Origin: Lytechinus variegatus | Lineage: Eukaryota > Echinodermata > Echinoidea > Temnopleuroida > Toxopneustidae | NCBI RefSeq assembly: GCF_018143015.1 | Contig: NC_054741.1 | Span: 8,892,683 to 8,956,682 of the forward strand | Direction of reading: 5' to 3' | DNA length: 64,000 bases | Part shown: one piece after another, positions 1-64,000 of the stretch | Layout: each line of letters begins with the position of its first letter | Position numbering within the stretch: the stretch's first letter is position 1 | Translations under genes and position numbers: made by a program | The notes under the pieces: model-generated | Databases searched by the model: none | Told to the model about the DNA's origin: nothing | The model's input: the letters and a program-made list of their open reading frames with translations, nothing else

Positions 1-699
1 TCATCATGCCTGGAGTTCTCGAGAAACAAGAATACTGCACTCTGATCGGTCAAAGAGACCACCCAGTGGCAAATTCCAATGGCTCCAGTGCCTGGGTTCG
101 TGGGAAGGTCACACTTCCCATGTGGTAATCTCCTCAAATACCCCGCGCCTGTTGTTCTGTGAACCTTATCCAGCCAATCAGAACTCTTGATTTCATGCAA
201 GTACAAAATTTCAGAAATCTTGTCTTGTACCTTGGTGGGAAAAGTGTGATCTTGACCCGATTAAAAGGTGCCGCATATCAAGAGTGGCATTGTGAGAAAG
301 TACAGAAGTTCAGCTTTATGATGATATAGATATCATTGAGGCTCAAAATAAAAAGTTTAGCACAATTTGCAAAAGAAAACAGAGGAAGAAAATTCAGTTA
401 TGAGGCACACTTTCAGGCCAGAAATTTACTTATTTAACAAAATATTGTATACAAAATAAATGACCAATATGAAAGAGTAACTTTTACTCTATCTGATGGT
501 GCAATAATATTTCATTTAACTTGGGGTTAAAATGGGTATTTTCTTAGAGAAAGAAAATCTCACGAATCACGAGATTTTGCAAGGAGGATTCAGCCACAAG
601 ATGATTTGGATGAATCTGGCCTTTTTGCTCATTAGCATAGGGACCTGCGGTCTGACTGGACCCAGGTCACGGTCCCGCTGCCTCCTAGCCTGGAGGCAT
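1..699. other. Non-coding, probably RPRD1 intron 1
   Basis: No convincing gene is visible. The stretch lies downstream of the RPRD1-like first exon on its strand, so it is most likely intron. The expected second RPRD1 exon (NRKLTFLYLAND-type residues) was looked for here on the minus strand and not found. A short GC-rich piece at about 640-699 borders the foldback cluster. Confidence 0.5.
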
Positions 700-1547
700 C
701 TGGGGAGTAAAATTATTTCTACTACATAGGCTTACTCCCCATGATGCCTGCCACGGCAAAGCATTGGGCCACACGAAGGAGAGTTTTTGGAGAAAACAAT
801 GTTGCTCCAAAACAGGCAGTCCAAAATACTTGATTTGTTTAACTTGCTAGCCACACAATTATGTAAATGGAAAAAGTCAAAATTCCCCCATTACATACAT
901 TTAATTTTTTTTACACGAGAAATATCAAGAACAATCATGTAAGAAGATGAGCAGATACTCACCGATGATCTTGTCGGCATTTTCCTTCTTTGTTTGTAGC
1001 CTAGTTACAAGATGCGTGTACGATATCATGAGCAGTGCCAATTAAAAAAAAGATTCAATCGGCTGATGAATATCGTGAATTGTTAAACACTTAATTTAGC
1101 TCATAAATATTTATTGGCTAATGCAAGTATTTTCAATTCACGATATTCATCAGCCGATTGAATTTTTTTTTTTAAATTGGCACTGCTCATATCGTCGCCC
1201 TCTCTTATACGCCACGTCTTGTAACTAGGCTACGAACAAAGAAGAAAAATGGCGACAAGATCATCGGTGAGTATCTGCTCATCTTCTTACATCATACATG
1301 ATTGTTCTTAATATTTCTAATATTTCTTGTGTAAAAAAAAATTAAATATACGTAATGGGGTATTTGAACTTCTTTTCCATTAACATAATTGTGTGGCTAG
1401 CAAGTTAAACAAATCAAGTATTTTGGACTGCCTGTTTTGGAGCAACATTGTTTTCTCTAAAAACTCACCTTCGTGTGGCCCAATGCCTTGCCGTGCCAGG
1501 CATCATGGGGAGTAAGCCTACGTAGTAGAAATAAATTTACTCCCCAG
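700..1547. mobile_element. Foldback element 1 (long inverted-repeat MITE-like)
   Basis: Arms 700-1085 and about 1140-1547 are inverted copies: CTGGGGAGTAAA at 700 mirrors TTTACTCCCCAG at 1536-1547, and the blocks at 811-870 and 1380-1440 match throughout. The symmetry centre is near 1123. No transposase is seen. Each arm contains an exon-like start, ATG(C/G)CGACAAGATCATCG, directly followed by a consensus splice donor GTGAGT (minus 980-961 and plus 1249-1270). The element may therefore carry a promoter and first exon, its own or captured. Confidence 0.8.
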
Positions 1548-2663
1548 ACTAGTCTTGAGGATGCAATGATGGTGACTTTTTAAAATCCTGTCATATACTT
1601 CTTCATCATTGACGTCTTGAATCCCTTTCCATAGAGCCTTGAGAGAACTAAGTAAATACAGATGGATTCCCCTTGGAAATCCATCTTTTTTTATTAAAAA
1701 TCACGTAATTGGTCGTGATTTAATTTATCTCTACACCTTTCTACACCTAATGTGTAGGAAGGTTTAAAAAAATGGGGAAAAAAAGGTGAAAAATAAAGTT
1801 TTCTTACCAGACCGATGTCGCATAGACCCCTCGATTCACATGTATTACCGATGTAAACAACGCAAATACAATGGCGTCGACCCTTGAACCGCTTATGTCT
1901 GACGTACATCCGGTTAGCGATGCTGTTCTAATTAATTTATAGATAAAATTATTATTTTACAAATAGAATATATTATGTAATTATAAATAATTGATATAAT
2001 ACTGCTAATTATTTATAATCATGTAATATATTTTATTTGTAAAATAATATTTTTTTCTATAAATTCTTCAAAAAGGCATTGTGCATCGGAAGTACCTAAT
2101 ACATAAGCAGTTCAAGGGTCGACGCCATTGTTTTGCGTTGTTTACATCGGTATCACATGTGGATCGAGGGGTCTACGCGACATCGGTCTGGTAAGAAACC
2201 TATATTTTTCACTTTTTTTTTCCTTTTTTCAGAGCTACCAAGTCTCACGCATTATGCGTGAGACTCGAGCATTTTGGACTCTTGTTCATCCCCTCAAATC
2301 TGTGTCTCACGCAACTATCACACTCACAGCCTATCCCCACATTGTACACAATGTCTGTGATCTCACTCAGATTCACAAAAAATCTCACGCATAGCTGGTC
2401 TTTGAACTTAGCATCTCTGTTTTTTTTTAAACCTTCCTATGCATTAGGTGTAGGGCTAGAGATAAATTAAATCACCAACAATTTCAGTACGTAATTTTTA
2501 ATAAAAAAGATGGATTTCCAAGGGGAATCCATCTGTATTTACTTGGTTCTCTTAACTTAACTTCAGGCTCTATGGAAAGAGATTCAAGACGTCAATGATG
2601 AAGCCGGAGTGTATGACAGGATTTAAAAAAGTCATCATTGCGTCCTCAAGAGACAAGACTAGT
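1548..2663. mobile_element. Foldback element 2, adjacent to element 1
   Basis: The left arm starts ACTAGTCTTGAGG and mirrors the right end CCTCAAGAGACAAGACTAGT at 2644-2663. Inner matches include the wing around GATGGATTCCCC (1662 and 2510) and the segment spanning GGGTCGACGCCATTG (mirrored near 1870 and at 2116). The AT-rich centre is near 2005. The right arm is about 190 bp longer because of an extra block at about 2230-2420 with several TCTCACGCA motifs. Both arms carry an exon-like segment ending CGGTCTG followed by a GTAAGAAA donor. No transposase is seen. Confidence 0.75.
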
Positions 2664-2679
2664 ACCCCAGACGCCTCCC

Positions 2680-3007
2680 CTGGGGCCGATTGCACGAAAG
2701 GGTCTTTGCAAGGACCGTCTTTCGTGTCGCCCATCTTTTATGATGCGCCATGTGAAACGCATTTTAAATAAATCATCTGCAAACATATTTCATTCGTCCG
2801 TTAAATTAAACAACATAGGCCTATTTGTTTATAAAATGATGTGATATATCATGAAATTGTATAAAATTTGATTTAGGCCTAAAAGCAAACTAACGAATCT
2901 CATTCTTTATCATAAATTTCAGAAACAACCCGCCTATAGCATATCATAAAAGATGGGCGACACGAAAGGCGGTCCTTGGAATGACCCTTTCGTGCAATCG
3001 GCCCCAG
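2680..3007. mobile_element. Foldback element 3 (MITE)
   Basis: Terminal inverted repeats of about 75 bp: CTGGGGCCGATTGCACGAAA at 2680 mirrors TTTCGTGCAATCGGCCCCAG ending at 3007. The interior of about 180 bp is AT-rich and non-coding. It sits in the RPRD1-like intron 1, 107 bp past the exon 1 donor. Confidence 0.85.
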
Positions 3008-3113
3008 GCTACCGCCGCTGACGGTCGGCAGATCTTGCAACCAACCCGTGCCGTGGCGCCGGGCCGTGACCTGCCCGACCAGCCTAGGGAGCCTGCCCCA
3101 GTGTTCGTCTTAC

Positions 3114-3264
3114 CTTTCACGAGCAGTGTGTACCAGACAGTTACTATTTTCTTAGCATGTTTCCGATGATGAATCAGCCATAAGGACATGGTCTGGATGC
3201 TCTGCTGTGTATTTGTTAGCGTTGCTAACTTATCGGAAAGCGCCTTTTCTGTAAAAGAGCTCAT
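3114..3264 (-). CDS. RPRD1: RPRD1A/B-like protein, first coding exon (partial gene)
   Basis: The ATG at 3264 opens 50 codons that read MSSFTEKALSDKLATL, then a block around SLWLIHHRKHAKKIV. This closely follows the start of human RPRD1A/RPRD1B, the CTD-interacting (CID) domain of regulators that bind phosphorylated RNA polymerase II. The frame stops being RPRD-like at GTGAAAG|GTAAGA, a good splice donor at 3113, leaving phase 1. Only CID helices 1-2 are present; later exons are expected left of the window. A CpG-rich stretch at 3265-3385 directly upstream is the likely promoter and 5'UTR. Immediately beyond it lies the 3' end of a same-strand LINE. Family assignment is strong; choice between 1A and 1B is not possible. 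Confidence 0.85.
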
Positions 3265-3385
3265 TATTCTGACTTTATCAGATTACTCAGCTCAGCGACG
3301 TTTTACGGCCGGCCGGTCGAACGAGCCACCAAACGCGACGGTGTCCCTGAAACTTCGAATAGAAAAAAAGAAAGAAAGAATGTCA
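3265..3385 (-). promoter_or_regulatory. Probable RPRD1 promoter/5'UTR
   Basis: CpG-rich (GGCCGGCCGG, ACGCGACGG) stretch directly upstream of the RPRD1-like ATG, in an otherwise AT-rich CpG-poor region. No TATA box is seen. It is bounded at about 3388 by the GAAGAAGAAGAA tail of the LINE, so any upstream promoter sequence is displaced by at least 4 kb. Position-based inference. Confidence 0.4.
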
Positions 3386-3560
3386 TTTCTTCTTCTTCTT
3401 CCATGATCCAGTAGTGTGCATAAACCTCCACGGAGTATCGTCGCACAACAGTTGGTTGTCTATCGGCTAATTAAACGTGTTGCTCGTAGCAAAGCTCGAT
3501 GAAAATAAGTCCAAAAACGAACGCATATACACTATATACAAATTGTTCTCATATTTTGAG

Positions 3561-5110
3561 TTAGTTTAAGACGACATCTCTGACTCGTGTCTTGAAGATG
3601 TCGATCGATGGTGAGATGACCACATTTTCAGGTAGACCGTTCCACAAACGGATGGTGTTTGGGAAGAACGTATCCTTCAGTAGTGATGTGCGTGATCGTG
3701 GGATTAGAAATCTCTTGCTGTGGCCTCTGGTTGGAGTGTTGAGCGGTACCAACTGGTCGTCGGGGATGTCAATCAGATGGTTGGTGATTCGGTACATCAT
3801 AGTAAGCTTTGACACTGCTCTACGATGTTGCAGGGTCTTCCACTGAAGCGCATCAATCATGGTTGTGACGCTACATCGTCTTGAGTAATTGTTCATCACA
3901 TAGCGAGCTGCACTCCGTTGCACAGATTCTGCCTTGGAAATGGCTTTGCTGGTGTGGGGATCCCACACACAACTTGCGTACTCCACGATAGGCCGAACAA
4001 GTGTGTTGTAACAGGCAGCTTTGGTTTCCTTGGAGCATGACTTACCGGGCAAGTTTCTCCTTAAGAAGCCAAGTGTCTTCATTCCCTTTTTGGTAATGTT
4101 GTCAATGTGTCTGTCAAAGGAGAGATCACTCGAAATCTCAACGCCCAAGTACTTGGCAGATTCAACAGGCTTTAGTTCAGTTCCATGGACTGTATATGTA
4201 TGGCTATGTCGGTCTTTTTTCTTCCGTTTGGAGACATGAAGAACCTGGCATTTCCCGGGATGAAATTCCATTAGCCATTTCCTTTCCCATTCTTGTAGTG
4301 CATTTAGATCTTGTTGCAGCTGAACTGCATCATCATGGCTGTTGATGGCCCTATACACCATGGTATCGTCGGCAAAGAGCTTGACATTGGTGCCATCGGA
4401 GACACAGTTGGGAAGGTCGTTGATGTAGACCAGGAAAAGGAGCGGCCCAAGTACACTGCCCTGGGGTACACCTGAGGTTACTGGTGCAATGTCGGAACTT
4501 TCCCCGTCAATTACTACACGCTGAGTACGGCCATGAAGGAAATTTCTGATCCACGTCAAGAGGCTGCCGGAGAGACCGTAGTACTCTAGCTTACGTAAAA
4601 GATGAGGATGGGGCACCTTGTCAAAAGCCTTGGCAAAGTCAAGCAGAATCACATCAGTCTGGACACATGCGTCGATGTTGCGAGCAAGGTCGTCCACGGT
4701 TAGGATCAGCTGGGACTCACAAGATCTTGCCTTCCTGAAGCCATGTTGCACATCAGTGAGAATCTTATGAACATCAAGATGGCCCATTATGGTGCTGTGG
4801 ATGATATGCTCTAGGATCTTACAGCATATGATGGTCAAAGAGATCGGGCGGTAGTTGGATGGTAAACTCTTGTCCCCTTTCTTATAGATGGGTGTTACAT
4901 TAGCAGATTTCCATGCCTCTGGTAGAATGCCAGTGTCAATTGATGCTTGGTAAAGAGTGGCAAGAACGGGACCAAGAATATCTGCGAGTTCTTTCAGAAG
5001 TCGGGGAGGAATGTTGTCGGGTCCAGATGCTTTGTGTGGGTTTAGTTTCTTAAGGAGTTTGATTATTCCATTTGAAGTGACGTCAATGTGCGATAGGCGG
5101 GGGGTACGGA
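3561..5110 (-). CDS. LINE ORF: reverse transcriptase domain
   Basis: Open frame through all RT blocks: the fingers block GPDNIPPRLLKELAD, the NYRPISLT block, motif A DFAKAFDKV, motif B SGVPQGSVLGPLLF, motif C FADDTMVYRA, and the thumb and C-terminal region ending in FKTRVRDVVLN. The catalytic aspartates of motifs A and C are kept. Coordinates start where the frame becomes RT-like; the same frame is open up to 5258 but reads as an off-frame of the endonuclease ORF there. Confidence 0.85.
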
Positions 5111-6894
5111 CTAGGACCAAGGTTGGGGATGGGCTCCCTGTCCTCGTCAACGTTGTTGAAGACTGATGAAAATTGGTCGTTGAGGTTTGCCTTGTCCTTA
5201 CTGCTGGTGAAAGTTGCGCCAGTTGGTCCACGAAGGGGGGAGATGCCATTACTATCACAGCGCTTGCTTGAGATGTAGCTCCAGAATCTTTTGGGGTTAG
5301 ATCGAAGATCAGGACAAATGATGTTGTTTATGTATGTCTCGTAGGCCTCCTTACAAGCTTTCTGCGTTTTCCTCTTCAGTGAGATGAATTTCTCCCACAT
5401 CCGTGCCTTCCTCGGACCACAGTATGAGCGGGCCTTGTTGTAGGCTCTTTGTTTCTGTCTACTTAACCTCTTAACTTTCCTGTTGACCCAAGGTTGATTG
5501 TATCTTTGAGTGTACGTGAATTTTGATGGAACATGTTTGTCAAGTATTTCCTGTAATTCTGTTTTAATGGATGACCACATCTCATTTACCGATGAGGACG
5601 CGTCGTATTTGCTAAAGAATTCTTCAGCCATCCTTTCTCCTCCTTTACGGACATCCTCCATGTTGGCCTTGTCCCACAGATAGATCTTGCGTTTGGCAGG
5701 TTTGCGTCTGCGTGGTATGATGTCGGTGTTGATACACACGATGTCATGGTCACCAATTCCAGGCATCGACTGACAATTGTTGATGAAGGCTGGTCTATTT
5801 GTCAGGAACAGGTCGAGAGTATGTTCCAGTCTAGTGGGAAAGGTGACAATCTGCTCAAGACCTGCTTCGACGATTGTAGTGAAGATGTCATTATTCACTG
5901 ATTGCGTGTTGCGGTGGCCAGTGACCACATAGTCACTCCAGTCGATGTCTGGTAAATTGAAGTCTCCTCCAATCCATAAGACAGACTTTCTGTGTTGTTG
6001 AGCCACATTTCTTATGTTGGTGCAGAGACTCTCCATGTAGTCATTCCGAGAGCTTGGTGGTCGGTAGACTGCTCCAACAATGATGGACTCCTTCCGACTC
6101 CTGTTGGCTGTAATATTAAGCTCAATAAACAGTGCTTCACAGTCATCTGCAGTGTGAAGATGTTTTGCATCAAAACTCCTGGAGATAGCGACTGCTACAC
6201 CTCCATAGCCATCTGATCGATCTCTTCTGAAAAGCTCATAATGCAGACCTTGTGGTAAGATCTCACTGCTCAGGATGTTCGAGTTCAGCCATGTTTCAGT
6301 AAGGATTATGATGTCGGGCTTTGCTGTTTCAATGATTATCCAAAATTCGGCCAGTTTATTCTTGATGCTTTGACAGTTAATTACTAACACACTAATGTTT
6401 TTCTGTTGAGCACTCATGGGCACCGTGTCTGGGGCATCTGGTAGCGGTGTTGAACAGGCCTGGGGATGACCAGGTACAGGACTCTCTCTACCGGAGTTCA
6501 CCGAGTCTAAGATGCTGTCAGGTATTGAAGATTCAAAGAGACTTGAATGGAATTGAGGTAAACCGCATGAGCAACATATCCAGTCTGCGTTGAATTTTTC
6601 CAAGGCATTGAAGACCGCGGTACTGATATTGACACAATTCTTGTGGTACCATATACCACAGCTATTACAAGCAATAGCTGGCGCCTTCCAGGTGACAGAC
6701 CTATCACAGATGCCACACGGAAACTTTGGTTTGGGTAGCATTATCGAAAATACAATAATAAGGCAGAGAAAGATGTAGCGAAGCAACATATTAGCAATGA
6801 GGTCATAGGCATAATGGAAGAGTTTGGTATAGTCTATAGACAAGGATATGGCGACGATGTTGTTGATGATGACGATAATGACGGATGTTTTCAC
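5083..6894 (-). CDS. LINE ORF: PHD-like finger plus APE endonuclease
   Basis: 603 residues. Residues 1-50 include two hydrophobic runs, unusual for a retrotransposon protein and perhaps not translated; a Met lies just before the finger, at MLPKPKFPCG. Finger Cys/His pairs: C-x2-C, C-x2-C, H-x2-C, C-x-C. The endonuclease keeps the catalytic TETWL, GGDFN and SDGYGG regions and the terminal GDHDIV motif. A basic linker (RKVKRLSRQKQRAYNK) precedes the RT. This frame closes just after the frame switch described for the whole element, so the RT must be reached by a frame change or the copy is damaged there. Otherwise there are no internal stops, which suggests a young insertion. Confidence 0.8.
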   Translation of the reverse strand: MKTSVIIVIINNIVAISLSIDYTKLFHYAYDLIANMLLRYIFLCLIIVFSIMLPKPKFPCGICDRSVTWKAPAIACNSCGIWYHKNCVNISTAVFNALEKFNADWICCSCGLPQFHSSLFESSIPDSILDSVNSGRESPVPGHPQACSTPLPDAPDTVPMSAQQKNISVLVINCQSIKNKLAEFWIIIETAKPDIIILTETWLNSNILSSEILPQGLHYELFRRDRSDGYGGVAVAISRSFDAKHLHTADDCEALFIELNITANRSRKESIIVGAVYRPPSSRNDYMESLCTNIRNVAQQHRKSVLWIGGDFNLPDIDWSDYVVTGHRNTQSVNNDIFTTIVEAGLEQIVTFPTRLEHTLDLFLTNRPAFINNCQSMPGIGDHDIVCINTDIIPRRRKPAKRKIYLWDKANMEDVRKGGERMAEEFFSKYDASSSVNEMWSSIKTELQEILDKHVPSKFTYTQRYNQPWVNRKVKRLSRQKQRAYNKARSYCGPRKARMWEKFISLKRKTQKACKEAYETYINNIICPDLRSNPKRFWSYISSKRCDSNGISPLRGPTGATFTSSKDKANLNDQFSSVFNNVDEDREPIPNLGPSPYPPPIAH

Positions 6895-7483
6895 GTATCC
6901 AGTTAATTTGATGAAGCATTAAAAGTTTAACATGAAGATGAATAAATGGAAAGATCTTACTTGATAGTTGATCTCTTTTGGCAGAAACGTCTTTGAAATC
7001 GTCATGCAGAAACACGATGATAAGTTGCCTTCATAATACTAGGTCCAAGTTGCTAAAAATAGAGGATATGGGCCATTGACAGGAAGAATTCCATTATGAC
7101 GTCACTGACAACAGGTGTCGATGTCCGCGTAAATCCAGACACACACATGAGCGCAGGTGTTGATGCCGGTTGATGCAGTGGGCGCAGAGATGATCCCCGC
7201 GTAGCGCATGCCCGTTGTCAAAGCAATTTACGCGAAAGAAGATGCAAATATTGAAGAAAAATCTCTCTAAAAACTGAAATTTTACGACGAATTCGACGTT
7301 TTAACACTTTTGATGTTGATAGAAGAATTAAGATAACCGCATATTCATGTTGTACGCAATAAGTCCAGTAGACTGATATAAAAATTATAATGAAACTCGA
7401 ACGATAACACCAAAATTAAGTCCAAATTAGCGGAGCTCGAACAAAACACGTCTTGTCAGCTTGACAGACAACCAACCACCTTT

Positions 7484-8378
7484 GCATTGATTGATTGATT
7501 GATTTTATTTGTCAGGTAACTGTGAACAAGTACATGAGAATATGAACAGTAGTGTATACCTTGACAGGATTGCCCATGAAAGCCGAGATGGTTTATTTCC
7601 ACTGGGGTCCTTAGTTGTTGTCAATTACTGATGTAAGGACTCCTTACATCAGTAATTGACAACAATGTACATCTATGAAAAACACCTATAGAAATCTACA
7701 AACTACATCAATTAAGTCTAGACCACTAAAATTACACGAAGAATTGTAAAACTTAATATATAAAAAGACAAAAACAAATAAGTTTGCCATGAAAAACATT
7801 TACGCAAAATATGATTAAAATAATTGTAAAACAGGTTGAGTAAACGATCATTACTTCTAGGTTACATATGAAAATTATATACTATAATCAGTAATTAAAT
7901 AGTGCTAAATGCATTGTAACTAATACAAGATTCATGAATCGTAAAACCTAAGATATGAAAAAGTACAAATAAGTTTGATATCAAACTTTCACGCAAACAA
8001 CAAAAGATGATGAAATAATGTAAAACAAATTGATTATCAAAATAAATCATAACTAAATAGTTATATATAAGACTACATGATACACATGAAATTAGAAAGA
8101 ATATTTAACATTACAGAGTGGGGACATTTTTTAAGTGTTGTTTCAATACTCTTTTAAATTGTGTAAAAATCTTAACCGATTTAACATGATTAGGGAGGGA
8201 ATTCCAAAAATGTATACCATTATAATAAAATGTGTTGCCCTGACCTTTTCTCATAGGTACAACAAAGTTAAACAGACTATTTCTTGTTTCATGCCCGTGA
8301 ATATTAGATGACCGTGTACAGTTTTTTGAGATCAGTGATTGCTTAATTTTTAAAAAGTAATTTCTTATTTCTCCCTAA
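7484..8378 (-). mobile_element. LINE 3' fragment, 5'-truncated
   Basis: On the minus strand, 8330 to about 8120 encodes a LINE RT C-terminus: SSNIHGHETRNSLFNF, then FYYNGIHFWNSLPNHV, and a stop after KNVPTL. A long AT-rich 3'UTR follows, ending in a CAAT microsatellite tail (ATTG units on the plus strand at 7486-7503). No upstream RT remains, since a hAT-like element starts at 8379. A perfect 25-bp hairpin (7615-7639/7641-7665, one-base loop) lies in the 3'UTR. Confidence 0.8.
7615..7665. repeat. Perfect 25-bp hairpin
   Basis: TTGTTGTCAATTACTGATG... at 7615-7639 is followed after a single base by its exact reverse complement at 7641-7665. It lies in the 3'UTR of the LINE fragment and may be a 3' structure recognised by the LINE reverse transcriptase, or a cruciform. 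The structure is directly visible; the function is a guess. Confidence 0.85.
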
Positions 8379-10051
8379 CACTGGCGTAAATCCCGGGGGA
8401 TGGGGGATATAACCCCCCACCCCACTTTTCGATGAGGGGGATGGCCTGTAAAAACATCCTCCGCACTATTTATGAAAGAAATTGAAAAAAATCACAAGAG
8501 ATAATTGTTTTATTGGTGAAAATTCTTCCTGAAATATAACTTAACAACTAAAACAATATTATTGAATCATAAAATGCAAATAAAGAGCCAGTTACCATTT
8601 CCAAACGAAATACTTATGTCCTTATTATAACATTGAAGAGAAACCCCCGTTTCTTCCAATTCATCAAATGTTGGGGTCTTTGGGAAGAGATTAAAATGGA
8701 GTGTCATTTTTTTTAATGTAATCTCTTACAAAACCATTAAACCATCATGGGGTAAAAAAGATAATAATATTGGAGGGGTATTTGCCATATGGACATACAG
8801 TGTCGTAACTACGGGGGCATGTGGCCTTCCCCCCAAATCGGCTGACCAAAAAAAACAGGGAAAAGGAGAAGAGGGAGAAAGGAAGAGAAACGTAGTGGGA
8901 AAGAAGAAAATATTATTCATTATAATGTACTATTATATCATAATTATGTTATGTTACATTACATTTTTGTCACTACATAATTTGCCCAAGGCCTACGTCT
9001 TTATTGTTCCTGGTGCTCGCATTGTCTGTTAACGAGATATAATCCGGTTGTACTAAAACATCCCGTTTTCAAGTCAATATAAACCAAATATATTTTCTAG
9101 CACTTGAGTTATCATTGTTTTATGAAGTGACATATGCTTCTTTTTCATGACTCAAAAAGTGATTGCCACATATTAAGGTCTCCGTATATATGAAACATTT
9201 CCTGTTCGTAATTACGTTCGCATTTAGTGGATTGGTGAGATATGTCTGCTCTTCATGAATTCCTAAAATCAGTCCTTAAAATGTCCCTTCTTCTGATCTG
9301 AATATCAAAAATTTTCAGCTAGCGCTTCGCGCTCGCATCATTTGGTTAATGGAATACGTATGGTCCTAGTTTATTCCTACAAAGAAACCCTAGAATGCCC
9401 CACTTCAGGTCTGAATTATCTAAATTTTCAGCTCGCGCTTCGCGCTCGCAATATTTCATTAATGAAATGCGTATGATAATCATGATTGCAATGACTACAA
9501 AAAGTGTTTCATTTGTTCAGATGTAATTCTAATAAAATCAGCAAGCGCTTGGCACTCGCATTAAATGACTATGGTGAGATATGCATACTCTTAATGGATT
9601 CCTAAAATGTATTCCTTAAAATCTCGCTGTTTGGGGTCAAAATATACGAAAACTTCAGCTCCCGCTTCGCGCTCGCATTGTTTAGCGAGACAGATACCTA
9701 TCATGATTACACAAATTTGATTATAGTGTCCCTTTTTAGGTGTGAATATAAAAAAAATTCAGCTCGCGCTTCGCGCTCGCATCATTGGATCAGTGAGATG
9801 CATATACGTTTGATGACATAGTCCTTAAAATATCTCTATTAGGTCAGTATAACTGGCAACTGAGCGCGCTCACTCAAATTGCTGGTGCCCCCGCACCCCC
9901 AATGCCTTGACCTTGGCCTTGACCCACGGTACGCCACTGTGGACATAATAATTAATGACAATTCCTTGCTTATCTAAAAATATGATTGCAAAAAAAAATG
10001 CTAAAATATTTCAGTCATCCCCCCACCCATCAACACAGATTTACGCCAGTG
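8379..10051. mobile_element. hAT-like element, outer (TIR CACTGGCGTAAATC)
   Basis: Terminal repeats CACTGGCGTAAATC at 8379 and its reverse complement GATTTACGCCAGTG ending at 10051 match exactly over 14 bp. Flanks share only TCTCC, so the target duplication is decayed. The interior has no transposase and is interrupted by a second element at 8798-9939; without it the element would be about 530 bp. Short CAGTG-type termini are typical of the hAT superfamily. Confidence 0.75.
8798..9939. mobile_element. hAT-like element, inner, with CGCTCGC array
   Basis: Begins CAGTGTCGTAACTACGGGGG and ends CCACGGTACGCCACTG, flanked by a perfect 8-bp duplication TGGACATA (8790-8797 and 9940-9947), the hAT signature. 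It has no transposase. The right half (9310-9890) holds about six units spaced roughly 110 bp apart, each with a GCTCGCGCTTCGCGCTCGC-type motif followed by a diverged AT-rich spacer. Nested in the 8379-10051 element, so it is the younger of the two. Confidence 0.9.
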
Positions 10052-10429
10052 ATCTCCACCAAAAAAAAACACAACTATCATCGTACAAGCAACAGAACAT
10101 TTTCATTTTTCATATAAAAAGAAAGTACCATTGATAATTGTTTAAACATAATGAAAATGCAACATAACTTAACTACAGTTCTGAGAGATTTGACGAGAGC
10201 TCGAGGTACACAGAGCCATAGAGTTATATAAACCTAGTACAGAGCGGACATGCAGGATCGTAAGGGGGGTTGGGGTGCGACACCCCCCACACACTAATTT
10301 GGATATCGTCGGTAAATCAGCGCTGCCGTCGGGGGGAAAAATTCTATGCTTAGTTCTATGCCTTCATTCTTCATGGTTACATTGCTTTGACTGAATTCTG
10401 TTTTTTAGTTCAAAATTTGAAGAAAACTG

Positions 10430-11270
10430 CAGCTCGCGCTTCGCGCTTGTTTACTGTGTTCGTTATTTAAAATGTCTTGTACAAGTCCAGTTTTCAGGTC
10501 CAATAACGCAAAACTTTCAGCTCGAGCTTTGCACTCGCTCTATGTGATAAATGAGAAATATATTCTATTCATGAGTCACTGCAAACAATTGATGGGCATG
10601 TTCTTTTTCAGAAAAGTTAATTAAAAATATCAGCTCGCGCTCGCATGAACTGTTATGTACGCATATTATTCTTGGAAAGGGCACTTAGAACTGATGTCCA
10701 GTTTTCAGGTCGGAATATTTTTATTTTCAACTAGTGCTTTGCTCACTATATTTCATGAGTGAGAAATTTATTTTATTATTAACTTACTGCAAACCGATAA
10801 TCAATATGTCCTTTTTCAGAACAGTTAATAAAAAAATTAGCTTGCGATAGCAGGAATTGATAAGTTACATATGCATATTGTTACAAAAACTGCTTTCTAA
10901 GTGTCAGAAAAAAAAATAACCTCGCGCTTCGCGCTCGCATCAGTTATTGTTTGGTTCATAGGCCCTATATACATCCTATTCATTGTTACAATTGAGTTTT
11001 CAGGTCGAAATATAAAATGATTCAGCTAACGCTTCGATTCCGCATTTTTTTAGATGGGAGAGAAATGTATTCTTTCATTAATCACTTTAAACAGTCTGTA
11101 ACAAGTCTTTTTGCTGGCCAGTATATTAAAAAATTCACCTCGCGCTTTGCGCTCGCATGGATCGTTTAGTTAGATAACCCCCACAATGATAACAAAATCT
11201 GCTTTAATTTTTCAGGGCTATTAAAAAATATGAAATAACCAAAAAATTTGAGCTCTCGCTCGCATGGTAA
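10430..11270. repeat. Degenerate tandem array with CGCGCTTCGCGCTCGC core
   Basis: About eight units roughly 100-115 bp apart, each with an intact or decayed copy of CAGCTCGCGCTTCGCGCTC (for example near 10432, 10513, 10631, 10919, 11138) followed by phrases such as CAGGTC and ATATTAAAAA. The array resembles those inside the hAT-like elements on either side, so it is probably the interior of another such element. The C/G-rich block at 10263-10310 may be its left end; no convincing matching right end was found. Confidence 0.75.
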
Positions 11271-11467
11271 TTTATATTCAGGCCACATGAAATACCTTAT
11301 GTTGCTTCTAATAATGACAATTTAGATAGGAAAACCCCTTAAAACAAAGAAAAGATATCAGATTTGAGGGACCGCGACTGGAAAATTTGGATGAAAATAT
11401 TCCCCATCCCTCATTGATGAAAGCTGGAAATGATCCTGGGTATGACGAAAGAAAATGTGACTAGGAG

Positions 11468-12292
11468 CAGTGGCAAAAAAACGGAGAAAAAGAGAAAGAA
11501 AGAAAGAGTGAAGTAGTGGGAATGAAGAAATTGCTGTACATTATGTTGCATAAGAAATTTTTTTTCTTCAAAAACTTATAAAATATAATTTGCTCATCCT
11601 GTTTTCAAGTCAATATACACCAAATATATTTCCTCGCACTTCGAGTTATTATTGTTTTATAATAGTGACATATGCTTCTTTGTCATGACTTCTTAAAGTG
11701 ATTGCCCCATTTAAAGGTCTGCATATAAAACGTTTCCTGTCCGTGGTCACGTTCGCATTCGTGGATTGGTGAGATATGTTTCCTCTTCTGATGTAAATAT
11801 AAAAAAATCAGCTCGCGCTTCGCGCTCGCATCATTAGTGAAATACGTATAGTCTTAGTGAATTCCTACAAACAAGCCTTAGAATGCCTCTCTTCAGGTCT
11901 GAATTTCCAGAATTTTGAGCTCGCACTTCGCGCTCGCAATATTTGATTAGTGAGATGTGTATGTTAATTATGATTACAATGACTACAAGTGTTTAGATAT
12001 AATTCTAACAAAATCCGCAAGCGTTTGGCATACTCGCATAATACCGAGACAGGTACTATCCTGATATAGGTCTGAATATATATAAATATATATATATCAG
12101 CTCGCGCTTTGCGCTCGCATTATTTGATCGATGAGATACATATATCTGTTTAATGGCACAGTCCTTAAGATGTCTATATTTAAAGTCAGCATACCTGGCA
12201 ATTGAGCGCGCGCTTCACGTCCTCACGAAGTGACTCAAATTTTTTGCTGGTGCCCTCCCCCCCCCCAAGCCGTGAACCACGGTACGCCACTG
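11468..12292. mobile_element. hAT-like element, relative of 8798-9939
   Basis: Starts CAGTGGC at 11468 and ends GGTACGCCACTG at 12292. The first 100 bp (purine-rich AAGAGAAAG..., then GAAGTAGTGGGAA) match the corresponding part of the 8798-9939 element, and the right side carries the same CGCTTCGCGCTCGC units (11812, 11918, 12100) and the same C-run terminus. Flanks AGGAG / AAGGAG are a decayed target duplication. No transposase. Confidence 0.75.
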
Positions 12293-12636
12293 CTAAGGAG
12301 AATGAAAAACACTTCCAAGATTCATGGTCGCCGGACGTCGCTCCCGTGTTATTTACTCTGTTAATAATGTAATTTGATATCTAAAATGTGCACTTATGGA
12401 AACGTGTACGTCGTCAAAATTTTGTTTCGAAGATACGAAAGGTACTGGCACGGTTATCTGGAGAGAATGAAGAGCGCCATCATACACTGTGGCGGAGGGA
12501 CATGTTGGGGAATCCCCACATGCCATGTTGTGAATTACCGGAGGGAATTACCAACTATCGGGTGCACAGATTGGAGGATATTCTACCCACATGAATATAC
12601 TTATTCCAGGCTTGTCAAAGTAGACTTACTATCGGG
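12293..12636. other. Upstream region of the TRIM gene
   Basis: No transposon or gene is recognised. It immediately precedes the TRIM start codon and should hold its 5'UTR and promoter. No canonical TATA box was seen. Frames open here do not resemble a known protein. Confidence 0.4.
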
Positions 12637-14469
12637 ATGGCTGCAGCTACCACTACATCGTCATTTGAGAGAGAAGTCGAATGTAGTATCTGCCACGAGC
12701 TGTTTGAAGATCCGCGGAGTTTATCATGTGCCCATACATTTTGTTTTGAGTGTGTACAAAGACTAACGGAGGGTAACAGATCGGTTGCATGTCCTCTCTG
12801 TAGGAAGAAGACGGCTTTGCCAAGCAATGGGGCCATGGGTCTTACCAAGAACAGCCTCGCTCAAATGCTGGTGGATTTTGTAAAGAAAACTGGTTTTGCA
12901 GACAAGCGGAATATTGCATGCCAATCCGAGCATGATATACGACTGAGAGCAGAGTTCTTTTGCAAATCATGCAAAAGTGTAGTTTGCGGGTCATGCGGTA
13001 TGAAGTACCACCGTGAACAATCAAAGCACCAAACATTCCCAATAGATGAGGTACTCAAAATGGAAGATAATCTTCGAGATTTACTCGAGTGGGGTAAAAA
13101 TGAAGAAAGGGAGCAAGGCAAACGTAAAGAATTACTTGAACTAAAACAGCAAGAAGTGACCACCAGGTTCACAGCAGTTGAGGCAGCTATTAACCACACC
13201 TTTGCCGAGGAGAGTAAACTTCTAGATGACAGAAAGACCAGTCTCAAGCAACAGTTGTGGGATATGAAACGCTCTATCAAAACAGCGCTACAAAAGCAGT
13301 GTGATGCTGAAGAAGAGACTAAGACCGTAACAGAACTGAACAGCCTTACTGAAGACATCTTGGAAGGCGGTGTCAATGCTCTTATGGAAATGCATGATGA
13401 AATAAGCAGTGGATATCAGTCACAGAAACGAAATACAGTGCCAACTACCCTTTCTGATTCACTGCAACACGTATCAGATTTGATTTCAAGCATTAAATTC
13501 CAGCAGGAATTGAAGAAGGGCAAAGTTGGAAGAATTGTGTCAAATACAGGTAACTGGATGATAAGGCAAGTCAGATATCTTTGCGACCGCAACTCCGGAG
13601 TTGACAATTGTAAACCTTCAAGCATCATTGAATTGTCCAATGGGAATTTAGCTGTAGGATTTAGCACACAGAATGACATTCAAATATTTGATAAATCATA
13701 CCACCGCAGCAGCAACGTACCAAATATCAGACTATTAGCTGCTGTCACTGATATGAGCCAGCTCTCCAGCAATTTGCACAATGATTTCCTAGTTCTTGAT
13801 AAAGACGGTGATGTCAGTCGTGTTTATGTCTCGCGAAAGGAATCTACATGTATGATTATTTTTGAAGGAGCTATTGATCATTTTGAAGACGATCTTGGAG
13901 AAGATACACCACACTTGATTGCCGCTGATGACAGTATATTTGCTCTGTTGTATAAGGATAGGGTCAAGAGCTTCACCATTGAAGGAGAACCTGAACAAAC
14001 CATTAAAGTACCATCTCGCGATGGTGACAAGCCTCTTCGAATGCAGATCCATCGGAATAGCGATGGCTCAGATGTGCCCTACCTTGAGATCTTGATTGTC
14101 AATGGAGAATCAGTGAGGAGTGTCCACTGTAAGCTTTCCCAGTGTCAGAGGATCATTGTCTCTGAAACCAGCCTCCATGAGATGGTTGCTATCCATGGTA
14201 GAAACATTGGTCATGCCGTTGACAAAGAAGGCAACCTGTTCGTAGCCTATACCCAAGATGATAAATTCATTACGATAAGGAAGTATGTCGGGGGTGATCT
14301 GTCGAAAGAAGAGATTGTGATTTGTGATCTACAGGTGATGATGGATGATGATGGCACCGTCTTATTAGCTTCTCTCAGTCCAACGTGTCTTGTCATGTGC
14401 ACATCCCAGAAGATGTCAGTTTTCACGAAACCTACCGTCGATGAGTTTTTCCATGGAATTTTTCGATAA
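12637..14469 (+). CDS. TRIM-type RING E3 ligase, single exon
   Basis: 610 residues in one exon. RING finger at residues 16-55 (C16, C19, C31, H33, C36, C39, C52, C55) should recruit E2 enzymes for ubiquitin transfer. B-box 2 at about 95-131 (C95, H99, C109, C112, C117, C120, H125, H131). Coiled coil at about 135-230, rich in E/K/Q/L, for dimerisation. The remaining 300 residues are beta-rich with repeated hydrophobic strands (GNLAVGF, HDFLVLD-like, GNLFVAY) and look like a diverged beta-propeller or NHL-like domain, as in TRIM2/3/56-type proteins; no PRY-SPRY is seen. An in-frame Met with a CGGGATGG context starts the RING arm. AATAAA lies 50 bp past the stop. TRIM genes are expanded in echinoderms, and substrates cannot be inferred. 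Confidence 0.9.
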   Translation: MAAATTTSSFEREVECSICHELFEDPRSLSCAHTFCFECVQRLTEGNRSVACPLCRKKTALPSNGAMGLTKNSLAQMLVDFVKKTGFADKRNIACQSEHDIRLRAEFFCKSCKSVVCGSCGMKYHREQSKHQTFPIDEVLKMEDNLRDLLEWGKNEEREQGKRKELLELKQQEVTTRFTAVEAAINHTFAEESKLLDDRKTSLKQQLWDMKRSIKTALQKQCDAEEETKTVTELNSLTEDILEGGVNALMEMHDEISSGYQSQKRNTVPTTLSDSLQHVSDLISSIKFQQELKKGKVGRIVSNTGNWMIRQVRYLCDRNSGVDNCKPSSIIELSNGNLAVGFSTQNDIQIFDKSYHRSSNVPNIRLLAAVTDMSQLSSNLHNDFLVLDKDGDVSRVYVSRKESTCMIIFEGAIDHFEDDLGEDTPHLIAADDSIFALLYKDRVKSFTIEGEPEQTIKVPSRDGDKPLRMQIHRNSDGSDVPYLEILIVNGESVRSVHCKLSQCQRIIVSETSLHEMVAIHGRNIGHAVDKEGNLFVAYTQDDKFITIRKYVGGDLSKEEIVICDLQVMMDDDGTVLLASLSPTCLVMCTSQKMSVFTKPTVDEFFHGIFR

Positions 14470-14518
14470 ACATGATGGTTTGGGCCTCATCTACATGTGT
14501 CATAATAATTGATGATGG

Positions 14519-14524
14519 AATAAA
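14519..14524 (+). terminator. AATAAA polyadenylation signal of the TRIM gene
   Basis: AATAAA 50 bp past the TRIM stop codon, followed by a T-rich tract at 14541-14550. It would give a very short 3'UTR. Other AATAAA copies occur further on in the AT-rich sequence. Confidence 0.6.
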
Positions 14525-15560
14525 GTAAACAGCTTATTTCCCTTTTTTTTAAAGAATGACTAAATCATTTGAGACAGCAGATTGAGTATAATCTGCAACT
14601 TTGCATGACCATAGTCTATCCAGAAAACACGAGATTTTCAGTTTCCTAGTGTATTCCATGTCCCCCGCTTAAACGTTTCTAAAGTGGGAATATTTCTTTA
14701 GTTATTTTATGGTATATGCATTAAAGGAAGTTATATTGACTGGTTTCTTTTCTTTCCTTTGGTTTTGCAGCATTTATTATTTCATTATGGTTCATTGATT
14801 ATATTGATTGAAGTAGTAGAATTACAGAAATAAAGAAACGTGAATAAATATACAAAAAATAATTAAAGATTATAAAGCCCCCAAAGCAGTAGATTTTCAC
14901 ACCAAAACTAAAGCACATCAGCATGGATAAAAAATGTTATAGTTCTTTAAATATTCTTCCTTAAGTAATTGTGAACCCAGGAATAGCATGAATAGTGTAC
15001 ATTATTCAATTAATGGGAATTGATGTGAAATTATGTGAACTAGTAGGTGAAATAAGAGTATTGTTTGAAGATGCCTTCTTGAATAAGTTGACTCATGTAC
15101 TCTATGTTGAAATAGTGAGGAATCGATTTATGATATAAATGCCTACTTCATCATGTTCATACATTTTTAATTCACTCATAACCCGTTCTTCCACTTGCTT
15201 CCTTCTCACTTCTCTTACATTCACTTCTTTCTGTTTAGTTATGATGAATTCCTACACAAGCCCCTGCTTTCTTGGTTTTACGCCTTCTTCCGTATAATTC
15301 ATAATATTTTGTACTATTGGTTTATACACTTTATGTGAACATTTAAATTGGAAAAATTGAATGATTACTTTGATTGAATACAGTAAATTATTTCACATCA
15401 GGTTATGATATGACTCGAGGATTGTTAATGTTGAAAACTTTGACACTGTATATACTGAATCATTATCATTAACCATCTGCATTGATTCTTCGTTGTGGGT
15501 ATATAATGTATATATGTACTCATATGAAGAGTTGCATTATATATATATATATAATTGAAT
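14525..15560. other. AT-rich intergenic sequence
   Basis: No gene, tRNA or terminal repeat is recognised. A short (AT)n tract is at about 15538-15552. It may partly be an extended TRIM 3'UTR. Confidence 0.4.
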
Positions 15561-15561
15561 A

Positions 15562-15890
15562 ACATGATGTAATCAGAAATGTCAGGGAAATGTGTTTTTT
15601 ATGCAGGGAAACATAGTTTGCTAGCTATTTTGCTAGTTATATAATGTCTTGTGTGGGATGAGGAGAATCTGCATTACAACGATCGAGCACTGTAAATAAG
15701 AAGATCTTTTTGGCACGCATAATTCATAAAAACAAATATATTTTCGTGTTTCTAGAAAGGTATTTTAATACGGATTCATTAATAATTAAACATTCAATCA
15801 ATATTTTTTATTCAAAATGATACTAAACAAATGGTATATTCAAGATAGTACGTGAGTTACGTTGTTTGTACAACAGTACTAACCAGGTTA
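15562..15890 (+). repeat. Diverged direct duplication, copy 1
   Basis: Aligns over roughly 330 bp with 17235-17565: shared phrases in order include TGTAATCAGAAATGTCAGG (ATAATCAGGAATATCAGAG in copy 2), GAAATGTGTTTTT, ATGCAG, AATAAGAAGATC, GCATAATTCA and TTATTCAAAATGATACT. Neither copy codes for protein. It may be the remnant of a tandem duplication of the TRIM 3' flank or an unknown dispersed repeat. Confidence 0.7.
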
Positions 15891-17234
15891 TCAACTTAAA
15901 TTAACATTCTATTTTCTCATACATCTCTCTCTATCTTTGTCATTTAACTACTGAAGGTTTTCGAAACTTCTGGATTGTGTTATACTTGATTGTTTTGTTT
16001 TATATATGGTATATTTTGTGTATATTTTGCTTTTATTTTGAGAGTCTTTTATATCCGAATACTAAAGTTTACACACTGAATTTCATGAAGTACATGCGTA
16101 TTATTCCTCATTTACTTTTTTGAATCTGTATCCCATTATCATATACATCATCGAAGTGTGGACAAATGTTGAAATGTTGGATAAAATACTTTTGAAATGT
16201 GTACAGTTAGTTCACAGATTATCTTCTGTGTTACTCGATACACGGTGTTGATTTTACTTTGAATTACTCTTCTTTTCTTTTAACTGCGATTTTAATGTTT
16301 GTTTTCAGTTACAAAATAATTTTTCAACTTTCCGCATTTCTTATATATTTGACCTTCATAATTTGTCGTATAAAAATTACGTTTTACATATTTCATCTTT
16401 AAGAGTTTCAAAAGATAATGTTTAAGTATTCTGCGTGGATTGTATATTCCTATAAACTGAGTATACAGTAGGATGTCTGTTGTTTATAAAACTTATCATG
16501 ATAGTAGTTCTGTACATCATTTTCTGAATAGGCTTGTATCGTCAAACATTTTTTATCATTTAATTTCCATGTTGTATTATATTTATTTCTGCTTTTTCAA
16601 CATTTTTTTAAAAATATTTATACATGTAGAAAGATAATCAATGTTATATGAGTGGGATTTGTCTCTAGAAATAAATTTAAGTGCGCACTCATTCACTGGT
16701 ACTTTGTCTATGTATTCTAGAATATCACTACTGAAGCTGTGGGCGGTTGATATTTAGATTTTATGAGCAAAAATTACGATATTCTCACATTTTATGGGAT
16801 AACTTCAGATGAAACTAGAATTTATATCCACACTTCTATGAAATGCTACGTTTTACTTTCCTTACACATTGGTCATGTTAGTCATCAAAAAACAACGCAG
16901 CTTCGATATATTATGAAATGATTTGAATTCATTGTATATTGATAACTTTTTTACCTTTTTTATGATGATGATTATGATAATGATGATAATTATAATCTGA
17001 ATGATTGTATTGATGTGATACTACAACTAATACTTCGAATAATAATAATAATGATAATGATGATTTTGGGGTATTTTTTTTTTTACTGCAGAGTTGAATT
17101 TTTATAAAATATAACCCATGATTATCAATTAGCTTTAAGCTTTCATTCCATTTTGCTACCTGTAAATATGTACGAGCTTTTACCAATTAACTCAAATGTA
17201 TATAAAGATACGATTTTGATATAATTAGATAACG
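15891..17234. other. AT-rich intergenic sequence with TGA/AAT microsatellites
   Basis: No gene is recognised. Short simple repeats (ATGATG, AATAAT) lie at about 16960-17065. Confidence 0.4.
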
Positions 17235-17565
17235 AGGTGTATAATCAGGAATATCAGAGAAATGTGTTTTTATGCAGAGAAAAATAGTTAATAAAGAATT
17301 ATTTTGCAAGTTATGTAATTGTGTTACATCGTCTGTCTTGCATTGGATCATGAGAATACGCATTATCATGATCTAGCTCTGCAAATAAGAAGGATCTTTT
17401 CCATGCATAATTCACTAAATTACGGAACGACGACAAAGTTTTTTTCTTGTTTCTAGGAATAGACTTGAATTCGGATTCATTGATAGTGAATTCAATCAAG
17501 ATTTTATTCAAAATGATACTGAGCATTTTGAGTAACAAGTTGCATAACAGTGGTAGCCAGGTTAG
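17235..17565 (+). repeat. Diverged direct duplication, copy 2
   Basis: Partner of 15562-15890, same orientation, about 1.67 kb away. The divergence is considerable, with many indels, so the duplication is old. Confidence 0.7.
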
Positions 17566-18237
17566 TTTAAAGGATCATAATCTCTTTGTTAATCATTCAA
17601 AGTCATTCCCAACCAAATGTTGAGTTGAATGAATATCGTGAATTACAAAAACACCTGACAGTGCCAATTTCGTAATCATTGGATTTGATTTAATTAAAAA
17701 TCATAGGTAAAGTAGGAAACTAACGGGAAATATTACATGCATTAGTCATGCATATTATTATTTTACTTGACTTGAATACTTTCATTAATCATCGATGTCA
17801 TTACTTAGCTATTGAGTGAACGGACCTACTACTACTATTACTACTACATCTGTTACTACTTAACTTCTTCTTACTTAACTTCTTCTTATACTTATATAAC
17901 ACGCAAATTTCTTCTCCACGCCTTTTTCCTCCATCTACTATTAAAAATACGACTACTTCCACTAAATTAAATATCCAACTTATTCAAACCAAAATAAGCA
18001 ATTTAACTAATACATACACAGGATAAGTCATTAACTATATTAAACTAAAAACGAATCCCCCAAATAAAACTAATATAAATGCCAAGAAATGTTCAAACCT
18101 TATATTATTTTACACCCATAGATAAATGAATTTTGACGTATATAACCTCAACCCCAAATTAAAGTATAATATATTTGAGGAATATACTCGTATAGCTTCT
18201 TAGATCCATGCTAAGTCAATGTTATCCCCTTTATATT
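17566..18237. other. Downstream flank of the HNMT-like gene
   Basis: AT-rich, with a CTACTA/CTTCTT simple-repeat patch at about 17827-17895. Should contain the 3'UTR of the minus-strand methyltransferase gene; no distinctive poly(A) signal was fixed. Confidence 0.35.
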
Positions 18238-18590
18238 CTACTTTGTAAAGATAAAAATCTTCTCTCCTGCCTGTGTACGCATGCGCCCGTCCTCGCCCTC
18301 TGAGCATAAAGACCGCCAAAAAGACAACAAATCCTCTTTCATTTCAGGTGGTGCCGTTTTCCGAAAGTAAGCTACCATCGTCAGAAAGTCAGACAGTTTG
18401 TCCCCGAGCTCCGACTTCTCATCGAATAAATCGGTGACGTCCCATTTGATATCCAGCTCCACTGAAGTGATCGCAAATCCATTTTTCTTGGCCAACTCCG
18501 AAATTTGTAGAGACTTTGGTTTGTCAGAATATCGATAACTAGCAGGCAACCGTTGTTTTTGACGATGAGTTTGGTGTATCATATTCTTTC
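18238..18590 (-). CDS. HNMT: Histamine N-methyltransferase-like gene, last exon
   Basis: Encodes the C-terminal 116 residues and the stop. The acceptor ...GCATGTAG lies at 18591-18598; the exon starts at 18590 in phase 1, matching the donor phase of the exon at 20905-21228. Residues include LPASYRYSDKPKSLQ, FAITSVELDIKWDVTDLF and a tail with LSDFLT..., FRKTAPPEM, aligning with the end of human HNMT (DISDCF, LLWDFLTE, FNATAPPDL). This lobe helps form the amine-binding face of the Rossmann methyltransferase in HNMT. The methyl acceptor of the urchin protein is unknown; histamine is only a family-based guess. Confidence 0.85.
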
Positions 18591-21500
18591 CTACATGCAT
18601 GATGAAAAAAAAAATAAAAAGGTGTAATTGAGCGACAAGAATTTACATACTAGTTCTAAAGTTGAAGGGCAGCATTTGCATTTCGATTGTTTCTCCCCCC
18701 CCCCCTCTTTTCTACAAAAGCAGAATCATGCATAGGAACGTACAGGCTATTCTTTAATGAATAACTAAGTCATCAAAAACAGAGTGTTCCTCTCTTGTTA
18801 AGCGCGATGTACCGATTAAAAAAATTTAACGGCCAAATACATCATATATTTAGAAGTAAAGGGAATTCAATAACTAGTCTTGTGACAAATGTCAGATATG
18901 AAAACTTTCCTTGGGATTCTACAACCTAAGTTTAGAAGTAAAGGGAGCATGACCGTTGTTATGGTAGCTCTCAGAAGATTGCAACTTACAGGTGCTGACA
19001 GCTTTCATTAAATGGTCCTTGTCACTTTGATATTGATAAAAAGTCGGTTTCAGGGGCGAATAAGGGATACCGGATGCCCGGGGACCGGATGGGAGGGGAT
19101 CCATTTTGTTTCAATTCGAATAAAAAGGCATTCCAAAACCACTCAGTAGTGAATTTTTGCAGTGGAAACCATGGCAACGGTAACGGATTTTAAAACATAT
19201 TACAGGCATTGAAAATGACCGTCATATCACAATGAACTGCTGGCAGGTGTTTGTCGAAAACTGGTGAATCGGGAGAGCAGATCGTCCTAAAATTCGGAGC
19301 TGTCGAAAAATATGTCGTTTGTCCACGGACGAAAAATACAGTTTCGATTGACCGATTTTCAACCAAGACTTCTTTGTCCTGAAGGACGTTTAACAATAGA
19401 TTCTCGGCGTTTTAGAAAGCGTCTACTTCGTGGTTGCGAAAACTCCCTATTACGGACTACGCATTAAAGGCCTGGTCACACCGCCCGAGCGTTTTTGGAG
19501 CGGTCGTGGAGCGGTAGGGAGAGAGGGTCGAATTTCGCTCACAAAATTGGGGAAAAATCGAAAACAAGAATCGAAAACAAAATAAAAACAATCTAAATCG
19601 AAAATGGTGGACGGTAGTGAGCGGTGATGATTTTTTCTCTCCGCTCCACGACCGCTCCAACAACGCTTGGGCGGTGTGACCTGTGACCAGGCCTTTAATC
19701 TGGACTAAAAAGAAATCACTTTTCCCTTTCTTGTTACTTATCGGAACAAACTTAAAGCTGATTTGTTTTTTTAGAAAAATGAGATGACGAAAAAATGAGT
19801 AACGAAAATAAAAAGACAATATTATGAGTTTTGTCGAATCAATTTGGGATATAGAGACATAAACAAAAATCATGGATCAAATCAGATCATACATAAAGTC
19901 ATCGTAGGGGTCTAGTGCCAGAAGACCGTTATTGAAATGAATATGCCTGTTGGACGAAATGATGACTGGGTGAGATGGTGATATGGTAATTGGACCATGG
20001 CAACGATACCAAATGATTGTTAGCAGAAATTGGTTTAGACAAAGTGATAGTGAAACAACTGAAGTTTGACCAAATGGAACATAGACGAAATGAAAGTAGA
20101 CCGAGTGGTTATTAGACCAATTGGCTATTAGGCCAAAAGGTAATGACATTGAACAAAGTGGATATTGGACCAATTGAAAAATACAATTAGACTAAATGAA
20201 TGATAATTTGGAAATGGCTATTAGACCAACTGGCTATTAGGCGAGAATGTAATTATACGAAACGGTAATTGGACTATGTTGATAGTTGACTAACTAATGG
20301 TAAATGAAATGGTATTAGACCATGCGATAGTGGGGGAAAAGGCAGTAGACGAAATGGCAATAAACCAATAAATATCCATACAAAGAGTAATCCTGATTTC
20401 AAAATCACTTAATTCTCTTTCTCGTGTCTAAAAATACTTAGTGAAAGCATATTTTATATCTTATCTGTAACTCGAGTCCTGAAGAAAATTCTGCTGTTAC
20501 ATTATGCGTTGCGACATGTGACGTTATGTGTTAAAAAGCCACTATGCATTGGACGCTCTTGGCATACTGTCGCAATCTGCAACATTATGTGTTGGTGTGA
20601 CATTATCGGTTGTAACGGAGCTTGAGGTAGGCTAAACCGGGCTAAACGCTCTGTGTAGATAGTTATTTTAAATATTTTCCAGGGCTGTCACGCTTTCAAG
20701 CTTTGCTTTTGTAACGACCCTTACAACCATCTTATTCATTGTATAACAGAAATTACCGCTTAAATTGTTTATGTTTGATGTATTTGATGATACAAACATT
20801 TCTGTTATTATCTTTATCAAATTCTAAATATGTATTTTCTTGTCGAGATTTTGGTTATGAAAATGTTGCAAAAAACAAATAAATGAAATAAAAAATAAAC
20901 CTACCTGACAAGACAATTAGCAGGATTCCATTCTCTTTTAGCATCGACATTAGTCGGATGAAGGTCTTCTCAAGGTCACCTGTATGGTACATCGAATGTA
21001 CAGCGCTGATCATGTTGTACTTGCATTTCGCCAAAGGACTTTCATCGAAAAATTCAGAGAGCTGCCCGACCCACCAATTAGATTCGCACCTTGCCTTATT
21101 TTCAGAACTCCATTTATCAGCGTTGAGTTTGAATATTTCAAGTAGGCCCTCATTCGGATCCACAGCTACATTTCGAATTGATGCGAAGTAAGATCCTAGA
21201 TGCTTCAGATAATGAAGTTCATGTTGGCCTGAAAGTTGAAGATCGTATTACCATGAAAGTTAAAGCTACTCACAACAAATTATTTCAAAAGAATTTTTTT
21301 TAAGCTTTGGTTATCCGTTCAAAGAATTTCAGTAAATTCAGATTTTATGCAACGATTATGTGACTATACGTAGAGGATAATCGTCAGTATGATAATTATT
21401 ATTGTTCTATAATAATAATTATATTACATTATTATCCAAAAGTTACACTCTTATACATGATGTCACTTTCTGACTATTTGACATTGATCAGTTCGTTTGT

Positions 21501-24500
21501 CATGATTATGAAATTTTCTATTTTGCCAATATTCAGATCGGGACAATGAGATCAATTTTTTAATGAAAGCCATTTGAATACATAATCTAATACATTCATT
21601 TTATATCTAAGGAGATTAAAGAAAATATTTTGTTTAGGTGTCAGCTAATTGTTGGGCACTGCCATAAACAGAGAAATTTGACTGCCTTGATGATTTGATA
21701 ACTATCAAAGTGCCCTTCTTATCTCAGAACGTATAAATGCACAATATACACAACCCCAAAATACCAATTAAACATTCGATAATTCATGAATTCAACTTGA
21801 AGAGACCTTCGCCTTGCAGTGGGCTGAACATTGCTGATAAGATGATGATGATGATGAATTCATGAATAATTTTCCTGAAAAATGTACATCAAATTAAATT
21901 TACATCCCCCAATGGCATAAACTTTATGAAATAGCCACCAAAATTAATTGTCATGATGATAAGATAAAAAGGCATGAGAAAATTTAGAAAAGCGAGAAAA
22001 GAGGCGGTTGCCCGCAGATTGCAAAAAGTATACTATGCTGAGTAGACATCGACAGCGAGCTGGTGCCTGAAACTTGCTATCCCCGTTTGTTATTTTTCAT
22101 GTTTGTCACTAGTGACCCAGTAAATGAGAAATGCTGGTAATTTAGTGAAATTATGGACCTACTATGGTGAAATCTATATCACTGGCATGTATGGCAATGA
22201 CCTTGGGCGACAATGAGTCATGCATAATGAAGATTAACCACTACAATTACAATTTATCATAACAATCAACCAATCAGAATTTTATGCAAACACATAATCC
22301 ATTATTTCTAATTTTAAAAAAAATCCTGAAAATTCATGACCTATACAAATTTCGTTCGGGTACATTTTGGGGGGCTATGTTTCGACTCTCAAAAGATGAT
22401 CTACCGGAAATGTTTTCATCCTTGTTTCAAAGAAAGAACCTCATCCATTCTTATCCTACCCGCTGAAGGGTCTCATTCCCTCACTCCACCTCCCACCTAC
22501 TCGCACGTTATTTGCTCAAAGGACAATTGTATTTGAAGGACCCTGGTTTTGGAATCATCTTCCAAACGAAATAACTAGCTGTTAAATGTACATTAAAATC
22601 CTTTCCTTTGTCCAGCTATGGACTCGGTTAAGACCCTGTTAGACGTACTGGCTGAACAAATATAATGTATGTACCTTGTACCTTTTTTATAGTTATACCA
22701 AGTTAGTTTTGAATTTTCTCATTCTTCTCTCATCCCCCTGCCCCCCTCTCTTTCATTATTTGTCCACTTTCCCTCTCATTCTTTATTATACGTTTATCTT
22801 TGGCTTTTCATTTGTAGTCTGAATTTTTCGTAAATGTCCGGTCTCCTTTATAGCTAATTTAATGATTATTTTAAGGAACCTGCAGATATTACGAGTTCTG
22901 CTTTTTTATGCAGGTTCCTTCATATTTCATTTTACTGCCATTGTTATAATATTCTGCATATTCTATATGTAATCACATTTATTATAATTGTATTTTGTTA
23001 TATAATTTGCGAAGTATGAAAATATATTCAATTCAATAATAGAAATAAGCCCTATATATGTTTAGTCTACACCTACAAACCCTTGGCTTTCACTTAGTGC
23101 ATAATACAGAGTTTAAAGTTAGAGAGTAGAGATTCACTCGGCGGATTCTTCCAAATTAAAGGACAAGTCCACCCCAACAAAAAGTTGATTGGCATGCATG
23201 AAAAGAGAAAAATCCAACAAGTTTTATATCGTTCTATCATTTTCTTTGTGTGTGTGTGTATTTGAGTTTGTCAGACGTGTATCAATCAGATATGATTATT
23301 TACGTCTGGGACCGACCTAACGTCACCATCCGAAAGACGTGACCAGGGGGGCGTTTCATGAAAGGACTTGTCGGACGTTTTATCCGACAAGTCCCATTTC
23401 ATCCGACAGTTACCATAGTAACAGTACCTCTCAGCCAATCAACATCAGAGAAAAATGTCAGATCTGACAACTTGTCGGATGGAAATGTTGATGAAACACT
23501 CCCCAGGGCTCGAACCTCTGCATCAATTTGTAACTTCCCCATGCACAGCTTGGATTACAGGTGCACGCCACAACGCCCAAGCATATAACACTGGCAATTT
23601 TATCAAAATCGGATGTAAAATAAGAAAGTTATGACATTTCAACATTTCACAAAACAGTTATCCTGGTCGGTTGGTCGGTATGCAAATGAGGAAACTGATG
23701 ACATCATCCACTCACTATTTCTTTTGTATTCTATTATATAAGATATGAAATATTCTATTTCTTTTGTATTTTATTATATAAGATATGAAATATTCTAATT
23801 TTAATTCTCATTGTCAAGTGAAAAGACGATTTATTCCTTCCTGAACACATGGAATTAGCATTATTTAATGATGGTTCAGTCGAGTTGGTCCTTATTTTCA
23901 AATGATCTGCCAAAATATTGTAGAATTCACTATAAAAAAAACCAAAGTGAGTGAGGGACATCGTGGTCAGTCTCATTTGTATGTCACTGAGTTGCACGTA
24001 TCACTGTTCTGTGAAAAATAAGCGAAATTCTAAAATGTCATAACTTTCTTATTTTACATCCGATTTTGAGGAAATTTTAACCGTTATGCTACTTTGATTT
24101 TGCAATATTTATTTAAATCAACATTTTTTTCTGGGATGGCCGAACTTGACCTTTAGTATTTGACACAGGCATGATAATTTGGACTCTTAACCGGCATGGT
24201 AGTGTTTACGTGTCAAATTTGAGTATAGTTTGCTGGTTTCCCTAATACATGTAATATATCGCTTGATTTTCGTTCCTTTCGGTCTGTTTGCGTAACCTTT
24301 TCCTTCTAAACCAATATCGAGCCCAGTGCCTATATATACACACTTTCCTGGTAAAAATCATCGATGTTGCTGTCGCGATCGACATCATCCGACATCATTA
24401 TGGTGTTGTTTAGTCACTCTATAATTATTGTGTTTTCATGTCACAAGTGTTCCTATAACTTATTTGTTTACATTGGATTGCGGTCTTGTGAACAATATTA

Positions 24501-27500
24501 TCATCGTTATTACTATTATCGTTTTACTTTTTGTTATCGGCAGAGTCAGCATCATACTTAGGGCATTTGACCTAGAGTCTAGAATGAGTTAAAAACGCAC
24601 AGCTCACGGTCACCGCTCGCAAAGCAGTGTTATAAGAGCTCGCTGTATATAGCAACGATGAGCCTCTTCAACGCATAAGTATGATTGAATGACGATGGCT
24701 ACCTTACGCGTCATACTGTTTCTCTTCTTGATGAAGTCATTACCATTCTATTGTTTCTGTTATTCCTACTGTGACCTTGAAGGTGGCAACAAGTATCCAT
24801 ACGAGAGCAGTGCAGCAGATGATACGAGTGTCGCCGGTGAGTTAATCATGTTTCCCGGTTATTTTTCTATCTGGTACCACACCATATTAATACTGAGTGG
24901 AATAATTATGGGTCATCAAGTTCTCGATTCCTTTCCTTTGGAAAAGCGCAGGGGGGGGGGGGTAGTATCGATATGCGAACAAATTGGAATACAGAGAAAG
25001 ATAATGATCGAGTGAAAGTATATGTAGAGACATTTATGCTATTCAAAATAATTATATTAGCTGCGGGATTAACTATAAACTTAAATCCTTCACCACGCAG
25101 GTAAAAGCAAATTATCTAGTTGCCCCTTGAAAGACTTAACTCTCATTTTGATATACAATTTACCTTCACACTCGTTTTTCTTTTAGGTCTTATTTCAGAT
25201 CATTCTTCAAAGTAGAGTTTACCTATAATTTGTAGGGGATCATTTATGATGCATTTAGAAAGCGATTGACCGAAGGTTATATAGGCGCGGATCCAGAATC
25301 GGACTTTATAGGGGTGGAAATTGTTCCGAAAAAATTGACAGACAAAGCACACACACCGGTTATCAGCAAAATAAAGGACAATTCACCCCCTCCCCCCACC
25401 AAAAAAAAATGGCAAAAAGGGTCATCGCTCAATTTACGGGGCGTGCAATTAAAGGCGTATCTACAGGGTGCATCATTATATTTTCACATTTCAAGGGTGT
25501 GCCAGCACCCCCCCCCCCCCCGATGGGCCTGAATATATAGTGCTCATATGTTTCCACGCTTTGCAGCCGCGACCATTTAAAGAAATTCTTTCTTTGAACT
25601 GTGCAGGGGTACGTGTTATACTTTACTTTATTTTATATAGGCTACACCAAGGCTACACTCTTTGAATCCTCTGCAGGCCATTCTCTCACTTTCTTTTACT
25701 TCACGTAGAATGCACCTCTGTAGCTTGTTTCATGTTGACAGAATAATTTATTACGTAATATAGAAAATGGCTTGTTGACCGATGTTACTGTGTTCACTAT
25801 ATAGTTCTCGAAGTTACCAAAAGCATGTAAAGTCTAAAGTCTAAATTAATGTTCACCAACCACGTGTGCTATACAAGTAGACATATTTCATGTATCCTGC
25901 ATCAGAAAAAAACCAAATCCTTAGGGCCTGCTTGTTAATTGTCATAAAAATATCAATAAAGCGAAAGAAAATCTTGCTTTTATATTTCTCCTGTGGAAAA
26001 TATGAAATGAAAGACAACAAAAAATAAAATGATTTACCTTGGAATCTCGATCATGTTTCTTTGTAGGACTAGTGTATCGCAGCTCTCAATAAATTGTTTT
26101 GAAAATGACATTCCAAAAGTTACTCTTATAACGTATATCAGGTCAAGGATACTAGACATGCTGGAGTGTTGTCATAAGTAATATATCAATCCATCAGAAA
26201 ACCTCATTACCTTATTTTAGTAGATTGAATTTCTTTTGATCTGATTTCATTTTGAATAAAGAAAAATAATAATTCAATGGATGTCAATAGTAATTCGATA
26301 TTACCTGCACATTTGACCAAGTGCTGATAATAATGAACTAACACGCCTCCGGGAAGAGTAGTACTGTGTGCATGCTGAAGCATCATCAAGATTTTCAGGG
26401 GGTGCTGCATGCGTACATTTGCCCGGGGTTATTGCTCCAAAGTGACGAAGATTCGGGAGCAGTAACCTTGCTTGACAATTTTTTTCTGACGACAATCACC
26501 TGAACCCCCCCCCCCAGGTTCCGCGGCCCCTGTATGTGTTATGGATGTAGCCCGGGGGGCCACTTCCATTCACGAGTGGATACAATGCGCGACCATTGGG
26601 TCTCGAAAAGCACCCTAAACACGTAATTTCCATATTCTGAAAATGCACCCCTTGACAAGTATTGGCGTGTGAAACCCTACCCTTAACAAGTATTGGCAAA
26701 TATTCCCTGAAATGAACCCCTAAACAAGTACAGGAATGTTTTATTGTTACGGGTCCTTCGGTCGTCGGCTTTACCTTATTTGATTTAGTACGACCCCACC
26801 CTCTACACCTCGCGCAAATCGGACTCTAAACACGAAGTGTTGGGGCAAAAAGGACATCCTTTATAAAACATTTTGATTTTGTTTTATCATCCCCGCAAAT
26901 TCGACCCTAAACACGTAATTTTCCTAGAGAAATAGATACCCTTTTTTCATTATTTTTGTGCTTTTGACACCCTTATCACGTTACGTACGTAACGTGCCCT
27001 ATCGTGAAAAGGACATCCTTTTTACGTGTTTTTTTGGTCGCGCATGGTATCCACTCGTCAATGTAAGTGCCCCCCCCCCCGGGGATGTAGGCTTATATCG
27101 TGCACATTACTTCAGAAACCAAAGCCTTGATATGATTCCCGGATATGATTGTACTTTAGATCTTGCACCTCCTTATTCACCAACCCTTTGCTAGAATTAA
27201 TGCTACGTTGAAATCATTCAGAACAAATTGTGTTAAAGAATGGAATATGTGTCCTGCTGATATAAGAAATAGCAGTACCCTGTCCAGGCGCGTACGCAGG
27301 ATTTTTGAAAGGGGGGGGGTTCGAGCTGATTTTTTTTTAAATCTCCCGCCCAGTCAGTCTCTAAAAAGTGATGAGCGGGGGGGGAGGTGATTATTTTTTT
27401 ATTTTTTTTTTTTTTCAGCGCTGCAAATAAGACAATAACATTTAAGTGGGGATGGGGTATGTAACAGTGCGGTCATGACCCGCGAGCGAGCAGAAATGTT

Positions 27501-30500
27501 CTCGTTTTTGCGTTGAAAACATAACCTTTTTGTCAATAGTTTGTTGGTATCATAGTCGATGCTACATGTCCTTCGGATCGTAGCACTCATGATATGGCCT
27601 TGATCAGAACACTAGAAACTTGAGAAATGTCATGAATAATTACGAGCGAGCCGAAATGTTTGCGTTTTTCCGTCAAAACATACAATTCTTCTCAATAGCT
27701 TGTTGGTAATGATTACATATTAGTTGATGACACATGTCCTTCTGCTCGTAAGTCTCATGATATGGCCTTGATCAAGAGACTAGAAACTTAAGAAATTTCA
27801 TAAATGATTACGAGCGAGCGGAGTGAGCGAGCCGAAATTTTCGCGTTTTCCCGTCAAAACATACATTTCTTGTCAATAGTTTGTTAGTAAATCAAGTATT
27901 AGTCGATTCTACATGTCCTTCTATTCGTAACACTCATAATACGGCCTTGAACAGGAGACTAGATACTTATGGAATTTCATAAATTATTACGAGCGAGCGG
28001 AGCGAGCTAACCGACATTTTAGCGTTTTCCGTCATTTTGGTTTTCATATTGGTAAAACATATTTTGTAAGAAAACGTATGTCTTTGTCTTGGTTCACTTG
28101 TATTCATAAGTATACATCATGATAATCATGTATGGCCTTGTTAATGGCGATACCGTGATCATGTCGGCGACATGCGGAAATAAAAGATATAATAAAATGG
28201 AGCGAGCGAAGCGAGCGGAAATTTTTCTGTGTTTTTCGTCGGAAACATGAGATTCTGTTCATTATTGCTGTCATATACATTATTGGGTAGGGGAACTGTC
28301 CGTAACCAGACCAAGGAGTTATCAGGCGCTTGCCCGATAACTCCTTGACCAGACCGACCTCTGGGGAGACAAGCAAAAAAAAAAAAAAAAAAAGGGGTAT
28401 TGAACCCCCTAACCCCCCCCCCCTTGCGTACGCGCCTGACCCTGTCTCGGTTAAGGAAATTATGTCATAAATATCTACTTGATAAATTTAAGACTATAGT
28501 TGTTAGTTGCACCTGGGGGTGACATGTTTGGAGTGTGAATGGGTGTGTTTGTCTGTGTGAGTGAGCGAATGCTTGCGTATGGGTTATGTTCCTGTTGTGA
28601 TCTTTAAATACCTTGTAATTTTTATCATTTTTTTTCTCATAGTTCTATGTTTAAGTAAAATATCATATGCAGGGGCCCCTACAAGCTGTGCTTCTTTGGG
28701 GTCCCAAACCTGTCATTTTCATCAGTTCTTTGTAATGTAACCATTTTATTTTGTTTGTACTTTTGTACTTTTTTGTACTTTGTACTTTTTTGACTGGTTT
28801 GAATAAATTCAATTCAATTCAATTCGTTTGAATAATTCAATTCAATTTCTATTTAAAAATCGTTCCTAGGGTCCTAATAGACTAAACCATAGAGCTATTA
28901 CAGCTCTATGACTGAACGTATTACGATGGAAAATCCATTGTTCTGTCAGGAACTTCTAAATGCCACGATTTCAGAAAATTCCATCAATTGTTAATAATAA
29001 TGAGTTAGTGGAACGGGAAACCTTTCTTTATTATTGTCCTATCTTTTTCATTGTCGTTATACCTTATATTCATCACAAAAAAAGACGAGTGTATACCATG
29101 CTTGCAGGAGTAGATGGCGCGCTGTGTAATATTAGACATGTAGAAGGCTATGTCGAATATTTTTCTTTACATTAAATGGGTGGTCCAGGCTGGATATATT
29201 TATATCTCAAGAAATGGAGTAAAATCATGGACCTTGGTAAAATTAACAAAGCAAAATGCTGAAAATTTGATCAAAATCGGATAACAAATAACAAAGTTAT
29301 TGAATTTTACAGATTTGCATTATTCCGGTGAAAAAGTTCTTGGCACTTCTTTATGAATATTGATTTGTTCTTTTGTATTTTATTGTATGACATTAGGTTT
29401 ATTCAAAATATTTCTACCAAGAACTAAAACAATTGGATTGACAACTGATTAAGTTCATTAGTTATTTATTACCTAAACTGATTTCATCATAACTGATACA
29501 CAGCGCTCATTTACACAATGTATGACATAATGAAACATTTATGATTTCATGTAATAAGGGATGGTTAGATGTATAGTTTCATGTGACACCAGGGACCTGG
29601 GAAGCGGGGGTGCTGAAGCACCCCCATAAATTTTCCTGGGGGTGCTGCGTGTATTATTTCCCATAGGCAGCACCCCCACGAAATCAGGTTCCCTTTGTGT
29701 TTTTTTCATTTATGTTATGATGTACATAATTATCACATCCGACAATTGCAAATTATTTACATAGTCTTTCACATACTCCAATAACATCCCTTCTATGACG
29801 CGATTCAATCACGCTCGGCACTCCGATACAGACGTAGTGGCGCGCGATACGTGATATCCATAGTTTACACACTACTCGATAGCAGGGAGGGACATAGGTG
29901 TGGCTGACTTGAAACTTCTAAGTGAGGACATGCGCTCGACCGCCCGTGTTTTGTATTAACAATTACAAGTCAGACAATAGAAATCAAATTTCAGTCTTTT
30001 TCGCCCTGCCCATGGCGCTGGGAAGCGGGGGTGCTGGGGGTGAAGCACCAAAATTTTGGGGATTCTGCATGTGTTATTTTCCATAGGCAGCACCTCCTGG
30101 AAATCTAGTGGTAATTTGATAAATGACAGAAATGTAATGAAAATGAACCACGTTTTGTAGAACCCACCCCCCCTTCAGAATTATCCGACACAAAGCTTAA
30201 ATAGTGCTTAAATTCATCCTTTTTCAGATCGGAATAATAAATATTTTCTGCTCGCGCTTCGCGCTCGCATTATTGATTTTTATAATAAAAAATGTATTTA
30301 CACTGCCCAGATACTAGGTCTAACTTTAAACACACACACGCATGTTTTATACGCAGCTTGTTTGGGGCTACTCTGGGCTGAAAATATTTATATCAAATAA
30401 AATTTTATGAAAATCTAATTTAAGTTACTAGTATATAATTCTAAAGTTTAGCAATATTTTATGAAAATGGTGATATGCATGTTGTCATGAATATTTAATA

Positions 30501-33500
30501 GGTGGGTTGACATGTGCGGAAATCTGTCCACAAAGATAAGGGGACCAGGGCCTGGAAAATATGACAAGCAAAAAAAAAAGAAAAAAAAAAGTTTTTCACC
30601 CAAAATGTAAGATCACTTAGTCCAAAAGGTGTTATTTCGATTGTGAAGTAATGTATTTTTGGTAGGGGGGCACGTCCCCCTGTCCCCTCTGGGATTTCTG
30701 CCTATGTGGGTTGAACATGTCACATCCCCACTATCATGTTTATTGTGTTGTGAAAAAAAAAATCGTTTCATTTTTCATACCAGTGTGAATGATATCTCTC
30801 CCATATAATGAGTTGCAGAAAAGAATATCTAATAGACTAAATCAGTTGTCAATTCAACTGTTTTTGGTTCTTGAAGGGAAAATATTTAAAAAAAAAATAC
30901 AAAAGAACAAGTGGGGATATGACATCATCAGTTTGCTCGTTGAATATTAATGAAGACATGCTTAAAACTGTTTCACCGGAGTAATGCTAATCTTTAAAAT
31001 GCAATAATTTTTATATTCTTTGTCAGATTTTGATCAAATCTTTATTCTTATTATCATCTGATTTTTCTTTATCTGGTCAAATATCAAAAATGTTCTGCTC
31101 GCGCTTCACGCTCACATTATTACCCATCATTTTCTTGATTTACAAAACATAAATAGAATGTCCCAATTATAGGTCTGAAATCTCAATTTTGTTTCCGCTC
31201 GCGCTTCGCGCTCGCATCAATTGTATAGTTATATACCTATTCTGTTCATGATTAGAAAAGTGCTTAAGATGTCCTGTTTTTAGGTCTGAAATCTCATTTT
31301 TATTTCAGCTCGCGCTTCACGCTTGCATCAATTGTATTATTATATACCTATCCTCTTCATTATTAGAAAAGTGCTTAGAATGTCTCATTTTTTTTTGTTG
31401 AAATCTCAATTTTGTTTCCGCTCGCGCTTCGCACTCGCATCAATTTTAAAGTTGTATACCTATCCTCTTCATTATTAGAAAAGTGCTTTGAATGTTTTTT
31501 TTTTATCTGAAATCTCAATTTTGTTTCCGCTCGCGCAATTGTATAGTTATATACCTATCCTGTTCATAATTTAAAAAGTGCTTAAGATGTCCCGTTTTTA
31601 GGTCTGATATCTCATTTTTATTTCCGCTCGCGCTTTGCGCTCGCATCAATTGTATAGTTATATACCTATCCTCTTCATTATGAGAAAAGTGCTTAGAATG
31701 TCCTGTATTTAGATCTGAATGTCAAAATTTTCAGCTCGCGCTTCGCGCTCGCATCAATTGTATAGTTATATACCTACCCTGTTCGTAATTTAAAAAGTGC
31801 TTAAGATGTCCCGTATTTAGGTCTGAAATCTCATTTTTATTTCCGCTCGCGCTTCGCGCTCGCATCAATTGTATAGTTATATACTTATCCTCTTCATTAT
31901 TAGAAAAGTGCTTAGAATGTCCAGTATTTAGGTCTGAATGTCAAAATTTCAGCTCGCGCTTCGCGCTTGCATTATTTGGTTGTTGATATATGTATCGTCT
32001 TAATGGGTAACTGCAAACAGTCCTTATACCACTTTCCTTTCTATCAGAACGTATACAAAATATATCTGCTCGCACTGATCACTTTCGCAGTTATTATTTG
32101 TTACATATGCATGTTGTTTAGGACCACAAACATTGCTCAAAATGTTCAATTTGTTCAGGACAAAATACATGAATCCCCCCAAAAAAAAATAGCTTGCGCT
32201 CCGCGCTCTAATTATATATCTATGTTCTTTTATAAAAAAAGCTAAGAAGTGACTGTCATTTATATGTATGTACATATATATGGGGGGGGGGGCTGGGTGT
32301 GTGTGGTGTCCTTAGAGGTGTGTGTGTAATTATGGAAAACTCAATTGTGTTCCATCCTCCCCCCCCCTCCACCTTTGAGGAGAGATTTCAGCACCCCCAC
32401 TGAAAAAATCGTTCCCAGGTCCCTGTCTTGTGATCTGATTGGCTATAAATATAATTGGCTGGTCTTGCATGGATGTACAGTGTATTTGGAAGGAAAATGG
32501 CAGTTTGGCCCGCTTACTATACAACCATGCGACTAAACAAGCTTGGGTCAGACGGATAGATGTAGGCCTATATAATAGTTTCCTGTGTTCTGATTGGTTA
32601 AAACTATGCATGTATTGGGCAAATCTCATGGTTTACATAAATGGTTTCACTTGCAGGGGCGGATCCAGGATTTTGAAATGGGGGGGGGGGCGCCAGCGGC
32701 GAGGGAGCGAAGCGACCGAGCGGGGGAGGGGGGATACCCCCTCCCACGGCAAGGACTTTTTCAAAAAATCATGTCCAAAAGTCGTATTTTGAGAGCACCT
32801 TTAGAAGAAAAATGCACACTTAAATCACTGTAACTTCATGAATAAAAGACACATACTGACTCATTTAGGAGCTGGTTTCCAGTCACACACCGTATAAGCG
32901 GTCATTCAAAACATACATTTGGCAAAGGCTCTTCACTTGCTTGCATCGTGTGATTGAAACGTCAAATTTAAATGATACGAAACTGAGACTTGTAATCGAT
33001 AAGTTCCGAATAATCCATTCTGTTTATTGTCATTTGTGTATTTACATTGTGTGTTTCAAACGAGAATTGTTTAGTCGTATGGCAACATGCATAAAATTCG
33101 GTTCTTTTTTCCCCAAAATGCACAGTAAATTGTTACAAACTACAGAAAAAAACGACATCATCTTCTGGTAATCAACCTTTTCCCTCGTATTATTTTCAAA
33201 TCATCTTCAATAATCCAGTCATTCTGCACAACCTCAAAGTAATATAATGCTTCTTAAGGGGATTCTCATCATTAATACAATTTTGCTCCTTGATAATTCG
33301 TTGGAATGATTGCTTCGGCGAAACTTATTAGTTGGGGCGCCCTGGATAATATGCCTCTGAATCTACCAGAAAGTGTAAAAGTTAGTTTACATTAAATACA
33401 AATATGTCTGACCTATACATTTCAGTGAAAATGTACATGACCAAGGCAGAATGATAATGCTGCGCACGTGGCGCCCGATATAGGGCTTCATCTTTGAGTG

Positions 33501-36500
33501 AAGAATAATCTCGGGGATAGACATTATCATTCGCATCGTTGACACTTTCTCTCGCGATCTGTTACTTACAATTTACATGTATTTGCCATAAAGACGGACA
33601 AACGCATGTTACAAAAAACACAAAATTTCGGGGAAAAATGATATCCAATCCAACATCTTCACACTGGTCACTGCACTGCAACTCCCGATTACAAGTGGTG
33701 CAACTTTCCAACCAATCGACTTGCGCGCCCTGGAATTCCGGAATTTACATATTGCAATACAGTATGACAGAGGTGCATTTGTGCGAACACAAAGGCCATG
33801 AGCGTAAGTTAAAATATAGTTTTGACTAGATCTAGCCCTTGAAATTGACTACATTGTACCAATCCAGTAAATATAACCATCAAAAAAAATAATAAAATCC
33901 GGCGAAAATAGGGGGGGGGGGCGCCCTCCTCTGGATCCGCCACTGACTTGTGTAATGTTATGTCTATTAGATCTGAAAATCCGGCATGCACGTGAAGGAT
34001 ATTGCTTTATTATGTCTGGAATGATTGACCATAATTGACAGGTCAAGGATCGGCTGTGTCCATAACTTTTCTTCTTCCTTCCTCCTTTCTTTTCTTCTTC
34101 TTCTTCTTCTTCTTCTCCTTCTTCTTCTTCATCTTCTTCATCTTTTTCTTCTTCTTCTTCTTTTAACAAACATAAATGCATTATTACGATGGTGAGTTGT
34201 AATCACAATTATATGCTTAAGTCAATGTTTGAATGGGTCGTATACTGTAAACCAAATGTTGTGTAACATTACCACCACGAGGGTAATTATGTGTCCAACC
34301 AATTTGGGGCAGATTACACAATGCGGGAAGCATTATTGCCCAGTAAGGTTAAAAAATAAGCAATAATTACTTTAGAATGGGCAAAATTTTCATCACACTG
34401 GATAAATAAAAGAAATGCCCAATGATGGTTTGACCAACTAATGAAATTCTAAATGATTATTGTAGTCCAAATGATTGAGAATGGCAATGGATCATTTTTA
34501 TTGGTACATCTGTTCCCTCTGCACAAACTTGAGAGGTTGAAATAAGAAAGAGTTTCTTTGAAAATTCGGACCGGAATAGAAAAATTAACGATTTTTTAGG
34601 ACAATCCTGATCATTATCACGAGAACAGAGTGTTCATTTTATTAGATATAATTGGATCAATTCTTCATTATTATCTACGGAGATGATTGTGTATGTTTAT
34701 CGTTAATGATCATGAGGTTAGAAAAACAACAACTACATTTAAATATAACTTTATATCTTAATTCTAAAGTAGAAACCTGAATGTTTTAACGGCTTTAAAA
34801 TCCAGTGGGGCTAGTTGATAATGGAAGTTACAAGGAAAAGAAATAACCATAATATACACCCCTAAAACTACAGACAAACCAAAAAAGGGGGATTAATATA
34901 CTATATTCCTGACAATATGTCTGGCAAAGATAAGTAGGAAAGAACGAAAAAAATACTTTGACCACTAATGATGTTTCCTGGTTATACGCTTTGTCTGTTT
35001 GACTAATTTTATGTTGCTCGTAGAATCGAGAGTCTTCATCTAAAAATTTAAATATTTTAAGCAAAAGTTTGACTGCGCACATGTTGATCTGTCAAGAATT
35101 ACTTGAAAAATGTAACCTTTACATGGTGGAGAAGGATAATATAGGATGATCAGAACATTCAGCTCCTTTTTTCTGTTTTATTTTTCCAGATTCATATGAT
35201 GGATTCACTTCAGAAATCACGATTTGTCCAGACGGTAAGTGCATGTTACTGATGCTGACTTGACTTGGAAAATAAAACGCAGAAATTAATCTGTAGCATG
35301 AAAGCATGCAGGCATATTGGAAGAAAAAATATATACTTAATTATTTTCATGCCTTGCGCGATTTTCTCAATTGCCTATGGGCTTATTTTCCCTTTTAGTT
35401 AAGTGTCAGGCGCAGGCCCTAGCTATCTACATAATTATCAATTACATTCATTCAAACCTAGATAAAACATTAAAAAATTAACATTCAAGGAATTTGATTT
35501 ACCGTCCCATCTTAATCGATTTAAAATCGACTCACCGGGCGTCATTCAAGTATTGAGAGGGTTGAGAGCCCCCCCCCCCCCCTTCTCGCTCGCGAGCGTA
35601 CACACACACACACCCACCCTCACTCACGCACCGGTGCTAAAATAAAGCCCATGCTTGAGATTGTAGTATATGCAAAAGGGTGTGATTTTATGTCTCTAAA
35701 CAATCTCAGAAACACATCTCTAATGAACGCTGTATAGGCCTATCAACATACAATTTTTTCATGACATTGCTTTCCTGTGAAAACCTCTCCAATTTTCATG
35801 TAAAGACTCATAGCTATTGTAAATTCGCCATTATTGTAAAATAAATGAAAACCTTGATTGTGATTGTCTGCTGAGCCGTGTTAATGGCAAATACTGGACC
35901 CTGGTTGTTACAGTTGTAACTCATTACGAAACGAACCCAAGATTATGGTTCTTCTTTTTCAACCTCACCTGCTGCGATCGCGGCGTAGTTATGTTATTAG
36001 ACAAACTAAAGCAAGATAACTCTTTTAAAGCTCTTGCACAGCATGGTATCAATAATGCTTTTCAGTTTATTTTTATTTCTTTGATAACTTTCTCAGACTG
36101 GAAATACCAAACCTGTTTTACAACGTCATTATTAACAGCATCGTGTCGAATCTGCATCGGTTTTGCAGAAACAAGAACAGACGTATTCAATATCTTATTT
36201 GTACTTTTCTTTCACTATGCAGATAACTGCTTTTCGTATTCAGTACTGATCGACCAATGTGACACAAACTCAAGCTTTTCTCCTGGATTTTACTGCTATT
36301 GTGATATCGAATGCGAACATTTTGATGATTGTTGTTACGGCTTTACGAATGAAAATGCATCTGTCATGGCAACAGATGGCATGCTGAAGCCAGAGCTGCA
36401 ATACTGGAGTTGTACCACTTTCACGCTTGGTATTGAAAGAAAGTCGGCTTGCCTCAACAATTTCCTTGTGGTAGACAAGTGTCCATCTTCTGCTGGGATA

Positions 36501-39500
36501 GATCAAGACTTGGTAGAGAGATGTGAGAACCCAATGGCGAATGACACGGTCTTCTTTGACTATCAAGATATCTTCTACCGCAACAGGCATTGCGCCCTCT
36601 GTCACGGTGTGGACCCATCGGAACTCACCCCTTATATCATGTTTACACCTTGTTTGGACAACAGAGAAGAGTTCCATCTTTGTGGGCAGAGACCATTTTT
36701 AGTTAATGGAAGTTCCCCTCCACCTGTTCGGTGGTGTGTACCAGATATCATATCTCACTGTGAATCAGAAACAGGGACAGAGGTGGCCTGTTGGAACGAA
36801 ACAGCAAGAGTAATGATAAATGGTAGTATTTACAAAAACGTCGAATGTGCAGAATGTAACGGAATGACTGTTAAAAACCGTTCCAGCCTTATTAGCAATT
36901 GTGAACACATTACAACGGGCCAACTTATTCTTACATCACGTGATTATATCGCTCCTGTATTTCAAATTTCGTACTTCTACCCACAACTTCAATGCATGAA
37001 TGGTCTTCGGTTGTCTGGTACTGAATGTGTTCCGGAAGTCACGTCTTGGCCTGATTGCACCAACAGACAAATAAACCTCGGCATCATCACCAACGGGTCC
37101 TTGCAGTGCTTTGATGGTTTCGAGCTTCTAAAGATCCAGGCATACAGAAACAATCCCAATGAAACTATCTACAACCTAGAAATATCAGATTCCGGCTTCG
37201 GTAAAATAAGCTACATGGAGTTTTCGGCCAAGAACCTGGCACAGAAGACCCAACTGGAAAACTTCACAGAGAGCAAACTTGATGAGAAGTGGAATAAATG
37301 CTGTCAGGACAACCTCATCATAATTGATGAAACCTGTGACATTGAACGGAATTTATTTACTCGCAATGATTCCAATTTAACCTGGATTTCTGACGACATT
37401 AACCTCTTTGAACCTGTGATCATCAATGGAACAATTTATATTTTGTATAACCAGACCACGTTTGTGATGCCATTGAGATGGGAAAATGACACCTATTACA
37501 GGCGTCTTTCAAAAGAGTGGAAGTTCACGAAAGAACAATTATTCACAATTTACGGGCAGATTATTGACGTCGACACTTGCGCGTACATCATTGTTCAAAC
37601 TTCTCTTCTCACTGAAACTGAGAAAGACAATGTTACATACGTGGTATGTTTCTTTCTTCTCTCATTTGCGTTTACACTCATTTCATTTAAGAGTTAATTG
37701 GGGATTACTCTATCAGGAATTCGATATTTTTTTTTTTGTAAATTCAAAGTAATGGTTGGAAAATCGAATAGTCTGAAAACCGATCTTATTCCATTGCACC
37801 AAATGATATATGAAATTCATTGATATTTTGCAGCAATGTGTTCCTGTATCACTCAATATTCTTGTTACTCTTCAGATCTACCAGGAAACCTTCTTTCCAC
37901 CAGAGAGCTATGTCCGTTACAGGAATGGCTCTGTCCGCCTATGCTGGACTGGACCCGACCCTCCAGAACCCATCAGCATGTTCGCGTATACCAAGGGCCA
38001 GTATATTTTGAATATTATATTATTCACACTGTCCTCCATCTGTCTCCTGGCAACGTTAATCACCTACGGAATATTTAAGGAACTGAGGAACCTCCAAGGT
38101 GTTGCCATCATGAACTTTGTTTCGGCCCTCCTTGTTGGTCAGGTTAGTATTTGGTACCTGAACATGTGTTATCGTGTTACCCTCCCTCCATTCGAATCCT
38201 GAAGTATTACCTGAAGATTACTTTTTAACTTAGGATAAGATTTATTTTTTGCGGAATATCATACAATATGCATACAATTGACTGATTTTATTTTCTCTAG
38301 AAGTGATATGAACCAAAGGGAAATTTACAAATATGTAACATTCAAGGTATTATTTGAAATTCTTGTTTTCCAGTTGCATTTCAAACTGAGATTAAATGTG
38401 AACACAACTCAGGTCGATAAAATTCTGTACATTGCGGGTATCAATAATTACGGAAAAATATCCTTGTTTAAACCATCAAAGCTATTTCGCTGTCACTTTT
38501 GTTTAATGTGACAGTTTGTCAGTTGTAAAAGTGACCTTTTGATTCCATTTTTGTCTTTCCCCACAAGGTGATGCTTCAGTTTGTCGCTCCCAATATGATA
38601 GCCTTCTCAGTCGCCGTGTGCTCAGGAGCAGCGATTGTAACACATTACTGTCTTCTTGCGGTTTTCACTTGGACGAACATCTTGGCGTGGGATCTTGTTC
38701 GTCACTTTGCATCTTCGTCCTTTTTACCAAAGAGACACAGAGAGACAAGACGGATGACTGTTTACCTTACCATTGGTTGGAGTCTTCCTCTCATCATCAT
38801 CGTTCCATGTCTGATCATCCAGAGTCAGAACTCATCGATGTTCCGGTACGGCAAGATCGGATCATCTTGCTGGATCTACCAAGCGAAGGGTATCGTGTTG
38901 ACCTTCTTGGTACCGGTTGCCGTTAGCTTTCTTCTCAACGTCGTTCTCTTCTTGTTAACTGCTTACGGTGTTCACAAGAGCAAACGTGATTCTAGTGTAC
39001 TCCACAAAAGTGCCCGAGAGCGAAGAATGCAACTCTTCCAAGAACTCTTAGTCCACTTCAAGGTTTGTTCAAAATATTATTCATTTCAAATTATCAAACG
39101 TTAACCCCCCCAAAAAAAAAAAATCGTTGAAAACGTTACACCGGGAGAAACAGCGGTCAGAAAGTGTGCTGCAAACATTAAACTTGTCCAAATGAATTAG
39201 AATTTTTGTTATTTTGTACTCTGAAGTCATAAAAAAATCACACCGAACAGAGCAAGAAGCGATGATTTAAACCTTCGCTAAGATTAATTGATTATTACGC
39301 TTATGTTTGGCACTGCACAGTGACTGCCGGGCCCACGATCAATTGATGGGCAAACATATTTTTTGGAGTGTTTTTATTTCAGATTTCATTTCCAGCAATA
39401 AAGTGTGGATATAAAAAAAAATTGGATCAAAGTTCGTCGATATTTGATAATAGGCAAGAGTAGTCGAGTGACAATGCTTAGAATTCTTGTAACAAACCCA

Positions 39501-42500
39501 CAGTGGCGGACCGTGACCCGAGGAGACAAAGCATTGGAGGGGCACTGTATTGTTTGTGAACAATACTGTGCCCCTCCAATGCTTTGTCTTCTCGGGTCAC
39601 GGTCCGCCAGAGACAGGATTATATGACTTTCTTGAATGACCATACATTCCTGTAAACACCCACACCAATATACACATGCACCGATACTTTTTTCGAACAA
39701 GTGCACACGTAGTTACCCGGCCATTATTATATGCATATAGCATTTCGATTTATTTGAAAGCAGGATAAAATAGCATTGTAGATTAAATGCCTTGCTCACG
39801 GGCATAGGTGCCGCTGCCGGGAATCGAACCCCGGACTTTCCATAATAGCCAGGCGCCTTAGACCACTCGGCCCCCGATACACGCACCCTCACACACAAAC
39901 ACACACCCATACACAAATGAAGATTTTCGTGGTTACATTACACTTTTCTGTTTCTTCACTTCCAAATCTAAACTCCCTATCAATTTTCAATCTGATGTCA
40001 TTCCTCTTTAAACTTTCAGATATCTTGCCTGCTAGGCTTTGGATGGTCATTTGGTTTCATAGGTGCCTTTGCAAAGGTCGCTGCTGTTTGGACAATCTTC
40101 ATCATAACCAGCGCTCTGCAGGGAATTTTCGTTTTTGTCTTCTTCGCCGCCAATGGCCGTGTCAGGGAACTCTGGAGAAAGAGATTCCTTGATACCAAGT
40201 CGGTAGGAGGGAGTACTAGTAACCCAGGTACAAAATCTACGGGAATGGGTAGGACGAGTGAAGATTCGAAAGACGCGGAGAGAGAAAAACTAACGTGGTC
40301 GGGTTCGGCCTCGTCTGCTACCAAGGTGTAACACCTTAATCTGTGTATCTTCCACATTGGACAATATAATGATTAACTACTTACAAGTACTAATATTCCG
40401 GGGATAATCATGATGAGTTGCACCTTAGAATCTCCGTGATGACCGCGTGTCTACAGTTTGTGTCATAATTGTTTGAACGTCTATAATACCTTGCCAGAGT
40501 TCCGTTATCCCCCAAATACGATTCAAATATTATGATGTACTGTACTCGTGATTTTAGAAAAAAAAAATTGCCAAGTGGGTAAAAAGGGTGAATTAATTTT
40601 GTTGAAAGTATAAAGACTTTCTTTCTGACAGAATATATCTTCTTGGACTACATATTCAATGTTTTTTAACGAAATGGAAGACATTGACCATATACAAAAG
40701 GTTAACTATAATAGAGTTTCGCTATGCACCTTGCCGGCAGAGCAACATGCGGACAGTCCGCGTGGGTAAATGGAGACCATGCCTGCGATGTATGTTCAAA
40801 GGTATATATCGTGAAATTTTCCTTGATTTCGATTGGCTGAGAAGTACAGTTACTATGATAACTGTCGGATGAAATGGAACTCGTCGGATAAAACGCCCGA
40901 CAAGCCCTTTCATGAAACGCTCCCCTGTTTTGACATAAAGGAGTATTATTACGATCGATTTGATTTTCCGGTGAATAGTCCTTTTTATTAACATGCAATG
41001 ATTTACTAATACCTCAGTCACATTTGCTCTACGGCGCCTTAAAGCGAGTCAAAACATCCGGTTAAAACGGCTGTTTTCGACTCGCCGTTCGACTGCCGTA
41101 AGGGAAATGTGACTGAGGTATAAGTAACTTTTTTGTAGAACCAGAGATGCCGACCCTTTATAATATGAAATCAGCCATGCTCTTTTTAAACAAAACATCA
41201 TCCCACAGAGCTTTAATATCTGACATTAAATGAAAAAATGCAGGTTGGTTTAAGTATGAGTTGATTATCGCAATAAATTGACATCAGATTATTTGGGGTG
41301 GGGCATCTACGTGTATATATAATTTGTTCAAAGATCTTGTTATTGAATTAAGTCCATATACATATTTGTACAAATAGTTGCATACAACGTAGTTACAACA
41401 TATCAATACAAATAACATGAATAATAATCAATTAACTTCATCGAAAGGCATTCAAAGAAATCGTACAGAGCGGTATTAAAAATCTTGTAGTATATGTATA
41501 TTAGAACTTAGATTATAGACAACATAAACAATAAATGAAGCATACTAAATGCGAAGGGTTTGGGAAAAGAAATAGAAGCTTACTAAACGATCAATAATCT
41601 CTCAAAAATTAGCAATTTTTAAATCAAATTTATCAGTTTTATTGGCAAGTATACTGGCTTGCCTTTCATTTATGTATTTTTTTCCTAATCCGTTGCTTAA
41701 TCACCTTGAAAGAAGGATATTTCTGTATTCGAAATAGATATAACTGTTGCTTAGTCCAAATAATCACACAGTTTAAAGCATCGTTTCTCTTTTCATTAAA
41801 AACCAAACAAAACATGTACTAAAGAGAACTCAAATCAACAGCGAGTAACTACATTTAACCAATCAGACGATTCCAAATCAATATGGTCACGTTACATGTA
41901 TAAAAAAAAATGCATAATATCCTCAACTTTTCTTTCACAAAATGAGCAATTTGTATTTAGAATCATATTAAATTTTCCAGATCCTTTTTCATATAAAGTA
42001 TCATATTGAGAAGTCTGTACTGAAAGTAACGAACTGTTGTATTCATTGTACACTGAAACATAACTCTGAAATAATACTGCATATAATTATCAAATGAAAC
42101 ATCATCAGTATCTGATCATTCTTTTCTTTTAACATGACTTGATATATTTTTTTTCCTTTTTTTCTTTTCCTCGTTCAGAGGTACTTTATTATTCATATTC
42201 CTTTCTCATTTTAACAATTTCTTTCGTAACACAGTGCGTATAGAGTTACATAACAAGTTGCATATAAACATGTAATAGACATCAACTGTTTAAATAAGCT
42301 AAATTGTAATAAAAATGATTTTTTTTCTGTAAGGTTAAAGTTCTTCGAACATTTGAATTAAATGAACATTGGATTTAAATCTCCATTTTGCATAAAAAAG
42401 TATCTCTTTCTTGAACTCATACCAAATTGATGCATCTTATACATGACATAGGTTTTGTATATTGCATACTGTGCAAATATCATAAACAAATTAACTAACG

Positions 42501-45500
42501 TAAACTTGCGATCGTGAATTTTGTATCCAATGAACAACGTCGTTTCGTCAATAGGAATTGTGATTTTAAACATAAATTGCAGAGAATTCTTTATCCTTTT
42601 CCAAAAATCAGCAACAGGATTACATTCTAACATAATATGAACAAAAGTTTCGTCTGCTTCACAAAACATACAAGATGTGTCATTAGCTAATTTCCAGCGT
42701 CATAAATTGTATTTAAAGGGTAATAAATTATGAAGAATTTTCAAGTTGTATTGTCGAATCATGTTATACTTTAAATACTTAAGTTTGAAATTAAAAACAT
42801 TTTGCCATTCAAAGTTTACTGGTAATCCTAATTTGGATTGCCAGTATTGTATAATATGTGGATCGGATTTTTTGGGGGTTACAAGTAAAACATAAAAATC
42901 TTTTGATTTCATATTCTTTAAATTTACAATATCTCCTCCACTAATTTCGAAAAGATCTTCTGGAAGCTTTGGAGATAAGGTGTCACATTTGTCAGTCCAT
43001 TCAGCTGGGACAGCTCTTTTTAGCTTTGAATATTCAAACTCGACTAAAAGAGATTTACATGCTACTATTTCAAAAATTTCTTCGGAAGGTTTCCAGGCAT
43101 GATTACGTAATAATTGGTGAACATAAAATATATTGTGGTCGAACCACCTGTTGAAATATAAAAGGTTTCTTTCAAATTTTATATGACTGTTATACCATAA
43201 AATTTCGTGTTTTATACTATTAATATTGTGATAGTCAGTAAATCGTATGTCATACCATGAACATAATAGATCTGTATAAAAGGATGGAATTTGCTTTTTC
43301 ATACATACAATTACCATATCTTTTTTCAAACAATTGAAACGGAGACACAATGGCATCTGTCCTATCTTTTCTATCCAAAATTTAAACAAGTACATCCATG
43401 GTTGACCATCGTATTTTAAATATTTTGAAATCCAGGAAACTTTTAATGAAGATAATTTTGAATTCATGTCTATCATATCTAATCCTAGTAGTATAAGGAT
43501 GTCTATGATGTCATGACGTCATGAAGCCACGCCCCCAATCCCTGACGTCACGAAGTGACGTCATGTTTATGACACCATAGAGGGGCGATATTGCGAAAGG
43601 GTAGGGTAGACATGCCTGGACGGGAAGGGGTATATGACACCATAGAGGGGCGATATTGCGAAAGGGTAGGGTAGACATGCCTGGACGGGAAGGGCTATAA
43701 ATAATGTATTACAATAAGAGGGTAAATTTAGCATGCAAGAAAGCTGTCTTTATAAAGAGGGGGAGAACACCATCGTTTTATACATTCATTCAGCAACATA
43801 CACGACAGCGTACGAATATAATTACGGCTGAGCCAGAGAACTCTCAAGATGTCTCCAAAAACTGTCGAAAAAGAAGACCAGGAATGGTGTCAAATATTCC
43901 AGAACCAGGTGGAGAAGGCAGACCTGCTCTTGGTCATCGAATACATAACGATCGTGGAAGTATTCAGGGACCTGGCAAAATATCCCAGCACGTGGATAGA
44001 AGACATGGTCAAGGACAATCCTCAACTGAAAGTTCACCAGGTTGTAGAATACCTGGAGCCTCAAAAGGTGGCTCAATATTACCCTCATGTTGCGAGAGTA
44101 ATGTGGTTGAAACCAGAGCTGATGGATCCCTGCCTCTTCACAGAGTCAGGTATTGACGACTTTATACGGGCAGAAAAGGATTAAAACTCGGGGATCCGTT
44201 GAATTGGTCCCTAAGATTATCCTTGTATGAAAAGAAATAACGGTGCAAGCCTAATAAACACCGCTCTTTTCTTAATTCCCCTTGAAATTGAATTGTGTTC
44301 TAAGATTATCCTTTTGGTCCCTAAGATTAATTAGGACCCACTTCAAAGAGGCAGGGTTTTCCTAAGAACAATATGAACTCCAAACCTATTAATATTTAAA
44401 TTTGTTCCCAAGATTCGGACGAACTTGTCTCAAACTTTGTTAGGTTTATAGAACCCTTGCTTGGTTGCCTTTCCGTATTAAGCATCTATAGGCCTGGATT
44501 TGATTGTTTACCTCGTTGGGTTTCATGCGAATGTTGGTATGAAGAGTATCGTATCCATCAACGATCGATATTTTCTGAATGATAGGACAAGAATGGCGAA
44601 AAGCAATGGGTGAAGTTATAGAGGGCGGAGGAAAAATAGCAATTCATTCGTCAGTATCGTCATTTGGTTATTTTCTTCATTTTGATAATTCTGTCATTTC
44701 CTCATTATTTGTTGTTCTGCCATTTGCCAATCTGTCAATTATTCATTTTCTCGTGCTGCATTTCATCATTCCATCCTCTACTAAAGTACATTATTGGGAA
44801 AGGGACATATTTGGGACAAGCATCCTTCTCTTCATCATTGCACAATTCGTCATACATGCCATCTTGTCTGTGTTATTTCGAAGCCATCGTTTTATATTTC
44901 GTTTCGTCATGCCGATCAGGCTATTGTTCATTTTCTCGTTCTGTCATTCGGTCATTCCGCCATTTCGTCGTTCAAATCGGCGTCAACGGCGTTGTTTCGT
45001 TACTAACTTCCGATAATAGTTTCATCGAAAAAAAAAACATAAGAAAAAAACTAGATGTTCATAATGTGTATATACAATGATTTTTCATCTTCTACTCACT
45101 ACTTATAATCATGTTCATATGTGCCAGATGAAACAACTATTAAAATGTCATAATATTGGAAGAAATATTCTCTCACCCCACGATCGACACTCGTGTCAAC
45201 GATTTAACCAAAACAACATTGCTGCCTCGTGACGTTCACACCGATTTTTATACCGAAATCTCCAATTATGGTCATGACACCATTATCTCATATCGTTTCA
45301 CCATTTTGTCATTTGGACATTTTTATTTTATAGCAATGTCGTCCTTTAACCCCCTCATCATTTTACCTCTTTCACCATTTTCTTCATTTTCACATATCAC
45401 CAGTCATCATTCGCAAGATCGTGTTTCCTTCCACTCCATCTAGACAAAGTTCAAGAATGAATCGCCACGTATATTTTTGGTCTCTCTATGACAACCAACA

Positions 45501-48500
45501 TAGGTAAAGCACCATGGGGAAAGTTGGCTAAATATAATGAAGAAATTATGAAACACATACAATGCACAAACACCAAGAAACAGAAATCTGGGATAAACTT
45601 TGTTTTTTATTACTTTTTATTACACAGAACACAATGGCATTCACAAGTAAAATGGTATTGTAAAGGGGTTCCAGACACGTGTCAGTTAATTTAATAAATA
45701 TGCATTTCAGAACGGACTCAACATATAGATTCCGTACAAAATCAATAAATGCAGTATTTTAGTTATGAATTTCTTCGGTTCCTTCCATCTCATCATCATT
45801 ATCATCATCATTATCCTCTTCAGCTTGATATTGGAATAATCCATCGAACTTGGTTCCTTGTCTTGCTATGACTCGTTGTACTGCTTTCCGTACGTTCATG
45901 CCACTTTCTACTTTTTCCGAGAGATTAGAAATTATTTCCTGATTTGTGTCGTCTTCTTCGAGGTACAAACTTTGTCGCAAAAAATTAGAATAGCGGTCGA
46001 AAAAGATCCGTTTGACGGCCCACAGAACTTTCACATGAGCCTTTTCTTTGGCTTCTTCATCACTCATGCCCTTAGAGATGTATTTGTCGTACTTTTCAAT
46101 CCTCAATTGCTCGGTAGCTGCCATCGCCTCTGCGTACCATTCTTGATAAGCTAGGTTGTCTGCTGGGTCGTCCATGTCAGGTGTCTCTGAATTAGAAGAT
46201 TCGTCGTCCTCTGTATCATCATCTCTTTCTGAATGACTCGTTTCTACTCCCTCCTCATCACTATGACTGTCTCCGTTGTTGGAATCTTTATCCTCGTATT
46301 CATTTTCAGCATGTTCACAAGCATTGTCCATTTCAGGGTGTGCATTTTGTTGGTGCCTTTTCATGTCATATTTACGACTATACGTTCTATGGCATAGTGA
46401 ACAGCTGTAGCGCTTCGATATATCGAGGTTATTCATCCTGTTGACTTGATGGCTCCTAGCTCGCAAAATGAAAAGAAATGTCTGAATCTGTCCTTTTTGT
46501 ATTGTTTGCAATTTCGTCTATGATGTCGCATGCAAATAGGCTACAACATTGCAATACGAAAGTGTATAACGCCGTTGCCGGCGCCGCTACGGGATATTGG
46601 TTTACTGAACGCCGCTGGCGCCGAATTGAACGACGAAATGACGGAATGACCGAATGACAGAGTGAGAAAATGTTTAGCCTGATCGGCAATTTATCAAAAT
46701 GACGAAAAGATACATAAAAAAATAAAAACTTTCGGAAAGCAGTACAACGAGTCATAGCAAGACAAGGAACCAAGTTCGATGGATTATTCCAATATCAAGC
46801 TGAAGAGGAGGATAATGATGATGATAGTGATGATGAGATGGAAGGAACCGAAGAAATTCATAACTAAAATACTGCATTTATTGATTTTGTACGGAATCTA
46901 TATGTTGAGTCCGTTCTGAAATGCATATTCATTAAATTAACTGACACGTGTCTGGAACCCCTTTACAATACCATTTTACTTGTGAATGCCATTGTGTTCT
47001 GTGTAATAAAAAGTAATAAAAAACAAAGTTTATCCCAGATTTCTGTTTCTTGGTGTTTGTGCATTGTATGTGTTTCATAATTTCTTCATTATATTTAGCC
47101 AACTTTCCCCATGGTGCTTTACCTATGTTGGTTGTCATAGAGAGACCAAAAATATACGTGGCGATTCATTCTTGAACTTTGTCTAGATGGAGTGGAAGGA
47201 AACACGATCTTGCGAATGATGACTGGTGATATGTGAAAATGAAGAAAATGGTGAAAGAGGTAAAATGATGAGGGGGTTAAAGGACGACATTGCTATAAAA
47301 TAAAAATGTCCAAATGACAAAATGGTGAAACGATATGAGATAATGGTGTCATGACCATAATTGGAGATTTCGGTATAAAAATCGGTGTGAACGTCACGAG
47401 GCAGCAATGTTGTTTTGGTTAAATCGTTGACACGAGTGTCGATCGTGGGGTGAGAGAATATTTCTTCCAATATTATGACATTTTAATAGTTGTTTCATCT
47501 GGCACATATGAACATGATTATAAGTAGTGAGTAGAAGATGAAAAATCATTGTATATACACATTATGAACATCTATTTTTTTCTTATGTTTTTTTTTTTAT
47601 TTTCGATGAAACTATTATGGGAAGTTTTAGTAACGAAACAACGCCGTTGACGCCGATTTGAACGACGAAATGGCGGAATGACCGAATGACAGAACGAGAA
47701 AATGAACAATAGCCTGATCGGCATGACGAAACGAAATATAAAACGATGGCTTCGAAATAACACAGACAAGATGGCATGTATGACGAATTGTGCAATGATG
47801 AAGAGAAGGATGCTTGTCCCAAATATGTCCCTTTCCCAATAATGTACTTTAGTAGAGGATGGAATGATGAAATGCAGCACGAGAAAATGAATAATTGACA
47901 GATTGGCAAATGGCAGAACAACAAATAATGAGGAAATGACAGAATTATCAAAATGAAGAAAATAACCAAATGACGATACTGACGAATGAATTGCTATTTT
48001 TCCTCCGCCCTCTATAACTTCACCCATTGCTTTTCGCCATTCTTGTCCTATCATTCAGAAAATATCGATCGTTGATGGATACGATACTCTTCATACCAAC
48101 ATTCGCATGAAACCCAACGAGGTAAACAATCAAATCCAGGCCTATAGATGCTTAATACGGAAAGGCAACCAAGCAAGGGTTCTATAAACCTAACAAAGTT
48201 TGAGACAAGTTCGTCCGAATCTTGGGAACAAATTTAAATATTAATAGGTTTGGAGTTCATATTGTTCTTAGGAAAACCCTGCCTCTTTGAAGTGGGTCCT
48301 AATTAATCTTAGGGACCAAAAGGATAATCTTAGAACACAATTCAATTTCAAGGGGAATTAAGAAAAGAGCGGTGTTTATTAGGCTTGCACCGTTATTTCT
48401 TTTCATACAAGGATAATCTTAGGGACCAATTCAACGGATCCCCGAGTTTTAATCCTTTTCTGCCCGTATAAAGTCGTCAATACCTGACTCTGTGAAGAGG

Positions 48501-51500
48501 CAGGGATCCATCAGCTCTGGTTTCAACCACATTACTCTCGCAACATGAGAGTAATATTGAGCCACCTTTTGAGGCTCCAGGTATTCTACAACCTGGTGAA
48601 CTTTCAGTTGAGGATTGTCCTTGACCATGTCTTCTATCCACGTGCTGGGATATTTTGCCAGGTCCCTGAATACTTCCACGATCGTTATGTATTCGATGAC
48701 CAAGAGCAGGTCTGCCTTCTCCACCTGGTTCTGGAATATTTGACACCATTCCTGGTCTTCTTTTTCGACAGTTTTTGGAGACATCTTGAGAGTTCTCTGG
48801 CTCAGCCGTAATTATATTCGTACGCTGTCGTGTATGTTGCTGAATGAATGTATAAAACGATGGTGTTCTCCCCCTCTTTATAAAGACAGCTTTCTTGCAT
48901 GCTAAATTTACCCTCTTATTGTAATACATTATTTATAGCCCTTCCCGTCCAGGCATGTCTACCCTACCCTTTCGCAATATCGCCCCTCTATGGTGTCATA
49001 TACCCCTTCCCGTCCAGGCATGTCTACCCTACCCTTTCGCAATATCGCCCCTCTATGGTGTCATAAACATGACGTCACTTCGTGACGTCAGGGATTGGGG
49101 GCGTGGCTTACACATGACGTCACTTCGTGACGTCATGCTGGGGGCGTGGCTTCATGACGTCACTTCGTGACGTCATCGTCCATAAATGGACGATGACGTC
49201 ATGACATCATAGACATCCTTATACTACTAATCCTCCTTTATGAAATTAATTAATACAAACATTTCGTTTTATCTTTTCTTTTTTCGAGCCCCAAATAAAC
49301 GTATACATCATTTTCTCTAATTCACGTACCAGGTTGTTTGGTACGTGTATTACAGTTGCAGGGTAAACAATTTGTGATATTATCAAAGGTTTAAGTATTA
49401 CTCTTTTGCCATGTATAGTTAAATTTCTCATTTTCAAGATGTTCGTTATAGATTGAATTTTAACTAACTTTGTATCCCAATTCGTTCTTTCTTTTTTAGG
49501 TTTATCTGTACCTACAAAAATTCCAAGGTATTTCACTGGATCATTTGTCCATTGTATATCTCTTAATGTTTCATCTTGAGGGAAGATGGACATTGCATGA
49601 GTTTAGGGCCTGCAATTTCTCCAAATTGCTTTATATCTTCTATCGCAATATTACCAGAATTAACAGAACTCACAAAACTTACTGCATCAGCAAGCTGTGC
49701 TATTTTGATTTCTTTTTCTGAACACTGGGTTCCATTTTCTCCTGGAATAATGATTCCTTCAATATTATCGTTTTGTTTTATTTTCCTTGCCATAACATCA
49801 GCAATTATTAAAAACAGTAAGGCTGAGAGTGGGCAGCCTTGTCTTACACCCTGTTCTATTTTGAAATTTTGTGACATCCAACCGTTATTAATCACTCTTC
49901 CGAAGGATCATTATACAAAACTTTAATGCAGTTGATAAGTGAATCTTTGAATTTTAATTTACGTAATTACTGAAATAAAAATTGATGGTTAACATTATCA
50001 AAAGCTTTTTTGAAATCTAAAAAAATGAAATAACCTGGAAGATTTAGGTGCGAACAAAGATCAGTTGAAGATGTAACATCTTCAACTAAACGAACATTTT
50101 CTGAAGCTGAACGGAATTTGAGATAACCAGTTTGATCCATAGAAATTATTTTGTCGATAACACGTTGAATTAAGACGTGAGCAAATGACTTTGGCTGCAA
50201 TTTTGTAATCGATGTTTAGAAGTGATATAGGACGCCAATTGTCAAGTAAACCTCTATCACCTTTTTTATGTAACAATATTAAAATACCTTGCTTTTGAGA
50301 TTCTGACAACTTATTCTTTCTGTAGCCTTCATTCAAACTATTGATAACCGTATATTTTATAACTTGCCAAAAACATTGATAAAACTCTGCTGATAGTCCG
50401 TCACTACCTGGAGTCTTGTTACCTTTCATTGACTTCAATGCTTTGTAACATTCGGATTCTGTAAGTAAACCTTCGCAAAGGTCAGCTTCTTCTTCCGACA
50501 GGGTAGTAAACTCAACATCATTCAAATAATCATATATTTGTGGTACAAGAACATTATTCTTATTTGAATATAGATTTTAGTAGTATTCATAGATTTCTTT
50601 TAAAATGGCTTCTTCATCAAAAATGACATCTTTTTCCCGTTTCAAAAGTCTAGATGTTTCTTTATACCGTTCCTTTTTTCCAAGATGAGAAAATATTTTG
50701 ATGATTTTTCGCCTTCTTCCATCCATTTTTCACGGGATCTCACAAGGCACCTTTACATTTATCTTCAATTAATTTATCAATCTGCTTAGTAACATCGTTA
50801 AGTTCAGTAAGATTATTGTCACTCGGGTGAGCATCATTTGCTTTCGAAAGGATTTCAAGTTTACTTTGCAAGATATGATATATTTGGTTTCTTTCCTTCT
50901 GTATTGTCTTTGAGTATTTTATTGAATATTCTTTGATCTTAATCTTGCATAATCCCATAACATTTGATCATTATAGTTTTTATATTATAGTTTTACTTTC
51001 CTTATGATATTTCTGATTGTTTGTTTAAATATGTCATCTCTAAGAAGTGAGTTGTTAAATTTCCATACACCCTTACCCTTGACTGAAGATGAAATTGTAA
51101 GTTTTAAGGACACAGCATTGTGATCACATTTCAGAATGGGTCTTAATTCTGCGGAATGTACAAATGAACATAAATCATATGAAATCAACCAATAGTCTAA
51201 TCGGGAGTAATAACCAAGTAACTATTGCCGCTAAGTAAATTGTTTTAGTGAAGGGTGACATTTTCTCCAGATGTCTACTAAGTTCAACTTTTTACATATA
51301 TTTTGCAACAGGTCATTAGGTTTATATGCATAACTAATACCCTGGGTGTCCATACATGAACTTTGAACTGAATTCCAGTCTCCACCCAACAATAACAAAT
51401 CATCTTTATGTACGTGTGCTTTCAGCCATGAGAGTAAACCTCTGAAAAAAATAGACATTTTAAATGATTTTGTCGGAGCATAAACATTTACAATGAAATA

Positions 51501-54500
51501 AAACGTATTGTTGTAAGATAATCGAATACCGATCGCACGACCACCGGGTTGTCTAATACATTCTATGATATCTATAGGTAAACCATCCTTTATTCCAATT
51601 AAAACACCCTTTGAATGGTTGGTAACGTTGTTAAAAAATATTGAACATTTTCTTTCTGTATTTAATATTGGTTCAAGGTCCTTGGTTACAAAAGTTTCTT
51701 GCATCAAAACGATATCTAATTTTTGAAAACCTAACCATTTGAAGATTTTTTTTCTCGTTTCTTTGTATTTCGTTTTCCTCTCACATTGACCGAAATATAT
51801 AATTATGTCTGCAACCTTTTTATCTCTTTTTTTTCAATAAAAAAATACATTTCTTTATATCGATGTAAATTTCTCAGTAAGGAGATTGCCTTTGCAAGAT
51901 TTCAAAACCTACATGAATGGTATGACGAATCGTAAAAATCGGATTAATAAAAAATAATAATTTATAGAATGCCATTGCCCTTATGATTTTATATCTTGGT
52001 ACAATTTGGAATATATTGTATATTTGCTATATCATGATGGTTTGTCTTTTTTATAACTTTTAATAAGTCACAATAAATTGGACTGAGGAAAGAGTGACTT
52101 TTTTTGGGGGGGGGGTGGTAGGGGGTGGGGGGGGGGGTGGGGGATCCATTATCCTCAATTGATTTTACATACGCCGAATACATTCAATCTGAGAGAATTC
52201 CGATTGTCCAGTTCTCTTTGTGAGCTGGGTGTGACGGTTTTTCTCAAAGCTATTGAGGTACATTCGAAACGGGGAAAAGGCATATCAAAATTCAAATGGT
52301 ATTTTTAAGGAGCATTTTGTGTCGTCTGAATGAATTAGAAATATTCGTACGACATTCAAGAAACTATTATTATTGAAGAGACAATCGGGATTATTCGAGA
52401 TGAGCAAAAACCTATGTTGATCAGGACGTCATTACAGCGTTGGAAAGTCTCTTCTGTATTAATTGAGTTGCTGGCCGTCTGGTTACACCAAAGACAATTT
52501 TGCGTTATGCATTTATAATCTTCTCTCGAATGCTGCCCGAATTTTGAAAATAGGTTTATCTCCATTCCGGATAATGTTGTTCGGTTTATGAAAAAAAAGT
52601 TTTTGCATGTCAGAAAACCTACCATCAAATTTCTGAGCTACCGAAGAACATTAAATTGTTTTCTATGGATTAATAGGGTTGGGTGTCATATTTTGACACA
52701 TTTTTTATTGGCTCTCGGCGATAAAACCCATGCAAGGCTTTCGGTCTTCATTTTAAAAATTCAATAAATTTGTACCACCGTACTCGCTTTCAACACTAGG
52801 GAGGGCTCAAGAACACAGTAAATGTATTAAAATACCCATCAAATGATAAAGAATAGCTGTGAGGTCTTTGTCGAAAATTGTTGAACCAGAGAAACAGAAT
52901 CGTCGTCTGTTTCGGAGCTGACGGAAAATTGCAATTGTGTCATTCGTCCATACAGAGCCAAAGACGAAACTGCTGTTTTGTTTCACGAATTTTCGACAAG
53001 TACTGCTTGGTTGTCCGTTGTCATGAAGGACATTTGACAATTGGCCTATATTTTCTCTCTTCTTGAACGGAGCGAAAACTCTCTCCTGTCCGTATAGTCG
53101 GGTCCAGATTTGAGAAATGTAGACTGCTTAAGCCAAATCGTGTGTTTAATTAAACAGTGTTTTGTCATTTTGAGGGCGCCGAGTCCAAATATGCTGTTTG
53201 CCAACCGTGAATTAGAGGTTAAAATCCTTAAATTGACAAAAACAATATGGCCGCCATTTTACACTTTTCTTGCTCTATTTTGACCCCCACAACTTACAAC
53301 AAAAATGTTTGTCAACTTTTTTTGGTACTATTTGATCTCAAGAATAACATGAAAAAAATCGACCAAGATCGCATCCGGGAAAGTGGTTATTTTCAAGGTG
53401 GCGCTTAAGAATACGTCATGTACTGAAAAGTAAAATAACCGACTCTTAATTCCCCCATATCTTTTTTCGGTACGTTCAAAATATATAGGGGTGAAAGGTC
53501 TACTGTCACGGTAAAGAGTGAACATAAGCACTCCAGTGTTCCTGGAAATCCAAGATGGCGTCAAAAATGGGTGCCATATCCCAAAACTTCACAATATCTA
53601 TTTCAGTGTCTATTTCTTGGTCAATTTTTAAAATCGGGTCAAGTTAAAAGGACAATCAGCGGTCCACTATATAATTTATGTCCAAAAATCCAACTTTCTA
53701 AATTGGAGTCTAAAATGGCTGTTGTTATCTAAAAGCCCTAAGAACCATCATAGTTTGGTTAATATAATATCTGCCTTGGAGAATATGATTTTGGTGTCTA
53801 ACCCATCATGCCCATGGTTTCAACGAGCCAAGTAATATGTTTGAATAAGTAACAAAGACAGTGTGTGGTCCTATATTTCAAAAATCCAAGATGGTTTGCG
53901 AAAAAATTGAGTATAAACTAATGTCTTGTTTTTGCAAACAGACAGATTTTGCTTAATGACTGATTGTGGAATATAACCCATGGTTTAAAGGGTAAAATAA
54001 TACATTGGGATAAGTTACAAGGAGGGTCAGTGGTTCCAGTGTCTAAAAATCCAAGATGGCCTCCAAAAATGCAGTCTAAAATGGCTGTTGTTACCTAAAA
54101 ACTAACATAGTTAATTGTTTAATATTTGCCTGGGGTATTATGATTTTGGTGTTTAACCCATGGTTTTGTCAGTAATACATTGCGATAAGTTACAAGGGCA
54201 ATCAATGATCTTGTATGTCTAAAAATCCAAGATGGCTTCCAATAAATGAGTCTAAAAAGCTGCTGTTATAGAATGGACATAGTCAATTTAGAATCCACCT
54301 GGGAGATATGATTTTGCGTCTCATTGTTTCAAGGGTTAAATAATACTTTTGGATTAGTTACATTGGTATGGATCTGTCCATTTTGCCTAAAAAATTCAAA
54401 GATGGCTTTCAAAATGAGTATAAAATAGTTATAATTATGCGTACAAGATCTATACTATTGTTTGAAGGCTCAAATCATACATCGGGACAAGTAATCAGGA

Positions 54501-57500
54501 TGGCCATTTTTCCTTTTCGTTGTAAAAAAAAAAAAAACCTATATATACGCAACTTCTAAAATTGGGTAAAAATGACCGCTTTCTCCTAATCATGAAACCA
54601 TATAGGATAGTCCTAAGCATTATAATTACGTGTTTTGAAATACTTATCAGTGAATTATGGTACTTTTTAATGTAAAAGTGTACCCCATTTTTAAAGATCC
54701 TTTTTAGGAAGTTTACATATTGTTGCACCACCATCTAATTATGTCACTATGTCTATTTTTTATGAGCCTTAAAATATAGCAGAGACACCAATATCATGGG
54801 TCTAAATGGGATAATCCTTATTGAAAAAAGAAATCAGTTATTACATCCGAGCCAATTGCTTTTCGTAAAAATCATTTCATTATTTCATTGAACATACACT
54901 TTTATTTTTTATAAATAGGATGTCGGATGCCTTGAATAAAAAGAACTTTGTACAAGCATTCTTATTGATCTCTCCAAGGCATTCGACACCCAAGATTTCG
55001 ATATCATGATTAAAAAATTATCTTCTTGGTATTCGAGGTACCGCCCTAGATCTTATAGTTATCTTAATCAAGTGCGGAGACAATTCGTTCGTGTTGATAC
55101 TTATCTCTCCCCTCTGTTATCTGTTAAGTGCGTAATTCCGCAAGGGTCAATCCTTGGCCCATTGTTTTTCTTTTATATGTGAACGATATTAATAAATCTT
55201 TAATACATTGGGATGCTGTTTGTATGCTAATGAGTGATGACACAAACTTAATATTTAGTAACAAATATTCTGCAAAACTCACAGAAGATATTAACATTAA
55301 TCTTGCCAATATATTAGAATGGTTTCAAGATAATAAACTCTATTAATATTTTTAAAAAATCATGAATGTTGGCCTTCATCAAGAATTAATGAAAAAAATA
55401 ATGATATAGCTCTTAATTCGAATACTATTGATAGAGTCAATTGTATTAAATTTCTTGGTGTGATTATTGACCAGAACTTAAATTCGAAAAGTCACATAGA
55501 CAGTCTTAATCACGGTCTTGTCAAGATAATGTTGTATAATCTATAAATCGTCGCATGTATTACCTTTAAAACACTTCATATACTTTGATTTTGCCATACT
55601 TAAATTATGGAAACATCATGGGGCAGAGCATCTTCCACAGCTTTGAAGGGTACACCGACCCTCAAAATAAGGTCATTCGCACTCTCACGCATGCATGCAG
55701 ATTTCCGTGCTCACACACCCCCTCAATATAAGCAGCTGAATATTTTACGACTTCTAGACATTGTTAAATACCAAAACGGCTTCATTCATGTATAACTACC
55801 ACAAACAAATTCTACCACATAGTTTTGGCAACATTTTTTCTACAGCACACTTCTTTCATTCTTACTACACAAGACATAAAAAAACATATCCTCGCCACAT
55901 TCCTGAAATCAAACATGCTTTATTCAAACTCGATCACAGTGAATGGTTCAAAGCTTTGGAATAACTGATACGCCATCCTACTTAAAGAATTTACCTTTAT
56001 TAAATGCCTTCATATGTTTCTAAAAGGTCACATTGAATAATAGCATATGTACATTACATCAGGGTATCCATTTGCGTATGTAGTTGTTTTTGTGCTGGGT
56101 TTGTGTGGCCTTAAGAAATGTCTCATTTTATGATATATTTGCATATTTTTATCCAGTCGCTCTTGCTCATCTTTTCTACTTAGGAGCTGATTTTATTCTT
56201 CACTTCTCTCCTATCTTTCACTTTCCCTTTTATTTACTTTTACATCTACCTCTTCTCCTGACTCTTCTCTTTACTTGACCCCTTTTTTCAGCCTCTTGCT
56301 CCAACCCTGTTTTCTTTTCTTTTATGTATACCTATTTTTTTCTTATTCAGGCTACCTTGCCTGCAGGCCTCTGGGCCTTTTTAGGTGTGCCTCACAAGCC
56401 TTTCATTATTTTTAGAACACGTATTTTTTTCCTGTTCACTGTAATGATTAGTTAGCGTGTATTTTATACCTGAATGCATTATGGAACATGCATACATATT
56501 CTGTGATGAGCAGCTCTACGTTGTCATCTTTGAACTGTTTATACTGTATTTATGGTGTTTTTAAAAAGAGCCTTTTTATCTGCTTGTGAAATAAACCCTA
56601 TATGAAGCATTGCAATTTTTGTGTAAATGGTGGCCAATTCGAATGCAAATTTGGGAGCCTTCAATTTTTGGACAAAATGGACGACATCATATCCTTGTAA
56701 TGCGTCTTAAAATTATTTGACCCTTGAAATCATTGGAATTAAGGACCGAAAATGTATCTAGGTAGATATTGCACTTTGTAGCCATATTTTTAAGAAACAG
56801 CAACCATATTTTTAGCCATCGTGAGTTTTGGCCAAACTGAACCACTGACAAACCTTGAAACTGTCCTTATATAGTTTTTCTCCTTGGAACCATGCATGAT
56901 TGTTTATTTGCCTCACATGCGAAGCAGAGTGAGACTATAGGCGCCGCTTTCATTATTTATCAATCAGCAGCTGTGGATCATGGCAGCCATCTTGGAATTA
57001 AAGATGGCTGACAAATCAAACGGATGCTTTATGCTTGCAATCCTGGGCGTCAAAATTATACCATAGACCCCATTTTCTGAAATATAATCACCCATAGAAA
57101 TCCTTTAATATGGGAAACCGCATTCAAAATGCCGCCAATTTGTTTTTTGCCGATTTGAAGATAAAAACGTCGGAATCAAGTTTAGCAAACAGCATTTTTG
57201 GATTCAGCACTCCTGAGTTACCTTAAAACAATTGATAAATCAGCATTAACACAAATATGCCTAAAACACTTTTTCTGAGCACATTTTTTTAAATCTGGAC
57301 CTGACTAAAAATAAATGCTTACAATCATCCAAAATTGTTATATTGGTATTCTTACTGGATGCAAACATGAAAAGAGATGAGTCTGTCATATGCATATTAT
57401 CGTGATTATGCTCTGTTAAATAAGAAAAAAACGATAATTTGTCAAAAATGTACAATAGTTGTTTGTGTTGGTATAACGACATGTTTTGTCAAGTAGCGAT

Positions 57501-59617
57501 AACCATAATTAAGTGCTGGTAGTACTCATAGCTATAACGGGATTTTCCTGTTATCAAAATGAACAATCAAAATTTGATCTGCCTGGTCTTTTCGCATAAT
57601 TATTTCAGAACAAAACTTAAACAATTGCTGATTTTTGTATTATTTTCCGATCATGAAGTTAGATGACATTGGGCAATAAGACTTTTTCTGACTGGTACTG
57701 CGTTTTTTGTTTTGGTTTGGTTTATTCACGATACATATACAGATATATATGAATATAAACAAAATATACATTTTAAGATCAAATTATAACAGAATCATAA
57801 CATAAATAATGAATATAATACAACATATAAAACTTATACATATCGTAGGGATGACTGTCTCGTTCCAGATGCGCTAAAAATAATATAGCCCATCTGCTCT
57901 TCCCCGAGGTCCCTATGTCACCATGGTAATGGCAAATCGCCGCAATAATCAAGGGGAATCTTGCTGAGCAAACTACATCCTCATTATTTACCCAATTGCC
58001 CCCCCCCCCTTTTTGAGGATAAGTATAATTTTTATCAAAATTATTAGCTCAGTCGCTTTGCCTCATCGCATATGCCTCCCATAACCGCTAACTTTGGCGC
58101 CCCTATTAAGCGAGCTAATACCCTTTCTATACAAGATCTGAGTCCGGTGTATATTGTTAAAGGACAAGTCCACCCCAACAAAAACTAGATTTGAATAAAA
58201 AGAGAAAATTCAACAAGCATAACACTGAAAATTTCATCAAAATCGGATGTAAAATAAGAAAATTATGGCATTTTAAAGTTCCGCTTATTTTCAACAAAAT
58301 AGTTATATGAACGAGCCAGTGTTACATAAAAATGAGAGAGTTGATGACATCACTCACTATTTCCTTTGTAATTTATTATATGAAATATGAAATATTTTCA
58401 TTTTTTCGTCATTGTCATGTGAAATGAAGTTTCATTCCTCACTGAACACATGGAATTCCATTATTTTAACATTTTGTGCTTCAAGCAAGGAGGTCCTAAT
58501 CGTCAAATTCGTAAAATTAAAATTTTGTATAATTCAAACAATAAAAAACAAGAGAAATAGTGAGTGAGTGACATCATCGACTCTCATTTTGATGTAACTG
58601 GCTCGTTCATTTTTATTTTGTTGAAAATAAGCTAGCGAAACTTTGAAATGTCATAACTTTCTTATTTTTTATCCGATTTTGATGAAATTTTCAGCATTGT
58701 GCTTGTCTGATTTTTCTCTATTGATTCAAATCAACATTTTTCTGAGTTGGACTTGATCTTTAAACCTTGTAAACGTTTATCTAAAAAGAATGTCGCAGCT
58801 AACATGGGTAATGGCGGCAAATTTAAGGACCACCGTTAGAAAATGCCAAATCGAAAAAAAAACGGATGAAATGAAGAATCAAATGAGTAAATAGTCGACA
58901 AAATTGGTTCATTCAATGTGGTACATTATTATTAGACAATCAGATACCAAATTCCATAAGATGAAATGGTTCTATCAGCTCATTAATTATATATTCATTA
59001 CAACATCCATCATGTCCATACAACAATCTCTTTGCCTATCTCATGTATTTAAAATATCCTATAGAGTCACCACTTGTTAACACTACATAACCTCCGTTAT
59101 TCCGTTTTTCTTCAAATTTCTCTAAAACATTACCTTAATGAATTTTTTTTAGAGTTTAAGGCCGGACTAAGACTTTGAGGCCCTTTTTAAAAAATAAATA
59201 CATGTATATATATATCGAACCTGACGGCTTATCAAGTCCGGTATCAAGTAAGCCCTAAACACTAGTGGTGATTATACGACTCTCCTGTCATTTTCGTGGA
59301 AATGATATTCGCGGCGCATAACAGAAACATTCCAGGTGCAATACATACATGTATCCACTTTTTTTTTACCTTCTTTGGTGTAAAATGAGAAGACTTTATT
59401 TGGAAAATAGAAACATACCTTCACCCACACCCACTCCGAGAAGATTAAATTGATCGTCTGCTGGAAAGGAGTTAGTCAGTTTCTTCATCAGGGTGTTGTC
59501 AAAGTAGTTGGAAACTTCTTGAAGAACGACATCTTTCTTAGCAATTTTAGAAAAACCATTGATATAAACATCTCTATAACGGTCAAGATCAGCATCTAAA
59601 ATCTTCAGACCAGACAT
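18238..59617 (-). CDS. HNMT: HNMT-like methyltransferase, whole gene model with 38-kb intron 1
   Basis: Joining 59617-59419, 21228-20905 and 18590-18238 gives an unbroken 291-residue frame, almost exactly the length of human HNMT (292). Order: N-terminal helices, SAM motif LLGVGVGEG at about residues 60-67, core domain, amine-binding C-terminal lobe. All three junctions are phase 1 with consensus GT-AG. Intron 2 is 2.3 kb; intron 1 is 38.2 kb and contains a complete receptor gene on the plus strand plus many transposons. The alternative, that exon 1 belongs to a separate copy whose other exons were lost, is less economical because length and phase fit without any gap. Function in the cytosol as a small-molecule amine methylase is inferred from family. 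Confidence 0.75.
19120..19463. repeat. Dispersed foldback repeat, copy 1
   Basis: Shares blocks with 52790-53115: GTTTGTCGAAAACTGGTGAA (CTTTGTCGAAAATTGTTGAA in the other copy), TCGGAGCTG, GTCCACGG/GTCCATAC, GAAGGAC and the terminal GCGAAAACTC. Arms TTTGTCGAAAA and ATTTTC-AACCAAG are partly self-complementary. Non-coding. A TTAA MITE at 19464 is inserted near its right end, because TCTGGACT past the MITE continues the match. Confidence 0.6.
19464..19698. mobile_element. TTAA-flanked MITE (TIR AGGCCTGGTCACACCGCCC)
   Basis: TTAA, then AGGCCTGGTCACACCGCCC on the left; GGGCGGTGTGACC...GGTCACAGG-type right arm ending CCAGGCCTTTAA at 19698. Inner arms TGGAGCGGTCGTGGAGCGG and CCGCTCCACGACCGCTCCA also pair. 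Length 235 bp, non-coding. TTAA targets are used by piggyBac and Kolobok superfamilies; I cannot choose between them. Confidence 0.85.
19890..20355. repeat. Degenerate short-period repeat (GACCAAATGG-like)
   Basis: Some 25 loosely repeated units about 14-17 bp long, variations on TTAGACCAAATGGTAATT (for example TTAGACCAATTGGCTATTAG at 20113, GACCAACTGGCTATTAG near 20224). No coding frame runs through. The same kind of degenerate ATG/CAT repeat fills parts of the arms of the 43.5-49.2 kb element. Confidence 0.7.
20356..20904. other. HNMT-like intron 2, rest
   Basis: Non-coding sequence between the two 3' exons of the methyltransferase gene; loose repeats of ACATTATGCGTTG-type phrases occur at 20495-20610. 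Nothing else is recognised. Confidence 0.4.
20905..21228 (-). CDS. HNMT: Histamine N-methyltransferase-like gene, exon 2
   Basis: 324 nt, between acceptor TTCAACTTTCAG (ends 21229) and donor TCAG|GTAGGT (20904). It starts in phase 1 with GQHELHYLKHLG, continues with a beta2 acidic stretch AVDPNEGLLEIF and the core KYNMISAVHSMYHTGD, and ends ENGILLIVLS. This aligns with human HNMT from just after the SAM-binding glycine motif through IVVSG. It supplies the S-adenosylmethionine adenine and ribose contacts of the Rossmann fold. Both splice phases match the exons at 59419 and 18590. Confidence 0.85.
21229..22279. other. HNMT-like intron 1, left part
   Basis: AT-rich and non-coding. A short LINE-tail-like motif (CCTTCGCCTTGCAGTGGGC, then GATGAT repeats) lies at 21808-21860 and is listed separately. 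Nothing else recognised. Confidence 0.4.
21806..21862 (+). mobile_element. Possible RTE-like LINE 3' end remnant
   Basis: CGCCTTGCAGTGGGCTGAAC followed within 15 bp by a (GATGAT)n tail. This type of end, GCAGTGG...TGATGATGATGA, is common at RTE-group LINE 3' termini in invertebrates. Only the terminus is left, so the call rests on resemblance. Confidence 0.4.
22280..23037 (+). mobile_element. Decayed LINE 3' fragment
   Basis: Pieces of a LINE RT C-terminus are readable on the plus strand in shifting frames: IHDLYKFRSGTF, LIHSYPTR at about 22430-22465 and EGPWFWNHLPNE at about 22530-22570, the usual order NNxIHSYxTR then GPxxWNxLP. A 3'UTR follows, with ATTCAATTCAATAA tail at 23026-23039. Several frame changes; 5' end lost. 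Confidence 0.7.
23232..23588 (-). mobile_element. tRNA-derived SINE, interrupted by a MITE
   Basis: On the minus strand a tRNA-like head at 23588-23505 has an A-box-like GTGGCGTGCACC and a B-box GGTTCGAGCCC. After an intervening MITE (23346-23504) a tRNA-unrelated body continues (CACGTCTTTCGGATGGTGAC) and ends near a CACACACA stretch at 23247. Order and orientation suggest one SINE split by the MITE. Not a functional tRNA: the cloverleaf is incomplete. Confidence 0.6.
23346..23504. mobile_element. MITE with GGGGNGCGTTTCATGAAA end, copy 1
   Basis: Left end GGGGGGCGTTTCATGAAAGG, right end GATGAAACACTCCCC; internal TTGTCGGACGTTTTATCCGACAA palindromes. The same sequence appears in inverse orientation at about 40798-40925, with the shared block around CATTTCATCCGACAGTTA. 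Non-coding. Confidence 0.7.
24160..24600. other. Upstream region of the receptor gene
   Basis: AT-rich, no transposon recognised; the right side approaches the receptor promoter. Confidence 0.35.
24631..24652 (+). promoter_or_regulatory. Candidate TATA elements of the receptor gene
   Basis: TATAAGAG at 24631 and TGTATATAGC at 24645 lie 58 and 44 bp before the receptor start codon, just after a GC-richer stretch. Either could place transcription start shortly before the ATG. Motif match only. Confidence 0.4.
24689..24836 (+). CDS. Receptor gene exon 1 (signal peptide)
   Basis: ATG at 24689 (a second Met is codon 3) opens a typical signal peptide: MTMATLRVILFLFLM then more hydrophobic residues to about residue 27, followed by a polar segment (YESSAADDTSVA). 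The exon ends at TCGCCG|GTGAGT in phase 1 after 49 codons. The next exon in phase 1 on this strand is 35190-35234, which then joins the ectodomain exon at 36223, also in phase 1. The link across 10.4 kb of transposon-filled intron is inferred from phase, strand and the need of the receptor for a signal sequence. Confidence 0.65.
24837..26542. other. Receptor intron 1, first part
   Basis: Non-coding. Pieces of hAT-like ends are suspected from C/G-run blocks (GCGCGGATCCAGAATC at 25287, C runs at 25507 and 26506 followed by GGTTCCGCGGCCCCTG) but no pair with a target duplication was established. Confidence 0.35.
26551..27082. mobile_element. MITE with CCCGGGGGG ends and 8-bp target duplication
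   Basis: Left end CCCGGGGGGCCACTTCCATT, with CGAGTGGATACAATGCGCGA further in, mirrors the right end at about 27025-27082 (TCGCGCATGGTATCCACTCG then CCCCCGG). Perfect 8-bp duplication GGATGTAG at 26543-26550 and 27083-27090. The interior has repeated phrases (CTAAACACGTAATTT at 26611 and 26912; AAAAGGACATCCTTT at 26850 and 27008), suggesting further inverted or direct repetition. No transposase; hAT-like by duplication length. Confidence 0.85.
27130..27284 (+). mobile_element. LINE 3' fragment, part 1
   Basis: Encodes ARINATLKSFRTNCVKEWN and MCPADIRNSSTLS in one frame, the style of a LINE RT C-terminus. It stops where a hAT-like element is inserted and resumes at 28439 after the target duplication ACCCTGTC. 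Confidence 0.65.
27285..28438. mobile_element. hAT-like element with GAGCGAGCGGAGCGAGC array
   Basis: TIRs CAGGCGCGTACGCAGG (27285) and CTTGCGTACGCGCCTG (ends 28438), flanked by a perfect 8-bp duplication ACCCTGTC (27277-27284, 28439-28446). 1154 bp. No transposase. The interior is about five diverged tandem units of 165-190 bp (near 27481, 27641, 27810, 27990, 28200), each opening ACGAGCGAGCGGAGCGAGC or a shortened form and then AAATTTTCGCGTTTTTCCGTC. Low-complexity G and A/C runs lie just inside both ends. Confidence 0.9.
28439..28855 (+). mobile_element. LINE 3' fragment, part 2 with tail
   Basis: Continues the reading of 27130-27284 (LRKLCHKYLLDKFKT... stop), then a 3'UTR with GGGGCCCCTACAAGCTGTG and an AATTC-repeat tail at 28803-28850. 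The empty-site sequence can be read directly across the two parts once one copy of ACCCTGTC is discounted. Confidence 0.7.
29172..31060. mobile_element. TTAA palindromic MITE, second family, with insertions
   Basis: Left arm starts TTAAATGGGTGGTCCAGGC (29172) and contains AAATTTGATCAAAATCGG and ACAATTGGATTGACAACTGA; the right arm at about 30720-31060 mirrors these (TCAGTTGTCAATTCAACTGT, TCAGATTTTGATCAAATC). The right terminus is missing. The centre is occupied by a block with hAT-like GC-rich ends (GGGACCTGGGAAGCGGGG at 29591, GCTGGGAAGCGGGGGTGCT at 30017) and by the element at 30511-30706. Confidence 0.55.
30511..30706. mobile_element. Small hAT-like MITE, 196 bp
   Basis: Ends CATGTGCGGAAATC and GATTTCTGCCTATG (11 of 14 matched as inverted repeats), flanked by a perfect 8-bp duplication TGGGTTGA (30503-30510, 30707-30714). 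The interior shares the GACAAGCAAAAAA and GGGGGGCACGTCCCCC phrases with the 62500-62737 element, so they are one family. Confidence 0.8.
31090..31980. repeat. Tandem array, nine units of ~107 bp, CTCGCGCTTCGCGCTCGC core
   Basis: Units begin near 31098, 31198, 31309, 31422, 31530, 31626, 31733, 31845 and 31951. Each has GCTCGCGCTTCGCGCTCGCA then CAATTGTATAGTTATATACC, TTCATTATTAGAAAAGTGC and TTAGGTCTGAA. The unit at 31530 has a shortened core. It is much better preserved than the arrays at 9.3-12.2 kb. A hAT-like right end (CCCAGGTCCCTG at 32414-32425) lies 450 bp further on, so the array is probably the interior of such an element. Confidence 0.9.
32654..33945. mobile_element. Probable hAT-like element (TIR CAGKGGCGGATCCAG)
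   Basis: Left end CAGGGGCGGATCCAGGATTT and right end CTCTGGATCCGCCACTG mirror over the first 15 bp with one mismatch, each followed by a G- or C-run. A 5-bp direct repeat ACTTG (32649-32653, 33946-33950) flanks the pair. The left side has one GAGGGAGCGAAGCGACCGAGC motif like those in the other hAT-like elements. No transposase found in the interior. The two ends could also belong to separate truncated copies. Confidence 0.55.
33946..35189. other. Receptor intron 1, right part, with CTT microsatellite
   Basis: (CTT)n/(CTTCTT) microsatellite at about 34067-34164. The rest is AT-rich without recognisable elements. Confidence 0.6.
35190..35234 (+). CDS. Receptor gene exon 2, 45-nt microexon
   Basis: Bounded by a strong acceptor (polypyrimidine then TTTTTCCAG, ends 35189) and donor GACG|GTAAGT at 35235. 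With phase 1 on both sides it encodes DSYDGFTSEITICPD and links the signal-peptide exon to DNCFSYSVL of the next exon. Its length is a multiple of three, so skipping it would keep the frame. Confidence 0.55.
36223..37643 (+). CDS. Receptor gene exon 3: somatomedin-B-like, Cys-rich ectodomain
   Basis: 1421 nt from acceptor TTTCACTATGCAG to donor TACGTG|GTATGT. The frame is also open to 35991 upstream, but that part looks like intron read-through and a good acceptor lies at 36222. About 473 residues. The start resembles a somatomedin-B/SMB domain (CDTNSSFSPGFYCYC, then CEHFDDCCYGF). Many further cysteines (RHCALCHG, CAECNGM, WNKCCQDN) and about 14 N-glycosylation sequons (NGS, NETA, NRSS, NDSN, NQTT) mark a secreted ectodomain. 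No GPS autoproteolysis motif (HL-S/T) is evident before TM1, unlike most adhesion GPCRs and like the Methuselah group. Confidence 0.85.
37876..40331 (+). CDS. Receptor gene exons 4-6: seven-helix domain (secretin/Methuselah-like GPCR)
   Basis: Exons 37876-38142, 38568-39062 and 40020-40331, all joined in phase 0 with GT-AG borders (GGTCAG|GTTAGT, CCACAAG|GTG, TTCAAG|GTTTGT, CTTTCAG|ATA). Helices: TM1 YILNIILFTLSSICLLAT, TM2 GVAIMNFVSALLVGQ..., TM3 around AIVTHYCLLAVFTWTNILAW, TM4 LTIGWSLPLIIIVPCL, TM5 IVLTFLVPVAVSFLLNVV, TM6 CLLGFGWSFGFIGAF, TM7 WTIFIITSALQGIFVFVFF. Class B marks include the CWI in loop 2, the TM3 WTN and the TM7 QG. The C-tail is short and Ser/Lys-rich. With exons 1-3 the protein is 895 residues. 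A plasma-membrane receptor; ligand unknown. The gene lies inside the HNMT-like intron 1, on the opposite strand. Confidence 0.85.
39504..39609. mobile_element. 106-bp near-perfect palindrome (mini-MITE)
   Basis: TGGCGGACCGTGACCCGAGG at 39504 mirrors the right end at 39609 almost base for base through ATACTGTGCCCC to a short loop at 39553-39560. The left end begins CAGTGGCGGACC, a hAT-like terminus, while the right end lacks CACTG. It lies in the intron between receptor exons 5 and 6, where a nascent transcript would fold into a long hairpin. Confidence 0.85.
39690..39885 (-). mobile_element. tRNA-derived SINE
   Basis: On the minus strand: GGGGGCCGAGTGGTCTAAGG (A box) and, 30 bp on, GGGGTTCGATTCCCGGCAG (B box GGTTCGATTCC), then a tRNA-unrelated tail with GTGAGCAAGGCATTTAATC and CAAATAAATCG. 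The promoter boxes look intact and resemble a Leu/Ser-type tRNA head. A real tRNA gene is unlikely because the stem ends do not pair and the tail is SINE-like. Located in the intron between receptor exons 5 and 6, antisense to it. Confidence 0.75.
40332..40797. other. Receptor 3' flank
   Basis: Probable 3'UTR and flank of the receptor gene. No clear AATAAA was fixed within the first 200 bp. Confidence 0.35.
40798..40925. mobile_element. MITE with GGGGNGCGTTTCATGAAA end, copy 2 (inverted)
   Basis: Reverse orientation relative to 23346-23504: CAGTTACTATGATAACTGTC, ATGAAATGGAACTCGTCGG and TTTCATGAAACGCTCCCC ending at 40925 match that copy. Left end less well defined. Non-coding. Confidence 0.65.
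41010..41120. mobile_element. Small palindromic MITE, TA-flanked
   Basis: TACCTCAGTCACATTT at 41010 mirrors AAATGTGACTGAGGTA ending at 41120; the interior has further complementary GC-rich pieces (AAAGCGAGTC, GACTCGCC). A TA at each end fits a Tc1/mariner-type target. 111 bp. Confidence 0.75.
41250..42150 (-). mobile_element. Decayed Tx1/L1-like LINE 3' fragment
   Basis: Minus-strand pieces SFDNYMQYYFRVMF, VRYFQYRLLNMILYM and, in another frame, TNCSFCERKVEDIMHFF resemble the C-terminal region of Tx1-type LINE ORF2 (W-F-QYR-L, then a CxxC...H Cys/His segment). Stops and frame changes break it. The 3' boundary is uncertain. It lies directly downstream of a second, longer LINE on the same strand. 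Confidence 0.55.
42355..43480 (-). mobile_element. Tx1/L1-like LINE ORF2, 3' part (split LINE)
   Basis: Reads MIDMNSKLSSLKVSWISKYL, then the long post-RT region (FKFWIEKIG, WYNSHIKF, AVPAEWTDK) and, after one in-frame stop near 42700, the Cys/His segment CMFCEADETFVHIMLECNP and a stop at 42358. The RT part of the same LINE lies at 49235-51840; the two parts were separated by the 43487-49228 insertion, whose 6-bp duplication AATCCT falls in codons for GGL-DMIDM. Confidence 0.8.
43514..43563. promoter_or_regulatory. CRE palindromes, left arm
   Basis: Three perfect TGACGTCA sites (43514, 43543, 43556), the last two back to back as TGACGTCACGAAGTGACGTC, with a CCACGCCCCC GC box between the first and second. 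TGACGTCA is the consensus for CREB/ATF bZIP factors. They lie 130-180 bp upstream of the TATA box. Confidence 0.7.
43695..43703 (+). promoter_or_regulatory. TATA box, left arm
   Basis: CTATAAATA 146 bp before the 111-codon ORF, directly after the second 65-bp unit. Mirrored at 48930-48938 in the right arm. Confidence 0.6.
43849..44184 (+). CDS. 111-residue protein of the inverted-repeat element, left copy
   Basis: MSPKTVEKEDQEWCQIF... to ...SGIDDFIRAEKD. Predicted mostly helical and charged, with short hydrophobic stretches (LLLVIEYITIVEVF, VVEYLEP, VARVMWLKPELMD). No signal peptide and no metal-binding pattern; I do not recognise the family. It lies behind a TATA box and is followed 68 bp on by AATAAA at 44253, so it has the layout of a compact gene. 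An overlapping 150-codon frame is open but has the biased composition of an off-frame. It exists twice per element, transcribed inwards from both ends. Confidence 0.7.
   Translation: MSPKTVEKEDQEWCQIFQNQVEKADLLLVIEYITIVEVFRDLAKYPSTWIEDMVKDNPQLKVHQVVEYLEPQKVAQYYPHVARVMWLKPELMDPCLFTESGIDDFIRAEKD
44640..45445. repeat. Degenerate CATTTCGTCATT-type short repeats, left arm
   Basis: Variations on (T/C)GTCATTT(C/T)G at 9-15 bp intervals at 44645-44990 and again 45265-45425. Several frames stay open because of this composition, but the peptides are just translated repeat (SFC, HSVIPPF, FRRS). Mirrored at 47220-48010. Confidence 0.65.
45759..46436 (-). CDS. C2H2 zinc-finger protein of the inverted-repeat element
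   Basis: 225 residues from the Met at 46436 (the frame is open to a Met at 46511, but MNNLDIS gives a better start just before the finger). One classic C2H2 finger at residues 12-33 (C12, C15, H28, H33; YSCSLCHRTYSRKYDMKRH). A very acidic stretch at about 37-85 (DSHSDEEGVE, DDDTEDDESS) follows, then a helical part (LAYQEWYAEAMAAT, DEEAKEKAHVKVLWAVKR, FFDRYSNFLRQSLYLEED) and an acidic tail. It looks nuclear and DNA-binding. The family is not known to me. The C-terminal part is encoded inside the left arm, the rest in the unique spacer. Confidence 0.7.
   Translation of the reverse strand: MNNLDISKRYSCSLCHRTYSRKYDMKRHQQNAHPEMDNACEHAENEYEDKDSNNGDSHSDEEGVETSHSERDDDTEDDESSNSETPDMDDPADNLAYQEWYAEAMAATEQLRIEKYDKYISKGMSDEEAKEKAHVKVLWAVKRIFFDRYSNFLRQSLYLEEDDTNQEIISNLSEKVESGMNVRKAVQRVIARQGTKFDGLFQYQAEEDNDDDNDDEMEGTEEIHN
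48449..48784 (-). CDS. 111-residue protein of the inverted-repeat element, right copy
   Basis: Nearly identical to the left-arm copy, same length, opposite orientation, with the same TATA box and poly(A) signal in mirror position. Preservation of both frames fits a recent insertion or arm homogenisation. Confidence 0.7.
   Translation of the reverse strand: MSPKTVEKEDQEWCQIFQNQVEKADLLLVIEYITIVEVFRDLAKYPSTWIEDMVKDNPQLKVHQVVEYLEPQKVAQYYSHVARVMWLKPELMDPCLFTESGIDDFIRAEKD
49070..49201. promoter_or_regulatory. CRE palindromes, right arm (seven sites)
   Basis: TGACGTCA at 49070, 49083, 49115, 49128, 49155, 49168 and 49194, mostly in pairs spaced 13 bp start to start (TGACGTCACTTCGTGACGTC), interleaved with GGGGGCGTGGC boxes. 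It is an expanded version of the left-arm cluster. Confidence 0.7.
49235..51840 (-). mobile_element. Tx1/L1-like LINE ORF2, endonuclease and RT part (split LINE)
   Basis: From the 5' end: APE endonuclease at about 51820-51231 (LMQETFVTKD, FYFIVNVYAPT, LLLGGDWNSV), linker, RT at about 50525-49246 with SDGLSAEFYQ, NWRPISLLN, FIFLDFKKAFDNVN, GVRQGCPLSALLF and the WDTKL thumb region. The reading jumps between frames several times, so it is dead. Motif C reads LADAV instead of YADD-type. The remaining 3' part is at 42355-43480. Tx1/L1 style is judged from GVRQGCPLS and the post-RT region. Confidence 0.8.
51850..52650. other. Non-coding, with a G-rich tract at 52107-52143
   Basis: G runs (GGGGGGGGGGTGGTAGGGGG and similar) over about 40 bp could form a G-quadruplex. 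Nothing else is recognised. Confidence 0.6.
52680..53115. repeat. Dispersed foldback repeat, copy 2
   Basis: Partner of 19120-19463: TTTGTCGAAAATTG (52869) and its inverse AATTTTCGACAAG (52988) form the arms. Shared blocks include ATCGTC, TTCGGAGCTG and ATTTGACAATTGGCC/GTTTAACAATAGA. Non-coding. Confidence 0.6.
53550..54600. repeat. Diverged tandem repeat, ~170-bp units with AAGATGGC core
   Basis: AAAAATCCAAGATGGC or close variants at 53548, 53878, 54046, 54222 and 54393, each followed by TCTAAAATGGCTGTTGTTA-like text; further phrases (TAATACATTGGGATAAGTTAC, ATGATTTTGGTGTTTAACCC) recur at the same spacing. At least five units. The core matches the YY1-type AAGATGGCNGC consensus in part. Not coding. 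Confidence 0.75.
54900..56600 (+). mobile_element. Decayed CR1/L2-like LINE
   Basis: RT remains on the plus strand in several frames: LISPRHSTP/SKAFDTQDF at about 54970-55000, VIPQGSILGP at 55131-55160, DDTNLIFSNKY at 55240-55270, NLANILEWFQDNKLY at 55300-55345, FLGVIIDQNL at 55450-55480, then the C-terminus (HSYYTRHKKTYPRHIPEI, about 55850-55910). A 3'UTR with GCAGGCCTCTGGGCC follows. Many frame breaks, clearly old. Confidence 0.75.
56601..57704. other. Non-coding, old repeat remnants
   Basis: Contains AAGATGGC-type phrases again (56976, 57001) and the phrase GCGAAGCAGAGTGAGACTATAGGCG-like at about 56919, which I recall from sea-urchin repeats. No element boundaries established. Confidence 0.4.
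57705..57990 (-). mobile_element. Possible LINE 3' end (AAACC tail)
   Basis: On the minus strand an AT-rich 3'UTR-like stretch ends in an AAACCAAACC tail (57708-57722 on the plus strand reads GTTTTGGTTTGGTTT). No coding remnant is left, so this is a weak call based on layout similar to the 7484-8378 fragment. Confidence 0.35.
58157..58763. mobile_element. TTAA palindromic MITE family AGGACAAGTCCACC, copy B
   Basis: TTAA + AGGACAAGTCCACCCC at left and GGACTTGATCTTTAA at right; arms of about 250 bp mirror each other (ATCAAAATCGGATGTAAAAT against TTATCCGATTTTGATGAAAT). The loop includes ATTATTTTAACATTTTGTGC. No coding capacity. Confidence 0.9.
58764..59418. other. HNMT-like intron 1, start
   Basis: AT-rich non-coding sequence just downstream of the exon 1 donor. 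No element recognised. Confidence 0.4.
59419..59617 (-). CDS. HNMT: Histamine N-methyltransferase-like gene, exon 1
   Basis: ATG at 59617; 66 codons plus one base to the donor GTGAAG|GTATGT. Sequence LDADLDRYRDVYINGF, then IAKKDVVLQEVSNYFDN and the SAM-binding loop FNLLGVGVGE, which continues into GQHELHYL of exon 2. This matches the N-terminal substrate-binding helices and the IGGGAGE loop of human HNMT. No upstream in-frame Met was needed. The promoter should lie in 59618-60130. Confidence 0.8.
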
Positions 59618-60132
59618 AATAATAATTACTTCCCAAGTTTTGACGTATTTGACTGATTTATGTTACAGCTTTTGGTGCTGGTCGCAGACTTTGGGCGTGA
59701 ATATGATTTTTATATGTAGCCTATATATAGGCGAAACAGACAAAAAAAATGTCTATAGAATCTGCTTTTATGCTGAATGCTCCACCGACTTCTATTCTAC
59801 CATAACAAGGACGATTAGGTGCGTTAAACCTTTTCTACCAACACCTCACTGGACTGATCTTATACCGGGGACAAAAGGTGGTGACGAAAATGATGGGACT
59901 TGCCCCCCCCCCCCCCCCGCCTGATATTCAAATTTTGTACAAGTGCGTAGATGTGAGAAGGTAGTCTCTCCCCCCCCCCCCATGACCATGCAAAATTGCA
60001 AATATTCACGAAATCGCCACATATGCCAAGTGCACATGGGTAGGGGAGTAAAACTTGAGAGACTCGTTTTGGTTGGCTAATTGTAATTCCGTAAAAGAAG
60101 ACGCGATATTATGCATAAAATTCGGGAGTATT
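59618..60132. other. Upstream flank of the HNMT-like gene
   Basis: Two C-run blocks (59904-59920 and 59970-59984) resemble the ends of hAT-like elements. No TATA box was fixed. Confidence 0.35.
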
Positions 60133-60136
60133 CTGT

Positions 60137-60850
60137 TCAGTGGTGTAAATCCGGCCCGAGCGATGGGGGATGATAGCAATATATTGACCTGAAAATTCAA
60201 AATTTTGGGGACATCCCCATACAAAGGGATACATGTATTTACAGTGGGGTATATGACATGTATGACCATGTACATAATACTACCATCTTTCATTTTCCCC
60301 CGTTGGCTACAAAGTAATAAATTGCAGTCAATATCAATATTTTCAAAAGATGGGAGACAAAATGGTGTCCTAAGTCCTCTTTCAAGTGGTGTGTAATTAT
60401 GACATCACGGACAATGTATCCCGAAGGCATATACTGTAAATCTCCATGTTCACTTAAAAGCCTATCACAATTTATTTTTCGACGATTATATTGTAATTGA
60501 TCTGTCGTGATATAATTTAAAGAATTACAGTTTATTTTAATATGCGAGCGAAGCGAACGAGCAAATTTTCTGGAGTTGGAAGACAAAATGATGTCAAAAC
60601 CTCAATCAAGTGTGGTGTGTACACAGTACGGGCAATGTATATAGACCTACATATAAATATGTATATACTTTAATTGTGAACATTATTCTACCATCTTTCA
60701 GTTCAATGCCGATCATGATTTTTTCGATGACTATTTTGTAATGGATTTGTTTCGATATAAAGCAATGAACTACAGTAAATATCAATAAGCGAGCGAGTGA
60801 AGAGAGCGAGAAAATTTTCAATAGTTGGAAGACAGAATGCTGATTATTGG
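60137..60850. mobile_element. hAT-like fragment with GCGAGCGAAGCGAACGAGC repeats
   Basis: Starts CAGTGGTGTAAATCCGGC, like the 8379 element terminus CACTGGCGTAAATCC. Internal units of about 230-250 bp repeat ACCATCTTTCA, TTTTCTGGAGTTGGAAGACA and the GCGAGCG motif (60545, 60789). No right end found, so truncated or decayed. Confidence 0.55.
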
Positions 60851-61531
60851 AGAAATACAGCGAGTGAACATAGTGGACGAGCCTTGAAAAGGTTACTTCA
60901 CTGTCGTTTAAAATGATGTGCATATAATTACAAAGGATGATAAAAAGTAAATTATGAATGAATTAGACTAGAAAAAATTGAAAAAAATCATGACTAGTAG
61001 ATAATTATTAAACAGTCCATATTTTGTTAAAATAAAAGAAACTCAATTGCTCATTTGTTAAAGGTGAGATGACAATTTAAAAAGGAATCATTATTATCGG
61101 GATAAGTGTGCTTTATGAAATGATTATAGGTCATCACAATCATGCTACAATATAGACTTCAGAAAAAGTGGATATAGCCCAATGATGCAAATAAAAAGAA
61201 AATATTGCAGAAAAGAAAGATTTTGAATAATCTTTTAGATTATACACTCTTAAGAACTTTATTGGGAGATTATGCAACATTCAAAATTTGGAATAAGAGT
61301 CATATTTGAAATATTCATTAGATTGTTATGGAATTAATGTGATTTAAAATCCTATAAACGGACAAAATTGTAAAGTATGTGGGAAATATTTCTGTACTAA
61401 CTTATCTCTGTGTTTCATTAACAGCCTTGATCTGGTCAATCGGGTCATTGTCATTAGTAACCCATCGTATACCTAACTTGAAGTAAAGATGCTAGGGTAG
61501 TCCGCCCCCCCCCCTATACACACCAGTGTAC
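60851..61531. other. AT-rich non-coding sequence
   Basis: No gene or element recognised; short C-run at 61505-61514. Confidence 0.35.
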
Positions 61532-62140
61532 TTAAAGGTCAAGTCCACCTCAGAAAAATGTTGATTTGAATCAATAGAGAAAAATCAGACAAACACAATG
61601 CTGAAGATTTCATCAAAATCGGATGTAAAATAAGAAAGTTATGACATTTCAAAGTTTCGCTTATTTTTAACAAAATAGTTATATGAACGAGCCAGTTACA
61701 TCCAAATGAGAGAGTTGATGATGTCACTCACTATTTCTTTTTTTTTTTTTATTGTTTGAATTATACAATATTTCAATTTTTACGAATTTGACCATTAGGA
61801 CCTCCTTGCCTGAAGCACAAAATGTTAAAATAATGGAATTCCACGTGTTCAGGGAGGAATGAAACTTCATTTCACATGACAATGACGAGAAAATCAAAAT
61901 ATTTCATATTTCAAACAATAAAAAACAAAAGAAATAGTGAGTGAATGACATCATCGACTCTCTCATTTGGATGTAGCTGGCTCGTTCATATAACTGTTTT
62001 TGTGAAATGAAGCGAAATTTTAAAATGTCATAACTTTCTTATTTTACATCCGATTTTGATGAAATTTTCAGTGTTATGCTTGTTGAATTTTTCTCTTTTT
62101 ATTCAAATCAAGTTTTTGTTGGGGTGGACTTGTCCTTTAA
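61532..62140. mobile_element. TTAA palindromic MITE family AGGACAAGTCCACC, copy C
   Basis: TTAA + AGGTCAAGTCCACC at left, GGTGGACTTGTCCTTTAA at right (62140). Arms mirror strongly (CATCAAAATCGGATGTAAAA at 61613; ATTTTACATCCGATTTTGAT at 62041). The most symmetrical copy in the window. Confidence 0.9.
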
Positions 62141-62499
62141 AGGATGTTTTGTTTAGTTTATGATAAAAGTTAACCATATTCAAAAGTCATTGGACGTATT
62201 ATAACTATACTTTCATATGATCCAGGTGTTTTGCAATGTGCTAAACGTATTTCCAAGCGAATTGAACTCGCCTGAACCGGTCGCTTTAATTTGTCATTCT
62301 TATACTAACACAATACTTCGATCGTAACCAAGTTCAATAGGGAAGAAACATCTGTGAATACACGTGATTTTACATTCCATCAGGTTAAAAAAAACATGAA
62401 CCTTATCCTTGAAAAAACTGGAATATAACTGTTGGCCAGGGGTGGTGCCAGTGTTCTTTGATTAATGGGGTGAGACCAGACCTCCTTATGCATAGAGTA

Positions 62500-62737
62500 C
62501 ATTGGCGGCGGAAGCCAAAAATTTTAGGAGGGGACAACCCAAGAAAAAAAAAAGGTTCTCAACCTAAAAATTTTAGGGGGGACGCGTATGAAAATAAATT
62601 GACAAGCAAAAAAAAAAAAAAAAAAAAAAAAAGTTCATCAACTACAAATTTAGGGGGGGGGGGCCGTCCCCCCTCCTCAAATTTAGGGGGGGACACGTCC
62701 CCCCCGTCCCCCCCCCCCCCCGCTTCCGCCGCCTATG
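62500..62737. mobile_element. hAT-like MITE, 238 bp
   Basis: TIRs CATTGGCGGCGGAAGC and GCTTCCGCCGCCTATG, flanked by a perfect 8-bp duplication ATAGAGTA (62492-62499, 62738-62745). The interior has an A24-type run and AAATTTAGGGGGGG phrases. Same family as 30511-30706. Confidence 0.9.
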
Positions 62738-62745
62738 ATAGAGTA

Positions 62746-64000
<1,255 letters not shown>

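What the first reader, a model, noticed from the sequence alone, without database searches (positions are those of the whole stretch)
43487..49228. Young 5.7-kb inverted-repeat element with two copies of an unknown 111-residue gene and one zinc-finger gene
Seen directly: AGTAGTATAAGG termini, perfect 6-bp duplication AATCCT, 2.4-kb near-identical arms covering about 85% of the element, TATA promoter plus poly(A) signal in each arm, and a C2H2 gene near the centre. The termini and duplication length agree with the Polinton signature, yet none of the Polinton core genes is visible. The gene content (duplicated small helical protein, single-finger acidic DNA-binding protein) fits no family I can name. 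Either a non-autonomous Polinton-derived family that kept two accessory genes, or a separate palindromic transposon type.
Basis: partly seen in the sequence, partly recalled or inferred. Interest (0 to 1): 0.88.

Follow-up and report, generated by a model that had tools for sequence, protein, structure and literature searches.

The report
Palindromic gene-carrying satellite of Polintons
This is a short mirror-image mobile element that wears the ends of large virus-like transposons (Polintons), probably moves with their enzymes, and belongs to a family that keeps one zinc-finger gene of its own which the big elements seen here lack.

Summary
A 5,742-bp near-palindrome with perfect 6-bp duplications (AATCCT) sits in a LINE; 20 other full-length LINE matches run uninterrupted across the site. 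Its ends are those of 14-18-kb Polintons in the same genome. Its 111-residue gene is a C-terminally shortened copy of a 152-residue Polinton end gene; each arm begins with a 98.6%-identical copy of that Polinton's left end.

The centre belongs to a separate, diverse family. Among 53 end pairs of five end types, 28 hold the zinc-finger gene without PolB or integrase, 11 hold both enzymes without it, 12 hold none in my lists, 2 are dubious (searches capped). Four end types include PolB-bearing Polintons. Intact copies show purifying selection (dN/dS 0.18-0.25 between groups), while other arm ORFs break up. Inner cores and outer ends have been exchanged between Polinton lineages.

Best reading: palindromic, helper-dependent Polinton satellites with a conserved gene of their own, borrowing ends from different Polintons. 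Use of helper enzymes in trans and arm copying during protein-primed replication are inferred, not shown. New variant of a known kind, of real interest.

The parts
43481..43486 (.). left target-site duplication AATCCT
   Evidence: uninterrupted LINE copies
49229..49234 (.). right target-site duplication AATCCT
43487..43831 (+). left terminal inverted repeat, equivalent to the TIR of the long C5 Polintons; holds the TATA box
   Evidence: element 57-345 is 98.6-98.8% identical to both ends of C5:48210300-48227151
48884..49228 (-). right terminal inverted repeat
43696..43703 (+). TATAAATA box of the left 111-aa gene (mirror copy 48930-48937)
   Evidence: mirror copy read
43849..44184 (+). 111-aa gene, left copy: residues 1-99 match a 152-aa gene at the left end of PolB-bearing Polintons, the rest replaced by 12 residues
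48449..48784 (-). 111-aa gene, right copy (one residue differs)
44253..44258 (+). AATAAA signal of the left 111-aa gene (mirror 48375-48380)
   Evidence: mirror read
44667..45850 (.). inner arm (left), shared with other zinc-finger palindromes; the two other ORFs tested in the arm are not conserved
46773..47966 (.). inner arm (right), mirror of the left
45759..46436 (-). 225-aa zinc-finger gene: one C2H2 finger (C12, C15, H28, H33), acidic linker, conserved C-terminal region; under purifying selection
46727..46864 (+). mirror remnant of the zinc-finger gene 3' end (codons 181-225) in the opposite arm
45897..46726 (.). unpaired centre (would be the hairpin loop), holding the finger-encoding 5' part of the gene
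   Evidence: 830 nt between the innermost arms

Best explanation
The element is one integrated copy of a lineage of palindromic, non-autonomous satellites of Polintons. SHOWN: it has Polinton-type ends and a 6-bp duplication of the same kind as PolB+integrase elements in the same genome; no PolB or integrase match lies in it; both arms carry the left end of one particular Polinton lineage, including a shortened copy of its end gene; the core carries a zinc-finger gene absent from the 11 PolB+integrase end pairs found and conserved by selection among intact copies in elements with other ends. INFERRED: the integrase and protein-primed PolB of the matching Polinton recognise the borrowed ends and replicate and insert the element in trans. 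INFERRED: the palindrome arises when one end is copied onto the other by snap-back or panhandle priming on displaced single strands, and renewed copying keeps the arms alike. INFERRED (weakest): the zinc-finger protein binds DNA, most plausibly the shared ends or their promoters, to favour the satellite or to control the helper.
For: Same ends as long elements C5:48210300-48227151, C5:9247164-9265127 and relatives, which hold PolB and an integrase match (rve+chromo in the C5:48.2 copy). In one search, of 53 end pairs: 28 have the zinc-finger gene (2.1-15.8 kb) with 0 PolB and 0 integrase; 11 have PolB and integrase (14-40 kb) with 0 zinc-finger; 12 have none of the listed places; 2 overlapping C17 pairs are dubious. 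Four of five end types match PolB elements: window type; L053 type, 96-97% over 280-281 bp; L063 type, 76-95% in pieces; L061 type, 85-86% over 232 bp, and 95% over 403 bp for one end near the PolB at C19:1.66 Mb. Duplications in 18 elements: 14 exact, 3 five of six, 1 none; a 19th was dropped because its left end was not recognised. Selection: 12 intact zinc-finger ORFs out of 16 zinc-finger sources; between-group dN/dS 0.18-0.25 at dS 0.87-1.78; 84 invariant positions; in the four L053-type elements tested, two other arm ORFs are broken by stops or into pieces. Module exchange: L047 has outer arms of the C13 Polinton type (92.7% over 682 of 840 nt), the window those of the C5 type (98.6% over 690 of 817), yet their inner arms are 95-98% identical; zinc-finger dS between window and L053 types is 0.12-0.14 against 0.82-0.84 for a PolB piece of the matching Polintons. 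Arms: in the arm tree window-type and L053-type arms separate (support 1.0); identity is 96-100% within a subfamily whichever side, 81-84% between. A PolB-bearing element, C4:55679614-55694467, has the end gene and integrase sequence at both ends, as arm copying would give.
Against: No mobilisation, expression or DNA binding is shown. The genome searches score only the best candidates (150 of 364 for the zinc-finger gene; 112 of 874 for the integrase), so absences hold only at that sensitivity. One end type (L062) has no PolB-bearing partner. 15 of 53 strong zinc-finger places lie outside the five end types and 5 more have one end only. dN/dS was computed on intact copies only; within groups it is uneven (0 to 1.0, few changes). 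Arm homogenisation is imperfect: L054 arms are 92.5% alike, less than its 95% identity to a sister element; L046 arms are 80%; sister L045 is not palindromic (17% covered); and within the L053 type only two elements have their own two arms as closest relatives in the tree (L053, L055; not L052 or L064). Repeated fresh palindrome formation is not excluded. Structure models were too poor to read a fold.
Confidence: 0.72

Rival explanations
1. Deletion and inverted-duplication derivatives of Polintons (defective-genome by-products) that arise again and again, the zinc-finger gene being an old Polinton gene lost from today's long copies.
For: The outer arm is a recent copy of one Polinton end (98.6%); a PolB element also shows end duplication; zinc-finger groups and PolB pieces diverge in the same order (zinc-finger 91/66/53%, PolB 90/65-68/46% from the window type to the L053, L061 and L063 types).
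Against: 0 of 11 PolB+integrase end pairs hold the zinc-finger gene; none of 83 typed zinc-finger places is within 187 kb of 24 PolB places; the core outlived exchanges of ends.
Confidence: 0.17
2. An independent palindromic transposon whose zinc-finger protein is its own recombinase or part of one, with ends that only resemble Polinton ends.
For: A conserved gene in elements behind five end types; no known catalytic family found, so an unknown enzyme is not excluded.
Against: The ends are near-identical over hundreds of bases to particular Polintons, and the 6-bp duplication agrees with a Polinton-type integrase. Paired ends also occur without any listed zinc-finger place, e.g. C12:5505118-5507330 with an exact 6-bp duplication.
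Confidence: 0.06
3. Foldback (TU-like) transposons of the kind described in sea urchin, unrelated to Polintons.
For: Long inverted repeats with modular inner and outer parts; foldback elements are reported from sea urchin (passage in PMC4079207).
Against: 6-bp, not 8-bp duplications (8 bp is recalled, not looked up), and sequence identity of ends with PolB-bearing elements.
Confidence: 0.03
4. Assembly artefact: two halves joined by error.
For: Palindromes are a known assembly hazard (general knowledge).
Against: Exact target duplication, uninterrupted LINE copies at the site, arms that differ in sequence and in length, and 28 end pairs with the zinc-finger gene.
Confidence: 0.01

Closest known systems
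Polinton/Maverick (polintovirus) transposons
   Same: same ends, TIRs, 6-bp duplication, left-end gene; found here as 11 PolB+integrase end pairs of four end types
   Different: 5.7 kb instead of 15-25 kb (size from PMC6431247 section 10, read); no PolB or integrase; palindromic; has a zinc-finger gene the 11 lack
Transpovirons and virophages (satellites of giant viruses)
   Same: small elements that depend on a larger one; transpovirons carry a stand-alone zinc-ribbon gene (passages in PMC3671162)
   Different: no homologous gene found; helper is a Polinton, not a giant virus; palindromic and integrated in a eukaryotic genome
Symmetric defective adenovirus genomes such as Ad12 SYREC (recalled; the search listed one irrelevant paper)
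   Same: palindromes with one viral end on both sides and a foreign centre, formed in a protein-primed linear replicon (recalled)
   Different: laboratory by-products (recalled); here a diverse lineage with a selected gene and genomic insertions
Foldback/TU elements
   Same: long modular inverted repeats
   Different: different duplication length (recalled); ends here are shared with PolB-bearing elements

Membership tests
[quoted passage not shown]
   no PF03175 match inside the element in a whole-genome search (all 48 candidates scored)
Polinton/Maverick, autonomous | retroviral-type integrase | tested here: not met
   no match of the C5 Polinton integrase inside the element (112 of 874 candidates scored)
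Polinton/Maverick, autonomous | packaging ATPase, protease, capsid genes | tested here: inconclusive
   only two genes stand out among the ORFs and two other arm ORFs are not conserved; no profile search for these genes was run on the rest
Non-autonomous Polinton derivative | termini shared with autonomous copies in the same genome | tested here: met
Non-autonomous Polinton derivative | 6-bp target duplication | tested here: met
   AATCCT twice; 14 of 18 related elements exact, one more dropped
Non-autonomous Polinton derivative | inside derived from the autonomous element by deletion | tested here: not met
   outer arm yes (98.6%); zinc-finger gene absent from the 11 PolB+integrase end pairs
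Satellite of a helper element | uses helper enzymes in trans | not testable with these tools
   only matching ends and missing genes are shown
Satellite of a helper element | own lineage with own conserved gene | tested here: met
   dN/dS 0.18-0.25 between groups of intact copies; 28 end pairs with the gene
Foldback/TU | 8-bp duplication (recalled) | tested here: not met
   6 bp

The most novel reading that the evidence does not exclude
A long-lived class of eukaryotic genome satellites: palindromic hairpin-type replicons that parasitise several Polinton lineages, swap their terminal recognition ends to follow helpers, keep one zinc-finger regulator of their own under selection, and maintain their mirror symmetry through arm-to-arm copying in protein-primed replication. 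They would be to Polintons what virophages and transpovirons are to giant viruses.
Probability: 0.45. Interest if true: 0.85.

Novelty: new variant of a known kind. Interest (0 to 1): 0.72.

Why it matters
Most non-autonomous DNA transposons keep no gene of their own (general knowledge). A selected gene on a palindromic element that wears the ends of several Polinton lineages would be a satellite with an identity of its own. It makes three questions testable: whether Polinton enzymes act in trans, how protein-primed linear replicons make and keep palindromes, and whether satellites restrain virus-like transposons. It also gives a way to spot Polinton activity: fresh palindromes and end exchanges record replication events.

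Tried and rejected
Protein family and structure look-ups gave no match for the 111-aa protein in Pfam, PHROGs or NCBIfam and only a chance-level PDB row (E 0.79). For the 225-aa protein they gave a C2H2 finger (Pfam, below the gathering score; PDB ADR1 finger, E 0.0087) and weak sub-cut-off rows that I do not trust. Single-sequence folds were of low confidence (mean pLDDT 46 and 53), so no fold search was run. Scans of IMG/VR with both alignments found no relative. Ten paper searches: the titles and abstract starts listed show no paper on palindromic or zinc-finger-bearing Polinton satellites, but several searches had more hits than were listed. I saw those listings, passages of PMC6035795, PMC4028283, PMC6431247 (with its section 10 in full), PMC3671162 and PMC4079207, and no Repbase or subscription text, so an entry for such elements may exist. 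Considered and rejected: assembly artefact, foldback/TU element, and simple deletion derivative (see rivals). The 145-aa and 68-aa ORFs of the arms were rejected as genes: they are nearly intact in the close sister L045 and the 68-aa one also in L047, but in none of the four L053-type elements tested is either whole.
Full report
OBSERVATION. The element at 43487-49228 is real. It is 5,742 bp long, starts and ends with AGTAGTATAAGG and its complement, and is flanked by AATCCT on both sides. Inverted arms cover 83% of it at 99.1% identity (pieces). Each arm has a TATA box, a 111-codon gene and a poly(A) signal. One 225-codon gene with a C2H2 finger lies across the centre on the minus strand. Its last codons lie within the left arm, so a mirror fragment of its 3' end stands in the right arm.

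THE INSERTION. The flanks look like a LINE reverse-transcriptase frame (read by eye from the ORFs). Joining them without the element and one duplication keeps the frame in register, with one stop codon between. A 320-nt query of the joined flanks finds 20 near-full-length matches at 86-97% identity and 3 partial ones that run through the site without an insert (40 of 48 candidates scored). This shows an insertion of exactly this unit with a 6-bp duplication.

THE ENDS. The first 214 bases were searched in the whole genome that holds the window (G000, 870 Mb, 33 contigs, unnamed). They match the ends of five long elements: C5:48210300-48227151, C5:9247164-9265127, C1:28517257-28533528, C13:22781393-22797978 and C9:18589889-18604051. 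Each holds a family B polymerase match (PF03175) and an integrase match (with stops in the C1, C13 and C9 copies). In pieces of the C5:48.2 Mb element I read an end gene, an rve plus chromodomain integrase, the polymerase, and a PC4-domain gene at the other end. These are Polintons. Similarity between the window arm and the right end of this Polinton reaches about position 345 and includes the TATA box; the same leader stands before the end gene on the left and the PC4 gene on the right.

THE 111-RESIDUE GENE. [quoted passage not shown] The remaining 53 residues there are replaced here by 12 others. Homologues lie at the ends of other PolB elements, down to 46% identity. So it is a C-terminally shortened Polinton end gene of unknown function, and the window arm up to about position 660 is a copy of the C5 left end (98.6% identical over the 690 of 817 outer bases that align). 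Distant pairs of this gene show dN/dS 0.10-0.20, so it is a real gene. Close pairs are higher (0.56-0.74 between short elements and the C5 Polintons, where the replaced tail is counted in; 0.57 between the C1 and C13 Polintons, from three changes).

THE ZINC-FINGER GENE. It has 122 matches in the genome, with 150 of 364 candidates scored. None of 83 of those rows lies within 187 kb of any of 24 PolB places; the other 39 rows, by eye, lie beside listed ones. Intact copies of at least 85% of the length came from 12 of 16 zinc-finger sources examined; the four misses (L031, L032, L055, L062) have stops or breaks. Between the three groups of intact copies, protein identity is 50-68%, dN 0.19-0.36, dS 0.87-1.78 and dN/dS 0.18-0.25. 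Within groups the ratio runs from 0 to 1.0 on few changes. 84 positions are invariant, including C12, C15, H28 and H33 and much of residues 93-205. As a control, a 145-aa and a 68-aa ORF of the arms are whole in none of the four L053-type elements tested, while the zinc-finger frame is whole in three of them and split in L064. In L046 and L047 only a 3' remnant of it is left. The gene is therefore maintained by selection in some of the elements and lost from others.

A FAMILY OF PALINDROMES. The zinc-finger gene sits in other palindromes: L053 (75% of its length in arms, 99.2% identical), L052 (82%, 97.3%), and L062 and L063 (whole length, 90.4% and 95.6%). L047 (72%, 99.5%) has only a gene remnant. 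Less symmetric are L064 (55%), L054 (47%), L046 (43%) and L045 (17%). I searched four further end types and paired the ends by script. Of 53 pairs, 28 hold the zinc-finger gene (2.1-15.8 kb) and no PolB or integrase; 11 hold PolB and integrase (14-40 kb) and no zinc-finger gene; 12 hold none of the listed places; 2 overlapping pairs on C17 (36 and 41 kb) are dubious. Of the 12, at least four have weaker zinc-finger matches or remnants that were not in the script's list (C6:13.8, C8:30.5, C14:25.5, C3:61.75 Mb). Of 53 zinc-finger places above 160 bits, 33 lie in a pair (one of them in the dubious pair), 5 near one end, and 15 have ends I did not identify. Four of the five end types include PolB elements. 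The L062 type does not.

DUPLICATIONS. For 19 elements both flanks were read. One (C8:1.06 Mb) was dropped because its left end was not recognised. Of the other 18, 14 have exact 6-bp duplications, 3 match in five of six bases (one long C5 element, L052, the C18 element), and one (C1:14.11 Mb) has none.

EXCHANGE OF ENDS. The window and L047 share inner arms at 95-98%, yet their outer arms belong to different Polintons: the window's to the C5 type (98.6% over 690 of 817 nt), L047's to the C13 type (92.7% over 682 of 840); outer against outer is 86-87% over the part that aligns. Between window-type and L053-type elements the zinc-finger dS is 0.12-0.14, while a PolB piece of the matching Polintons has dS 0.82-0.84. 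So cores have moved between end types after the Polintons split. Over the longer term, zinc-finger groups diverge in the same order as the PolB pieces of the matching Polintons (zinc-finger 91, 66, 53%; PolB 90, 65-68, 46%), which would fit satellites tracking helpers. With four lineages this is only suggestive.

ARMS. In a tree of 14 arm segments (627-nt query) the window-type and L053-type arms separate with support 1.0. Whichever side they come from, arms of one subfamily are 96-100% identical and those of the two subfamilies 81-84%. Since both subfamilies carry the mirror remnant of the zinc-finger 3' end at nearly the same place (codons 181-225 and 196-224), the palindrome is probably ancestral and the arms have been kept alike since. 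Against steady copying in every element: within the L053 type only L053 and L055 have their own two arms as closest relatives; L054 arms are 92.5% alike and L046 arms 80%; the close sister L045 is not a palindrome. A PolB-bearing element, C4:55679614-55694467, has the end gene at both ends and integrase sequence at both ends (residues 1-365 in two pieces on one side, 1-200 on the other). This is what copying one end onto the other would give.

MECHANISM. From print: Polintons encode a protein-primed polymerase for replication and a retroviral-type integrase for insertion (PMC6431247 section 10). Inference: the satellite's borrowed ends let both enzymes act on it in trans. Protein-primed strand displacement frees single strands; a strand with complementary ends folds back, and priming from the fold copies one arm onto the other. 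Later rounds through the same hairpin renew the arms. The zinc-finger protein probably binds DNA; what it binds is unknown. I think it most likely binds the ends or the TIR promoter that satellite and helper share. Shown: anatomy, insertion, shared ends, missing core genes, selection on intact copies, exchange of modules. Not shown: trans use, hairpin replication, binding.

COMPARISON. It is not an autonomous Polinton (no PolB or integrase match). It meets the end and duplication tests of a non-autonomous Polinton derivative, but its zinc-finger gene is in none of the 11 PolB+integrase pairs. It works like a satellite. The nearest parallels are transpovirons and virophages with their giant-virus helpers (passages of PMC3671162) and, by recall, symmetric defective adenovirus genomes. 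Ten paper searches listed no description of such elements, but I could not look in Repbase or subscription journals.

VERDICT. A real insertion of a palindromic, gene-carrying Polinton satellite belonging to a diverse family; young by the likeness of its arms. New variant of a known kind; interest 0.72.

Noticed in passing
window 42700-43476 and 49246-49877, minus strand: The element interrupts what looks like a LINE reverse-transcriptase frame; 20 near-full-length matches elsewhere in the genome are uninterrupted at the site.
   Followed up: yes
G000:C4:55679614-55694467: A PolB-bearing Polinton with its end gene and integrase sequence at both ends, i.e. a long element with a duplicated left end.
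   Followed up: partly
L049:2861-3529 (C5:48.22 Mb), minus strand: A PC4-domain (transcriptional coactivator p15) gene at the right end of the Polinton, sharing its leader and promoter with the left-end gene.
   Followed up: partly
G000:C5:9247164-9265127 and C5:48210300-48227151: Two Polintons with identical integrase and identical PolB pieces (100% at protein level); one has an exact 6-bp duplication, the other five of six. This suggests recent movement or duplication.
   Followed up: partly
G000:C17:5254286-5257128 and C17:4920880-4922420: Short stretches with L061-type ends (both ends seen in the first, one in the second) and a distant (28%) homologue of the 111-aa gene with one TGA.
   Followed up: no
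G000:C4:23795462-23859273: Four zinc-finger copies within 64 kb, each with one TAA, probably a local segmental duplication.
   Followed up: no
L045 (C16:5363874-5370683): A 97%-identical sister of the window element that is not palindromic: one side carries right-end sequence of the Polinton with its minisatellite.
   Followed up: partly
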